This document shows positions 1-64,000 of a stretch of 64,000 nucleotides of DNA, in pieces. The DNA comes from Roseateles depolymerans. Its GTDB lineage: Bacteria; Pseudomonadota; Gammaproteobacteria; Burkholderiales; Burkholderiaceae_C. Below the pieces are notes generated by a model. The model ran no database searches and was not told the DNA's origin. It saw only the letters and a list, made by a program, of their open reading frames with translations. The translations under genes and the position numbers were made by a program. How positions within the stretch are numbered: position 1 is the stretch's first letter; each line of letters begins with the position of its first letter. The stretch lies in the NCBI RefSeq assembly GCF_003387155.1, contig NZ_QUMT01000003.1, positions 186,001 to 250,000 of the forward strand, given 5' to 3'.

Positions 1-2118
<2,118 letters not shown>

Positions 2119-2127
2119 GGACCCACC

Positions 2128-3798
2128 ATGCAGCTCACGCTCTGGACCTACGAAGGCCCCCCGCATGTTGGCGCCATGCGCGTGGCCACCGCCCTGCGCG
2201 GCGTGCATTACGTGCTGCATGCGCCGCAGGGCGACACCTACGCCGACCTGCTGTTCACCATGATCGAGCGGCGCCCGGAGCGTCCGCCCGTCACCTACAC
2301 CACCTTCCAGGCCCGGGACCTGGGCGGCGACACCGCACAGCTCTTCAAGGATGCGGTGAAGCAGGCTTACGACCGCTTCCAACCTCAAGCGATGCTGGTG
2401 GGCGCCTCCTGCACGGCCGAGCTGATCCAGGACGACCCGGGTGGCCTGGCCGCTGCCCTGGACCTGCCCATCCCTGTGATCCCCCTGGAGCTGCCGGCCT
2501 ACCAGCGCAAGGAAAACTGGGGCGCGGCCGAGACCTTTTATCAACTGGTGCGCACGCTGGTCGTCAAGCCGCAGGCCAGCCGCGTCCGCGGCGCCGTGCC
2601 GCGCTGCAACGTGCTGGGACCGACGGCGCTGGGATTCCGTCATCGCGACGATCTGCGCGAGATCACCCAGCTGCTGCAGCAACTGGGCATCGAGATCAAT
2701 GTGGTGGCGCCCTGGCAGGCCACGCCGGCCGACCTGGCGCGGCTGGCGGATGCCGATTTCAACGTGGTGCTGTATCCCGAGGTGGCGCAGACCGCGGCCG
2801 CCTGGCTGCGTCGCCAGCTGGGACAGCCGTCCACCACCATCATCCCCATCGGCGCCCGCGCCACGCAGGACTTCATCGAGGAGGTCAGCACGCTGGCAGG
2901 CCTGGGCACGGGCGACGGCGCCGAGCGGCATGCGGTGCGTGTGCGAGACCTGGCCGCCGGCCTGTCGCGCTCTCCCTGGTATGCCCGCTCGGTCGATTCC
3001 AACTACCTGACCGGCAAGCGTGTGTTCATCTTCGGCGACGCCACCCATGCGATCGCAGCGGCACGGGTGGCGACCGAGGAATTCGGCTTCGAGCTGGTGG
3101 GCCTGGGCAGCTACAGCCGCGAATTCGGCCGCGAGTTGCGCGCTGCCGCGGCGCACTACGGCCTGGAAGCGCTGATCACCGACGACTATCTGGAGGTGGA
3201 GGCAGCCATCAGCGCCGCCACCCCCGAGCTGGTGCTGGGCACGCAGATGGAGCGCCACATGGCCAAGCGGCTGGGGGTGCCCTGCGCCGTCATCTCCGCG
3301 CCGGTGCATGTGCAGGACTTCCCGGCCCGTCATGCGCCGCAGATGGGCTTCGAGGGCGCCAATGTGCTGTTCGACACCTGGGTCCATCCCCTGATGATGG
3401 GTCTGGAAGAACACCTGCTGGGCATGTTCCGCGGTGACTTCGAATTCCATGCGGATGCGTTGCCGTCCCATCTGGGGCATGCGGCGCGGCCGGTGTCGAT
3501 GGCATCCCGTGATGCGCCGATGCATGAGGCGACAGAGGCGGCGACAGGTGAGCCGACAGGTGAAGCGATGGATGCGGCGATCGCGGTGCAGACAGCCCCG
3601 ATCGCAGCCCCACGGCCCATCGAAGTACCGCCGCAGGATGCCCCCTGGTCCGCCGATGCGGAGCAGGAGCTTCGCAAGATTCCCTTCTTCGTCCGCGCCA
3701 AGGCCCGTCGCAATACCGAGGCCTATGCCCGCAGCCGGCAGTTGCCGCTCATCACCCTGGAGACGCTGTATGACGCCAAGGCGCACTTCAGTCGCTGA
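2128..3798 (+). CDS. bchB: Light-independent protochlorophyllide reductase subunit B
   Basis: BchB is the second subunit of the NB-protein and holds protochlorophyllide at the BchN interface. The expected Asp ligand of the 4Fe-4S cluster is present (D36, in APQGDTYAD). The nitrogenase-like body runs to about residue 440. The C-terminal PCP-reductase domain (about 505-556) carries [15 protein letters not shown] and ends in [12 protein letters not shown]. Between them lies a linker of about 60 residues rich in Ala, Thr, Glu and Pro, part of which is encoded by five degenerate 12-bp repeats (3526-3585). The product is 556 residues, somewhat long for the family because of that linker. GAGGA upstream of the ATG serves as ribosome binding site, 9 bases after bchN. 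Confidence 0.95.
3526..3585 (+). repeat. 12-bp coding minisatellite in the bchB linker
   Basis: Five consecutive degenerate 12-base units can be read, the best being GCGGCGACAGGT, GAGCCGACAGGT and GAAGCGATGGAT. The unit is a multiple of three, so the bchB frame is kept and the repeat codes for an acidic Ala/Thr/Gly linker in front of the C-terminal domain. Confidence 0.6.
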
Positions 3799-3814
3799 GC
3801 CTCGGGCCCCCGCC

Positions 3815-8495
<4,681 letters not shown>

Positions 8496-8496
<1 letters not shown>

Positions 8497-9197
8497 TGCG
8501 CGACGCCAACTACCTCGAACGCCGCGGCCAGATCGAAGCGTATTTCGACCGCACCGCCGCCGATGCCTGGGCGCGATTGACCTCGGACGCGCCGGTGGGC
8601 CGCGTGCGGGCGAGCGTGCGGGCCGGACGCGACCGCATGCGCAGCACGCTGCTGTCCTGGCTGCCGGCCGACCTGCGCGGACGCCGGCTGCTGGATGCCG
8701 GCTGCGGCACCGGAGCCCTGGCGGTGGAAGCCGCACGCCGCGGTGCCGAGGTGCTGGCCATCGACCTGTCGCCCACCCTGGTGGACCTGGCCCGCGAGCG
8801 GCAACCCCGCTTCGACAGCGGCGGCCGCATCGACTTCCGCGCCGGCGACATGCTGGACCCGGCCCTGGGCCACTTCGATCATGTGATCGGCATGGACTCG
8901 CTGATCCACTACGAGCCCGCTGATGCAGTGGCGGTGCTGGCCGACCTGGCGGAGCGCACCCGGTATTCGGTGCTGTTCACCTTCGCGCCCAGCAACCCGG
9001 CCCTGCAGATGATGAAGGCGGTCGGCAAGCTGTTCCCGCAAGGCAACCGTTCGCCGTCCATCGTGCCGGTGGCGGAGCAGCGGCTGCATCGGCTGATCGG
9101 CAGCCATCCGCGCCTGCTGGCCTGGGACCTGCAACGCACCGAGCGCGTCTACAGCGGTTTCTACACCTCCCAGGCGCTGGAACTGGTGCGGCCATGA
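8496..9197 (+). CDS. bchM: Magnesium protoporphyrin IX methyltransferase BchM
   Basis: BchM transfers a methyl group from S-adenosylmethionine to the ring C propionate of Mg-protoporphyrin IX, making the substrate of the cyclase AcsF encoded further down the same operon. The 233-residue protein opens with the conserved FDRTAADAWARLTSD region and shows SAM motif I as LLDAGCGTGAL (about 66-76), followed by VLAIDLS. It ends with the typical GFYTSQALELVR. The start is in a TGATG overlap with bchL. Confidence 0.95.
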
Positions 9198-10663
9198 ACC
9201 TGCTGCGCGCCACCATCTTCCACCAGCGCCTGGCGCTGAAGTGGTCCCGGCTCAGCCTGAAATTCCTGCCCTTTGCCGACGTCGCCACCACTGAATTGCC
9301 GCTGTCGCGACTGATGCGGCTGGCGCTGTTCCAGGTGTCGGTGGGCATGGCCTATGCGCTGCTGGTGGGCACGCTGAACCGGGTGATGATCGTGGAGCTG
9401 GGGGTCGCGACCTGGGCCGTGTCGCTGATGGTGGCGCTGCCGCTGCTGGTGGCGCCGCTGCGGGCGCTGGTGGGCCATCGGTCGGACACGCATCTGTCCG
9501 CCCTGGGATGGCGGCGCGTGCCTTACCTGTGGTTTGGCACGTTGCTGCAGTTTGGCGGCCTGTCCATCATGCCTTTTGCCCTGATCCTGCTGCAGCCCGG
9601 CGCAGAAGCCAGTGCGCAGCCCGGCGGCGTGATCGCGGGCCGTCTGGCGGCGGCGCTGGCCTTCGTGCTGGTGGGCGCCGGCATGCAGACCACGCAGACC
9701 GCCGGCCTGGCGCTGGCCACCGACCAGGCCCGCCCGGACACCCGGCCCCGTGTCGTGGCCATGATGTATGTGATGCTGCTGCTGGGCATGGTCGCAGCCA
9801 GCAGCTGTTTCAGCCTGCTGCTGGAGACCTTCTCGCCGACCCGGCTGGTGGCCGTGGTTCAGGGGGCGGCGCTCGCCACGGTCGTTCTCAACACCATCGC
9901 CTTGTGGAAGCAGGAGGCGCGCGGATCGATTCGCCGTCCGGAGGCTGAGCGCGAGGAATCCGCCCCCGCCTTCCGCGAGGTCTGGCGCCGCTTTGCCGCA
10001 CAGCCGAACACCCGCCGCTTCCTCGTGGCCGTGGCCCTGGGCACCGCCGCCTTCAACATGCAGGACATCGTGCTGGAGCCCTACGGCGGCGCCATCCTCA
10101 AGCTGCCGGTGGCGGCCACCAGCCTGCTGACCGCCGGCATGGCGCTGGGCTCGGTGATCGCCTTTGGCCTGGCCGCCCGCTGGCTGGCCCGCGGCGTGGA
10201 TGCCTACCGGCTGGCGGCCTTGGGGCTGCTGGTCGGCATCGTGGCCTTCTCGGCGGTGATCTTTGCGGCGCCGCTGGAATCGGGCTGGCTGTTCCGGCTG
10301 GGCAACCTGCTCATCGGCCTGGGCGGCGGACTGTTTGCCGTCAGCACCCTGGTCATCGCGATGGGCCTGGAAAGCAGCAGCGGCGCCGGCCTGGCCCTGG
10401 GCGCCTGGGGCGCCATGCAGGCCACCGCCGGCGGCTTGGCCGTGGCGCTGGGCGGCACCCTGCGCGACGCCTTCGAGGCGCTCGCCGCCCACGGCTGGTT
10501 CGGCACGGCGATGTCCGAGCCGCAGGTCGCCTACAGCGTTGTTTATCACCTGGAGATCGCGCTGCTGTTTGGCACGCTGATCGCCATCGGTCCCCTGGTG
10601 CGCCGCACGGGCGCATCCCCACCGTCCCGCCAGCGCATTGGGCTGGCCGAGTTTCCAGGCTAG
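9194..10663 (+). CDS. lhaA: Light-harvesting complex assembly protein LhaA (PucC/BCD family)
   Basis: LhaA belongs to the PucC/BCD branch of major facilitator proteins and is required for assembly of the LH1 antenna around the reaction centre, probably by handling bacteriochlorophyll or the antenna polypeptides. The 489-residue protein is strongly hydrophobic with about 12 membrane segments. A charged loop at about 230-270 (RRPEAEREESAP) separates two halves. Family-typical stretches are LNRVMIVELGV, the ALVGHRSDTHLSALGWRRVPYLW loop and TGMQTTQTAGLALATD-like text (here VGAGMQTTQTAGLALATDQA). The position between bchM and puhA is the conserved place for lhaA rather than pucC. It overlaps bchM by 4 bases. 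Confidence 0.9.
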   Translation: MNLLRATIFHQRLALKWSRLSLKFLPFADVATTELPLSRLMRLALFQVSVGMAYALLVGTLNRVMIVELGVATWAVSLMVALPLLVAPLRALVGHRSDTHLSALGWRRVPYLWFGTLLQFGGLSIMPFALILLQPGAEASAQPGGVIAGRLAAALAFVLVGAGMQTTQTAGLALATDQARPDTRPRVVAMMYVMLLLGMVAASSCFSLLLETFSPTRLVAVVQGAALATVVLNTIALWKQEARGSIRRPEAEREESAPAFREVWRRFAAQPNTRRFLVAVALGTAAFNMQDIVLEPYGGAILKLPVAATSLLTAGMALGSVIAFGLAARWLARGVDAYRLAALGLLVGIVAFSAVIFAAPLESGWLFRLGNLLIGLGGGLFAVSTLVIAMGLESSSGAGLALGAWGAMQATAGGLAVALGGTLRDAFEALAAHGWFGTAMSEPQVAYSVVYHLEIALLFGTLIAIGPLVRRTGASPPSRQRIGLAEFPG

Positions 10664-10672
10664 GAGGCCTCC

Positions 10673-11428
10673 ATGCAAACCGGTGCCATCACGGGCTACA
10701 TCGACGTGGCCCAGCTCGTGCTCTACGCGTTCTGGATCTTCTTTGCCGGGCTCATCTACTACCTGCATCGCGAGAACAAACGCGAGGGCTATCCGCTGGA
10801 ATCCGACCGCTCGCACGCCATCACCGTGCAGGGCTGGCCGTCAGTGCCCAAGCCCAAGACCTTCCGCCTGGCCAACGGGCAGACGGTCCAGGCCCCCAAT
10901 GCGCGGCGGGACAACCAGCCGCCGCTGCATGAAGGCGCCTACCGCGGCGCACCGTTGCAGCCGGTGGGCGATCCGCTGCGCGCCGGCGTCGGCCCGGGCG
11001 CCTGGGCCGACCGGGCGGACGTGGCGGACGTGACCTATGAAGGCGTGATCAAGATCGTGCCGCTGCGGGTGGCCGCCGGCTTCGGCGTCGCGCCGCAGGA
11101 CGTCGATCCGCGCGGCCTGCCGGTGCTCGGCGTGGATGGCGTGGAAGGCGCGCGGGTGGTGGACCTGTGGGTGGACCGCTCGGAAATGCTGTTCCGCTAT
11201 CTGGAGCTGGCGCTGCCCGGCCAGGGCCGTGTGCTGCTGCCGATGAACTTCGCCAAGGTGCATGACCATCACATCCGCGTGCGGTCGCTCCTGGGCCATC
11301 AGATCGCCGGCGTGCCGCCCACCCGCCATGCCGAGCAGGTCACCCTGCTGGAGGAGGAGAAGATCATGGCCTATTACGGGGCCGGCACGCTCTATGCGAC
11401 GCCGCAGCGCCAGGAGCCGCTGCTGTGA
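10673..11428 (+). CDS. puhA: Photosynthetic reaction centre H subunit
   Basis: PuhA caps the L/M core of the reaction centre on the cytoplasmic side and shapes the proton path to the QB quinone. The 251-residue product has one N-terminal membrane helix (about 10-30, VAQLVLYAFWIFFAGLIYYLH) followed by RENKREGYPLE and a soluble beta-rich domain with VTYEGVIKIVPLRVAAGF. A near-perfect Shine-Dalgarno AGGAGG sits 5 bases before the ATG, stronger than those of its neighbours, consistent with high translation of a structural subunit. The L, M and antenna genes (puf) are not in this window. Confidence 0.95.
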   Translation: MQTGAITGYIDVAQLVLYAFWIFFAGLIYYLHRENKREGYPLESDRSHAITVQGWPSVPKPKTFRLANGQTVQAPNARRDNQPPLHEGAYRGAPLQPVGDPLRAGVGPGAWADRADVADVTYEGVIKIVPLRVAAGFGVAPQDVDPRGLPVLGVDGVEGARVVDLWVDRSEMLFRYLELALPGQGRVLLPMNFAKVHDHHIRVRSLLGHQIAGVPPTRHAEQVTLLEEEKIMAYYGAGTLYATPQRQEPLL

Positions 11429-12132
11429 GAGCCGTGCCCAACCTTGTGAATGTGCTGGCCCCGGCGCACGAGCACGAGTTCGAAGCCACGCCGGGGCTGC
11501 CCGAAGCCCTGCCGGACGGCGAGCGGATGTTGTGGCAAGGGGCGCCCGATGCCCGGCTGCTGTTGCGGCAAGCCCTGCATCTGGACCTGGTGGCGGTGTA
11601 TTTCGGCCTGCTGCTGCTGTGGCGGGCCGGCACGGCCTGGGCGGATGGCCTGAGCCTGGGCCAGACGCTTGGCGCGCTGGCCGGCATGCTGCCGCTGATG
11701 CTGCTGGCCGGCGCCCTGCTGACCGGCATGTCCTGGCTGATCGCCCGCACCACCGTCTACACCATCACCAATCGACGGGTGGTGATGCGGGTGGGCATCG
11801 TGCTGAGCATCACCTTCAACCTGCCGTTCGCGCAGCTGGCCGCGGCCAGTTGGCGGCCACGCGGCCGGGGTGGTGACATCGTGCTGAGCCTGGGGGGCGC
11901 GGACCGTATCGCCTATCTGCATCTGTGGCCGCATGCCCGGCCCTGGCATCTGAAGCGCACCCAGCCGATGCTGCGGGCCCTGGCCGACGCGCCTGCCGTC
12001 GCCGCCTTGCTGGCACAGGCCCTGAAGGACGCCGAAGCGGCGCGGCAGGCCCTGCCCGAGAAGGCCGTGGTGGTGGACCCCACCCGTCCGCTGGCCGAGC
12101 CGTCCCACGGCCCGGTGCCTCAACTGGCCTGA
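11425..12132 (+). CDS. puhB: Photosynthetic complex assembly protein PuhB
   Basis: PuhB is a membrane protein with PH-like domains that assists assembly of the reaction centre and LH1. The 235-residue product starts at a GTG overlapping the puhA stop (GTGA). Residues about 50-75 and 85-115 are hydrophobic segments, and the family signature ARTTVYTITNRRVVMRVGI follows directly. The C-terminal about 40 residues are Ala/Glu/Pro-rich. Assignment rests on this signature and on the puhA-B-C order. Confidence 0.88.
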   Translation: MRAVPNLVNVLAPAHEHEFEATPGLPEALPDGERMLWQGAPDARLLLRQALHLDLVAVYFGLLLLWRAGTAWADGLSLGQTLGALAGMLPLMLLAGALLTGMSWLIARTTVYTITNRRVVMRVGIVLSITFNLPFAQLAAASWRPRGRGGDIVLSLGGADRIAYLHLWPHARPWHLKRTQPMLRALADAPAVAALLAQALKDAEAARQALPEKAVVVDPTRPLAEPSHGPVPQLA

Positions 12133-12135
12133 GCC

Positions 12136-12630
12136 ATGAACACCGCCGACCCCCACACCCGGCTGCCCCAGCTATCCAAGCTGCCCACCCTGCCCCTGGC
12201 CGCCCTGGCGGCGCTGGTGCTCACCAGCGTGCTGGGCGTGGCCGTGGTCCGGCTGGCCGGGGTCAGTCCCCAGCAATTGCCGGATGCCCCCACCCGGCAG
12301 GTGCGCCTGCTGCATTTCGAGGATGGGGCCGACGGCAGCATCGCCATCCGGGATGCCCGAAGCGGCGACCTGCTGGACACGGTGGCCCCCGGCACCAACG
12401 GGTTCCTGCGCAGCGCCGTGCGCGGCCTGGCGCGGGAACGCAAGCGCCAGGGCCTGGGTCCGGAACTGCCGTTCGAGCTGCTCGGCCGGGCCGACGGCCG
12501 GCTCACCCTGGTGGACCCGGGCACCCACCGACGCATCGATCTTGAATCCTTCGGGGCCACCAATGCGGCCGTGTTCGTCCGCCTGCTGCCCCCCACCTCA
12601 CCAGGAGCTGACCATGTCGCCCAGCGCTGA
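12136..12630 (+). CDS. puhC: Photosynthetic complex assembly protein PuhC
   Basis: PuhC is a membrane-anchored assembly factor for the reaction centre-LH1 core. The 164-residue product has one N-terminal transmembrane segment (about 20-42) and a small soluble domain with the family-like [24 protein letters not shown] and the [17 protein letters not shown] stretch. It follows puhB after 3 bases and its last 17 bases overlap the start of acsF in another frame, so the acsF ribosome binding site (AGGAG at 12603-12607) lies inside puhC. Confidence 0.87.
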
Positions 12631-13690
12631 ACTGCAGACCCCGGAAGATGCCGCCCGTCTGGCCAAGGCCGAGACGATGCTCACCCCGCGTTTCTACAAG
12701 ACCGACTACGCGGCCATGGACCGGCTGGACATGAGCCCCATCCGCGCCGAGTGGGACGCGATGCTCGCCGAGTACGAAGGCGACAACAACCACGACCACT
12801 TCCTGCGCACGCCCGAGTTCGCGGCGGAGGTGGCGGCGCTGTCGGCCAGCTGGACGCCGCAGTTGCGACGGGACTTCCAGGACTTCCTGGTCAGCTCACT
12901 GACCAGCGAATACTCCGGCTGCGTGCTCTACAACGAGATTGCCAAGAATGTCAGCAACCCCGACATCCGGCAGCTGATGCGCTACCTCACCCGGGACGAA
13001 TCCCGCCATGCCAACTTCATCAACCAGTCGCTGAAGGACTTCGGCCTGCAGGTAGACCTGGTCGGGCTCAAGAAGACCAAGGCCTACACCTACTTCAAGC
13101 CCAAGTACATCTTCTACGCCACCTACCTGTCGGAGAAGATCGGTTATGCCCGCTACATCAGCATCTACCGCCAGCTGGAGCGGCATCCGGACAAGCGCTT
13201 CCATCCGATCTTTCGCTGGTTCGAGCGCTGGTGCAACGACGAGTTCCGCCACGGTGAATCCTTCGCACTGATGATGCGGGCCCAGCCGCATCTGCTGCGC
13301 GGCGGCAACAAGCTGTGGATTCGCTTCTTCCTGCTGGCGGTCTACGCCACGATGTATGTGCGGGACCATACCCGGCCCTGGCTGAGCGAGGCCCTGGGCA
13401 TGGACCCGACCGAGTACGACTACCAGGTGTTCGACATCACCACGGAGATCTCCCGGCAGGTCTTCCCGCTGAGTTTGGACACCGACCATCCAGCTTTCCG
13501 CGCCGGCATGACCCGGCTGTGCCGGATCGCCGAGGCCAATGACCGGGCCAAGAAGCGCGGCGGCGTGCTGGGGCGGCTGCAGCAGGGCTGGTGTGCGGTG
13601 CAGGCGACGGCGTGTTTTGCGCGGCTGTACCTGCTGCCGGTGAAGACCCATGAGCTGCCGCGCGAGATGCGTGTGGCGCCGAGCTGGTAG
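12614..13690 (+). CDS. acsF: Aerobic Mg-protoporphyrin IX monomethyl ester cyclase AcsF
   Basis: AcsF is the diiron oxygenase that forms ring E of bacteriochlorophyll using O2, converting Mg-protoporphyrin IX monomethyl ester to divinyl protochlorophyllide. The 358-residue product carries two ExxH-type iron motifs, DESRH (about 128-132) and DEFRH (about 208-212), plus the upstream [12 protein letters not shown] helix. The start at 12614 ([12 protein letters not shown]) follows AGGAG. A longer frame reaching back to 12284 lies inside puhC and is a shadow. Its presence means bacteriochlorophyll can be made under oxygen; the anaerobic cyclase bchE is not in this window. Confidence 0.96.
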
Positions 13691-13696
13691 CCCCTC

Positions 13697-14473
13697 ATGC
13701 AACACGGCTGGCCCGCCCTCTACACGCTGCTGCTGTGGTGGTTCAGCACCGGGGTGATCCTCTACCTGAACGGACTGCCGCGCGCGACCCATCCCTGGAC
13801 CATGGCCGCGGCCACGGTGCTGCTGGGCATTGCACTGATGGGCGTGGGCGTGACGGCCGCGGATACCCGCGTCACCGGCGCCTATCTCGCCTTCACCGCC
13901 GCCCTGATGGTGTGGGGCTGGCAGGAGATCGGCTTCCTGCTGGGCTATGTGACCGGACCGCGCCGGGCCGCCTGCCCGCCCGGTGCCCGGGGCTGGCGAC
14001 GGGCAGGCCATGCGGTGATGGCCATCCTCTATCACGAGCTGGCGCTGATCGTGCTGGGCATGGCGGTGCTGGCGCTGACCTGGGGGCGGCCGAACCAGGT
14101 GGCCACCTGGACCTTCGGCGTGCTGTGGCTGATGCGGCTGTCGGCCAAGCTCAATGTGTTCCTTGGGGTGCGCAATCTCAATGAGCAGTTCCTGCCGGAG
14201 CATCTGCGGTACCTGCACAGCTACTTTCGGCAGCGGCCGGGCAATCGCTGGTTCCCGGTCAGCGTGATCGGCGTGACGGGCCTGTCGGTGGCGGCCTGGC
14301 ACGGCGCGGTGGCCTTGAGCGTCGAGGCCTTCGAGGTGACCGCCTGCAGCTTCGTGGCCATGCTGCTGAGCCTGGCGCTGCTGGAGCACTGGTTCATGGT
14401 GCTGCCGCTGCCCAGCGAGCGACTGTGGGACTGGGGACTGCGGTCCCGGACGGGGCGCGCCTCGCCGGAGTAG
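13697..14473 (+). CDS. puhE: Photosynthetic complex assembly protein PuhE
   Basis: PuhE is a polytopic membrane protein (DUF3623) found beside acsF and puhC in purple bacteria and linked to reaction-centre and pigment accumulation. The 258-residue product has about seven hydrophobic segments and the conserved block LWLMRLSAKLNVFLGVRNLNEQFLPEHL (about 150-180) followed by YLHSYF. It starts 6 bases after acsF. It appears to be the last gene of the recognisable photosynthesis operon. Confidence 0.87.
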   Translation: MQHGWPALYTLLLWWFSTGVILYLNGLPRATHPWTMAAATVLLGIALMGVGVTAADTRVTGAYLAFTAALMVWGWQEIGFLLGYVTGPRRAACPPGARGWRRAGHAVMAILYHELALIVLGMAVLALTWGRPNQVATWTFGVLWLMRLSAKLNVFLGVRNLNEQFLPEHLRYLHSYFRQRPGNRWFPVSVIGVTGLSVAAWHGAVALSVEAFEVTACSFVAMLLSLALLEHWFMVLPLPSERLWDWGLRSRTGRASPE

Positions 14474-14508
14474 TCTCGCCTAATAGGCCCGAGCGGCTAG
14501 GATGGGGA

Positions 14509-16176
14509 ATGACCGCACTCCAGGATCTCCTGCAAGCCGCCTTGTCCGAGATGGGGCACCAGCGATATGCCGAGGCCGCCGCCCTGCTGGCCCCCCACGC
14601 GCAGACGCCCTCCAACGAGCTGCAACGCTACTACGGCGAAGCCCTGCGCCGCAGTGGCCGTCCGCAGGAGGCGGTCGGTCCGCTGATGCAGGCCCTGGCG
14701 CTGAAGATGGACGATGTGGACGCGTATCTGCAGTTGGCCTTTGCCCTGCAGACGCTACAGATGAAGGCCGAGGCCGCCGAGTGCTTCCGCACGGTGGCCA
14801 CGCTGCAGCCGGACAGTGTGATGGCCCAGGCCTACCTGGCCCATGGCGACCAGCAATGCGCCCGCTGGATTGACTTCGAGGCCAACCTGGCCGCGCTGCA
14901 AGGCGCCATTCGGGCCAAGCCGGAGGACGCGGACGATGAATTTGGCGTGCCCTTCACCTTGGTCGGTTTGCCGCATGCACCGGCCGATCTGCTGAAGGTG
15001 GCGCGGATGAGCACCCGCTTCCTGAGCCGCGGCCTGAAGCCCCTGCCGCCGGTGCGCGCCCTGCGCAAGGCACCGGGCGAGCGGCTGCGCGTTGCCTATC
15101 TTTCCTCCGATTTCCACACCCATGCGACCGCGGCCCTGCTGGTGGAAACGCTGGAGCAGCATGATGCCGAGCGCTTCGAGGTGTTGCTGGTCTCTCATGG
15201 CGGGCCCGACGACAGCCCGCTGGGACAGCGCATTCGCCGTGCGGGCTCCCGCTTCATCGATGTCTCCGCGCTGTCGACCAGCGGCATCGCGGCCAAGTTG
15301 AGAGAGGAAGGCGTGGACATCGCCGTCGACCTCAAGGGACACACCGCCGGCAGCCGCTTCACCGCCCTGGCCTGCCGCCCGGCGCCGGTGCAGGTCAGCT
15401 GGCTGGGATTTCCCGGCACCAGCGGCGCCGACTTCATCGACTACATCATCGGCGACCCCGTCGTAACACCGCACAGCCAGGCGGCCGACTACAGCGAAGC
15501 AATCGCCCAGTTGCCACGTTGTTATCAGCCGGGCGACGCCAGCCGGCACATCACGCCGCTGCCCCGTGACACCTGGGGGCTGCCGCCACACGCTCTGGTG
15601 CTGGCCGGTGCGAATCCGGTCTACAAGATCACGCCGGCCGTGTGGGACACCTGGATGGACATCCTGCATCGGCTGCCGCAGGCCCTGCTGTGGCAGCTCA
15701 GCGGCGGCGATCAGGCCGATGCGCAGTTGCGGGCCGAGGCGGCGCAGCGCGGCATTGGTGCTGATCGCCTTCAGTTCATGCCACCGGTGGACATGGCCAC
15801 CCACTGGCAGCGACTGGCCAGCGCCGACATTGCGCTGGATACCTGGCCCTGCAACGGACACACCACCACCAGCGATGCGCTGGCAGCCGGTGTGCCGGTG
15901 GTCACGCTCAAGAGCGAGGGATTCGCCGGGCGGGTGGCGGCCAGTCTGCTGACGGCGGCCGGCTTGGAGGACCTGATCTGCGAGACGCCAGCCGCGTATC
16001 TGGAGCGGGTGTGCGAGCTGGCGCAGGAAGTGGAGCGTGGGGGCGCCCGAAGGGTGGTACGGGTCCGCCCGATCCGCCCCTGGATCGATTCACGTCAGAT
16101 GGCCCGCGACTTGGAGTCGCTGTATGAGCGCATGTGGGAGCGGGCGGTGATGGGATTGTCGCCGGGGCCGCTCTGA
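14509..16176 (+). CDS. TPR-containing O-GlcNAc transferase-like glycosyltransferase
   Basis: The N-terminal about 140 residues form tetratricopeptide-like helical pairs (YYGEALRRSGRPQEAVGPLMQAL and the next units). The rest is a GT41 (SPINDLY/OGT) catalytic domain with LRVAYLSSDFHTHATAALL (about 193-211, including the His expected near the active site), VDIAVDLKGHTAGSR, VSWLGFPGTSGADFIDYIIGD, the NPVYKITPAVWDTWM block with its conserved Lys, and the UDP-binding CNGHTTTSDALAAGVPVVTL. Family knowledge predicts a cytoplasmic UDP-sugar:protein glycosyltransferase; the substrate is unknown. The ATG at 14509 with AGGATGGGG in front is chosen over a start inside puhE. It lies 35 bases after puhE and may be read through from that operon. 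Confidence 0.8.
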   Translation: MTALQDLLQAALSEMGHQRYAEAAALLAPHAQTPSNELQRYYGEALRRSGRPQEAVGPLMQALALKMDDVDAYLQLAFALQTLQMKAEAAECFRTVATLQPDSVMAQAYLAHGDQQCARWIDFEANLAALQGAIRAKPEDADDEFGVPFTLVGLPHAPADLLKVARMSTRFLSRGLKPLPPVRALRKAPGERLRVAYLSSDFHTHATAALLVETLEQHDAERFEVLLVSHGGPDDSPLGQRIRRAGSRFIDVSALSTSGIAAKLREEGVDIAVDLKGHTAGSRFTALACRPAPVQVSWLGFPGTSGADFIDYIIGDPVVTPHSQAADYSEAIAQLPRCYQPGDASRHITPLPRDTWGLPPHALVLAGANPVYKITPAVWDTWMDILHRLPQALLWQLSGGDQADAQLRAEAAQRGIGADRLQFMPPVDMATHWQRLASADIALDTWPCNGHTTTSDALAAGVPVVTLKSEGFAGRVAASLLTAAGLEDLICETPAAYLERVCELAQEVERGGARRVVRVRPIRPWIDSRQMARDLESLYERMWERAVMGLSPGPL

Positions 16177-16192
16177 GGTCGTGCCTTCATCG

Positions 16193-16239
16193 AAGCCATC
16201 AGCCGCTTAATCAGCAAAGCCATCAACCGCTTAATCAGC
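16193..16239. repeat. Two direct copies of a 23-bp sequence
   Basis: The 23-base sequence beginning AAGCCATCAGCCGCTTAATC occurs at 16193-16215 and again at 16217-16239 with one difference. It lies between the convergent ends of the glycosyltransferase gene and the glutaredoxin-like gene, and runs directly into the 11-bp array that follows. Confidence 0.7.
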
Positions 16240-16245
16240 CGCGCA

Positions 16246-16300
16246 ATTAGCCGGGCATTAGCCGGGCATTAGCCGGGCATTAGCCGGGCATTAGCCGCGT
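16246..16300. repeat. 11-bp tandem array reaching the glutaredoxin gene stop codon
   Basis: Four exact units of ATTAGCCGGGC (starting 16246, 16257, 16268, 16279) are followed by a diverged fifth unit at 16290-16300, which contains the stop codon of the minus-strand gene (TTA at 16291-16293). On the minus strand each unit brings a TAA; because the period is 11, stops fall in all three frames downstream of the gene. Confidence 0.85.
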
Positions 16301-16665
16301 AACGCGGCCACGAATTCCTCGGTATCGAAACCCTCGCGCATCAGGTGCTGTTTCTTCCCGCGGTTGATCACGAGGAAGGGCGTTCCGTCCGCATGGTAGG
16401 ACTGGAATTCGCTCTGGCAGCGCGCATCCACGCTCATGTTGCATTCGGTGAAGGCAAAGCCATTGCTGCTGAGCCAGTTCTTGGCCTGATGGCAGTAACC
16501 GCACTCGGTGGTGGTGTACATGACCACCTCCTCCGGACGGACACTGGCGGCCAGCGTGCGCATCTCGCTGCGGCTGACGCCAGCCGGCGGCGCATGGCGC
16601 TCCCATTGCTTCCAGGCCACCGAGGCCAGCACCAAGGCGATCACGACCGCCACCAGATTTCTCAT
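16291..16665 (-). CDS. Membrane-anchored glutaredoxin-like thiol protein
   Basis: This is a 124-residue protein with an N-terminal hydrophobic anchor or uncleaved signal (about 2-18) and a glutaredoxin/thioredoxin-fold domain. The redox motif is CGYC (C55, C58, in MYTTTECGYCHQAK), and a cis-Pro region is visible as DGTPFLVINRGKK. It is probably exported and facing the periplasm as a thiol-disulfide carrier, but the partner is unknown. The ATG at 16665 has GGAAGGA just upstream on its strand. An upstream in-frame extension of 38 residues has no domain content and was discarded. It is divergent from pilB and converges on the glycosyltransferase gene, its stop sitting in an 11-bp tandem repeat. 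Confidence 0.75.
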   Translation of the reverse strand: MRNLVAVVIALVLASVAWKQWERHAPPAGVSRSEMRTLAASVRPEEVVMYTTTECGYCHQAKNWLSSNGFAFTECNMSVDARCQSEFQSYHADGTPFLVINRGKKQHLMREGFDTEEFVAALRG

Positions 16666-17099
16666 GTTCGTCCTTCCCCGTTGTGATGTCGTTGTCAGCG
16701 ACGTTGGGCGGACCGGCCCTGGATCGCTGCAGCTTGTGTGGGCAAAGTATGGCCCAAGTCCTTCCTGGCGGTGAAGCACGCCAGCGCCGCATGGCAGTCA
16801 CGCGGGTCGTCCACTCGGTAGAAACCCGAAGGACTCCCGCAGCGGCGCCACGCGCTTCAGCGGGGGCTGCACGGACGTCGCCAAGCGCGGCGAGGCAGCG
16901 ATGCGGGCAAGCCACGGTCCTCACAGATCGTTACCTTGACCCTGCAGCCCACAAGGAGGTAATTGTTCACTGAACGTGGGGGGCCGGACAGCCCGATTGC
17001 AACTGGAAAGGACCAATTTGCACGAAGCTCCCTACTTCCGTGAAACACCCTGTGCTCGGGCCGGTCACGCCAGGGTACAAGACGGTAAAGTGAGAGGCG
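16666..17099. other. Divergent intergenic region, glutaredoxin-like gene / pilB
   Basis: About 430 bases without a supported gene. At 16936-16941 there is a TTGACC (-35-like) and 18 bases later TAATTG, a weak promoter candidate toward pilB. At 16953-16960 lies AAGGAGGT, a full anti-16S complement, but no good reading frame follows it: a TTG-started frame gives only about 25 codons. I found no sigma-54 type GG-N10-GC element at proper spacing. The pilB start has GAGAGG immediately upstream. Confidence 0.4.
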
Positions 17100-18824
17100 A
17101 TGGACACCACTCTGGCCGACCCCCCTCAGTCCGCCCTGTCGGGCGTGGCGCGCGTGCTTGTGCACGCCGGAAAACTTCAGCCGAAAGCCGCTGAGGACCT
17201 CGTTCGCCTGGCGCGGGAGAAAAAGACCAGCTTCGTCAACGCCGTCATGGCGTCCGGCACGGTCACCTCCGCCGACCTGGCGCACACGCTGGCCCATGCT
17301 CTGGCGATGCCACTGATGGACCTCAATGCGGTCGATTCGCACAAGCTCCCGCAGAACATCATCGATGCCAAGCTGGCGGCGCAGCATCAGGTGGTGGTCC
17401 TGGCGCGCCGCGGCAACCGGCTGTTCATCGGCGGCGCCGATCCGACCGACCAGGAAGTGGTGGAGCGGATCAAGTTCGCCACCCAGCTCACGCCCGAATG
17501 GATCATCGTCGAGCATGACAAGCTGGTGAAACTGCTGGGGGCGTCGGCGTCCGGCAGCACCGCCGAGCAGCTCGAAGCCATCGCCGGCGACGACTTCGAA
17601 TTCGACATCTCCGAGGAAGAAACCGCTCCCCAGGAAGAAGCCCAGGAGATGGGCGACGTCGAAGACGCCCCGGTGGTGCGCTTCCTGCAGAAGATGCTGG
17701 TGGACGCCATCAACATGCGGGCGTCCGACCTGCACTTCGAACCCTACGAATATCACTACCGCGTCCGCTTCCGGGTGGACGGCGAATTGCGGGAAATCAC
17801 CCAGCCGCCGATCGCCATCAAGGAAAAGCTCGCCTCCCGCATCAAGGTCATCTCGCGCATGGACATTGCCGAGCGCCGGGTGCCGCAGGACGGGCGGATG
17901 AAGCTCAAGTTCGGCTCCAAGGCGATCGACTTCCGGGTCTCGACCCTGCCCACCCTGTTCGGCGAGAAGATCGTGATCCGTATTCTGGATCCGTCCTCGG
18001 CCAAGCTCGGCATCGAGGCCCTGGGCTACGAGAAGATCGAGAAGGAGCGCTTGCTCCTGGCCATCCATCGCCCCTACGGCATGATCCTGGTCACCGGCCC
18101 GACCGGCTCCGGCAAGACGGTGTCGCTCTACACCTGCCTGAACATCCTGAACCAGCCCGGCACCAACATCTCCACCGTGGAAGACCCGGCGGAAATCAAC
18201 TTGCCGGGCATCAACCAGGTCAATGTGAACGACAAGGCGGGCCTGACCTTCGCAGCCGCGCTGAAGTCCTTCCTGCGTCAGGATCCCGACATCATCATGG
18301 TCGGCGAAATCCGGGACCTGGAAACGGCGGACATCGCCATCAAGGCCGCCCAGACCGGCCACATGGTGATGTCCACGCTGCACACCAACGACGCGCCCAC
18401 CACCCTGACCCGTCTGCTGAACATGGGCGTGGCCCCGTTCAACATCGCGTCCAGCGTGCTGTTGATCACCGCCCAGCGTCTGACGCGGCGGCTGTGCGAG
18501 AACTGCAAGGCCCCGGCCGAATACCCGCGCGACGCCCTGCTGCGCGCCGGTTTCGCGGAAAACGACCTGGACGGTTCGTGGAAACCCTACCGGGCCGTGG
18601 GCTGCTCGAGTTGCAACAATGGTTATCGGGGCCGGGTCGGCCTTTACCAAGTGATGCCCATTAGTGAAGCAATTCAGCGGATCATCCTGACCCAGGGCAC
18701 TGCCATGGACATTGCAGAGCAGGCCCAGAAGGACGGCGTGCGAGACCTGCGGCAGTCCGGGCTGATCAAGGTCAAGTCGGGGGTGACCACACTGGAAGAG
18801 GTGTTGGCGGCCACCAATGAATGA
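17100..18824 (+). CDS. pilB: Type IV pilus extension ATPase PilB
   Basis: PilB is the hexameric cytoplasmic ATPase that powers pilus polymerisation through PilC. The 574-residue product has an N-terminal MshEN/N1 domain (about 15-150), an N2 domain from about 190, and a GspE-type ATPase core with Walker A GPTGSGKT at 333-340, an Asp box, Walker B (DIIMVGEIRD) and the His box (TLHTNDAP). The zinc tetracysteine is present as CENC and CSSC near the C-terminus. An acidic stretch (about 165-190) precedes N2. It is the first gene of pilBCD-coaE-zapD-yacG, an arrangement common in betaproteobacteria. Confidence 0.96.
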   Translation: MDTTLADPPQSALSGVARVLVHAGKLQPKAAEDLVRLAREKKTSFVNAVMASGTVTSADLAHTLAHALAMPLMDLNAVDSHKLPQNIIDAKLAAQHQVVVLARRGNRLFIGGADPTDQEVVERIKFATQLTPEWIIVEHDKLVKLLGASASGSTAEQLEAIAGDDFEFDISEEETAPQEEAQEMGDVEDAPVVRFLQKMLVDAINMRASDLHFEPYEYHYRVRFRVDGELREITQPPIAIKEKLASRIKVISRMDIAERRVPQDGRMKLKFGSKAIDFRVSTLPTLFGEKIVIRILDPSSAKLGIEALGYEKIEKERLLLAIHRPYGMILVTGPTGSGKTVSLYTCLNILNQPGTNISTVEDPAEINLPGINQVNVNDKAGLTFAAALKSFLRQDPDIIMVGEIRDLETADIAIKAAQTGHMVMSTLHTNDAPTTLTRLLNMGVAPFNIASSVLLITAQRLTRRLCENCKAPAEYPRDALLRAGFAENDLDGSWKPYRAVGCSSCNNGYRGRVGLYQVMPISEAIQRIILTQGTAMDIAEQAQKDGVRDLRQSGLIKVKSGVTTLEEVLAATNE

Positions 18825-18837
18825 TTGAGGGCCACCC

Positions 18838-18860
18838 GGTTTCGTGCTCACGCACGAACC
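18838..18860 (+). other. Hairpin in the pilB-pilC spacer
   Basis: GGTTTCGTGC and GCACGAACC pair around a TCAC loop with one bulged T, giving a 9-bp stem just after pilB. There is no T-run after it, so a classical intrinsic terminator is unlikely. It could mark mRNA processing or dampen pilC relative to pilB. Confidence 0.45.
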
Positions 18861-18890
18861 GCTGAGGGAATTAAACAACTGATTGGGAGC

Positions 18891-18912
18891 GCCGTTCGCT
18901 TGGCGCAACGGC
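18891..18912 (+). promoter_or_regulatory. Hairpin abutting the pilC ribosome binding site
   Basis: GCCGTT (18891-18896) pairs with AACGGC (18907-18912); an alternative pairing GCGCC/GGCGC overlaps it. The downstream arm ends one base before the pilC Shine-Dalgarno GGAGGTG (18914-18920), so folding could alter pilC translation. Confidence 0.35.
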
Positions 18913-18922
18913 TGGAGGTGAT

Positions 18923-20155
18923 ATGGCGACGACCACTGCGGGTTCCCGCGCAAAGCAGGGCATCAAGGAATACATCTTTGAGTGGGAAGGCAAGGACCGC
19001 AACGGCAAGCTGGTGCGCGGTGAAATGCGCGCCGGTGGTGAAGCCGTGGTCAGCGCCTCGCTGCGCCGCCAGGGCATCCTGGTCAGCAAGGTCAAGAAGC
19101 GTCGCTCCGGTGGCGGCCGCTCGATCAAGCAGAAGGACATCTCCATCTTCACCCGCCAGCTGGCGACCATGATGCGCGCGGGTGTGCCGCTGCTGCAGGC
19201 CTTCGACATCGTGGCCCGCGGCAGCACCAACCCCCGCCTGACCAAACTGCTCAACGAGATCCGCCAGGACGTGGAGACCGGCACCAGCCTGTCGGTGGCC
19301 TTCCGCAAGCACCCGCTCTACTTCGACGCGCTGTATTGCAACCTGGTGGAAGCCGGTGAGTCCGGCGGTATCCTGGAAGCGCTGCTGGACCGTCTGGCCA
19401 TCTACCAGGAAAAGACGGTGGCCCTGAAGCAGAAGATCAAGTCGGCACTCACCTACCCGATCGCCGTGCTGGTGGCCGCGTTCGTGGTGACGGCCATCAT
19501 CATGATCTTCGTGGTGCCGACCTTCCGCGACGTGTTCAAGAGCTTCGGTGCGGACCTGCCGGCCCCGACCCTGTTCGTGATCTGGCTGTCCGACATCTTC
19601 GTCAACTACTGGTGGCTGATCTTCGCCGCGGTCGGCGGCGGTCTCTACTTCTTCTTCCAGAGCTGGAAGCGCTCGGTCCGCATGCAGAAGGTCATGGACC
19701 GCCTGCTGCTGAAGGTGCCCATCTTTGGCGACCTGATCTACAAGTCGGTCATCGCTCGCTGGACCCGCACCCTGGCCACCATGTTCGCCGCAGGCGTGCC
19801 GCTGGTCGAAGCGTTGGACTCGGTGGGCGGTGCCTCCGGCAATGCGGTCTTCGTCGAAGGCACGGAGCGCATCCAGCGCGATGTGTCCACCGGCGCATCG
19901 CTGACCAATTCGATGCAGACCACCGGCCTGTTCCCGGTCATGGTGCTGCAGATGTCGTCCATCGGCGAAGAGTCCGGCTCGCTGGACCACATGCTGGGCA
20001 AGGCGGCTGACTTCTACGAAGAAGAAGTGGACGATGCGGTGAAGTCGCTGTCCAGCCTGATGGAGCCGATCATCATCGTCTTCCTGGGTACGCTGATTGG
20101 CGGCATCGTGGTGGCCATGTACCTGCCCATCTTCAAGCTCGGCGCGGTGGTCTGA
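18923..20155 (+). CDS. pilC: Type IV pilus inner membrane platform protein PilC
   Basis: PilC is the inner membrane platform that couples the PilB motor to pilin insertion. The 410-residue protein has two copies of the T2SSF/GspF domain (about 75-200 and 278-400), each with its ARQLATMMRAGVPLLQAF-type opening (second copy WTRTLATMFAAGVPLVEAL), and three membrane segments near 175-200, 225-245 and 380-400. GGAGGTGAT directly precedes the ATG. A spacer of 98 bases with two hairpins separates it from pilB; pilD follows with no gap. Confidence 0.95.
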   Translation: MATTTAGSRAKQGIKEYIFEWEGKDRNGKLVRGEMRAGGEAVVSASLRRQGILVSKVKKRRSGGGRSIKQKDISIFTRQLATMMRAGVPLLQAFDIVARGSTNPRLTKLLNEIRQDVETGTSLSVAFRKHPLYFDALYCNLVEAGESGGILEALLDRLAIYQEKTVALKQKIKSALTYPIAVLVAAFVVTAIIMIFVVPTFRDVFKSFGADLPAPTLFVIWLSDIFVNYWWLIFAAVGGGLYFFFQSWKRSVRMQKVMDRLLLKVPIFGDLIYKSVIARWTRTLATMFAAGVPLVEALDSVGGASGNAVFVEGTERIQRDVSTGASLTNSMQTTGLFPVMVLQMSSIGEESGSLDHMLGKAADFYEEEVDDAVKSLSSLMEPIIIVFLGTLIGGIVVAMYLPIFKLGAVV

Positions 20156-21097
20156 TTGCTGGAACGGGAAACGCTCGACCTGCTGCTCTCTCCCTGGTAT
20201 CTCGGGCTGCTGGGACTGTGTGTCGGCAGCTTCCTGAACGTGGTCATCTACCGGCTGCCGGTGATGATGCGCCGGGGGTGGTTGGATGACTGCCAGCAGC
20301 AACTGGCCGCCAGCGAAGAGCTGCAGGAGGTGCTGAAATTCTCGCCGGCACAGGCACAGGCGGTGGCCGACGGCGTGCAGCCGGTCCGGCAGGCGCTGGA
20401 CGCATTGCCGCCGCTCGGCCTGGTGACGCCTCGCTCCCGCTGCCCGCACTGCGGCCATCAGCTGCGCTGGCATGAGAACCTGCCGGTGATCGGCTGGCTT
20501 CGGCTCGGCGGCAAATGTGCGTCGTGCAAGGCGCCGATTTCCTTCCGATATCCCTTCATCGAACTGCTGACCGGGCTGCTCTTCGTGGGCATCGGCTGGC
20601 AGGTCGGCCCCCAGTTCGCTGCACTGCTCTATTGCGGGTTTGCTGCCGCCCTGGTGGCGCTGGCGGGCATCGACTGGGACACCACCTATCTGCCGGACAG
20701 CATCACGCAGCCCCTGTTGTGGGTGGGCCTGGTGGCGGCGGGTGCGGGCATGCTTCCCGTGACGCTGCCGTCTGCGCTGATCGGCGCCGTGGTGGGCTAC
20801 CTGTCCCTGTGGTCGATCTACTGGGTGTTCAAGCTGCTGACCGGCAAGGAAGGCATGGGCTATGGCGACTTCAAGCTGCTGGCGGGCCTCGGCGCCTGGC
20901 TGGGCTGGCAGATGATCGTGCCGATCGCCCTGCTGGCGTCGGTGATTGGTGCCCTCGTCGGGCTGTCTCTCAAGATGTCCGGCGGGCTGCGGGAAGGTCG
21001 TTACGTGCCCTTCGGCCCCTTCCTGGCCGGCGGCGGTCTGACGGTGCTGCTGATTGGCCCCCGCACCGTGATGGCGTGGCTGGGTTTGCCAGGCTGA
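20156..21097 (+). CDS. pilD: Prepilin peptidase / N-methyltransferase PilD
   Basis: PilD cleaves the leader of type IV prepilins after Gly and N-methylates the new first residue. It would act on the pilins encoded at 33.5-36.9 kb. The 313-residue polytopic protein shows the two peptidase aspartates in DWDTTYLPD (D173) and GYGDFK (D238), and two CxxC pairs in the cytoplasmic domain (RCPHCG, KCASCK). An insertion of about 50 residues between the first membrane segment and the CxxC domain is normal for PilD. The start is a TTG directly after the pilC stop; no ATG is available before the first membrane helix. Confidence 0.94.
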   Translation: MLERETLDLLLSPWYLGLLGLCVGSFLNVVIYRLPVMMRRGWLDDCQQQLAASEELQEVLKFSPAQAQAVADGVQPVRQALDALPPLGLVTPRSRCPHCGHQLRWHENLPVIGWLRLGGKCASCKAPISFRYPFIELLTGLLFVGIGWQVGPQFAALLYCGFAAALVALAGIDWDTTYLPDSITQPLLWVGLVAAGAGMLPVTLPSALIGAVVGYLSLWSIYWVFKLLTGKEGMGYGDFKLLAGLGAWLGWQMIVPIALLASVIGALVGLSLKMSGGLREGRYVPFGPFLAGGGLTVLLIGPRTVMAWLGLPG

Positions 21098-21113
21098 CGG
21101 CCGCTGCCCCATC

Positions 21114-21707
21114 ATGCGCATCGGTCTGACCGGCGGCATTGGCAGCGGCAAGAGCACCGTGGCCCAGGCCCTGGTGAGCCTGGGGGGCTGCCGGCTGGTG
21201 GACACCGACGCGATTTCCCGCGCCCTCACCCAACCCGGTGGCGCTGCCATGCCCATCATTGCCCAGCGCTTCGGCGCCGGGTTCGTGACTGCAGACGGCG
21301 CCCTGGACCGACCGGCCATGCGCGCCCTCGCCTTCCAGGACCCCTCCGCGCGGCAGGCGCTGGAAGCCATCTTGCATCCTCTCATCGGTGAAGAAACCGA
21401 ACGACAGGCGCTGCTGGCCGATCCGGGCCAGCGGGTGGTGTTCGACGTCCCACTGCTGGTGGAGTCAGGCCGCTGGCGCCAGAAGCTGCACCGGGTGCTG
21501 GTGGTGGATTGTGAGGAGTCCACCCAGGTGCAGCGGGTAATGCAGCGCTCCGGTCTCGACGCGGCTCAGGTGCGCGCCATCATGGCCCAGCAGGCCTCCC
21601 GCGCGCAGCGACGCTCGGCCGCGGACGCCGTCGTCTACAACGACGGTCTGAGTCTGGATCAATTGCATCAGGAAGTTGCGGCGCTGTTGACAAGCCCCCT
21701 GTTCTGA
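21114..21707 (+). CDS. coaE: Dephospho-CoA kinase
   Basis: CoaE phosphorylates the 3'-hydroxyl of the ribose in dephospho-CoA, the last step of coenzyme A synthesis. The 197-residue product has the P-loop GGIGSGKST (7-15), the DTDAISR stretch that binds substrate, and the lid/base region VVFDVPLLVESG. It sits 16 bases after pilD, the conserved location in beta- and gammaproteobacteria (pilD-coaE-zapD-yacG). No unusual features. Confidence 0.95.
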   Translation: MRIGLTGGIGSGKSTVAQALVSLGGCRLVDTDAISRALTQPGGAAMPIIAQRFGAGFVTADGALDRPAMRALAFQDPSARQALEAILHPLIGEETERQALLADPGQRVVFDVPLLVESGRWRQKLHRVLVVDCEESTQVQRVMQRSGLDAAQVRAIMAQQASRAQRRSAADAVVYNDGLSLDQLHQEVAALLTSPLF

Positions 21708-21784
21708 CCACACGAACCCCAGCGCGGGTGGGTGACGGCTGGCGTGTGGAACAATGGCCCCTTGCCGTAACAGGATGGGCCGAC

Positions 21785-22540
21785 TTGATCCTCTACGAAT
21801 ACCCCTTCAACGAGAGCATCCGCACGATGCTCAGGCTGGAGCATCTGTTCGATCGATTGGGCCAGCTCGTGGCGCGCGACACGCCGCTGGACCACCACTA
21901 TGCGCTCGCCACCATCTTCGAAGTGATGGACGTGGCTTCGCGCGCCGACCTGAAAGCCGACCTGCTCAAGGAGCTGGAGCGCCATCGCACCCAGCTCAAT
22001 GGCTACCGGGGCAATCCGGCCATTGCCGAGTCGGTTCTGGACGAGGTGGTGGGTCGCATCGACCACGCCTTCGACAAGCTGAACCAGCTGCCGGGCAAGG
22101 CCGGTCAGGCCCTGACCACGAATGAATGGCTGATGAGCATCCGCAGCCGCATCTCGATTCCCGGGGGCACCTGCGAATTCGACCTGCCCGGCTACTACAC
22201 CTGGCAGCAGTATCTGCCGGCCAGGCGCCGCAATGACCTGATGCAATGGGCCCAGACCCTGATGCCGCTGGCAGAGGCGCTGAATGTGCTGCTGGGGCTG
22301 TTGCGTGACAGTGGGTCACCGCACAAAGTGGCGGCGCATGCCGGGCAATATCAGCAGAGCCTGCCGCAGGGCCGCAGCTTCCAACTGCTTCGCATGCGCA
22401 TCGACCCCAGCCTGGGGCTGGTGCCAGAGATCAGCGGCCACCGGCTGATGGTCTCCATCCGGCTGATGCGCCAGGATGAAGAGGGCCGCTTGAAACCTGC
22501 GCCGGTCGACGCCACCTTTGAATTGACGCTGTGCGCTTGA
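21785..22540 (+). CDS. zapD: Cell division protein ZapD
   Basis: ZapD binds the C-terminus of FtsZ and bundles its protofilaments at the division ring. From the TTG at 21785 the product is 251 residues and begins [21 protein letters not shown], matching the usual start and size of ZapD. The longer frame from a GTG at 21728 would add 19 residues without similarity. AGGATGGG lies 5-12 bases before the TTG. It forms part of the pilD-coaE-zapD-yacG string. The helical N-terminal half and a beta-rich C-terminal half with [15 protein letters not shown] are typical. Confidence 0.9.
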
Positions 22541-22577
22541 GGCGCGCAGCCACCCGCCGATTCATGCAGTTCCCGTC

Positions 22578-22880
22578 ATGACTTCCAAGCCGTCTTCCAG
22601 CATTTCCACGTCACCCGTCGCTCCTGGCTCGACCTCGTCGCCGACGGCAACAGGCGTGTCAGGGGCGTCCTCAGCCCCCGCGTCCAGCGCACCCAGCGCC
22701 AGTCCTCGCATCGTGCCCTGCCCGACCTGTGGCGGTGACAGCATCTTTGCCCCCAGCAATCCCTGGCGGCCGTTCTGCGGGGAGCGCTGCCGCCAGATCG
22801 ACCTCGGCCACTGGGCCGATGAATCGTTCCGCGTGCCGGCGCCGCCGACCACCGAAGACGAGAACGACGCCGAGCATTGA
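22578..22880 (+). CDS. yacG: Zinc-binding DNA gyrase inhibitor YacG
   Basis: YacG binds GyrB and inhibits DNA gyrase. The conserved core is at residues 48-86, with the zinc ligands CPTC and [17 protein letters not shown]. The protein is 100 residues, longer than the usual 60-65, because of an N-terminal extension of about 45 residues made almost wholly of Ser, Ala, Pro, Thr and Gly, with no good alternative ATG before the core. The extension looks like low-complexity accretion. A 13-bp perfect hairpin starts two bases after the stop. Confidence 0.88.
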
Positions 22881-22882
22881 CA

Positions 22883-22911
22883 ACGCTTGCTGCGGATGCC
22901 GCAGCAAGCGT
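22883..22911. terminator. Perfect 13-bp hairpin after yacG
   Basis: ACGCTTGCTGCGG (22883-22895) pairs perfectly with CCGCAGCAAGCGT (22899-22911) around a 3-base ATG loop. It follows the yacG stop by two bases and lies between convergent genes, so it can act on both strands. A T-run is lacking, so it may protect 3' ends rather than terminate on its own. Confidence 0.65.
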
Positions 22912-22970
22912 CGGAAGCAGGGCAACGCCGCTGTGGCACACGCCAGCGATGGCAGGGCGAGGCCTGCCGC

Positions 22971-23030
22971 CGCTGAAGGCGACGTTGAAGGCGCCGTTGA
23001 AGGCGCCGCTTGAGCCGCCGATTAAGCCGC
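22971..23030. repeat. 12-bp tandem array overlapping the HAD gene stop codon
   Basis: Five 12-base units: CGCTGAAGGCGA, then CGTTGAAGGCGC twice exactly, then two diverged units, CGCTTGAGCCGC and CGATTAAGCCGC. The last unit contains the stop of the minus-strand gene (TTA at 23022-23024). The array therefore starts at the gene end and extends into the spacer. Confidence 0.75.
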
Positions 23031-23645
23031 CGCCAGCAGTCCCCGCGCCTGCAGCGCCTCCCGCGCCGCCTCCGGCGTGGTGAACAGCACCGCCTGCCAG
23101 CCCAGCGCCGTGGCCGCCTCGATGTTGGCCGGGTGATCGTCCAGGAAGACCAGCTCCTGCGGCTTCGCACCGAACTGCTGCGCCGCCAGCTCGAAGATCG
23201 GCGTATGCGGCTTGGACTGCTTCACGTGCCCTGAGAAGATGCCGGACTCAAACCATTCGCCCAGCGGATGGTGCGTTTCCAGATGGTCTGCATAGGGCTC
23301 CGGCATGTTGGACAGGAAGTGCAGGGTATGGCCCTGCGCCTTCAGGTCCTGGATCAAGGCAGCGGTTCCCTCGATGAGCTGGAGTTCCTGCGGGACTGCG
23401 TCCATCACCGTCACGATCTCAGCCCGCGGCCATCCGGTGCGGGCGGTGATGCGGTCGGCCGTGGTGGCCGCGTCCGCCAGGCCCTGGTCGAACGCGCCCC
23501 AGTCCCCGGTGTAGCTCTGGAAAAAGGTCTGGGCCACCTCGGCACCGACCGTCTCATCCGGCACGCGATGCGGCCAGACACGGGCCAGGAAACTGGGCGG
23601 ATGCCAGCGAAACAGGACGCCGCCGAAGTCGAACACGATCTTCAT
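23022..23645 (-). CDS. HAD-family hydrolase (YihX-like sugar phosphatase)
   Basis: This is a 207-residue haloacid-dehalogenase superfamily protein. Motif I is DFGGVLF (nucleophile D6, with Gly in place of the second Asp, as in the YihX branch), motif II lies in LHFLSNMPEP, a Lys is present in HVKQSKPHTPIF, and motif IV is VFLDDHPANIEAA. YihX relatives dephosphorylate alpha-glucose-1-phosphate and similar sugar phosphates. Its place 11 bases after pgi in a tal-pgi-HAD operon supports a sugar-phosphate substrate, but this is inference. The start MKIVFDFGG at 23645 is preferred over a 34-residue upstream extension. Confidence 0.8.
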   Translation of the reverse strand: MKIVFDFGGVLFRWHPPSFLARVWPHRVPDETVGAEVAQTFFQSYTGDWGAFDQGLADAATTADRITARTGWPRAEIVTVMDAVPQELQLIEGTAALIQDLKAQGHTLHFLSNMPEPYADHLETHHPLGEWFESGIFSGHVKQSKPHTPIFELAAQQFGAKPQELVFLDDHPANIEAATALGWQAVLFTTPEAAREALQARGLLAAA

Positions 23646-23656
23646 GCCGCGGCCCC

Positions 23657-25285
23657 TCACGCCTTGAGGCGGGTCAGCAGCCCCGCGGTGGACGCATCCA
23701 GGCCGGTGAGATCCCCGCTGCCCAGACGAGGCAGCAGGCTGTTGCACAGCGCCTTGCCCAGTTCAACACCCCATTGGTCGAAGCTGTTGATGTTCCAGAC
23801 GGCCCCGCTCACGAAGACACGGTGCTCATACAGCGCGATCAGCGCGCCCAGCGACGCGGGCGTCAGCGCTTCCAGCACCAGTGTCGTGCTGGGGCGGTTG
23901 CCGGGGAAACTGCGGTGGCGCGCCAGGACCTCGGGCGACAGGTCCTTCGACGCGGTCGGCGCCGATTCGCCAAGCGCCGCCTCGGCCGTCTTGCCCTGCA
24001 TCAGGGCCTGGGACTGGGCCAGGCAGTTGGCCAGCAGCTTGGTGTGCTGGTCCTGCAGGCGGGTGAGCAGTTCACCGGTGACGTGCTCACCGAACTGCGG
24101 CGTCTTGACCGCGATGAACTCCACCGGAATGACGTCGGTGCCCTGGTGCAGCATCTGGAAGTAGGCATGCTGGCCGTTGGTGCCCGCTTCGCCCCAGACC
24201 ACCGGGCTGGTGCCGTAGCCCAGTGCCTGCCCGTCCCGGTCCACGCCCTTGCCGTTGCTTTCCATCTCCAGTTGCTGCAGATAGGCCGGCAGGCGACGCA
24301 GGCCCTGATGGTAGGGAGCGACCGAGCGGCTGGTGAAGCCGTGGAAGTTGCGGTACCAGACGTCCAGCAGGCCCAGCAGCACCGGCAGATTGGTGGCCAG
24401 CGGCGCGGTGCGGAAATGCTGGTCCATGGCATGCGCCCCGGCCAGCAGCGCCTTGAACTGGCCGGAGCCGATCGCGATGGCGATGGGCAGGCCGATCACC
24501 GACCAGAGGGAATAACGCCCGCCCACCCAGTCCCAGAAACCAAAGGTGGTGGTGATGCCGAATTCGGCGGCAGCCTTGGCATTGCTGGTAGTGGCTGCAA
24601 AGTGGCGGGCAATGTCGGTGCCGCCCTGTTGCAGGAACCAGGCCTTGGCCGCCTGCGCATTGGCCAGCGTTTCCTGCGTGGTGAAGGTCTTGGACGCGAT
24701 GATGAACTGCGTGGTGGCCGGATTCAGGCCCCGCAGCACGGGCGCCAGGTCATGGCCATCCACATTCGAGACGAAGTGCAGCTTCAGTGTGGCCGGGACA
24801 TAGGCCTGCAGCGCCTGCACCACCATGGCGGGGCCGAGGTCGGACCCGCCGATGCCGATGTGCACAACATCGGTGATGCCGCTGATGGCCTGGTCCCGCA
24901 CGCTGTCGGCGAAGGCCAGCATGCGGTCCAGCGAGGCCTCCACCTCGTCACTGAAGGGCGCCTGGCCGGCAGGTGCCCGCAGTGCGGTGTGCAGCACCGC
25001 GCGGCCTTCAGTGTGGTTGATCGGGTCGCCGTTGAAGAGCGCCTCGCGTTGCGCCTCCAGTTGCACATCCGCCGCCAGGCCCAGGAGCAGCTCGAGGGTC
25101 TTGGCATCGATGCGGTTCTTGGACAGGTCGGCAAACACCTCGGGCGCCTGCAGTGACCAGCGCTGGAAGCGCTCCGGCTCCGCCGCAAAGGCCTGCCGGA
25201 TGTCAAAGGCGGCACCGGTGTGCTGGAAATGCTGGTGGAGGGCGGCCCAGTGGGGGCTGCTGTCGCAACGCGGGAACAGGCTCAT
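23657..25285 (-). CDS. pgi: Glucose-6-phosphate isomerase
   Basis: Pgi interconverts glucose-6-phosphate and fructose-6-phosphate. The 542-residue product carries the phosphosugar-binding [13 protein letters not shown], the second signature [13 protein letters not shown], and the catalytic-Glu region [17 protein letters not shown]. The start codon overlaps the tal stop by 4 bases (ATGA), so the two are translationally coupled. With tal on the same mRNA and zwf/hexR divergent, the locus groups hexose-phosphate metabolism. Confidence 0.96.
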
Positions 25286-26232
25286 CGCAGGCTTTCGATC
25301 ATCTGGTCCAGCTTGCCGGCATCGGCGGCAAACAGGCGGATGCCTTCGGCCAGTTTTTCGGTGGCCATGGCATCCTGGTTGAGGGCAAAGCGGAAGGCCG
25401 CTTCGTTGAACGAGACCTTGGGCAAATCCAGGGCCTTGGCGGCGTCGGCATCCAGGGCCTTGGCCAGGGGGGCGTCACTGGCCTGGAGCTGGGCCAGCAG
25501 GTCCGGACTGATGGTGAGCAGGTCGCAGCCGGCCAGTGCCTGGATCTGCCCGATGTTGCGGAAGCTGGCCCCCATCACCTCGGTGTTGATGCCCTGCTTC
25601 TTGAAGTAGTTGTAGATGGCGGCGACCGACTTGACGCCGGGGTCGTTCACGCCGGCATTGGCGGCTTCGTCCCACTGGCTGCCGGCCGACTTCTTGTACC
25701 AGTCGTAGATGCGGCCCACAAACGGGGAGATCAGCTGGATGCCGGACTCGCCGCAAGCCACCGCCTGGCAGAAGGAGAACAGCAGCGTCAGGTTGCAGTG
25801 GATGCCTTCACGCTCGAGTTCCCGGGCGGCCTGGATGCCTTCCCAGGTGGCGGCGATCTTGATCAGCACCCGGTCGCGCGGGATGCCCGCGGCTTCATAC
25901 AGGGCCATGATGCGGCGGGCGCGGGCCAGCGTGCCGACGGTGTCGAAACTCAGGCGGGCGTCCACTTCCGTGGAGACGCGGCCCGGCACCACCTTGAGGA
26001 TCTCCAGGCCAAAGGCCACCAGCACCTGGTCCACGATCAGGTCCAGCGCGTCCGTCTTGAAAGCGGCCACGGTGTTTTCGAGCAGATGGACATAGTCCGG
26101 CGACTGCACGGCCTTGAGGATGAGCGACGGGTTGGTCGTCGCATCTTGCGGCGTGAACTGCGCCAGTTGCTTGAAGTTGCCAGTGTCGGCCACCACGGTG
26201 GTGAAGGCCTTCAGTTGTTCGAGCTGGTTCAT
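25282..26232 (-). CDS. tal: Transaldolase
   Basis: Transaldolase moves a dihydroxyacetone unit between sugar phosphates in the non-oxidative pentose phosphate branch. The 316-residue product matches the TalB subfamily in length and shows [12 protein letters not shown] near the N-terminus, the Schiff-base Lys in [16 protein letters not shown] (about 130), and [16 protein letters not shown]. The start [14 protein letters not shown] at 26232 is chosen over a 20-residue extension. No Shine-Dalgarno is evident before it, which is odd next to well-marked neighbours. It is divergent from zwf across a 316-base spacer. Confidence 0.94.
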
Positions 26233-26548
26233 AGGGGGGCGCCCGGAGGCGGTCACAATCGGAGGGTTGAAGCCGGAGGCGGGGCGCGGCATGAGCCTTG
26301 CCCCTGTGCCCCCGTATTAGAACCTCTGCTGCAAGCTTCCCGGACGCTCGTCGCCCTCGAGTCCCCCGTTGTCGTGGAGGGCCCTCCCCAGAGGGAGACG
26401 CCTCCCCAGGATAGGCAGGAGAGCCCCTCCTGGAAACGACTTCAGGCGGATTGACCGTCCGAAGAAACTGCGGCATCATAATTCCGGTAACTTCGTTACA
26501 TCAAGACGTCAGCCAACTATCGCGCTCCTTCGCGGGAGTGCCGCGCAC
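26233..26548. other. Divergent tal / zwf regulatory spacer
   Basis: A 316-base region without a gene. It holds a zwf promoter candidate with TTGACC at 26451-26456 and CATAAT at 26477-26482 (a long spacer of 20), immediately followed by the HexR-type palindrome (26486-26500). A GC-rich stretch from about 26370 to 26430 has short self-complementary pieces (GGAGGGCCCTCC). On the minus strand TAATAC near 26315-26320 could be a tal -10, but no matching -35 was found. Confidence 0.5.
26486..26500. promoter_or_regulatory. Predicted HexR operator upstream of zwf
   Basis: GTAAC-TTC-GTTAC (26487-26499) is a perfect inverted repeat. Read on the minus strand the 15-mer is TGTAACGAAGTTACC, close to the published HexR consensus form TGTAAT-N3-ATTACA. 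It lies just downstream of the zwf -10 candidate, where a repressor would block transcription, and hexR itself is the next gene after zwf. This implies autoregulation and derepression by an Entner-Doudoroff intermediate, by analogy with known HexR. Confidence 0.65.
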
Positions 26549-27994
26549 ATGTCCTTTGATCTTGTCTTTTTTGGTGGCACCGGCGACCTGACCTGGCGCA
26601 AGCTCATGCCCGCCCTCTTCCAGGCTTTCCGGCACGGCAAGCTGCCCGAGAACGGCCGCATCCTGGCCGTGGCCCGCGACGAGATGCCGGATGAGCGTTA
26701 TCGCGAGTGGCTCAAGGAGCGTTTCCGCGAGGTGGAGGAAGGCAAGCGCCCCTCCGATGAAGAATTCGAACGGTTCGCGTCGCTGGTGCATTACCGGCGC
26801 ATGGACCTGTCCCAGCCCGACCACTACTCCCGGCTGAAGGACTGGCTGGGCGAGCGCAATGCCGACACGGTGGTGCTGTACCTGGCCACCAGCCCGCATC
26901 TGTTCACCCAGATCTGCGAGCAACTGGGCGCCGCCGGCCTGAACGGCCCGAAGGTGCGGGTGGTGCTGGAAAAGCCGCTGGGCCACGACCTGGCCAGTGC
27001 CCAGCAGATCAACCGGGTGGTGCGCAGCGTCTTCGACGAGACGCAGGCCTTCCGCATCGACCACTATCTGGGCAAGCCGTCGGTGCAGAACCTGATGGCG
27101 CTGCGTTTTGGCAATGCGCTGTTCGAGCCGCTGTGGCGCCGCGAGAGCATCTCCAACATCCAGATCACGCTGGCCGAGTCGCTGGGCGTGGGCACGCGCG
27201 GTCCGTTCTACGACAGCACCGGCGCGCTGCGCGACATGATCCAGAACCATGCGCTGCAACTGCTCACCATGATCGCCATGGAGGCACCGGCCAGCAATGA
27301 CGCCGACGCCATTCGCGATGAGAAGCTCAAGGTGCTGCGCGCGCTCAAGCCGTTCACGCCCGAGACCGTTTCCCGCGATGTGGTGCGCGGCCAGTACCGC
27401 GCCGGCACGGCAGGCGGCAAGTCAGTCCCCGGCTACCTGGAGGAAGGCAAGGTACCTCCCGGCAGCCACACCGAAACCTTCGTGGCCCTGCGCACCGAAG
27501 TGCAGAACTGGCGCTGGGCCGGTGTGCCCTTCTACCTGCGCACCGGCAAGCGCCTGGCGGCGCGGGACGCGCAGATCGTCATCAACTTCCGCCCGGTGCC
27601 GCATCCGATCTTCCCGGGGGGCAGCTGCCCCAACCGGCTGATCATCAAGCTGCAACCGGAGGATGGCCTGGAGCTCCAGCTGATGGCCGCCAAGGGCGGC
27701 TCCAGCACTGAGGCGCTGAGCCCGGTGTCGCTGGACCTGGACTTCGACAAGGCCTTCGCCGCCGACCGCGTGGGCGCCTACGAGCGTCTGCTGCTGGATG
27801 CGATCGCCGGCCGCCTCAACCTGTTCGTCCGCAGCGACGAGCAGGAGCAGGCCTGGAAGTGGGTCGAGCCCATCCTGAACTACTGGAAGAACGACAGCAC
27901 CGGCCCCCGCAGTTATGTGGCCGGCACCTGGGGCCCGCCGGCCGCCAGCGCCCTGGTGGCGCGCGACGGCCATTCGTGGATCGAAGAGTGCTGA
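26549..27994 (+). CDS. zwf: Glucose-6-phosphate 1-dehydrogenase
   Basis: Zwf oxidises glucose-6-phosphate to 6-phosphogluconolactone, reducing NADP+. The 481-residue product has the dinucleotide motif FFGGTGDLTWRKL (about 7-19), the EKPLGHD segment, and the catalytic RIDHYLGKPSVQN. The start at 26549 (MSFDLVFFGG), with GGGAG 13-17 bases upstream, is chosen over a 60-residue extension through the promoter. It is divergent from tal-pgi and followed 25 bases later by hexR. A predicted HexR palindrome lies 48 bases upstream of the start. Confidence 0.96.
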   Translation: MSFDLVFFGGTGDLTWRKLMPALFQAFRHGKLPENGRILAVARDEMPDERYREWLKERFREVEEGKRPSDEEFERFASLVHYRRMDLSQPDHYSRLKDWLGERNADTVVLYLATSPHLFTQICEQLGAAGLNGPKVRVVLEKPLGHDLASAQQINRVVRSVFDETQAFRIDHYLGKPSVQNLMALRFGNALFEPLWRRESISNIQITLAESLGVGTRGPFYDSTGALRDMIQNHALQLLTMIAMEAPASNDADAIRDEKLKVLRALKPFTPETVSRDVVRGQYRAGTAGGKSVPGYLEEGKVPPGSHTETFVALRTEVQNWRWAGVPFYLRTGKRLAARDAQIVINFRPVPHPIFPGGSCPNRLIIKLQPEDGLELQLMAAKGGSSTEALSPVSLDLDFDKAFAADRVGAYERLLLDAIAGRLNLFVRSDEQEQAWKWVEPILNYWKNDSTGPRSYVAGTWGPPAASALVARDGHSWIEEC

Positions 27995-28019
27995 GTCTCC
28001 TGCTGCGCGAGTGCCGTTC

Positions 28020-28886
28020 ATGAGCATGCTCGAACGCATCAAGGCGGCACTGCCCGCCCTGCCGCCGGCAGAGCAGCGGGTGGCCAAGCTGCTGCTGGCC
28101 GATCCACGGGCCTTCGCCAACCTGCCGGTGAGCGAGCTCGCCGACCGGTCCCATGTGAGCAAGCCCACCGTGGTGCGCTTTTGCCGCAGCGTCGGGTATG
28201 ACGGGCTGGCCGACTTCAAACTGAAGCTGGCCGGCAGCGTCAACGAAGGCGTGCCCTTCGTGCACCGCGCGGTGGACGAGGACGACAAGCCGGGGGATCT
28301 GATCGTCAAGGTGGTAGACAACGCGGTGGCAGCCCTGCTGCACTACCGCAATGACGCCGCCAGCCACGCCTTCGAGCGCGCCATCCTGGCGCTGACCGAG
28401 GCCGGACGGGACCACAAGCGCATCGAGTTCTACGGCGTCGGCAACTCCGGCATCGTGGCCATGGATGCGCAGCACAAGTTCTTCCGCCTGGGCGTCAACA
28501 CCTTTGCCTGCAGCGACGGCCACATCCAGTTGATGAGTGCCACCATGCTGGGCCCGGGTGACTGCGCGGTGATCATCTCCAACTCGGGTCGCAGCCGTGA
28601 CCTGATGGATGCTGCCGAGATCGCCCGCAAGAAGGGGGCGACCACCATCATCATCACGGCCAGCGGCTCGCCGCTGGCGCAGATGGGCCAGTTGCCCGGT
28701 CAGGTGCTGCTGGCCGTGGACCATCCGGAGGACTACGACCGCTACAGCCCGATGGTGTCGCGGCTGCTGCATCTGGTGGTGGTGGACGTGCTGACCACCG
28801 GCGTGGCGCTGCGGCTGGGCGAAAACCTGCGGCCGATGCTGCAGGAAATCAAGAAGAACCTGCGGAGCAAGCGCTACGCACAGTAG
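28020..28886 (+). CDS. hexR: HexR-type transcriptional regulator (RpiR family)
   Basis: An RpiR-family regulator of 288 residues: N-terminal helix-turn-helix (about 1-77, LADRSHVSKPTVVRFCRSVGYDGLADFK) and C-terminal SIS sugar-phosphate-binding domain (about 125-260, FYGVGNSGIVAMDAQHKF, ISNSGRSRDLMDAAEIA). HexR represses zwf, edd, eda and gap genes and is released by 2-keto-3-deoxy-6-phosphogluconate. The size, gene order zwf-hexR and the palindrome before zwf all fit HexR. The ATG at 28020 gives the standard MSMLERIKAALP start; a 35-residue extension inside zwf was rejected. Confidence 0.9.
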   Translation: MSMLERIKAALPALPPAEQRVAKLLLADPRAFANLPVSELADRSHVSKPTVVRFCRSVGYDGLADFKLKLAGSVNEGVPFVHRAVDEDDKPGDLIVKVVDNAVAALLHYRNDAASHAFERAILALTEAGRDHKRIEFYGVGNSGIVAMDAQHKFFRLGVNTFACSDGHIQLMSATMLGPGDCAVIISNSGRSRDLMDAAEIARKKGATTIIITASGSPLAQMGQLPGQVLLAVDHPEDYDRYSPMVSRLLHLVVVDVLTTGVALRLGENLRPMLQEIKKNLRSKRYAQ

Positions 28887-28903
28887 GCGGATCTTCCAAA
28901 AAC

Positions 28904-28929
28904 AAAACCGGGCCAAGGCCCGGTTTTTT
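28904..28929. terminator. Bidirectional intrinsic terminator, hexR / mlaB
   Basis: AAAACCGGGCC and GGCCCGG pair around an AA loop, followed by TTTTTT on the plus strand. The A-rich 5' flank supplies a U-run for the minus strand. It lies between the convergent ends of hexR and mlaB. Confidence 0.95.
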
Positions 28930-28945
28930 CATGCGCCGTGAAGGG

Positions 28946-29272
28946 TCAGGCGGCGAGGTCCGCTGCTGCAGGCGTTGCCGCAGCATCAGCCCAGAACAGC
29001 GACTCCAGCCCATACACGCGGGCCAGTTCGCGGAGCTGGCCCGGCGGCTGGAGCAGGTCCAGCTGCCAGCCGTTCTGCCCGCACATGCGCAGGGCGCTGA
29101 GCAACAGGCTCAGGGCAGCCGAATCAAAGTCGTTCAGGCCGCTGGCGTCCAGGCTGACGGACCGGCCGGCGGCATTGCCGACCTGCACCATCTCGGCCCG
29201 CAGCGCATCCTCGAGCTGAGCCCAGACCTGCGGCACGTTGTCCATGCGCAGGCGGGCAGGCAGCTTCAGCAT
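28946..29272 (-). CDS. mlaB: STAS-domain phospholipid transport protein MlaB
   Basis: MlaB is the small cytoplasmic STAS protein that stabilises the MlaF ATPase in the MlaFEDB complex. The 108-residue product has the STAS core with VSLDASGLNDFDSAALSLLLSALR (about 39-62), in which the D-S-A motif follows the usual D.S.L pattern. It ends in an Ala-rich tail. It is the last gene of the operon, 4 bases after mlaC, and is followed by a strong bidirectional terminator. Confidence 0.87.
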   Translation of the reverse strand: MLKLPARLRMDNVPQVWAQLEDALRAEMVQVGNAAGRSVSLDASGLNDFDSAALSLLLSALRMCGQNGWQLDLLQPPGQLRELARVYGLESLFWADAAATPAAADLAA

Positions 29273-29276
29273 GGCA

Positions 29277-29918
29277 TCAGCCCTTCTTAGGCGCCGAAGC
29301 GGCCGGCTTGGCGGCGTTGCGCTCAGCCAGCGCCTTGATCAGGCCGTCGATGCCGTTGGCATTGATTTCCTGGGCGAAGCTGTTGCGGTATTGGTCAGCC
29401 AGCCAGATGCCCAGCACGTTCACGTCATAGATCTTCCAGCCCGCGTCGGTCTTTTCCAGGCGGTAGTCCAGCTGGATCGGATCCCCACGGCCGCGGATCT
29501 CGGTCTTGACCACGACTTCGGTGTCTTCCGGCGAAGCACGCAGCGGCTTCAGGGCAATGGTCTGGTCCCGCACCTGGGTCAGGGCGCCGGCATAGGTGCG
29601 CACCAGCAGGGTCTTGAACTCGTCCTGCAGACGCTGCTTCTGCTCCGGCGAGGCCTGGCGCCAGAAGCGGCCGACCGCCGACGCGGTGATGCGCTGGAAG
29701 TCCACATGCGGCATGACCTTGGTGTCGACCAGCTGCATGATCTTGTTGACGTCGCCGCCCTGGATGGCCTTGTCGCTCTTGACCGCATCCAGCGTCTCGA
29801 CGGAGAGCTGGCGGATCAGTTGGTCAGGCGCGCTGGCATCAGCTGCGAACGCCGCCAGCGGGCTCACCGCTGCCACGGACAGGGCCAGCTTCAGCAGCAG
29901 TCGTTTGGTGGAAATCAT
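29277..29918 (-). CDS. mlaC: Periplasmic phospholipid-binding protein MlaC
   Basis: MlaC ferries phospholipids across the periplasm between MlaA at the outer membrane and MlaFEDB at the inner membrane. The 213-residue precursor has a Sec signal peptide (about 1-25, KRLLLKLALSVAAVSPLAAFA, cleavage near AFA-AD) and the Tol_Tol_Ttg2 fold, with HVDFQRITASAVGRFWRQASPEQKQRL and WKIYDVNVLGIWLADQYRNSF as signatures. The ATG at 29918 has AGAAAGGACA upstream on its strand; a longer frame would place the signal peptide internally. Confidence 0.92.
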   Translation of the reverse strand: MISTKRLLLKLALSVAAVSPLAAFAADASAPDQLIRQLSVETLDAVKSDKAIQGGDVNKIMQLVDTKVMPHVDFQRITASAVGRFWRQASPEQKQRLQDEFKTLLVRTYAGALTQVRDQTIALKPLRASPEDTEVVVKTEIRGRGDPIQLDYRLEKTDAGWKIYDVNVLGIWLADQYRNSFAQEINANGIDGLIKALAERNAAKPAASAPKKG

Positions 29919-29995
29919 GCTTGTCCTTTCTCTTTGGGCTGGGACCTGACTACAACGCGCCAGGTCCCTCATGGGTAGACCGGTGGAGCAGCCGC

Positions 29996-31084
29996 TCAGG
30001 GTTTGGCGGGCGCCTCGGCCGGCGTGATGACTTCGTAGTCGTCTTCCTCATCATCCGCGCTGCTGTGCGCCTTGATGTTGCGGCGCTGCAGATAGGCATC
30101 CCGCACGAAGGTGTATTTGTCCAGGGCAATGCCGTCGAGCATGTCGGTGACCTTCAGCAGGCCCGCCCGGGTATTGATGATCTGCAAGGCGCTGATGCCG
30201 AACTTGTACTCCCCTTCCTCGAACAGGTAGGCCGGGGAGTAGTAAATGTTGGCAGGCAGGGCCACGGAATCACGCAGCGACGACGGGCCCAGCAGCGGCC
30301 AGACGATGTACGGTCCGGTCTTGACACCCCAGTAGCCGAGCGTGCGGCCCAGGTCTTCCGAGGTCTTTTCCAGGCCGGCGGGCGTGGCAATGTCGATCAG
30401 GCCGCCCAGCCCCAGCACGCTGTTCACCGCCACGCGCATGGTCTGCTGCGCGCCGGTCTTCAGGCGTCCCTGCAGGAACAGGTTGACGGCCGACCAGGCG
30501 TCGGAGAAGTTGCCAAAGAAGTTGTCCACCGCCTGACGGGCCGGGGACGGCACCAGGTTGCTGTAGGCCGTGGCCACGGGGCGCAGCACGTTCTCGTCCA
30601 GCTTCTCGTTGAAGTTGAACACCTTGCGGTTCCAGCGCTCCCAGGGGTCCTGGCGATTGCGCACCCGAGGATTGGGCTGCGTGGGATCTGGTTCGGCGGC
30701 TTGCGCGACCTGACCCGCCTGACCGGCCGCGGCGGGCACTTGCGTGTCGCCGGTGGTCGCTGCGCTGGCGGCGTCGCCCGGCGCTGCGGCTGCGGCGGCG
30801 CTGGCAGCATCCGCACTGGCGGGGGCTGCACTGGGTTCTGCAGATGCACCCGAACCTGCCTCAGCGCCTGCTTCGGCTCCTGCTTCGGCTCCTTCGGCGA
30901 CTGCTTCTGCAACTGGGGTCGCGACAGCGATCTCAGTCCCGGTGACCAGGGCTGCACTGGCGCCTGCGGCCGTCTGCCCCAGGTCCTGCTCCGTGGTGGC
31001 CTGCGCCGACTGCGCGGCCAACGAGGCCAGCAGCGCCGCGCTCAAAAGCCCGGCACGCAGGCCGGACGTGGCGATCGATGTCAT
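29996..31084 (-). CDS. mlaA: MlaA/VacJ-family protein without a lipobox
   Basis: MlaA sits in the outer membrane and removes mislocalised phospholipids from the outer leaflet. The family domain covers about residues 145-340 (DPWERWNRKVFNFNEKLDENVLRPVA, PLLGPSSLRDSVALPANIYYSP). Two things are unusual. The protein has no cysteine at all, so the expected lipoprotein signal is missing, and a Sec type I cleavage after AQSAQA (about residue 29) is predicted instead. Also, about 110 residues of Ala/Glu/Gly/Thr-rich linker separate the signal from the domain, partly encoded by 12-bp repeats (30861-30896). The ATG overlaps the mlaD stop by 4 bases, so no alternative upstream start exists. Confidence 0.9.
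   Translation of the reverse strand: MTSIATSGLRAGLLSAALLASLAAQSAQATTEQDLGQTAAGASAALVTGTEIAVATPVAEAVAEGAEAGAEAGAEAGSGASAEPSAAPASADAASAAAAAAPGDAASAATTGDTQVPAAAGQAGQVAQAAEPDPTQPNPRVRNRQDPWERWNRKVFNFNEKLDENVLRPVATAYSNLVPSPARQAVDNFFGNFSDAWSAVNLFLQGRLKTGAQQTMRVAVNSVLGLGGLIDIATPAGLEKTSEDLGRTLGYWGVKTGPYIVWPLLGPSSLRDSVALPANIYYSPAYLFEEGEYKFGISALQIINTRAGLLKVTDMLDGIALDKYTFVRDAYLQRRNIKAHSSADDEEDDYEVITPAEAPAKP
30861..30896 (-). repeat. 12-bp coding repeats in the mlaA linker
   Basis: Three adjoining 12-base units (TCAGCGCCTGCT, TCGGCTCCTGCT, TCGGCTCCTTCG on the plus strand) encode the EAGA repeat of the MlaA linker. The frame is kept because the period is divisible by three. Confidence 0.6.
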
Positions 31085-31563
31085 TTGTTCTCTCCCGAAG
31101 AAGCATCGGCCGCCTTGTTGTAGAGGAATTGGCCAATGAGGTTTTCCAGAACGACCGCGGACTGGGTCTGCTTGATCATGTCGCCGGACGCCAGGTTCTT
31201 CTCGTCAGCGCCCGGCTCCAGGCCGATGTATTGCTCGCCCAGCAGGCCGGAGGTCAGGATCTTGGCGGAGCTGTCCTTGGGGAAGGCCACGCCCTGGTTC
31301 AGCTTCAGGACCACGCGGGCCTGGAAGCTCTTGTCGTCAAAGCTGATGGAGTCCACCCGGCCCACCACGACGCCGGCACTCTTGACGGCCGCACGGGGCT
31401 TGAGGCCACCGATGTTGTCGAACTTGGCGGTGACGGTGTAGGTGTCTTCCAGATTGAGGCTGAGCAGGTTGCCGGCCTTCAGGGCCAGGAACAGCAGGGC
31501 TGCGGCGCCGATCAGCACAAAGAAACCGACCCAGGCGTCATAACGTGAGGATTGCATCTGCAA
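31081..31563 (-). CDS. mlaD: MCE-domain phospholipid transport protein MlaD
   Basis: MlaD is anchored in the inner membrane and forms a hexameric MCE ring that passes lipid between MlaE and MlaC. The 160-residue product has one N-terminal membrane helix (about 11-30) and an MCE domain with YTVTAKFDNIGGLKPRAAVKSAGVVVGRV (about 42-70) and ILTSGLLGEQYIGLEPG. A second in-frame Met two codons in (31557) is an equally good start. It lies 60 bases after mlaE. Confidence 0.93.
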   Translation of the reverse strand: MQMQSSRYDAWVGFFVLIGAAALLFLALKAGNLLSLNLEDTYTVTAKFDNIGGLKPRAAVKSAGVVVGRVDSISFDDKSFQARVVLKLNQGVAFPKDSSAKILTSGLLGEQYIGLEPGADEKNLASGDMIKQTQSAVVLENLIGQFLYNKAADASSGENK

Positions 31564-31623
31564 CTCCGGATCAAATCGAAATCAAACGAACTCAAACAGC
31601 GAGCGGAGTGGACAGCCGGCCAC

Positions 31624-32412
31624 TCAGATCGAGAACATCATGGCGGTCAGCATGAAGTCCAGGGCCAGCACGGCCAGGGACGACATGACCACCGTCCGGG
31701 TGGTGGCCGCCGCCACGCCCTCGGGCGTGGGCTTGCAGGTATAGCCCTGCAGCAGCGCCACGAAGCTGACGGTGATGCCGAAGACCACGCTCTTGATGAC
31801 GCCGTTGCCCACATCGGCAAAGACGTCCACGCCGCCCTGCATCTGGGACCAGAACGAGCCGGCATCCACGCCGATCAAGGGCACCGCCACCAGCCATCCG
31901 CCGATGATGCCCACCGCCGAGAAAACGGCCGCCAGCAGGGGCATGGCGATGAAACCGCCCCAGAAACGGGGGGCCAGCACCCGCTGGATGGGGTCCACCG
32001 CCATCATTTCCATGGCGGTGAGGACTTCATCCGACTTCATGAGGCCGATTTCCGCCGTCAGCGACGTGCCTGCGCGGCCGGCGAACAGCAGCGCGGCCAC
32101 CACCGGACCCAGTTCGCGCACCAGGCTCAGCGCCACCAGCAGACCCACGGCTTCAGCGGAGCCATAACGCTGCAAGGTGTAATAGCCCTGCAGCGCCAGC
32201 ACGAAGCCCACGAACAGGCCGGACACACCGATGATGGACAGCGACCGGTTGCCCAGATAAAAGACCTGCTCCCGCACCAGCACGAAGCGGCGCAGGCAGC
32301 CGCCCAGGCCCAGCAGCAGCAGGCCCAGCAGCCGGGTGGAGGCGCCCCAGTCCACCAGTTTCAGACGCAGCCCGCGACCGATCGCGGCTGCTGCATTCGT
32401 CACCGCATTCAT
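31624..32412 (-). CDS. mlaE: Phospholipid ABC transporter permease MlaE
   Basis: MlaE is the permease subunit of the MlaFEDB complex. The 262-residue protein has five to six hydrophobic segments and the family signature LVRELGPVVAALLFAGRAGTSLTAEIGLMK, followed by the EMMAVDPIQRVLAPRFWGG coupling region. The start overlaps the mlaF stop by 4 bases. All usual features are present. Confidence 0.95.
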   Translation of the reverse strand: MNAVTNAAAAIGRGLRLKLVDWGASTRLLGLLLLGLGGCLRRFVLVREQVFYLGNRSLSIIGVSGLFVGFVLALQGYYTLQRYGSAEAVGLLVALSLVRELGPVVAALLFAGRAGTSLTAEIGLMKSDEVLTAMEMMAVDPIQRVLAPRFWGGFIAMPLLAAVFSAVGIIGGWLVAVPLIGVDAGSFWSQMQGGVDVFADVGNGVIKSVVFGITVSFVALLQGYTCKPTPEGVAAATTRTVVMSSLAVLALDFMLTAMMFSI

Positions 32413-33254
32413 GCGGTCTCCTCAGGTTCGGGCAGCCCGAAATCGTTCTGCATCGTCGGCGCCGGTTGATGGAAACGCACCGGTCCGTCCGGCTGCGCAT
32501 TCACGAACTGGCGCACCAGGGGGTCGTCGCTGGCCTTGAGCTCCTCCGGCGAGCCCTGGGCGACCACGCCGCCGTTGGCCACCATCACCACATGGTCGGC
32601 GATGGCGAAGGTCTCGTGCAGGTCGTGGGTGACGATGACGCTGGTCAGGCCCAGGGCGTCATTGAGATCGCGGATGAGCCGGGCGGTCACACCTAGCGAG
32701 ATCGGATCCAGCCCGGCGAAGGGCTCGTCGTACAGCACCAGGTCGGGGTCCAGCGCGATGGCGCGAGCCAGCGCCACCCGCCGCGCCATGCCGCCGGAGA
32801 TCTCGTTCGGCATGAGATCGCGGGCCCCGCGCAGACCGACGGCATTGAGCTTCATCAGCACCAGGTCCCGAATCATGGCCTCCGACAAACGGGTGTGTTC
32901 CCGCAGCGGAAAGGCCACGTTCTCGAACACGCTGAGGTCGCTGAACAGTGCACCAAACTGGAACAGCATGCCCATGCGTCGCCGCTGGGCGTAGAGCTGG
33001 TCCTGCTTCATCGGTGCCAGGTCCTGCCCGTCAAAGAGCACCTGACCGGAGATCGGCTTGAGCTGACGCGTCAGCAGCCGAAGCAAGGTGGTCTTGCCGC
33101 CGCCGGACGAGCCGATCAGCGCCAACACCTTGCCGCGAGCAAGGCTCAGATTGACGTTGCTCAGGATGATGCGATCTGCATATCCGCAGGTCACATCCCT
33201 AACTTCAATCAGAGGACCGGCTGGAGTGGTGGGATGGGGATCGGTGAATGCCAT
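32409..33254 (-). CDS. mlaF: Phospholipid ABC transporter ATP-binding protein MlaF
   Basis: MlaF is the ATPase of the Mla system. The 281-residue product shows Walker A GSSGGGKTT (about 48-56), the Q-loop in MGMLFQFGALFSDLSV, the signature ISGGMARRVALARAIA, Walker B DLVLYDEPFAGLDP and the H-loop VTHDLHE. It is the first gene of mlaFEDACB, read away from the pilE operon. The C-terminal tail after the ABC domain is about 30 residues, the region that contacts MlaB or a neighbouring MlaF in characterised systems. Confidence 0.95.
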   Translation of the reverse strand: MAFTDPHPTTPAGPLIEVRDVTCGYADRIILSNVNLSLARGKVLALIGSSGGGKTTLLRLLTRQLKPISGQVLFDGQDLAPMKQDQLYAQRRRMGMLFQFGALFSDLSVFENVAFPLREHTRLSEAMIRDLVLMKLNAVGLRGARDLMPNEISGGMARRVALARAIALDPDLVLYDEPFAGLDPISLGVTARLIRDLNDALGLTSVIVTHDLHETFAIADHVVMVANGGVVAQGSPEELKASDDPLVRQFVNAQPDGPVRFHQPAPTMQNDFGLPEPEETA

Positions 33255-33396
33255 TGTCGATGAGTTCGGCGGACGAGCGTCCGACCGGGAGCCGGGATCA
33301 TAGGGTAAAGCCCGGATTGATGCCGGAGCTCATCTGGGGCGCGGAGGAATTGCGACAGTCGCGCAAAGGCACTTGACGCGGCCCCTTCGGAGGAGT

Positions 33397-33412
33397 TGTG
33401 ACGAAGTTCACA
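33397..33412. promoter_or_regulatory. CRP/Vfr-type operator upstream of pilE
   Basis: TGTGA-CGAAGT-TCACA is an exact match to the symmetric CRP half-site consensus with 6-base spacing. It lies in the 257-base divergent spacer between mlaF and pilE, centred about 92 bases upstream of the transcription start expected from the GATAAT box at 33484-33489, a permitted class I spacing. Whether a CRP/Vfr homologue binds is inference. Confidence 0.55.
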
Positions 33413-33483
33413 GTTCACGCCCCCCATAAGACGGGCGGAACCCGAGGCGCGATGAGCGGCCTCGCCTTCATCATGTCGCTGTC

Positions 33484-33489
33484 GATAAT
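33484..33489 (+). promoter_or_regulatory. -10-like element for the minor pilin operon
   Basis: GATAAT, 22 bases before the pilE ATG, with no recognisable -35 at 16-18 bases. A poor -35 is consistent with an activator-dependent promoter, and the CRP-type site lies further upstream. AGGAG (33501-33505) is the ribosome binding site. Confidence 0.4.
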
Positions 33490-33511
33490 TTCCCCCTAAC
33501 AGGAGTGATAA

Positions 33512-34015
33512 ATGGCTGGGACTCTACAAAGCAAGATTGGGCGACTGACCAAAGCAGGTCAGCGCGGTTTCACCCTCATCGAGTTGATGATTGTGGTGGC
33601 GATCATTGGGGTGCTGGTGGCAATTGCATTGCCGGCCTACCGCGACTACGTCATCCGCGGTTCCGTGACCGATGCGGTCACCGGGCTGACCAATGTCCGC
33701 GCCGACATGGAGCGCTACTACCAGGACTACCGCACTTACCAGGCGGTGGGCACGACCGCCAGCCCGCCCTGCCTCACCAGCCAGACCGTTGGCAAGTTCA
33801 CCATCAGTTGCCAGTCGTCCAACCTCACGGCCACCACCTACATCATCAGCGCGGTGGGCAGCGGCAACGTGAACGGATTCACCTACCAGGTGAACCAGTC
33901 GGACACGAAGGCCACCACCATCGCCTCCCCGGCGCCCGCTGCGTGGCAGGTCTCCTGCCCGTTGACCAGCAACGGCACGAAGTGGATCACCAAGAAGGGT
34001 GACTCATGCACCTGA
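33512..34015 (+). CDS. pilE: Type IV pilin PilE (minor pilin)
   Basis: A type IV prepilin of 167 residues. The leader [19 protein letters not shown] (19 residues) precedes [27 protein letters not shown], the conserved N-methylated Phe, Glu5 and spine helix. PilD would cut after G19. The C-terminal half has cysteines near PPC, SC, SC and DSC that can form a disulfide-bounded loop. It is first in pilE-fimT-pilV-pilW-pilX-pilY1, so a priming minor pilin is more likely than the main subunit. The pilE stop overlaps fimT by 10 bases. Confidence 0.88.
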
Positions 34016-34641
34016 ACATCCACCGTCAGCCAGGTCAGCAGGGCCTGACGCTGCTGGAGCTGATGGTGGTCATTGCCATCATCGCCATCGTCAGCGCGTA
34101 TGCGATGCCCGGGCTCAAGAGCTGGTCCAACAACGCCCAGATCCGCACCACGGCCACCAACCTCCAGATCGCGCTCAAGGAAGCGCAGGGTGAGGCCAAC
34201 CGCAGCTTCCGCCAGGTGGTGTTCTTCCGCACTGCCGCCACCACCTGCACCGGCAACGAACAGGTGTCCACCAGCGGCACGCGTTGGGTGATGAAGATGC
34301 TGCCGCTGGTCTCCACGGAAAGCGCATCGGCCATCAAGTGCGGCAGCCTGACCGAAGCCGCCCCGCTGGTGTCGATCGCCGGCCCCACGGCCGTGTGCTT
34401 CAGCGCCGCAGGTCGGCCCACCGCGCTGAGCGCCACGGTCACCGGTGTGGGCGCCGCCTGCACCACCGGCACCGACAGCCAGATCATCTTCGGTGTGAGC
34501 CCCACCACCACGACCAGCAACACAAAGAAGCTGCAGGTCTGGTTGAACCTGGGGGGCGCAGTGCGCACCTGTGATCCCACCCGTCTGTCCACCGCTGCAC
34601 CGGATGGATGCCCGCTGGCCAACCAGGCGACCACGTCATGA
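34006..34641 (+). CDS. fimT: GspH/FimT-family pseudopilin
   Basis: The 211-residue minor prepilin has a short leader ending QQG, then [27 protein letters not shown], with Leu instead of Phe at position +1 and Glu at +5. The C-terminal GspH-type beta domain contains four to six cysteines (for instance [25 protein letters not shown]). FimT relatives prime pilus assembly and in some species bind DNA for uptake. It overlaps pilE by 10 bases and pilV by 4 bases. Confidence 0.87.
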
Positions 34642-35045
34642 CACGTTCCTCTCGTCCTCCTCGCGCCCGTCGCCGCGCTCGCGGCATGACGCTGATCGAA
34701 ATCCTCTGCGCGGTCCTGGTGATGACTCTGGGCCTGCTGGGCCTGGTGTCCGTCATGGCCAAGGCCTCCCAGGTCACCATTGCCACGGACGATGCCCAGC
34801 GGGCGGCTTCGCTGGCCAATGAAATGGCCACCCAGATGTGGCTGACCGGCACGGTTGTCGTGCCCACCGACGTGCAGACCGCCTGGAAGGCCCGCGTGGC
34901 CAATGCCACCGATGCCGGCCTGGCCGGCGGCGTGGGCACGATCACCCAGCCTGACTCCACCAACTTTGCGCGGATCACCATCACCTGGACACCGCCCGGC
35001 GGCAGACAGCGCCAGTACTTCACGGACGTCCGGCTGAACAACTAA
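34638..35045 (+). CDS. pilV: Type IV pilus minor pilin PilV
   Basis: The 135-residue prepilin has a basic leader (RPPRARRRARG) followed by MTLIEILCAVLVMTLGLLGLVSVM. The first mature residue is Met and Glu5 is present. It is part of the priming subcomplex with PilW and PilX. The start at the ATGA overlap with fimT is preferred to an ATG ten codons upstream. Confidence 0.87.
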   Translation: MTRSSRPPRARRRARGMTLIEILCAVLVMTLGLLGLVSVMAKASQVTIATDDAQRAASLANEMATQMWLTGTVVVPTDVQTAWKARVANATDAGLAGGVGTITQPDSTNFARITITWTPPGGRQRQYFTDVRLNN

Positions 35046-35047
35046 TC

Positions 35048-36271
35048 ATGATGCTGCACCGCCTTCCTCAGCCCGCCCAGGGCGCCCGCCGGTCGCGGGG
35101 CTTCAGCCTGATCGAACTCATGGTCTCTTTGGTGATCGGCATGGGCCTGATCATCACCATGGGTGTGCTCAGCCAGAAGTTCGAGACCTCCAAGCGCGAG
35201 CAATCGACCTCGTCCGATCTCTCAGGCACCTCGGCCTTCCTGAGCTACGACCTGGACCGCCAGATCCGCAGCGCTGGTTCGGGTTTCACCAACGGCTATG
35301 AAGATACCTTCGCCTGCGCGCTGAACGTCTCCAAGAGCAACGCACAGATCCTGCCCGCGCCGGTTGCGCTGCCGGACCCGTTTGGCTCGGTGCCCCAGGC
35401 CATCACGCTGGTGCCGCTGGCCGTGTATCCGGCCACCGGCAGCACGGACTCGGACACCATCCAGATCATGACCGCCACCGGCGGCGTGGGGGAAGTGTCC
35501 ACCCAGCTGAAATACAAGTCGGTCAACACCAACCAATTGCAGTTGGTCTCGAATGTCGGCATCGAAGCGAATGACCTGCTGCTGATCACCGAGAAGGGTC
35601 GCCCCTGCATGATCGAGCAGGTCAAGGGCCTGAATGCCACCACGCCCGACATCATTGACCTGGACGGCGCCTACTACGCTTCGGTCATCAATGGACAGGC
35701 GTTGAACGACCGCGGCACCAGCGCCAGTGTCAATGCGAAGGCCTTCAATATCGGCAACGCGTCCAACGGCAACCCGCCGATGTTCCATCTGCTGGGCGTC
35801 AATGGCAGCAATCAGCTGGTGCGATATGACCTGATGCGATTCAACAATGGCGGCTCAGGCGGCAACCAGCCGATCCCGATCACCGACGGCGTCATGATGA
35901 TGCGCACCCTCTACGGGGTGGACACCAGCGGCGACGGCAAGGTCGATTCCTGGGTGCGCCCTGGCACGGGTAGCTTCACGGCCGCCAACGTCACCACCAA
36001 CTCGGCGATTGCACGTCAGATCGTCGCCATCAAGATCGCCATGGTGCTGCGTTCCGACACCATCGAGGATCAGTCGAGCAACGCCAAAACCACCGCCACT
36101 CGGTCCACCTTCTTCGTCGCCCCGGAGAAGCTCACCTTGTTCACCAGCCAGGCCACCACGCTGCGGACCGACTACGAGGTAACCGACCGTCAGCGTCGTC
36201 ACCTGGTGGTGGAGTTCACCGTGCCGCTGCGCAACCAGCTGGCCAGCCTCAGAACCACTACTCCGGATTGA
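35048..36271 (+). CDS. pilW: Type IV pilus assembly protein PilW
   Basis: A large minor prepilin of 407 residues. The leader ends RRSRG, followed by FSLIELMVSLVIGMGLIITMGVLSQKFETSKREQ. The long C-terminal beta domain is Thr/Asn/Gly-rich with few cysteines (FAC, RPC). PilW joins PilV/X/FimT/PilE at the pilus tip beneath PilY1. It begins 2 bases after pilV; two adjacent in-frame ATG codons (35048, 35051) are possible starts. Confidence 0.88.
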   Translation: MMLHRLPQPAQGARRSRGFSLIELMVSLVIGMGLIITMGVLSQKFETSKREQSTSSDLSGTSAFLSYDLDRQIRSAGSGFTNGYEDTFACALNVSKSNAQILPAPVALPDPFGSVPQAITLVPLAVYPATGSTDSDTIQIMTATGGVGEVSTQLKYKSVNTNQLQLVSNVGIEANDLLLITEKGRPCMIEQVKGLNATTPDIIDLDGAYYASVINGQALNDRGTSASVNAKAFNIGNASNGNPPMFHLLGVNGSNQLVRYDLMRFNNGGSGGNQPIPITDGVMMMRTLYGVDTSGDGKVDSWVRPGTGSFTAANVTTNSAIARQIVAIKIAMVLRSDTIEDQSSNAKTTATRSTFFVAPEKLTLFTSQATTLRTDYEVTDRQRRHLVVEFTVPLRNQLASLRTTTPD

Positions 36272-36279
36272 TCGAGGTC

Positions 36280-36921
36280 ATGATTTCGATGCGAGTTCCC
36301 CTTCCACATGCGCGGCCCGGGCGCACTCCGACTGCGGCCCGGCAACGCGGCATCATCATGGTCATCGCGCTCATCACGCTGGCCCTCATGATGATCGGCG
36401 CCGTCGCAGCCCTGCGCTCGATGAACGCCACCCTGTCCGGCGCCGGCAACATCGGCATGAAGCGCGACATGAGCAACCAGGTCGAGGTCGCCCTGCGCAA
36501 GGCCATGGCCAGCTTGACCGGGGCCACGTCGGCCACCCTGTCGAACAGCAGTACCGCGATGAACTACAGCGCCACGATCCTGCCGACCACACCGGAAGGC
36601 ATTCCCACCGTGCTGCTGGGGACGTCCCCGACCACGGTGGGTGGGCTCGGCGTTGCCACCAACGTGGTCGATCTCACCACAGCTCCTGCGGCCGGTACCG
36701 GCTCACCGCCACAGGTCACCATGTATTACGTCATCGACCGCCTGTGCAAGAACGCTGGCGTCGTTGATACGACCAACTGCCTCACCCCAACGACGGTGTC
36801 CACCGGCACCGACAGCAAGGGGGGCGTGCCGCCCCCCACCAAGCCCGTTTATCGCGTCTCCGTCCGTGTGGACGGCCCGCGCGGCTCCCAATCGTTCTAT
36901 CAGGCGACCTTGACGAACTAA
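36280..36921 (+). CDS. pilX: Type IV pilus assembly protein PilX
   Basis: This minor pilin-like protein has an N-terminal PilX segment (RQRGIIMVIALITLALMMIGAVAALRSM). As in other PilX proteins, the Glu5 of canonical pilins is absent. The C-terminal domain is Thr/Ala-rich and ends in VYRVSVRVDGPRGSQSFYQATL. The start is uncertain: TTG 36268 overlaps the pilW stop, ATG 36280 is close behind a GAGG, and ATG 36289 has better spacing to it. I use 36280 (213 residues). Confidence 0.82.
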   Translation: MISMRVPLPHARPGRTPTAARQRGIIMVIALITLALMMIGAVAALRSMNATLSGAGNIGMKRDMSNQVEVALRKAMASLTGATSATLSNSSTAMNYSATILPTTPEGIPTVLLGTSPTTVGGLGVATNVVDLTTAPAAGTGSPPQVTMYYVIDRLCKNAGVVDTTNCLTPTTVSTGTDSKGGVPPPTKPVYRVSVRVDGPRGSQSFYQATLTN

Positions 36922-36929
36922 GGCCTCTC

Positions 36930-39900
36930 ATGAACCACATTCCTCCCCTTTCACGTCGGCTCGGCGGCGCGGCCTTGGCCACCGCCCTGACGGCGGCGCT
37001 GACGACGTCCATGCTGGCATCGAGCCTGGTCCAGGCCCAGACCAAGCTGGCGGACCAGCCCGTGCTGTCGGCCACCTCGGTGCCGGGCAACCTGGCCCTG
37101 GCCCTGTCGGTGGAATATCCGACGGCCGTCAGCAACACCCACCAGGACACGGCCTACAACCCGGCGACCAACTACATCGGCTACTTCGATCCGAACAAGT
37201 GCTACAACTACGTGTATTCGGATGTAGAGGCTGATCGCTACTTCCAGCCGGCGGGCAAGGCCACCAACCACTTGTGCAATAACAAGTGGAGCGGCAACTT
37301 CATGAACTGGGCATCGATGCAAACCATCGACCCGTTCCGCTGGGCCCTGACGGGCGGCGCCCGGGTCAAAGATACTGCGGACACCACCATCATCGAGAAA
37401 GCCTGGGCCAGCGGCCAGGGCGGCGCCAGCAACTTCCCGGACCGGCTGATCAACGCCAACATCACCGGCGCCACGCCCCTGGCCTTCACGCAGCTCAAGC
37501 TGCGGATCCAGGGGCTGGGCAACAAGATGCGCTTCACCCAGGACGGTGACAACAACAACCCCAAGACGCTGGCTGCGTTCAACAATCCAGCCACGCCCTC
37601 CACCGACACCGTGTACGAAGTGAGCGTGCGGGTGAAGGTCTGTGAGCCCTCGGAAGCTGCCGGCGGCCTTGAGGCCAACTGCATCAAGTACAGCGGCGGC
37701 TACAAGCCTGAAGGTCTGATCCAGAAGTACTCCGATCAGGTCCGTTTCAGTGCTTTCGGCTACCTCAACGACGCCACGGTGAACCGCGACGGCGGCGTGC
37801 TGCGCGCCCGCATGAAGTTTGTCGGCCCCACCCAGCCGGTTCCCGGCGCGCCGGCCACCAACAACAGTAACGCGGAGTGGGACGCCAAGACGGGCATCAT
37901 GGCGATCAATCCGGATCCGACGGATGCGTCAAGCACGGCCAATGCCTATGGCATCACCATCAGCAACAGCGGGGTGATGAACTACCTGAACAAGTTTGGC
38001 ACCGCCACCAGCAACTACAAGACCTATGACCCGGTCGGCGAGTTGTATTACGCGGCCCTGCGCTATTACCGCAATCTGGGCAATGTGCCGGAGTATTCGA
38101 ACGACAACGGTGCCAGCAAAGCCACCAAGGAAAAGTATGCCGACGGCTTCCCGGTGATCACCGACTGGAATGATCCCATCCTCTATAGCTGCCAGAAGAA
38201 CTTCATCCTGGGCATTGGGGACGTGAACACGCACGCGGACCGTAATCTCCCAGGCGCCACCGGCAACTCGGAGCCGGCCAAGCCGGGCGCGGTCACAGCG
38301 GACACGCTGGATACGGTGCTGTGGACGAACCGCGTAGGCACGCTGCAAGGCATCGCCGACCTGGGCACCAAGCAGAACTACAACGGTTGCTGCACCAACA
38401 ACGGCGCGTTGATGGCCGGCATGGCCTACTACGCCAACACGACGGACATCCGGTCGGACTTGAGCGGCCGGCAGACCATCAAGACCTACTGGCTGGACGT
38501 GCAGGAATACCAGAAGTACGTGGCCAACAACCAGTTCTATCTGGCGGCCAAGTACGGCGGCTTCACGGCCCCGACCGGCTACGATCCGACCAACATCGCT
38601 GCCAAGGACTTCCAGGACGCCTGGTGGCACACGGGTCCGGCGACGGACAAGGTTGGCAACCAGCTTCGCCCCGACACGTACTTCACGGCCGCAAAGGCTG
38701 ACACCATGGTGGACGGTCTGGTCACGGCCTTCGCGTCGATCGGCGGCTCCATCAAGGCGCCCACATCGTCCTTCCAGACCGTGGACGCCACCCTGAAGAT
38801 CGGTGAAGCCTCTTACGGCACCACCTACGATGCCTCCACCTGGGCCGGCAACGTGTGGGCTGCTGGCGTTCGCGACATCGAAGTGGGTGCGACCATCAAG
38901 TTCGACAAGGTCAGCTGGAACTTTGCTGACCAGCTGTACGCCCAGATGAGTGCCACCAGCGACGGTTGGGCCCAGCGACGGATCGTCACCATCAACCCCA
39001 CCACCCAAAGCGGGACGTCCTTCCTCTACAACAGCCTGACCGCCGCCCAGAAGACGGCCGTCACGCCCACCTGGAGCAAGGTGGCCACTGGCGACACCTA
39101 TGTGAAGTGGCTGCGCGGCGATCAGTCCAACGAGCAAAATGCGGTGGGCACCGGCAGCTTGCTGGCCTATCGCACGCGGACCGCCAACCGCCTGGTCGGC
39201 GACATCGGCGAAAGCGGCGTCACGGTCCTGGGGCCGCCTTCGCTGGAAGACGGCTCGCTCTCCGACGCCGGCAATCCGGGATATTCCAGCCACGCCAAGA
39301 CGTACGCCAACCGGCCCAATATCGTCCTGGCCGGCACCAACGCCGGCATGGTGCATGTGATCAACGGAACCTTGACCGGCACCACCGCGGGCAAGGAATT
39401 GTTTGCCTTCGTGCCCAACGCGGCCATCACCGGTCCCAGCAACACCCCCAGCGTGGACGGCATCGCCGCCGTCGGCAATCCGGACTATGCGCACCGCTAC
39501 CTGGTGAACGGCAAGATCACCGTGGGCGAAGTGGACTTCAACAAGACGTCTGGCACCAGCGCCTCGGGCAATGACTGGCGCAGCATCGCCGTGGGCGGTC
39601 TGGGCAAGGGTGGCCGCAGCGTGTGGGCCCTGGACCTGACGACGGCGGATTCCACCTCGTCGGAGGCCAACGCCGCCACCCGCGTGCTGTGGGAGTACAC
39701 CGATGCCAACATGGGCTTCGTCTACGGCAAGCCGATCATCACCAAGATCAAGGGCTACGGCTGGGTGGTCGTGGTGGGCTCCGGCCTGAACACACCGGAC
39801 GGCAAGGGTGCCTTCGTGATCCTCAATGCCCGCACAGGTCAACTGCTCAAGCGCGTGGCCCTGCCCACGACGGGCGTGACCGGTACGGTCGACGACGGCT

Positions 39901-40748
39901 CCACGTCCAACCCGACTGGCCTGACCTACATCAACGCCTGGCATCCGGACAGTTCGGACCTGACCGCCGAAACGATCTATGGCGGCGACCTGCGCGGCAA
40001 CCTGTGGCGCCTGGATGTGTCGGGCGGCAGCACCAACATCCCGGCCCCGGTGAAGATCGCCAAGCTGACGGACATCAACGGTAAGGAACTGTCCGTGACC
40101 AGTGCCCCCAAGATTCACGTGGACCCCAGTACGGGTTGGCGCTGGGTCTCGGTCGGTACTGGCCGCCTGCTCTCCACCGACGACATCAACAGCACCGACC
40201 TGAACCGGCTCTACATGATTCGCGATGGCGGCAACAACAGCTACACCGCCACGTCGCTGCCCACTGGCGTTTCCTATCCCATCCTGGAGAGCAATGTGGG
40301 CCGACATGACCTGGTTGACCTGAGCACCTCGGGCAGCCAACTGGGCAACACCAAGGCCGGCTTCTTCATTGACCTCAAGACGTCGCTCAACACCACGGGC
40401 TACCGGGTGATCTCGGATGCTGACGGGTACGCCAACTACGTGCTGTTTGCAGCCATTCAGCCAACGACCGTCAATGGCGGATGCTCGACGTCGGCAACGT
40501 CGTGGGCCTTCCTGATTGATCTGGCGAGCGGCGGTGTCTACAAGGAACAGGTGAACTTCCTGGCCACCACTGCGCGGATTGTGCAATTTGACGGCGAGGT
40601 GTATGCCACGGTGTCGGGCAACGAAGATCCCAAGGATCCGGAGAAGGATGTGACCGAGAACGGCGACAAGGCGCTCGGCAAGAAACTGACCGGGGGCGGC
40701 GGCACGGCTCGCCTGATCAACTGGCGCGAAATCCCGCTGCGCAACTGA
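36930..40748 (+). CDS. pilY1: Type IV pilus tip-associated protein PilY1
   Basis: PilY1 is the large exported tip protein that supports pilus biogenesis, adhesion and surface sensing. The 1272-residue product has a signal peptide (about 1-36, ending LVQAQ) and a variable N-terminal half. The PilC/PilY C-terminal domain begins near residue 780; it folds as a beta-propeller, and runs such as VLAGTNAGMVHVINGT, GGRSVWALDLT, VLWEYTDANMGFVYGKPII and YGGDLRGNLWRLDV are its blades. The stretch GIGDVNTHADRNLPG is also family-typical. I see no von Willebrand A MIDAS motif in the N-terminal part, unlike PilY1 of Pseudomonas. It is the last gene of the operon. Confidence 0.92.
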   Translation: MNHIPPLSRRLGGAALATALTAALTTSMLASSLVQAQTKLADQPVLSATSVPGNLALALSVEYPTAVSNTHQDTAYNPATNYIGYFDPNKCYNYVYSDVEADRYFQPAGKATNHLCNNKWSGNFMNWASMQTIDPFRWALTGGARVKDTADTTIIEKAWASGQGGASNFPDRLINANITGATPLAFTQLKLRIQGLGNKMRFTQDGDNNNPKTLAAFNNPATPSTDTVYEVSVRVKVCEPSEAAGGLEANCIKYSGGYKPEGLIQKYSDQVRFSAFGYLNDATVNRDGGVLRARMKFVGPTQPVPGAPATNNSNAEWDAKTGIMAINPDPTDASSTANAYGITISNSGVMNYLNKFGTATSNYKTYDPVGELYYAALRYYRNLGNVPEYSNDNGASKATKEKYADGFPVITDWNDPILYSCQKNFILGIGDVNTHADRNLPGATGNSEPAKPGAVTADTLDTVLWTNRVGTLQGIADLGTKQNYNGCCTNNGALMAGMAYYANTTDIRSDLSGRQTIKTYWLDVQEYQKYVANNQFYLAAKYGGFTAPTGYDPTNIAAKDFQDAWWHTGPATDKVGNQLRPDTYFTAAKADTMVDGLVTAFASIGGSIKAPTSSFQTVDATLKIGEASYGTTYDASTWAGNVWAAGVRDIEVGATIKFDKVSWNFADQLYAQMSATSDGWAQRRIVTINPTTQSGTSFLYNSLTAAQKTAVTPTWSKVATGDTYVKWLRGDQSNEQNAVGTGSLLAYRTRTANRLVGDIGESGVTVLGPPSLEDGSLSDAGNPGYSSHAKTYANRPNIVLAGTNAGMVHVINGTLTGTTAGKELFAFVPNAAITGPSNTPSVDGIAAVGNPDYAHRYLVNGKITVGEVDFNKTSGTSASGNDWRSIAVGGLGKGGRSVWALDLTTADSTSSEANAATRVLWEYTDANMGFVYGKPIITKIKGYGWVVVVGSGLNTPDGKGAFVILNARTGQLLKRVALPTTGVTGTVDDGSTSNPTGLTYINAWHPDSSDLTAETIYGGDLRGNLWRLDVSGGSTNIPAPVKIAKLTDINGKELSVTSAPKIHVDPSTGWRWVSVGTGRLLSTDDINSTDLNRLYMIRDGGNNSYTATSLPTGVSYPILESNVGRHDLVDLSTSGSQLGNTKAGFFIDLKTSLNTTGYRVISDADGYANYVLFAAIQPTTVNGGCSTSATSWAFLIDLASGGVYKEQVNFLATTARIVQFDGEVYATVSGNEDPKDPEKDVTENGDKALGKKLTGGGGTARLINWREIPLRN

Positions 40749-40783
40749 TGCGGCATGGCCCGGGGGAAACCTCGGGCACCACC

Positions 40784-40803
40784 GACCCCGGCGCTCCGGG
40801 GTC
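40784..40803. other. GC-rich perfect hairpin before the pilY1 terminator
   Basis: GACCCCGG and CCGGGGTC pair perfectly around CGCT. It lies between the pilY1 stop and the T-run terminator, giving the convergent region two stacked hairpins. Confidence 0.6.
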
Positions 40804-40811
40804 TGACCAGC

Positions 40812-40846
40812 AAAAAGGCCTTCGTCTCACGACGAAGGCCTTTTTT
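40812..40846. terminator. Bidirectional intrinsic terminator, pilY1 / gltD
   Basis: AAAAAGGCCTTCGTC and GACGAAGGCCTTTTTT pair over 15 bases around a TCAC loop, with a U-run on both strands. It separates the convergent pilY1 and gltD genes. Confidence 0.96.
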
Positions 40847-40927
40847 CTTTGGGCATGCCGCTGCCCCTTGCAGGGCGCCGGCATGCGACGGGTGCAGCGC
40901 GCCGCAGTCTGCTGCGGCCGTGCGCCT

Positions 40928-42403
40928 TCAGCGCGGCAGCTCGCTGTCCCCCATCAGGAACTCATCCACCGCCCGTGCCGCCTGGCGGCCTTCGCGGATG
41001 GCCCAGACCACCAGGGACTGGCCCCGACGCATGTCGCCGGCGGTGAACACCTTGGCGACGTTGGTCCGATAGCCGCCGTTGAAATCGGTCGTGGCCTTGG
41101 CATTGCCCCGCGCGTCCTTGGTCACGCCAAACGCCTCCACAATCGACGCAACCGGCGACACAAAGCCCATGGCCAGCAGCACCAAGTCGGCCTTGAGCAC
41201 CTGCTCCGAGCCTTCCACCTCGACCATCTTGCCGCCCACCCATTGCACCCGCACCGTCTTCACGCCGGTGACCTTGCCCTTCTCGCCGATGAACTCCTTG
41301 GTCGCGATCGCGAATTCGCGCTCGCAGCCTTCTTCATGGCTGGACGAGGTGCGCAGCTTGATCGGCCAATAGGGCCAGGTCAGCGGACGGTCTTCCACTT
41401 CAGGCGGCTGGGGCAGCAGCTCGAATTGCGTCACGCTCTTGGCGCCGTGGCGGTTGCTGGTGCCGACGCAGTCGCTGCCGGTGTCGCCGCCGCCGATCAC
41501 GATCACATGCTTGTCGTCGGCCCGCAGCTGGTTCTTCAGCTTGTCGCCGGCATTGAGCTTGTTCTGCTGCGGCAGGAACTCCATGGCGAAGTGCACGCCC
41601 GCCAACTCACGGCCCGGCACCGGCAGGTCGCGGGACTGCTCCGCACCACCGGCCAGCAGCACAGCGTCGAACTGCTGCATCAGCTCACCGGCGGAGACCA
41701 CGTCCTTGGCCCAGTTGGTGACCTTGGAGCCTTCCGGCAGATGAGCCACCATCACGCCGGTGCGGAACACCACGCCTTCGGCCTCCATCTGCGCGACGCG
41801 GCGGTCGATGTGGCTCTTCTCCATCTTGAAGTCGGGAATGCCGTAGCGCAGCAGGCCGCCCACGCGGTCGTTCTTCTCGAACACCGTCACGCTGTGGCCG
41901 GCGCGCGCCAGTTGCTGCGCCGCCGCCAGGCCCGCCGGGCCGGAGCCGACGATCGCCACCGTCTTGCCGGTCTTGACCTTGGGCGGGCGCGGCGTGACCC
42001 AGCCTTCCGCCCAGGCGCGGTCGATGATGGCGTGTTCAATCGACTTGATGCCGACCGCATCGTCATTCACATTCAGCGTGCAGGCCGCCTCGCAGGGCGC
42101 GGGGCAGATGCGGCCAGTGAATTCGGGGAAGTTGTTGGTCGAGTGGAGCACCGCAATGGCGCTCTTCCAGTCGGCCTCGCTGTTGCGGTAGACGAGGTCA
42201 TTGAAGTCCGGAATGATGTTGTTGACCGGGCAGCCGCTGTTGCAAAACGGCGTGCCGCAGTCCATGCATCGCGCCGCTTGCTGCTTGGCCTGCTCGGCCG
42301 TCAGCCCGATGACGAATTCCTTGTAGTTTTTCAGACGGACGGCGACGGGGGCATACCCCTCTTCCAGCCGCTCGTACTCCATGAAGCCGGTGACTTTTCC
42401 CAT
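40928..42403 (-). CDS. gltD: Glutamate synthase (NADPH) small subunit
   Basis: GltD passes electrons from NADPH via FAD and iron-sulfur centres to GltB. The 491-residue product has the N-terminal cysteine-rich Fe-S region ([17 protein letters not shown] and [13 protein letters not shown]), the FAD-binding [21 protein letters not shown], the NADPH-binding [17 protein letters not shown] and a C-terminal [17 protein letters not shown]. The start [17 protein letters not shown] at 42403 has AGGAGA upstream on its strand. It follows gltB by 40 bases. Confidence 0.96.
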
Positions 42404-42443
42404 GTCGGTCTTCTCCTGATCCTGTGTTGTCGTCAGCGGCCCA

Positions 42444-47252
<4,809 letters not shown>

Positions 47253-47287
47253 CGGTGGCCTCCAGGGGGTTCTTGGGAAACCCGCGC

Positions 47288-47316
47288 AGGTTAGCAACGC
47301 CGGGGGGCGCAGACAA
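47288..47316 (-). promoter_or_regulatory. Candidate gltB promoter
   Basis: On the minus strand TTGTCT (47316-47311) and TAACCT (47293-47288) are separated by 17 bases, placing a start about 28 bases before the gltB ATG. The match to the housekeeping consensus is moderate. Confidence 0.35.
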
Positions 47317-47372
47317 GCAGAACTAAATGGGGTCAGTGTCGATTTATGGTCTGGCGTAGTGAAGCTTGTCTT

Positions 47373-48074
47373 TTAATTGGGGACAGATTGAGATTTGCGG
47401 GGGCGGCCGCGGGGGCGGGGCGCGGTGGGGCGGGGGCTGAGTTCGGCGAGCGCGGCCAGGAAGGACGGGGAGCCGAGGGGCCAGCCCTTGAGCGCCGCAT
47501 CCACCAGGCGCTGGCGGTCAGCTTCGACTTCCCCCTCCTCCAACCAGCGGCGCCAGGTGAGCTCGCGCTCGAAGGGGGTGTTACCCAGAGCCCAGAAGTC
47601 CGGCGGGTCGCTGATGAGTGGGTCGCGGCGGCGGCCCAGGTGGTGCGCGGCCGAGGACCACGGGTAGTCCGCTGGGTCGGTGGCAAGGCCGGCGCGCAAG
47701 GGGTTGAGTTCAATGCTGCGCATCAGCGGCAGCAGGAATGCGGCAGCTTCGACAGGAGCAGCTCTGAAGCGGCCTTCCCAGAGGGTGCCCACTCGTTGGT
47801 GGCGCTGGTTGAATGCCGCCACGTAGCGACGGCCCAAGGCCTGCATCATTCGGGACAACCCCTCGTCGCTGGTAGGGGTCGCCAAGAGATGCAGGTGGTT
47901 CGGCATCAACACATACGCATGGATCGCCACCCGGTACGTGGCGGCGCAGTCCTGCAGCGCCGCCATCAACAACCGGCGGTCGTCGTCGTCATGCGCAATC
48001 GGCTGGAGGTTGTGGCCGCGGTGGATGACGTGGTGCAGGTGGTTCGCTAGCGCGAGGCGGGGGAGGCGGGCCAT
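47373..48074 (-). CDS. REP-associated tyrosine transposase (RAYT, Y1 family)
   Basis: This is a 233-residue single-strand HUH transposase of the TnpA-REP type. The metal-binding motif is HLH at 60-62 (VLMPNHLHLL), and the likely nucleophile is Y84 in GRRYVAAFNQRHQ, followed by the family hallmark GTLWEGRFRAAPV and IELNPLRAGL, YPWSSAAHHLG. The C-terminus is basic (PRPRGRPRKS). The start MARLPRLALANHLHHVIHRG at 48074 follows GGAAGAG; the longer frame runs through repeats. The stop lies inside one of two 14-bp inverted repeats that flank the gene. It interrupts the otherwise usual dgt-gltB neighbourhood. Confidence 0.88.
   Translation of the reverse strand: MARLPRLALANHLHHVIHRGHNLQPIAHDDDDRRLLMAALQDCAATYRVAIHAYVLMPNHLHLLATPTSDEGLSRMMQALGRRYVAAFNQRHQRVGTLWEGRFRAAPVEAAAFLLPLMRSIELNPLRAGLATDPADYPWSSAAHHLGRRRDPLISDPPDFWALGNTPFERELTWRRWLEEGEVEADRQRLVDAALKGWPLGSPSFLAALAELSPRPTAPRPRGRPRKSQSVPN
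47374..47387. repeat. Left 14-bp inverted repeat flanking the RAYT gene
   Basis: TAATTGGGGACAGA, exact inverse complement of 48098-48111. It covers the last codons of the transposase gene. A related sequence, AAATGGGGTCAGTGTCGATTT, lies about 50 bases further left (47325-47345), as if an older end were present. Confidence 0.8.
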
Positions 48075-48097
48075 GGGGCTCTTCCGGGGGCGTGGAG

Positions 48098-48111
48098 TCT
48101 GTCCCCAATTA
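48098..48111. repeat. Right 14-bp inverted repeat flanking the RAYT gene
   Basis: TCTGTCCCCAATTA, exact inverse complement of 47374-47387, 23 bases upstream of the transposase start codon. Together the pair delimits a 738-bp unit holding only the transposase gene. Confidence 0.8.
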
Positions 48112-48127
48112 TGCTCGGCTTGTTGGG

Positions 48128-48293
48128 GGCTCGGTTCTCTGACTTCGCTCGGGAAGTTGTGGGCTTGGAGGCTCGGTTTCCTGACTGCGCTCGAAAGCCA
48201 CTGGCTTGAGGCTCGGTTCTCTGACTGCGCTCGGGAAGTTGCGGGCTTGGAGGCTCGGTTCCCTGACTGCGCCCGAAAGCCACTGGCTGGGGC
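48128..48293. repeat. 82-bp composite repeat, two copies (A-B-A-B)
   Basis: Four subunits each open with GGCTCGGTT, at 48128, 48170, 48210 and 48252 (spacings 42, 40, 42). Subunits one and three end in GGGAAGTTG(T/C)GGGCTTGGA; two and four continue with a GAAAGCCACTGGCT stretch holding the 11-base palindrome AGCCACTGGCT. The pattern resembles REP units clustered beside a RAYT. Confidence 0.75.
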
Positions 48294-48377
48294 CCTTTCA
48301 CTCCATGTCATTCCTGTCCCGCTTCGCGGGCCATTCCCTTCTTGACTTCCGTGAAAGGGCCCCAGCCAGCGGCTTTC
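48275..48377. repeat. REPIN-like inverted repeat (27-bp arms)
   Basis: The left arm at 48275-48301 (GAAAGCCACTGGCTGGGG and on to CCCTTTCAC) and the right arm at 48351-48377 are inverse complements with one mismatch in 27. The right arm is followed by CGAACCGAGC, the inverse of the GCTCGGTT that heads each repeat unit, so the right arm is an inverted, shortened copy of the same repeat. The 49-base spacer has a small CCCGC-TTC-GCGGG hairpin. Confidence 0.8.
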
Positions 48378-48438
48378 TCGAACCGAGCTCCTCCACCAAC
48401 AACCAGCCGCAAATGACCACCGCGGCCCATCGCCACCC

Positions 48439-48569
48439 TCAGGGCTCAGGGCTCAGGGCTCAGGGCTCAGGGCCCAGGGCCCAGCTCACGGCTCACGGCT
48501 CACGGCTCACGGCTCACGGCTCACGGCTCACGGCTCACGGCTCACGGCTCACGGCTCACGGCTCACGGA
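48439..48569. repeat. Two adjoining heptanucleotide arrays
   Basis: Five copies of TCAGGGC (48439-48473), then CCAGGGC and a truncated unit, then eleven exact copies of TCACGGC (48486-48562) and a final TCACGGA. The two arrays differ at one base of the unit, suggesting one arose from the other. Length is likely to vary between strains. Confidence 0.92.
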
Positions 48570-48701
48570 AAGGTGGTGTCACGGCACCATCGATGTCAAG
48601 GCAAAGGCCGCAGCCCCTCACCCCCATCAAGACCAGCGCCCTCACGATCATCCTCCCCTTGCGCAGGTGCTTGGACCCACCCGCGCCCGAGGGCCGCGAT
48701 C

Positions 48702-48741
48702 ACTCGGTTACTCGGTCAGTCGGTCGCTCGATCACCCGAAC
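48702..48741. repeat. 8-bp degenerate array overlapping the dgt stop codon
   Basis: Units ACTCGGTT, ACTCGGTC, AGTCGGTC, GCTCGATC and ACCCGAAC follow each other; the dgt stop (TCA at 48732-48734) lies at the junction of the fourth and fifth. The unit resembles the last codons of dgt. Confidence 0.6.
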
Positions 48742-49871
48742 AGTTTTTTCCCGGTGAGGCGCTCATGCTCCCGCAACGCATACCGGTCCGTCATGCCGGC
48801 GATGTAGTCGGCACAGGCTCTTGGGTGGTCGTCGGGGTTGGCGCAGTCGGGCGGGAGCTTGGACGGGTCGGAGAGGTAGATCTGGAAGAGGTCCCGCAGG
48901 ACTTCCTCGGCGCTGGCCCGTTTTTCCGCCACCGCCGCATGGCGGTAGAGGTTGGCGAAGAGGAAGCGCTTGAGCTCGGTGCTGGCGTGCCGCATGTCCG
49001 GAGTGAAGCGAACCAGTGGGCCGGCTGCACGTGCGTCGTCGGCGGTGGTGATGCCGGCATGCTCAATGGCGGCGCGGGTTGCGGCGATGATGTCGTAGAC
49101 CTGTTCGGACAGCATGCGGCGGATGGTCTCCGCGAGCAGTCGCTTGCCGGTGAGGTGGGGGAACTCGGTCAGCGTGTCGTCGAGGAAGCGCTTGACCAGG
49201 GGCACCTGCTCCAGTTGCTCGAGCGTGATGAGACCGGAGCGGACACCATCGTCGACGTCATGGGCGTTGTAGGCCACTTCGTCCGCCAGGTTGCAGAGCT
49301 GGGCTTCCAGGCTGGGTTGGCCTCCCGTCAGGAAGCGCGCTGCGACACCGCCGGGCTCAAGCGCTTCCAGTCGCAGTGCATCGCGTTTGCTGCAGTGCTT
49401 GAGGATGCCCTCCCGGCTTTCAAAGCTGAGGTTGAGGCCGTCGAACTGCGGGTAGCGTTGCTCGAGTTGATCGACCACCCGCAAGGACTGGAGGTTGTGC
49501 TCGAAGCCACCGTGCGCCTGCATGCAGTCGTTGAGCACGTCCTGGCCCGCATGGCCAAATGGGGTATGGCCCAGGTCGTGCGCCAGGGCGACGGTTTCGA
49601 TGAGGTCTTCGTCCAGGCCCAGGCTGCGGCCAATGGAGCGGCCCAGTTGGGCCACCTCCAACGAGTGGGTCAGGCGGGTGCGGAACAGGTCGCCTTCATG
49701 GTTGAGGAAGACCTGCGTCTTGTAGACAAGTCGCCGGAAAGCGCTGCTGTGAACGATGCGATCCCGGTCCCGCTGGAAGTCGCTGCGCGTGGGCGCCGGC
49801 CGCTCCGGAAAACGCCGACCGCGGCTGTGTGCAGGGTGAGAAGCATAGGAAGCACGCGGCGTGTCGGTCAT
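48732..49871 (-). CDS. dgt: Deoxyguanosinetriphosphate triphosphohydrolase-like protein
   Basis: An HD-domain dNTP triphosphohydrolase of 379 residues, hydrolysing dNTPs to the nucleoside and triphosphate. The metal site is visible as H69 (RLTHSLEV), H98-D99 (LAHDLGHTPFGH) and a later Asp in LADEVAYNAHDVDDG. The N-terminus has SDFQRDRDRIVHSSAFRRL, the nucleotide-entry signature. Size and motifs match the dgt type 2 proteins of betaproteobacteria. It is the last gene of pilMNOPQ-aroK-aroB-dgt, 51 bases after aroB, and its 3' end enters an 8-bp repeat. Confidence 0.92.
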   Translation of the reverse strand: MTDTPRASYASHPAHSRGRRFPERPAPTRSDFQRDRDRIVHSSAFRRLVYKTQVFLNHEGDLFRTRLTHSLEVAQLGRSIGRSLGLDEDLIETVALAHDLGHTPFGHAGQDVLNDCMQAHGGFEHNLQSLRVVDQLEQRYPQFDGLNLSFESREGILKHCSKRDALRLEALEPGGVAARFLTGGQPSLEAQLCNLADEVAYNAHDVDDGVRSGLITLEQLEQVPLVKRFLDDTLTEFPHLTGKRLLAETIRRMLSEQVYDIIAATRAAIEHAGITTADDARAAGPLVRFTPDMRHASTELKRFLFANLYRHAAVAEKRASAEEVLRDLFQIYLSDPSKLPPDCANPDDHPRACADYIAGMTDRYALREHERLTGKKLFG

Positions 49872-49922
49872 GGCAGGAATGTCGGGCGTCTCAGAGGATA
49901 GGTCGGCGCCGGTTCCGGTCAG

Positions 49923-51113
49923 TCATGGGGCCGGTGCGCCAGCAGCAGGGTCGCAATGGGTGGCCAGAACCTCGGCCACCAGTTCGGTGGGGGCGCTTCG
50001 AACGCCCGCTTGACCCAGGCCTTCGATCACCACAAAGCGGATGTCACCGCCCTCGTTCTTCTTGTCGACCTGCATCAGTTCCAGGTAGCGGTTCAGGCCA
50101 AGGGCGGGTGCCACCACCGGCAAGCCAGCCGCCTGGATGAGACGCTTCATGCGATCCACAAAGGCCGTCGGCACCAGGCCCAGACGAGCCGAAAGGTCCG
50201 ACGCCAGCACCATGCCGCAACCCACCGCCTCACCGTGCAACCAGGCGCCGTAGCCCATGCCAGTCTCGATGGCGTGGCCGAAGGTGTGGCCAAAGTTGAG
50301 AATGGCACGCAGGCCAGACTCGCGCTCGTCCTGACCCACCACCCAGGCCTTGATCTCGCAGCTGCGCTGCACGGCATAGGCCAGGGCTGCTTTGTCGCGG
50401 GCCCTCAGTGCGGGCAGGTTCTGCTCGATCCAGTCCAGGAACGCGGCATCGGCAATCGGACCGTACTTGATGATTTCGGCCAGTCCCGCGGACAGCTCTC
50501 GGTCCGGCAAGGTGTCCAGGGTGTCGAGGTCGGCCACCACCCTCACCGGCTGGTAGAAGGCCCCCACCATGTTCTTGCCGCGCGGGTGGTTGATGGCCGT
50601 CTTGCCACCCACCGACGAATCCACCTGGGCCAGCAAGGTGGTGGGCACCTGCACAAACGGCACGCCGCGCATGTAGATGGCCGCCGCGAAGCCGGTCAGG
50701 TCCCCGATGACACCGCCGCCCAGCGCAAACAGCACCGTCTTGCGGTCGGCCGCAACGGCCAGCAGATGGTCGATGATGCGGTCCAGGCTGTCCCAGCTCT
50801 TCTGGGCTTCGCCATCCGGAAGCACCAGGCTTTCCACCCGCCCGTACACGCCCGAGAGCCGCTCGCGCAGACGCGCCAGATACAGCGGCGCCACGACCTC
50901 GTTGGTGACGATCAGGGCCGTGGAGGCGCGAGGCAGTCCAGACCAGGTCTGCGGCTGGTCGAGCAGCCCGGGCGCGATGTGGATGTCATAGCTGCGGTCG
51001 CCCAGATCGATGGACACACAGGCAGCCTGCGCCGTCCCTGCAGAGGCAGGGGAAGCGGGCACAGCCGAGGCCGGAGCGGAGGGAGGGACAGAAGACGGAA
51101 CGGAAGGGCTCAT
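49923..51113 (-). CDS. aroB: 3-dehydroquinate synthase
   Basis: AroB converts DAHP to 3-dehydroquinate in the shikimate pathway, using NAD+ and a divalent metal. The 396-residue product shows the NAD-binding [49 protein letters not shown], and the metal ligands in [13 protein letters not shown] and LHGEAV. The first 30 residues are Ser/Pro/Ala-rich and atypical. A GTG at codon 33 would give the standard N-terminus, but the ATG at 51113 overlaps the aroK stop (ATGA), which supports the longer form. Confidence 0.94.
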
Positions 51114-51736
51114 GTCCCCGGAGTGTACGGGGCATCGCCGCCGGACTCCGAAGCCTCCCCCGCGCGAGGGGCGGCCGGGGGATGGGCCCCCACCGTCGCG
51201 GCCACGCGGGCCGGATCGATCAAGCCGGCCAATTCCAGCTGCATCAAAATCATGTTGACCAGCCCATTGACCGACGGGCGACTGGTCTCCAGCACGAAGT
51301 GAGCGCAGCGCCTATAGAGCGGATCACGCTGGCCGTACAGCTCACGCAGCTTGGCCAGGGGATTGCCCCCCTGCAACAGAGGGCGCGTCGTGTCATGCCG
51401 CAGCCGGCGGAAGAGTTCGTCCGGCGAGGAGCGAAGGTAGACCACCGTCGAATGCTGGTGCAGCCGGTCGCGGTTGATGTCCCGCAACACCGCGCCACCC
51501 CCGGTGGCCAGCACCATCTCACCGGGCACCTTGAGCAACTCTCCGATGACACGGCTTTCAAGATCCCGAAACGACGATTCGCCCTTGCGGGCGAAGTAGT
51601 CCTTGATCGTTTCGCCGCCGAGCTGTTTTTCAATCTCGGCGTCGGAATCCACGAAGGAAGTTCCGAGCTGTCTGGCCAGCAGACGGCCGACGGTGGACTT
51701 ACCACCGCCGGGCATGCCGACCAGGGACAGCTTCAT
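51110..51736 (-). CDS. aroK: Shikimate kinase
   Basis: AroK phosphorylates shikimate at the 3-hydroxyl. The 208-residue product has the P-loop GMPGGGKST (7-15), [13 protein letters not shown] with the shikimate-binding Asp, the [12 protein letters not shown] segment and [10 protein letters not shown]. The C-terminal about 30 residues are a Pro/Ala-rich extension ([20 protein letters not shown]) not needed for the fold. Position directly after pilQ and before aroB is conserved in beta- and gammaproteobacteria. Confidence 0.95.
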
Positions 51737-51745
51737 CCAGCCCGA

Positions 51746-53992
51746 TCAGCGAGCGGCCGTCACCCGGTCGCTCACCACCTTGGGCGTGATGAAGATCAGC
51801 AGTTCGGTCTTGTTGGAGGTACGGGCGCGGTTCTTGAACAGGTTGCCCAGCAGCGGGATGTCACCCAGGTAAGGCACCTTGTTCTCGGATTCCTGCTCGT
51901 CCTGCGTGTAGATACCGCCGATCACCACCGTGCCGCCGTTTTCCACCAGCACCAGGGTCTGCACATGCTTGTTGTTGATGGCATAACCCATGGTCGTCAG
52001 GGTACCGCGGCTGTCCTTGTTGACGTCCACGGTCAGGATCACGTTGCCTTCCGGCGTGATCTGCGGCGTGACTTCCAGCTTCAGCACGGCCTTCTTGAAG
52101 GTCGCCGAGGTGGCACCACTCGAGGTGGCCTGCTGGTACGGAATTTCTTCACCCTGCTCGATCAGCGCCTTGGTCTGGTCCGCCGTGACGACACGCGGGC
52201 TCGACACGATCTTGCCCTTGCCGTCCGATTCCAGGGCCGACAGTTCCAGGTTCAGGAAGCGGCTGGCGCTGGAGCCAAACAGCGAGATGGCGAAGTTCGC
52301 AGCGTTGGCGCCGGCAAACACGTCCGACGTGGTGTTGGCACCGAAGTTCACGAACTGGCTGCTGGTGAAGTCAGGCTTGGTTTCCACCTGGCCGGTCTGG
52401 TAACCCACACCGTTGTAGGTGCCGCCCACCACCACCTTGTTGCCACCGCCCAGGCTGTAGCCGCCCGCCATGCCAGTGGTCGTGCCGAGCTTCACACCCA
52501 GCGAACGGCCAAAGGTGTCGGTCGCTTCCACGATACGGGCTTCGATCAGCACCTGGCGCACCGGGATGTCGATCTTGGCAATCATCGCGGCGATCTCTTC
52601 CAGCTTGGAAGGAATGTCGCTGATGAACAGCTGGTTGGTCCGGGTTTCGTAGATCAGGCTGCCACGGGGCGACAGGATGCGGCTGGTGTTGTTGTTGCCA
52701 CCGCTGGAAGAACCTCCGCCACTGTTTTGCCCGGTCAGGCCCTTGGCAATTTCCTCAGCCTTCGTGTAGTTGAGCTGGAAGGACTGGGTGCGCAGCGGTT
52801 CGAGCTGCGTGACCTGCGCCTTGGCTTCCAGGTCCGCCTTTTCCTTCAGTGCCAGTTCTTCCTTCGGCGCAATCCACAGCACATTGCCGTTCTTGCGCAG
52901 GCCCAGGCCCTTGGCTTGCAGGATGATGTCCAGCGCCTGGTCCCACGGCACGTCCTTCAGACGCAGGGTCACGTTGCCGGTCACCGCATCGCTGGTCACG
53001 ACGTTGAAGTTGGTGAAATCGGCGATCACCTGCAGCAGGGCGCGGACTTCAATGTTCTGGAAGTTCAGGCTGAGCTTGTCGCCGGCATAACCAGGGCCTT
53101 GCGTCAGCTTGTTGGGATCAACCTTCTGCGGACGCACTTCCAGCACGAACTGGTTGTCGCTCTGGTAGGCGCTGTGCTCCCAGTTGCCACGCGGCGTGAC
53201 GGTCACGCGGACACGATCGCCCTGCTGGGTCGCCACCACGCTGTCCACCGGCGTGCCGAAATCGGTCACGTCCATGCGACGACGCAGACGCTCCGGCAGC
53301 GAGCTGCGCGGGAATTCCACCACCAGGCTCTTGCCTTGCTGCTGGATGTCCACGCCGATCTGGCTGCTGGGCAGGTTGACGATCACACGGCCGGCGCCAT
53401 CGGCGCCACGGCGGAAGTCGATGTCCTGCAGCGCCTGCACACCGCTGTTCTGGCTGGGTGCGAAATGCAGCGGTTCGGTGGTGACACCGTTGCTCGCTTC
53501 TGCATTGGCCGTCGGCTGCGGAGCCGGGGCAGCATCCAGGAAGATCAGCAGGGAGTTGTCCTGCAGCTGGGCGCGATAGGTGCTGGCCTGACGCAGGTTC
53601 AGCACCACGCGAGTCCGGTCACCGGCCTGCGCCACATTGGCCGTGCGCATGTTGCCGGTGTTGATGTCCACCAGATTGCGGCCCATGCCATTGCTCACGC
53701 CCGGCAGGTCCAGCGCGATGCGCGGAGGCACCTGCACGGCGAAGCCCTTGGGCAGGTCCTGCAGCGGCTTGGACAGCTCGATGCGCACGACATCATTGCC
53801 GGACTGCTGCGTCGAGGTGATGGAACGGATCAGATTCTGTGCGAAGGCCTGCACCGGCATCAGGGCCGCCAGGCCCAGGGCGCATGCCAGCACTCGCCAA
53901 TTGGCAGTACGGGTCTTGGGCTGGCTGGCTCCGTTGATCGACGGGCCGCTGGTTCGGGCGCTCATGGAAGCGTTCTCCACAAAAGTCTTCAT
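51746..53992 (-). CDS. pilQ: Type IV pilus secretin PilQ
   Basis: PilQ forms the outer membrane pore for the pilus. The 748-residue precursor has a late-placed signal segment (about 33-51, after a long basic N-region), AMIN domains (about 55-280), STN and secretin N domains (about 320-500) and the C-terminal secretin domain with VLIEARIVEA, the ANFAISLFG region and VEVTPQITPEGNV-like text (here LEVTPQITPEGNVILTV). A Gly/Ser/Asn-rich loop (GQNSGGGSSSGGNNN) interrupts the N domain. The ATG overlaps the pilP stop by 4 bases. Confidence 0.95.
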   Translation of the reverse strand: MKTFVENASMSARTSGPSINGASQPKTRTANWRVLACALGLAALMPVQAFAQNLIRSITSTQQSGNDVVRIELSKPLQDLPKGFAVQVPPRIALDLPGVSNGMGRNLVDINTGNMRTANVAQAGDRTRVVLNLRQASTYRAQLQDNSLLIFLDAAPAPQPTANAEASNGVTTEPLHFAPSQNSGVQALQDIDFRRGADGAGRVIVNLPSSQIGVDIQQQGKSLVVEFPRSSLPERLRRRMDVTDFGTPVDSVVATQQGDRVRVTVTPRGNWEHSAYQSDNQFVLEVRPQKVDPNKLTQGPGYAGDKLSLNFQNIEVRALLQVIADFTNFNVVTSDAVTGNVTLRLKDVPWDQALDIILQAKGLGLRKNGNVLWIAPKEELALKEKADLEAKAQVTQLEPLRTQSFQLNYTKAEEIAKGLTGQNSGGGSSSGGNNNTSRILSPRGSLIYETRTNQLFISDIPSKLEEIAAMIAKIDIPVRQVLIEARIVEATDTFGRSLGVKLGTTTGMAGGYSLGGGNKVVVGGTYNGVGYQTGQVETKPDFTSSQFVNFGANTTSDVFAGANAANFAISLFGSSASRFLNLELSALESDGKGKIVSSPRVVTADQTKALIEQGEEIPYQQATSSGATSATFKKAVLKLEVTPQITPEGNVILTVDVNKDSRGTLTTMGYAINNKHVQTLVLVENGGTVVIGGIYTQDEQESENKVPYLGDIPLLGNLFKNRARTSNKTELLIFITPKVVSDRVTAAR

Positions 53993-54543
53993 CGTCCCTG
54001 CTCCTGTAGCTGGAGAGTACTGGTGCGTTCAATCCATTCGCCCGCAGCGTCCTGGACGACTTCTCGCAACGTGATTTCGGTTTCGCTGATCTTGGTGATA
54101 CGGCCAAAGTTCTGGCCCAGGTAATCACCCGTCTTGACGTAATACAGCAGGTTCTCAACCCTGAGCAGTGCAAACTGCCGGCCATTGCGGACCACACTGC
54201 CCACCATGGTCATGCCGTCCAGCGGGAAGGCTTCCAGCGGTTCCTTGCGGCGCTTCATTTCCGACGCCAGCAGGGAACTCGGCTGGGCCGCCTCCTGCTT
54301 GAAGGCCACCGTCAGCTTCTGCACGGTGAACGGGTCCACCACATTCATGGCTTCATAGGGCTGCGGCAGGAACTTCTTCGGCGGCTGCAGCGGCTTGACC
54401 GAAGGCTTCGTCTGCTGACGCTGCTCTTCCATCCATTGCTGCAGTTCATCCGTCGAGGAGGTGCAAGCCGCCAGAGCCATGCCGCAGAGGGTCAGCGCCA
54501 GTGACCGGCCCAGAAGGGAGCGAGTGAGCGTGACACGCATCAT
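53989..54543 (-). CDS. pilP: Type IV pilus lipoprotein PilP
   Basis: PilP links the PilNO inner membrane complex to PilQ. The 184-residue precursor has a lipoprotein signal with lipobox LAAC (24-27, Cys27) and the HR domain with DPFTVQKL, FPLDGMTMVGSV and the ENLLYYVKTGDYLGQNFGRI stretch. A second Met immediately after the first is an alternative start. The 4-base overlaps with pilO and pilQ point to coupled translation. Confidence 0.94.
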   Translation of the reverse strand: MMRVTLTRSLLGRSLALTLCGMALAACTSSTDELQQWMEEQRQQTKPSVKPLQPPKKFLPQPYEAMNVVDPFTVQKLTVAFKQEAAQPSSLLASEMKRRKEPLEAFPLDGMTMVGSVVRNGRQFALLRVENLLYYVKTGDYLGQNFGRITKISETEITLREVVQDAAGEWIERTSTLQLQEQGR

Positions 54544-55229
54544 TTCTTCTTCCCTGCTTGTTGAGCGGCCACACGCTTTTGCTCTTCCACTTCAGCAGGG
54601 TCGAGGTAGCGGTAGGTACGGGCAATGGCGTCCATGGTCAGGTGTCCGTCGCTGCGACCGTTGTTGGCCTGAGGTGCCACGATGGTCAGATCATGCAGCG
54701 TCACGATCCGCGACAGGTTGGAAACGTCGGCAGTGAAGGAACCGATATCGTGATATTGGCCCGTCACCTTCAACGAGATGGGCTGTTCCGCGTAGTAGTC
54801 CTTCATCACGATCTGTCCCGGACGGAACAGCTCGAACTGAAGACCGCGACCCAGGCCCGCCTGGTTGATATCGGACAGCAGCGCGTCCATTTCAGCCTTG
54901 CCCGGCAACTGCTTTTCCAGTTGCAGGACATATTCCTCGACCTGACGCTTTTGCTTGCGCAGCTCCGGCAGGTTCACCGCCTGGGCCAGCTTGCCGCGAT
55001 AGTCCTCTTTCAGGGCCGGCTCGCGCGCCTTCTCCGCCTCGAGGGCGTCATTGGCGTCGGACAGCAAAAGGAACCAGGCAGCCGCCACGGCAGCAATGGC
55101 CACGAAGATGAACGTGACGATCTTGGGTGCCAGGGGCCATTGGCCCGGCTTCTTGGGATCGAGGTTCTGGAACTGACCCGAGAAGTCAGCAAACCAGGCA
55201 TTCAGATCCAGGTTCTTGAGGTCAGCCAT
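54540..55229 (-). CDS. pilO: Type IV pilus alignment protein PilO
   Basis: PilO is a bitopic inner membrane protein that dimerises with PilN. The 229-residue product has a short cytoplasmic N-terminus, one membrane helix (about 33-52), a coiled-coil region (about 53-110, rich in Glu/Lys/Leu) and a ferredoxin-like periplasmic domain with DYYAEQPISLKVTGQYHDIGSFTADVSNLSRIVTL, a strong family signature. It ends in a Lys/Ala-rich tail. It lies 7 bases after pilN. Confidence 0.94.
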   Translation of the reverse strand: MADLKNLDLNAWFADFSGQFQNLDPKKPGQWPLAPKIVTFIFVAIAAVAAAWFLLLSDANDALEAEKAREPALKEDYRGKLAQAVNLPELRKQKRQVEEYVLQLEKQLPGKAEMDALLSDINQAGLGRGLQFELFRPGQIVMKDYYAEQPISLKVTGQYHDIGSFTADVSNLSRIVTLHDLTIVAPQANNGRSDGHLTMDAIARTYRYLDPAEVEEQKRVAAQQAGKKK

Positions 55230-55236
55230 GCAGTCC

Positions 55237-55857
55237 TCAGCTGTTGTTGGCCCGGGCCGGCTTCACACCGTCCGGTGCGCTGGCGGCGCCTGGGGCGGCA
55301 TCCGGCGCAGTGTTCTTGATGGCCACCCGCATCGAGAAATCGAACAGGCGGCGGGGATCCCGTGCATTCGCGGTCGCCACCTTGATTTCCACCAGGTCCG
55401 GGTTCTCCAGCCATTCGGCGTGACCCAGGTTGCGCAGCATTTCAGACACACGCTCGTTGGTCGCGGCCTGGCCGTTCAGGATGACCGACTTGCCGGTCTG
55501 CCGGATGCCTTGCAGGTAGATGCCTTCCGGCGTCAGCTTGGCCAGGTCGTTGAGCAGATGCACAGGCGTGTTGCGATCGCTCTGCAGGTCTTCCACCGCA
55601 CGCTGGCGGGCCCGCAGGGCGTCGATTTCGGCGCGCAGCGTGGCGATGTCCTTGATCTGCTCGTCGAGCTTGGTGATCTCGGACTTCAGGAAGTTGTTGC
55701 GCTCGACCTGCGCGGAGGTCATCTGCTCCAGAAGCAGATAGATCACTCCGGCGACCAGCGCGCCAGCGACCAGCGACATGCCCAGACCCACGTAGAACGC
55801 GGTCTCACGGCGCTTGCGTTTCTCCTCGCGATGCGGGAGCAGGTTGATCAGAATCAC
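55237..55857 (-). CDS. pilN: Type IV pilus alignment protein PilN
   Basis: The 206-residue PilN begins MILINLLPHREEKRKRRE, the INLLP motif that inserts into PilM. One membrane helix (about 24-43), a coiled coil and a periplasmic ferredoxin-like domain follow, with LTPEGIYLQGIRQTGKSVILNGQAATNERVS typical of the family. The C-terminus is an Ala/Pro-rich extension. The start overlaps the pilM stop by 4 bases. Confidence 0.94.
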   Translation of the reverse strand: MILINLLPHREEKRKRRETAFYVGLGMSLVAGALVAGVIYLLLEQMTSAQVERNNFLKSEITKLDEQIKDIATLRAEIDALRARQRAVEDLQSDRNTPVHLLNDLAKLTPEGIYLQGIRQTGKSVILNGQAATNERVSEMLRNLGHAEWLENPDLVEIKVATANARDPRRLFDFSMRVAIKNTAPDAAPGAASAPDGVKPARANNS

Positions 55858-56933
55858 TGAAAAAACCTCCGCATCGCCAGCCCGCAGGCCGTCAGGTAGG
55901 CCGGTGCCTCGCGGCGCAGCTTGTTTTCACGCACTGCAGAGCCCAGCACCATGTTTTCAAAAGGATTCACCACCATGCAGGCGAATCCGGTCAATTCGGT
56001 CACGCGTTCCTTCAGGCCCGGAAGCGTTGCAGTTCCGCCGGCCAGCATCACGTAGTGCACCTTATGGTGGGGCGTGCTGGTGAAGAAATACTGCAATGCG
56101 CGACCGATTTCCTGCGACAAACTGTCGACAAAAGGATTGAGCACTTGGGTCTCATAGTCCTCCGGCAATTCGCCGCTGAGTTTCTTTTGTTCGGCTTCCT
56201 CGAATGAGAAACCGTATTGGCGAGAAATCAGCATGGTGAGCTGGGAACCGCCAAAGGCTTGATCCCGGTCATACAGCATTTCATCGTCACGCAGCACCTT
56301 GAGGCTGGTCGTGTCGGCGCCAATTTCGAACAGTGCAACGAGGGCGTCCTTGCCTTCATTGGGCAGGGTCTCGACCAGGCGCCCCATCGCCATGCGCGAG
56401 GCATGGGACTCGATGTCCAGCACCACCGGACGCAGACCAGCCGCCTCAGCCAGGGCCTGGCGGTCCTGCACACGGTCCTTGCGCGACGCGGCAATCAGCA
56501 CTTCCACGTCGCCCACCGACGTCGGGCTGGGCCCGATCACGCAGAAGTCCAGACTCACCTCATCGAGCGAGAACGGAATGTATTGATTGGCCTCGGCTTC
56601 GACCTGAAGCTCCAGCTCTTCTTCACGCAGGCCCGCAGGCAGCATGATCTTCTTGGTGATGACAGCGGACTGCGGCATGGCCAGCGCGGCATGCCGCGTC
56701 TTGCTGCCGCTGCGCGTCACGACCCGGCGCACAGCCTCGGCGACCTCATCGAATTTCTCGATTTGACCGTCGGTAATCCATCCCTTTTCAAAAGGCTCCG
56801 TGGCAAAACGTTCAAGAACGTATTCCCCACTCGCGTTTTGACTCAACTCCACAAGCTTGACGCTGGACGATGAAATGTCCAGGCCAATCATGGGCGGATG
56901 GGTGCGTCCCAGTAGTACGTCCAACAACCCCAT
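55854..56933 (-). CDS. pilM: Type IV pilus actin-like protein PilM
   Basis: PilM is the cytoplasmic actin-fold ring that binds the N-terminus of PilN and connects to PilB/PilC. The 359-residue product has the phosphate-1 motif IGLDISSSSVKLVEL (about 16-30), FEIGADTTSLKVL as phosphate-2, and AGGTATLPGLKERV near the adenosine site. The start MGLLDVLLGR at 56933 is chosen over a 9-residue extension. It is the first gene of pilMNOPQ-aroK-aroB-dgt and is divergent from mrcA. Confidence 0.94.
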   Translation of the reverse strand: MGLLDVLLGRTHPPMIGLDISSSSVKLVELSQNASGEYVLERFATEPFEKGWITDGQIEKFDEVAEAVRRVVTRSGSKTRHAALAMPQSAVITKKIMLPAGLREEELELQVEAEANQYIPFSLDEVSLDFCVIGPSPTSVGDVEVLIAASRKDRVQDRQALAEAAGLRPVVLDIESHASRMAMGRLVETLPNEGKDALVALFEIGADTTSLKVLRDDEMLYDRDQAFGGSQLTMLISRQYGFSFEEAEQKKLSGELPEDYETQVLNPFVDSLSQEIGRALQYFFTSTPHHKVHYVMLAGGTATLPGLKERVTELTGFACMVVNPFENMVLGSAVRENKLRREAPAYLTACGLAMRRFFQ

Positions 56934-57036
56934 GATGCGTTCCCCCAACGCGCCGCACACTGCGCCGGTTTGTTAATAAGTTACTTGAATGCTAGCAGCA
57001 AAGCCTTTGATGCCCCAAGGCAAAGCAGTCACAGCA

Positions 57037-57058
57037 CGTAACACCGCGTTGCGTAACA
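57037..57058. repeat. Direct CGTAACA repeats in the pilM/mrcA spacer
   Basis: CGTAACA at 57037-57043 and 57052-57058, spaced 15 bases start to start (1.4 helical turns). This could be paired sites for a regulator of the pil operon; no known factor is recognised. Confidence 0.35.
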
Positions 57059-57168
57059 TACACGCCACGAAAGGGTGCCAAAAGCCGGAAATGTGCCCAG
57101 AAAGCGTGCGCATGCGCGCAGGGTCGCTGTTCGCCTCGGTCAGCCATTCGATGACCGACGCGGCTTCC

Positions 57169-57174
57169 TATAAT
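57169..57174 (+). promoter_or_regulatory. Consensus -10 element for mrcA
   Basis: A perfect TATAAT lies 63 bases before the mrcA ATG. The -35 is weak: TTCGAT at 57147-57152 with 16-base spacing is the best candidate. Confidence 0.5.
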
Positions 57175-57237
57175 CGCCGCAAGCGGCCGGATTCGCACCC
57201 GTACAGCCCCTGATGGGGAGCGGGTGGGCACGCAAAA

Positions 57238-59676
57238 ATGCACACTTTGGTCATGCCCGCGAAGAAAACCTCCGACGACTCCCCCGACTCCCCCTCCTCC
57301 TCTTTTTCCGCCGACCCGCGGGATCGCGGACCACAAGGGCGCAAGAAGCCACGCACAACCCAGCGGCATTGGCTGCTGCGCGCGCTCGGATGGCTGTTCG
57401 GACTGTTACTTGCAGGCGTGCTTTCTGTGGCTTTGTTGGCAGGCATGGCCCTGGCCATGGCCTATCCCAGCCTTCCCGACATCAGCGGCCTGACCGACTA
57501 CCAGCCCAAGCTGCCGCTGCGGGTGATGTCGGCCGATGGCCAGTTGCTCGGGGAGTACGGCGAGGAGCGGCGCTCCTACTCCAACATCCGCGACATCCCC
57601 AAGGTGATGCAGGACGCGGTGCTGGCCATTGAGGACGCACGCTTTTATCAGCACGGCGGGGTGGACTACCTGGGGGTGATCCGGGCGGGCCTGGCCAATG
57701 TGGGGGAGTCCAAGAGTCAGGGGGCCTCCACCATCACCATGCAGGTGGCTCGCAACTTCTATCTCTCCACCGAGAAGACCTTCACCCGCAAGATCTACGA
57801 GATCCTGCTGGCCCTGAAGATCGAAAGCGCGCTGCCCAAGGAGAAGATCCTTGAGATCTACATGAACCAGATCTTCCTGGGGCACCGGGCCTACGGCTTT
57901 GCCGCCGCCAGCGAGGTCTACTTTGGCAAGCCGATGAAAGACCTGTCGATTGCCGAGGCCGCCATGCTCGCCGGGTTGCCAAAAGCACCATCTGCTTACA
58001 ACCCGATCAACAATCCCCGCCGCGCGACGTTGCGCCAGCAATACATCATCGACCGGATGCTGGAGATGGGCTTCATCAGCCCCGACCAGCATGCGCAGGC
58101 CAAGGCCGAGAAGCTGCGCATCCGCCCGCCCCAGGACACGGTCAGCCATGCCGAGTACGTCGCGGAGCTGGCCCGGCAGCTGATCTTCAGCCAGTACGGC
58201 GAAGAAGCCTACACACGCGGCCTGAACGTCTACCTGACGCTGAAGTCGGACGAACAGGAACGGGCATACCGGGCCTTGCGTCGCGGCATCATGGATTTCG
58301 AACGTCGCCAGGTCTATCGCGGCCCTGAGGCCTATGTCGATCTGCCCGGCGATCCCAAGGAGCTGGACACCCGCATCGCCGAGGCGTTGAGCGACCACCC
58401 CGCCAATGACGAACTGCTCGCGGCCGTCGTGCTCGAGGCCGACCCCAAGAAGGTGGTGGCGGCCCTCCAAAGTGGCGAGAGCATCACCATCACGGGCGAA
58501 GGCCTCAAGCCGGCCACGTCCGGCCTGTCGGACAAGGGGAATCCCAAGACCCGCATCCGGCGCGGCGCCGTCATCCGGGTGATCAAGCTCACCCGCAACA
58601 ACAAGGAAGAGTGGACCATCACGCAGTTGCCGGAAGTGGAAGGGGCGATGGTGGCGCTCAATCCGCGAGACGGCAGCGTGCGCGCCCTGGTGGGCGGCTT
58701 CGACTACAACAAGAACAAGTTCAACCACGTCACGCAGGCCTGGCGCCAGCCGGGCTCCAGCTTCAAGCCCTTCATCTATTCGGCAGCGCTGGAGAAGGGC
58801 TTCAATGGCGCCACCGTGGTGAACGACGCCCCGCTGTTCTTCGACGCCAGCACCACCGGCAGCCAGCCGTGGGAGCCGAAGAACTACGACGGCACCTTCG
58901 ACGGCCCCATGCCGCTGCGGCGGGCCTTGGCCAAGTCGAAGAACATGGTGTCCATCCGCGTGCTGCAGTCCATCGGCGTGAAGTATGCGCAGGACTGGAT
59001 CACCCGCTTCGGCTTTGATGCCGACAAGCATCCCGCCTACCTCACCATGGCGCTGGGCGCCGGCTCGGTCACGCCGATGCAGATGGCGCAGGCCTATTCA
59101 GTGTTTGCCAACGGCGGCTACCGCGTCGGCCCTGCGCTGGTGCAGCGCATCACCGACCATCAGGGCCGCCTGCTCTATCAGGCCGTTCCCAAGACCCTGG
59201 ACGAAAGCCAGCGCGCCATCGACCCGCGCAATGCATTCCTGATGGACAGCCTGCTGCAGGAGGTGGCGCGCAGCGGCACCGCGGCACGGACCCAGGCCAC
59301 GCTCAAGCGACCGGACCTCTACGGCAAGACCGGCACGACCAACGACTCGATGGATGCCTGGTTCGCCGGGTTCCAGCCGGATCTGGTGTCGGTGGTGTGG
59401 ATCGGCTATGACCAGCCTCGCAAGCTGGGGGATCGCGAAACCGGCGGTGGCCTGGCCTTGCCGGTCTGGATCGAGTTCATGCAGTACGCGCTGCGCAATA
59501 CGCCGGTGGCCGAGATTCCGCCGCCCGCGACGGGCGTGACGAATGTGAATGGCGAGTGGTACTACGACGAGTTCGCCGAGAACCAGGGCGTTCGCGCGCT
59601 GACCGGGGATGAGCATGTGCCGGCGTCCGGCAGCGAGGATGAGAAGAAGAGCATCCTCGATCTGTTCAAGCGCTGA
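57238..59676 (+). CDS. mrcA: Penicillin-binding protein 1A
   Basis: This is a bifunctional class A PBP of 812 residues. A basic, Ser/Pro-rich cytoplasmic N-terminus leads to one membrane helix (about 47-75). The glycosyltransferase domain has the catalytic Glu132 in LAIEDARFYQHGGVD, with GASTITMQVARN and LEIYMNQIFLGHRAYG. The transpeptidase domain has SSFK (Ser507-Lys510), SKN (567-569) and KTGTT (697-701). An OB-like insert lies at about 370-450. An in-frame ATG five codons in (57253) is an alternative start. A divergent pilM neighbour is the conserved arrangement in proteobacteria. Confidence 0.95.
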   Translation: MHTLVMPAKKTSDDSPDSPSSSFSADPRDRGPQGRKKPRTTQRHWLLRALGWLFGLLLAGVLSVALLAGMALAMAYPSLPDISGLTDYQPKLPLRVMSADGQLLGEYGEERRSYSNIRDIPKVMQDAVLAIEDARFYQHGGVDYLGVIRAGLANVGESKSQGASTITMQVARNFYLSTEKTFTRKIYEILLALKIESALPKEKILEIYMNQIFLGHRAYGFAAASEVYFGKPMKDLSIAEAAMLAGLPKAPSAYNPINNPRRATLRQQYIIDRMLEMGFISPDQHAQAKAEKLRIRPPQDTVSHAEYVAELARQLIFSQYGEEAYTRGLNVYLTLKSDEQERAYRALRRGIMDFERRQVYRGPEAYVDLPGDPKELDTRIAEALSDHPANDELLAAVVLEADPKKVVAALQSGESITITGEGLKPATSGLSDKGNPKTRIRRGAVIRVIKLTRNNKEEWTITQLPEVEGAMVALNPRDGSVRALVGGFDYNKNKFNHVTQAWRQPGSSFKPFIYSAALEKGFNGATVVNDAPLFFDASTTGSQPWEPKNYDGTFDGPMPLRRALAKSKNMVSIRVLQSIGVKYAQDWITRFGFDADKHPAYLTMALGAGSVTPMQMAQAYSVFANGGYRVGPALVQRITDHQGRLLYQAVPKTLDESQRAIDPRNAFLMDSLLQEVARSGTAARTQATLKRPDLYGKTGTTNDSMDAWFAGFQPDLVSVVWIGYDQPRKLGDRETGGGLALPVWIEFMQYALRNTPVAEIPPPATGVTNVNGEWYYDEFAENQGVRALTGDEHVPASGSEDEKKSILDLFKR

Positions 59677-59690
59677 CGACGGGGCTGGTG

Positions 59691-59714
59691 CTGCGCAGTC
59701 CGGACGCTGCGCAG
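59691..59714. terminator. Hairpin between convergent mrcA and cyaY
   Basis: CTGCGCAG occurs at 59691-59698 and 59707-59714. The octamer is its own inverse complement, so the two copies pair to an 8-bp stem with an 8-base loop. A third partial copy (GCTGCGCGG) follows at about 59727. No T-run is present, so terminator function is only possible. Confidence 0.4.
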
Positions 59715-59736
59715 ACGAAGCAGGCGCTGCGCGGGT

Positions 59737-60090
59737 TCAGCCGCCCGTCACGCGCAACTGCTTGCCGCCGTGGAAGCTGATTTCCTGCGACAGCCGCTCG
59801 AAGAACTCCACCCCGTCCTTGGTATCCAGCCAGCGGCCATCCACGAACTTGAAGTGATAACCCCCGCGGCGGCTGGCCAGCCAGAGTTCCTGCAGCGGCG
59901 GCTGGGTGTTCACCACGATCTTGCTGCGGTCCTGGAACTGCAGCTCCAGCAGGCCCCCGGTGCGCTGCGGATCGATGTCGATGCAGTCCTCTTCCAGCCA
60001 TTCATCGGCTTGCCGTTCGATGCTGGCCAGCACGGCGGCGGTGCGGGCGTCGTAGTCGACATCGGAAAGGGGCGTGGCAATGACGGTCAT
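59737..60090 (-). CDS. cyaY: Iron-sulfur cluster assembly protein CyaY (frataxin)
   Basis: CyaY is the bacterial frataxin, an iron-binding regulator of IscS activity. The 117-residue product has the acidic N-terminal helix (DVDYDARTAAVLASIERQADEWLEED, about 9-34) and the beta-sheet core with IVVNTQPPLQELWLASRRGGYHFKFVDGRWLDTKDG, a clear signature. The start MTVIATPLSDVDY at 60090 is chosen; a 95-residue extension runs through lptM on the other strand. It is divergent from lptM with start codons 28 bases apart. Confidence 0.94.
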   Translation of the reverse strand: MTVIATPLSDVDYDARTAAVLASIERQADEWLEEDCIDIDPQRTGGLLELQFQDRSKIVVNTQPPLQELWLASRRGGYHFKFVDGRWLDTKDGVEFFERLSQEISFHGGKQLRVTGG

Positions 60091-60118
60091 GGGTCGCGAA
60101 CTCGCTAGACTGGCGTGC

Positions 60119-60451
60119 ATGGAACAAACGAAGACCCGAAGTGTAGGCGCCCCTGCGCACCGCTCCCAGCCAACCGGCGGCAAGGCCCTGATGGGCTTGA
60201 TGTTGTCGCTGGCGGTCATGGGCGCCATGGCCCTGACGGCCTGCGGCCAGAAGCGTCCCCTGCAGTTGCCGCCGGCCAAGACCTCCGGCACGGGCGGCGC
60301 CGCGCCCTCGAACACGCCGGCCAACACGTCGGTCAACACATCGGTCAACGCGCCGGCCGCCCTGCCCATCGGCACACCTGCCGAAACCCCGGCCCCGCGG
60401 GCTCAGCCCGCATCGGCACCGGCCAGCGCCACGATCGCTCCCCAGCGATAA
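60119..60451 (+). CDS. lptM: LPS translocon maturation lipoprotein LptM
   Basis: A small lipoprotein (110 residues) with lipobox LTAC (39-42, Cys42) followed at once by GQKRPLQLPP, the diagnostic LptM/YifL sequence that mimics lipopolysaccharide during LptD maturation. The N-region before the hydrophobic part is long (about 22 residues). After the conserved core comes a Pro/Ala/Thr tail that includes four 12-bp repeats (60311-60358). The divergent cyaY-lptM pair is conserved, but the usual next gene lysA is absent: an ABC transporter converges from the other side. Confidence 0.85.
   Translation: MEQTKTRSVGAPAHRSQPTGGKALMGLMLSLAVMGAMALTACGQKRPLQLPPAKTSGTGGAAPSNTPANTSVNTSVNAPAALPIGTPAETPAPRAQPASAPASATIAPQR
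60311..60358 (+). repeat. 12-bp coding minisatellite in lptM
   Basis: Four 12-base units, AACACGCCGGCC, AACACGTCGGTC, AACACATCGGTC and AACGCGCCGGCC, encode NTPANTSVNTSVNAPA in the tail of LptM. Confidence 0.8.
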
Positions 60452-60472
60452 AACGCGCCAGCTCCGCCCGCG

Positions 60473-61522
60473 TCAAATCCGCCCTTCCTCCACCGCATGG
60501 CAGGCGACCCGCACGCCATGCAGGCTCAGCAGCGCCGGCCGCTCCTGCTGGCAGCGTGCATTCGCATGCGGGCAGCGGGGGTGGAAGCTGCATCCGCTGG
60601 GCGGATTCAGCGGATTGGGCACCTCGCCGCGCACCGGCGTGCGGGCACGGCCCGTCATGTGAATGTCGGGAATGGCATCCAGCAGCATGCGGGTGTAGGG
60701 ATGCCGCGGCGTTGCAAACAACGTGCGCTTGTCCGCCTGCTCCACCAATCGGCCCAGGTACATCACCCCGACCTGGTCCGCCACATGCCGCACCACCGCC
60801 AGGTTGTGCGAGATGAACAGATAGGTGAGCCCGCGCTGGCGCTGCAGGTCCTTCATGATGTTGAGCACCTGGGCCTGCACGGAGACATCCAGCGCGGACG
60901 TCGGCTCATCACACACCAGGAACTCGGGCTGGGTCGCCAGGGCGCGGGCAATCGAGATGCGCTGGCGCTGGCCGCCGGAAAACTGGTGCGGGAACTTGCC
61001 GGCATCGGCCGGCGACAAGCCCACGGACTGCAACAGCTCCGCCACCCGGGCGCGCAGCCCCGGCCCATCCGTCACCAGGCCATGCTCCCGCAGCGGCTCG
61101 GCAACGATGTCCTGCACCTTCCAGCGCGGATTCAGGCTGGCATAGGGATCCTGGAAGATCATCTGCATGCGGCGCCGCAGCGTCTGCGCCTGGGGGCCGG
61201 CCAGGGTGGCGGCGATGTCCGCGCCATCGAACTGCACCTGTCCGCCGGACGGTGTGTACAGCCCCACCAGCAGTCGCGCCACCGTGCTCTTGCCGCAACC
61301 GGACTCGCCCACCAGCGCCAGGGTGGTGCCGCGTGGAATCTGGAAGCTCACACCATCGACCGCATGCACGTACTGGCGCGGCCGGCGCTCGATCACCCGG
61401 TTGAGCCAGGGGGCCGAGACATCGAAGGTCTTGGCCAGGTCCCGCACTTCCACCAGCGGTGGGCCCGCAGGGGGCACCACCGGGCGGGCGGCGTCGGAAG
61501 GGGTGGTCGTCACAACACTCAT
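60473..61522 (-). CDS. Oligopeptide/dipeptide ABC transporter ATP-binding protein (DppF/OppF-like)
   Basis: The 349-residue ATPase has Walker [10 protein letters not shown], the Q-loop [14 protein letters not shown], the signature [15 protein letters not shown] and Walker [14 protein letters not shown]. The C-terminal oligo_HPY region includes PHP-type text and the cysteines [18 protein letters not shown], which in relatives bind an Fe-S cluster or metal. The ATP subunit pair energises peptide uptake; the true substrate is unknown. It is 24 bases after the preceding ATPase gene and ends 21 bases from lptM, converging without a visible terminator. Confidence 0.9.
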
Positions 61523-61546
61523 GTCAGGATGTCCTTGCGCCGCGGG

Positions 61547-62548
61547 TCAGGCGACCTGGCCCGCTTCAGCGGTGGCGGCACGAGCCTGCCGGTCATGCAG
61601 CCAGCAGGCCGCCGAGGTGGCCGTGGCCGGCATCAGTTCGGGTCGCTGCTGAAGGCAACGGTCGAACGCCCGGGGGCAGCGCGGATGGAAGGCACACCCC
61701 GACGGAATGGCAGTGAGGCGGGGCATCGCGCCGTCGATCTGCAGCAGGCGGTCCCGGTCCTCGTCCATGGCGGGAATCGAGCCCATCAGGCCGACGGTGT
61801 AGGGATGGCCGGGCCGGTGGATCACTTCCTGCACCGGTCCGATCTCGGCAATGCGGCCCGCGTACATCACGGCCACGCGGTCGCAGGTCTCGGCGATCAC
61901 GCCCATGTCGTGCGTCACCAGCATCACCGCCGCGCCCTGCTCCCGGCAGACCCGCTTGAGCAGCGCAATGATCTGCGCCTGGATGGACACGTCCAGCGCG
62001 GTGGTCGGCTCATCGGCCACGATCAGCTTGGGATTCGCAGCCAGCGCCAGGGCAATCACCACCCGCTGTCGCATGCCGCCGGAGAATTGGTGCGGATACT
62101 GGTCCACTCGGGCTTCCGGCGCCGGAATGCCGGTGGCTGCCAGCAGTTCCACGGCCCGCGCACGGGCCTGCTTCGGGGTCAGTCGCAAGTGGGTGGTGAT
62201 GGTCTCCACCAGTTGGCGCCCGACGGTGTAGAGCGGATTCAGCGAGGTCAGCGGGTCCTGGAAGATGGCGCCGATCTGGCGGCCTCGCACCTGACGCATC
62301 TGGTCCTGGCTGAGCTGGTCGATACGGCGTCCTTCCAGCAGGATCTCGCCACTGGCAATGCGCCCAGGCGGCTCCAGAAGGCCGATGATGGCCGCACCCG
62401 TCAGCGACTTGCCGGCGCCGGACTCTCCGACCACGCCCAGCACCTCCCCGGGGGCGATGTCGAAGGACACATCATCCAGCGCCACCAGCGTGCCATGGCG
62501 GGTGGGGAACTCGACCCGCAGATGGCGGACTTCAAGCAAGGCAGTCAT
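61547..62548 (-). CDS. Oligopeptide/dipeptide ABC transporter ATP-binding protein (DppD/OppD-like)
   Basis: The 333-residue ATPase has Walker A GESGAGKSL, the Q-loop IGAIFQDPLTSLNP, the signature FSGGMRQRVVIALAL, Walker B LIVADEPTTALDVS and H-loop VTHDMG. The C-terminal motif GCAFHPRCPRAFDRC matches the oligo_HPY domain. It pairs with the next ATPase and the upstream permease; 15 bases separate it from the permease gene. Confidence 0.9.
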   Translation of the reverse strand: MTALLEVRHLRVEFPTRHGTLVALDDVSFDIAPGEVLGVVGESGAGKSLTGAAIIGLLEPPGRIASGEILLEGRRIDQLSQDQMRQVRGRQIGAIFQDPLTSLNPLYTVGRQLVETITTHLRLTPKQARARAVELLAATGIPAPEARVDQYPHQFSGGMRQRVVIALALAANPKLIVADEPTTALDVSIQAQIIALLKRVCREQGAAVMLVTHDMGVIAETCDRVAVMYAGRIAEIGPVQEVIHRPGHPYTVGLMGSIPAMDEDRDRLLQIDGAMPRLTAIPSGCAFHPRCPRAFDRCLQQRPELMPATATSAACWLHDRQARAATAEAGQVA

Positions 62549-62563
62549 CTCGCGGCTCCGGCC

Positions 62564-63532
62564 TCAGCGCAAACGGGGGTTGAGGGCATCACGCAGCCAG
62601 TCCCCCAGCAGGTTGATGGACAGGGCAATCATCACCAGCATGACGCTGGGCCAGATGGTGATCCACCATTCCCCGGAATACAGGAAGTCGCTGCCGATGC
62701 GGATCAGCGTGCCCAGCGACGGCGTGGTCGGCGGCACGCCCACGCCCAGGAAGGACAGCGTGGCCTCGATCAGGATGGCCGAGGCCACCTGCAGCGTCAG
62801 CAGCACCAGCACCGGGCCGGTGACGTTGGGCAGCACGTGGCGCCACATGATGGCCATGGGCTTCACGCCGATCACGCGGGCCGCCTGCACATATTCCTTG
62901 TTGCGCTCCACAAGGGTGGAGCCGCGCACCGTGCGGGCGTACTGCACCCAGCCGGTGAGCGAGATGGCCAGCACCAGCACCAGGAAGGCCAGCGTGCCAT
63001 GGGTGTCCGGCAGCACCACGCGGCCAATGCCATCCACCAGCAGCGCCACGAGAATGGCGGGGAAGGACAGCATCACATCGCAGATGCGCATGATGAGACC
63101 GTCCACCCGGCCGCCGACAAAGCCAGCCAGCAGCCCCAGCCCGACGCCGATCACCATCGACAGCAGCACCGAGGCCACGCCCACCACCAGCGAGATCCGG
63201 GCGCCATACATGATGGCGGAGAGCAGGTCGCGGCCCTGGTCGTCCGTGCCCAGCCAATACTTGCTGCTGCCGCCCTCGACCCAGGCGGGGGGCAGGCGTG
63301 CATCCATCAGGTCCACCGCCGTCAGGTCGAAGGGATCATGCGGCGCCACCCAGGGCGCAAACACGGCGCAGACCAGGCAGATGAGGGCCACCAAAGCGGC
63401 CAGCATGGCCACTGGGGAGCGGGTGAATGAATGCCAGACGTCCCCCTGGAAGAATCGGCGCAGCGGTCCGGGCGAGGACGCCACCGGAGGCGGGACGGCA
63501 GGGGGCATCGGCGGCGGAGAGGACAGGCTCAT
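62564..63532 (-). CDS. Oligopeptide/dipeptide ABC transporter permease (DppC/OppC-like)
   Basis: The 322-residue BPD-type inner membrane permease has a cytoplasmic Pro/Ser-rich N-terminus, a first helix (about 43-63), PFDLTAVDLMDARLPPAW and GTDDQGRDLLSAIMYGARISL (the OppC signature), and the EAA loop YVQAARVIGVKPMAIMWRHVLPN. About six membrane helices are visible. The partner DppB-like permease and the solute-binding protein are not in this window; the gene directly upstream is a peptidase, so they would lie beyond it or elsewhere. Confidence 0.92.
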   Translation of the reverse strand: MSLSSPPPMPPAVPPPVASSPGPLRRFFQGDVWHSFTRSPVAMLAALVALICLVCAVFAPWVAPHDPFDLTAVDLMDARLPPAWVEGGSSKYWLGTDDQGRDLLSAIMYGARISLVVGVASVLLSMVIGVGLGLLAGFVGGRVDGLIMRICDVMLSFPAILVALLVDGIGRVVLPDTHGTLAFLVLVLAISLTGWVQYARTVRGSTLVERNKEYVQAARVIGVKPMAIMWRHVLPNVTGPVLVLLTLQVASAILIEATLSFLGVGVPPTTPSLGTLIRIGSDFLYSGEWWITIWPSVMLVMIALSINLLGDWLRDALNPRLR

Positions 63533-63585
63533 GAAGCGGATACTTTGGGGTCGTTGCGGCGTGGGACGAATCGTCAGGCGGCGGG

Positions 63586-64000
63586 TCAGGGGTTTTCCAG
63601 CGGCAGGCCCTGCTCCACCAGGCTGGCGAAGAGCGCAGCGCCCAGCGGCAGGATCTCGTCATTGAAGTCATAGCGCGGCTGGTGCAACCCGCACGGGCCC
63701 CCCTGCCCCAGTCGCAGATAGGCGCCGGGGCGCGCCTGCAGCATGAAGGCGAAGTCCTCGGAGCCCATGCTCGGCGGCAGCTCGTCGTCCACATGTTCCG
63801 CGCCGACCAGCCAGCGGGACACTCGCACCGCAAAGTCGGCCTCGCGGGCGCTGTTGATGGTGGCAGGGTACAGGCGCTGGTAGTCCACCTTCGCGCTGGC
63901 GCCGAAGCCCAGGGCCACGGACTCCACCATCCGGGTCAGCCGCTCTTCCAGCAGTTGCTGCACCTCGGGCTTGAAGCTGCGCACCGTACCGGTGAGCTGG
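63586..64000 (-). CDS. M20-family amidohydrolase/peptidase, C-terminal part (cut by window edge)
   Basis: The last about 137 codons of an M20D amidohydrolase (hippurate hydrolase/aminoacylase type); the 5' part lies beyond 64000. Visible features are LTGTVRSFKPEVQQLLEERL from the lid-to-catalytic return, the PPSMGSEDFAFMLQARPGAYLRLG block and the C-terminal metal-ligand His in GLHQPRYDFNDEILPLGA. It is probably a metal-dependent deacylase of N-acyl amino acids or short peptides, which fits its place 53 bases upstream of the peptide transporter genes. The frame is open to the edge with no internal stop. Confidence 0.87.
   Translation of the reverse strand, partial: QLTGTVRSFKPEVQQLLEERLTRMVESVALGFGASAKVDYQRLYPATINSAREADFAVRVSRWLVGAEHVDDELPPSMGSEDFAFMLQARPGAYLRLGQGGPCGLHQPRYDFNDEILPLGAALFASLVEQGLPLENP

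Follow-up and report, generated by a model that had tools for sequence, protein, structure and literature searches.

Rickettsia palindromic elements (RPEs) are palindromes of roughly the size of the element described below that occur in frame within conserved genes as well as in intergenic positions, and to our knowledge the mechanism of their spread is unknown. MITEs are bounded by terminal inverted repeats of conserved sequence and accompanied by a target duplication, and the cleavage of hairpins at replication is established for long palindromes of E. coli. REPs are described in two studies as palindromes with a GT(A/G)G tetranucleotide at their base, as having conserved ends around a spacer, and as flanking the RAYT gene on both sides (PMC2817692, PMC3116915). 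Other work treats template switching, by which hairpins are kept perfect, as a mutational process that operates generally in RNA genes (PMC8794818), or presents a palindrome as a possible chronic break site, involving SbcCD in E. coli (PMC3315005, PMC4213011).

The window analyzed here, a stretch of 64,000 nucleotides from Roseateles depolymerans, holds what is almost beyond doubt, in identity and structure taken together, one copy of a family of hairpins of about 105 nt that combine 27-bp arms of free sequence with a conserved core of 44 to 51 nt and a small apical hairpin. The element and its immediate surroundings comprise:

48119 to 48200, plus strand: first copy of an 82-bp tandem duplication (A1+B1, the outer-flank head GGCTCGGTTCYCTGACTGCGCTCG and the start of the arm)
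48201 to 48282, plus strand: second 82-bp copy (A2+B2, of which B2 continues into the left arm)
48274 to 48300, minus strand: left hairpin arm (27 nt), a site-specific sequence that differs from its orthologue in genome G008 by compensated changes
48301 to 48351, minus strand: conserved 51-nt core of type 1 with the TTGACTTCCG end, the part common to the dispersed copies
48318 to 48330, minus strand: apical 5-bp hairpin CCCGC-TTC-GCGGG within the core, the third pair of which is G-C or C-G among copies
48352 to 48378, minus strand: right hairpin arm (27 nt), pairing with the left arm
48379 to 48395, no strand assigned: right outer flank CGAACCGAG..., with a weak consensus (cg.ACCgaGGac) common to other copies

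A preliminary description of this region had read it as a cluster of REP units with a terminal REPIN, and the repeat geometry that it gave was accurate. The 82-bp direct repeats (48119-48200 and 48201-48282) are 90% identical, the 27-bp inverted repeat with one mismatch lies at 48275-48301 and 48351-48377 (96% complementary, 26/27, with 49 nt between), and the right side is indeed shorter by about a dozen bases, as shown by a second inverted pair of 12 nt farther out (48126-48137 and 48380-48391). The four subunits headed by GGCTCGGTT are likewise there, this sequence occurring four times in the 64-kb window and always at this place, with 0.59 occurrences expected and none of 100 shuffles reaching four. 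The B unit itself is not a dispersed repeat as had been supposed: The motif GAAAGCC(A/G)CTGGCTGGGG has two exact copies in the genome, both within the window element, so that the proposed count of genomic copies finds a single element for this motif, but the 49-nt "loop" of that description does recur genome-wide when the whole region is compared to the genome by BLAST, and it is on this loop that the copies are centered. Among the 48 copies of the own genome with enough flanking sequence, four GGCTCGGTT heads within 300 bp to the left are seen at one (the window copy), a single head at 12, and none at 35, and the four-head arrangement is found in 0/48 control stretches located 350 to 650 bp away. 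The tandem A and B units are a local 82-bp duplication of the outer flank and arm start of the window copy and not REP units. To the right of the element and before dgt, two abutting arrays of a 7-bp unit (GGCTCAG, then GGCTCAC) occupy positions 48437-48568.

The core of the dispersed copies reads CTCCATGTC-ATTCCTG-TCC[G/C]GCTTCGC[C/G]GG-CCATTCCCTTCTTRACTTCCG or belongs to a related 51-nt or 44-nt type, and the arms of around 27 bp vary between copies yet match each other within each copy. A covariance model built from 23 copies returned 59 rows at E<=1 in the own genome that correspond to 54 distinct places, one of them weak (E 0.027), and this count is a lower bound for which 150 of 4,010 candidates were scored. 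Several loci (L031, L032, L140, L223, L224, and L226, with L036 truncated) carry a core variant of about 113 to 120 nt with two extra hairpins after CTCCATG, which looks like an element nested in an element. An exact-pattern scan of viral contigs gave no match, and no description of this hairpin family was found among titles and abstracts of the open-licence literature; the family is apparently undescribed.

On the minus strand, 97.8% of the cells in the 23-copy alignment are paired and 27 of 32 pairs show changes on both sides, compared to 94.4% of cells and no G-U pair on the window strand; none of 500 shuffles reaches the minus-strand pairing by any of five measures, and slid controls arrive at 39% to 54%. 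The apical hairpin (helix 2) is paired in 100% of cells, and two of its five pairs vary on both sides. In the window copy, the arms pair at 26 of 27 positions on the minus strand if G.U is allowed (25 of them Watson-Crick), and the hairpin folded as RNA reaches -71.0 kcal/mol on the minus strand, with a z of -11.3 against 200 shuffles, and -66.7 kcal/mol on the plus strand, z being near -11. When the 24 innermost pairs are examined in the 134 copies of five species, mispairs read on the window strand are A.C in 169 cases, G.T in 5, and others in 46; most imperfect pairs are accordingly wobble pairs of the minus strand, and this large excess of A.C over G.T identifies the minus strand as the folded one. 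A set of 28 rows from relatives gives a ratio of 33:14 with 46 others, and at least one copy in it is present on both strands. The constraint acts on the minus-strand fold more than on the sequence of the arms.

Such wobble polarity could equally mean that the element functions as RNA. If so, the purine-rich minus strand would be transcribed, its arms would drift under the pairing constraint, and the hairpin, which has several GGA motifs in its internal loop, would bind an RNA-binding protein, making the element a CsrA-like sponge or a determinant of mRNA stability or termination. Besides the one-strand wobble pairs in Roseateles (169:5) and in relatives (33:14), the conserved internal loop and the strong fold fit a structured RNA. 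However, the elements are nearly indifferent to the orientation of neighboring genes, which relative to the minus strand are tandem co-directional at 47, tandem antisense at 42, convergent at 25, and divergent at 11 of the 125 copies with both neighbors known (9 further copies have unknown arrangements). Curated Rfam covariance models gave no match at the gathering score, with sub-threshold matches coming from unrelated, mostly microRNA, families; the composition skew of the flanks described below is not predicted by a structured RNA, and the link to CsrA is tentative. We consider an RNA function possible but somewhat unlikely. These mixed gene arrangements also leave an orientation of the elements tied to host transcription unsupported.

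None of the 134 copies in five Roseateles genomes overlaps an open reading frame scored by a codon-usage heuristic that was trained on six genes of the window and is not a gene caller. Element matches are present in 15 of the 16 genomes of the genus including our own (2 to 58 rows each), and an exact pattern retrieved 30 stretches from genome contigs that all belong to Roseateles sp. YR242, R. terrae, or a metagenome-assembled genome labeled Rubrivivax. Comparison of the 134 copies across the five species yielded 85 cross-species pairs of elements whose left and right flanks each match over 150 bp or more; 80 of these pairs have the same orientation and 5 are flipped; tandem copies contribute several pairs per site to this number. 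There are 74 one-to-one pairs, and 60 of them were compared position by position after excluding 14 with an arm that differs at more than 10 positions. Their 1,620 stem positions comprise 1,264 unchanged ones, 204 compensated Watson-Crick changes, 114 one-sided changes, and 38 others. The left arms agree at 20.6 of 27 positions between orthologues and at 13.6 of 27 between nonorthologous copies, a poor conservation of sequence. When core types are assigned by a simple rule, 32 of the 74 one-to-one sites have different types. Arms therefore belong to the site, whereas core types have been exchanged. The family is old and has been held at orthologous intergenic sites in a clade of Roseateles.

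The paired arm changes, many of them transversion-type (119 of the 204 compensated ones), resemble those of hairpins maintained by template switching. Template switching on its own would explain these paired changes but not the one-strand wobble pairs that persist here across a dispersed family, which pure copying should erase.

The features next to the element that had suggested REP biology are the following:

47373 to 48074, minus strand: gene of a RAYT-like Y1 transposase (Pfam PF01797, E 3.8e-9; NF047646 at 78.8 bits, just below the cut-off of 80)
48098 to 48111, minus strand: TAATTGGGGACAGA, the RAYT gene's own upstream flank motif, which recurs in orthologues

Like REPs and REPINs, the elements are dispersed extragenic palindromes forming a single-stranded DNA or RNA hairpin with compensatory changes, and they can occur as inverted pairs and tandem clusters with a RAYT gene nearby. 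That they are a REP/REPIN cluster mobilized by the neighboring RAYT, as the preliminary description had it, is nonetheless highly improbable. The many extragenic copies typical of REPs are there, and minus strands have a GT(A/G)G-like head at a distance of up to 8 nt from the stem somewhat more often than controls (19 of 129 copies versus 26 of 516), with 4 of 129 versus 39 of 516 on the plus strand, yet this head is missing in 110 of the 129 copies. The design is also inside out, with a conserved middle and free arms in place of conserved ends around a variable spacer, and the RAYT gene is not flanked by two inverted copies of the element. It keeps its own flank motif instead: AATTGGGG(A/T)CAGA-like flanks are seen at 14 of 15 RAYT loci, one of them with a base less (the upstream part of L111 lies outside the view), and a hairpin is found within 1.5 kb at only 3 of the 15 orthologous loci, on one side and with one match each. 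Furthermore, a close RAYT orthologue is present in 15 of the 16 genomes of the genus, but G006 has one without any element match, and G007 has elements without a close RAYT orthologue. What stands of the former interpretation is hence a dispersed palindromic family in 54 places; a REP/REPIN system of the adjacent RAYT does not, and this RAYT was rejected as the obvious partner of the elements. The RAYT gene is itself bracketed by inverted (T)AATTGGGGACAG-type motifs (47374-47387 and 48098-48111) that are recurrent in the orthologues of the genus and are probably the RAYT's own recognition ends. A second, distant RAYT-like gene (33% to 38% identical; L048, G000:C1:202280-202954) has matches in all 16 genomes of the genus, one of the 16 lacking an assigned locus, and is apparently a fixed gene.

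Beyond the genus, a first covariance model had matches in 34 of the 200 genomes of the family that were searched, counting our own, and in 30 of 141 genera, and a second model in 11 of 399 genomes of the order Burkholderiales, own included, adding two families besides our own; both numbers are lower bounds, obtained with strict filters and 19 or 10 candidates per genome. Sequences from 14 of the 33 other genomes of the family have CTCCRTGTCCYCC-hairpin-CTCCTCCTTKACYTNCG or a near relative as their common core, and matches in the remaining ones may include chance hairpins. Copies in other genera often form inverted pairs, mostly 42 to 50 bp apart and at some loci about 96 to 148 bp, though sometimes they point in the same direction. 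The expectation of intergenic inverted pairs was partly right: Roseateles copies avoid scored reading frames, and inverted pairs are often seen in other genera. At three loci in genomes labeled f21 (L310, L312, and L328), the sequence TTTCATGC...AACTGA(C/A)ATG, which resembles a leader, is common to different genes located downstream of the twin hairpins.

Some copies in other genera lie in frame within mutS (in MutS domain III), mpl (Mur ligase), a CobB/CobQ-type gene as assigned by Pfam, and one open reading frame without Pfam match, and they encode the common peptide A-[EQ]-V-K-E-E-..-R-A-G-D-T. MutS with the element has about 30 residues more than solved MutS, and Mpl with the element has 34 residues where chain 3eag has 14; the CobB/CobQ-type fragment had no match in a search of solved structures. 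The mpl insertion is common to one genus (L284, L292, L293, L295, and L296), in which all seven genomes match, one of them over two contigs, and accordingly no close empty site was found for it there. In mpl of G230 (L296), the core is inverted between arms that have been kept. We dropped the idea that the arms arose as an inverted duplication of target DNA; both mpl arms lie inside the longer insertion relative to chain 3eag.

In-frame palindromic insertions in conserved genes are the hallmark shared with RPEs, though here they are confined to other genera, none of the Roseateles copies is in a scored reading frame, the lineage is a different one, and the comparison of the two groups is one of descriptions. 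The elements could accordingly be selfish palindromes of RPE or MITE type without host function that were spread long ago by a putative enzyme recognizing the folded core and are mostly immobile now in Roseateles. The common peptide and the extra residues in MutS and Mpl are in line with such an origin, as is the patchy presence in the family and the order, but dead copies would not be expected to persist, with compensated changes, at shared sites of several species to the extent observed, and no empty site was seen. We view a purely selfish element as unlikely.

The surroundings of the elements have a peculiar base composition. At 300 to 1150 bp from the element, the left flank in window orientation has more G than C at 127 of 129 copies (48/48, 25/25, 18/18, 29/30, and 7/8 in the individual species), compared to 65 of 130 on the right, and 120 of 122 left flanks remain positive once those shared within a genome are removed. 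At 20 loci of 20 kb, the 1.5 kb adjoining the element on the left have a skew of +0.12 to +0.15, which subsides by about 5 kb; on the right, the GC skew stays near 0 for the first 1.5 to 2 kb and is negative at about 2 to 6 kb. Elements in this clade thus sit in strand-asymmetric composition domains of about 10 kb. At the window locus this corresponds to one further feature:

45274 to 48273, plus strand: G>C-skewed neighborhood on the left, with values of +0.131 and +0.158 in its two bins of 1.5 kb and +0.009 in the bin beyond, the subject of the RAYT/gltB orthologue comparison

The dgt gene on the right-hand side is also G-skewed at this locus (+0.133), unlike the average. The skew is most pronounced at third codon positions, where it amounts to +0.250 on the left and, going rightward, to -0.005, -0.082, -0.108 (at 2.5 to 4 kb), and -0.061, with -0.001 beyond 6 kb; it is weak at first and second positions. 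Third positions also have more T than A in the same sense, so that the signature is one of cytosine loss to G and T. When the cumulative skew is detrended, 9 of 20 loci have their maximum no more than about 150 bp from the element, with 0.44 expected from circular shifts (500 rounds, none giving more than 3). This tight placement is lost on blanking the element together with 200 bp on either side, after which 3 of 20 maxima lie within about 350 to 450 bp, although 14 of 20 lie between -0.6 and +2.2 kb. As left and right flanks behave differently, we rejected replication strand as an explanation of the skew.

The association of elements with skew in this clade is also apparent from loci with and without them. 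The skew of the RAYT gene is 0.164, 0.226, and 0.184 where the element is present and ranges from -0.007 to 0.095 in 11 species where it is absent; G001, which has no element within 1.5 kb at the window locus and a RAYT skew of 0.192, has possibly lost it. As an element-free control, nine pieces of left flank were sought in three genomes with few or no elements (G015, G006, and G014), and no element was found in the 30 relative loci that were returned. Of these, 23 were used, excluding six further matches of a repeated first piece with uncertain orthology and one short match. The aligned left flanks have a mean skew of 0.116 in our genome and of 0.016 in the relatives, with the own value higher in 21 of 23, and the direction is the same at each of the nine loci, though narrow or partial at two (0.120 versus 0.109 and 0.167 versus 0.109). 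Reading differences from relative to own, C>G outnumbers G>C by 2421 to 1129, C>T outnumbers T>C by 1243 to 650, and G>A stands at 835 against 745 for A>G, all of them unpolarized and with several comparisons per locus. Other counts speak against a family-wide effect: G015, with elements of another subtype, has a clear left skew at 1 of 11 (L341) and a slight one or one confined to 500 bp at two more, G163 has left skew at 2 of 6 elements, and G012 at 5 of 5 within 500 bp and 4 of 5 beyond, L348 being skewed in the first 500 bp only. As elements of other subtypes are mostly without skew, membership in the family alone does not produce it.

Conversely, the skew might predate the elements; local switches of composition would then have been preferred places for their insertion or survival in one orientation. 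The unpolarized substitutions leave room for this order of events, as do the skewed but element-free locus of G001 and the two of nine loci that are similarly or moderately skewed in the relatives too. Against it, the orthologous stretches of relatives without any element found are less skewed nearly throughout, and on either side the effect peaks close to the element and weakens farther away. An older skew is, in our view, distinctly unlikely.

We infer instead that the hairpin causes the skew, and propose the following course of events. The hairpin would extrude in single-stranded DNA, probably at replication, and be cut repeatedly or stall the fork, with SbcCD-type hairpin cleavage as the obvious candidate. 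Ends would then be resected and the strand ending 3' at the element exposed on each side, and this exposed strand would lose cytosine to G and T, leaving an antisymmetric skew of around 5 kb each way. On both sides it is the strand with its 3' end at the element that loses cytosine, as expected from resected ends. Repair between copies and across arms would also account for the exchange and inversion of cores, for the paired changes of the arms, and for tandem duplications like the 82-bp one. Unlike the palindromes studied in E. coli, the elements are natural, conserved, and present in dozens per genome, and their cleavage is putative. A bias of their orientation against the replication fork is only suggested, with elements opposing the fork in 10/11 cases in G012, 8/11 in G015, and 3/10 in G163 (one tandem pair counted; dnaA placed). 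RNA selection would explain the wobble pairs but neither the indifference to gene orientation nor the skew, and a mixture of these processes is possible.

We give the combination of hairpin family and break or stall mechanism about even chances of being the best explanation overall. That the element is a site of recurrent hairpin-induced breaks or fork stalling, taken by itself, falls somewhat short of that, and we hold a little more tentatively still that the elements are conserved, orientation-dependent fragile sites around which strand-specific loss of cytosine has rewritten some 10 kb. Here, individual palindromic elements can be traced across species at shared sites, together with their co-varying arms, exchanged cores, strand polarity, and a local mutational scar for which element-free loci serve as a control. 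If the proposal is true, dozens of natural hairpins per genome would be built-in hot spots of recombination or mutation of a bacterial chromosome, and breakage or stalling at a hairpin of 105 nt would determine base composition in ordinary genes over tens of kilobases.
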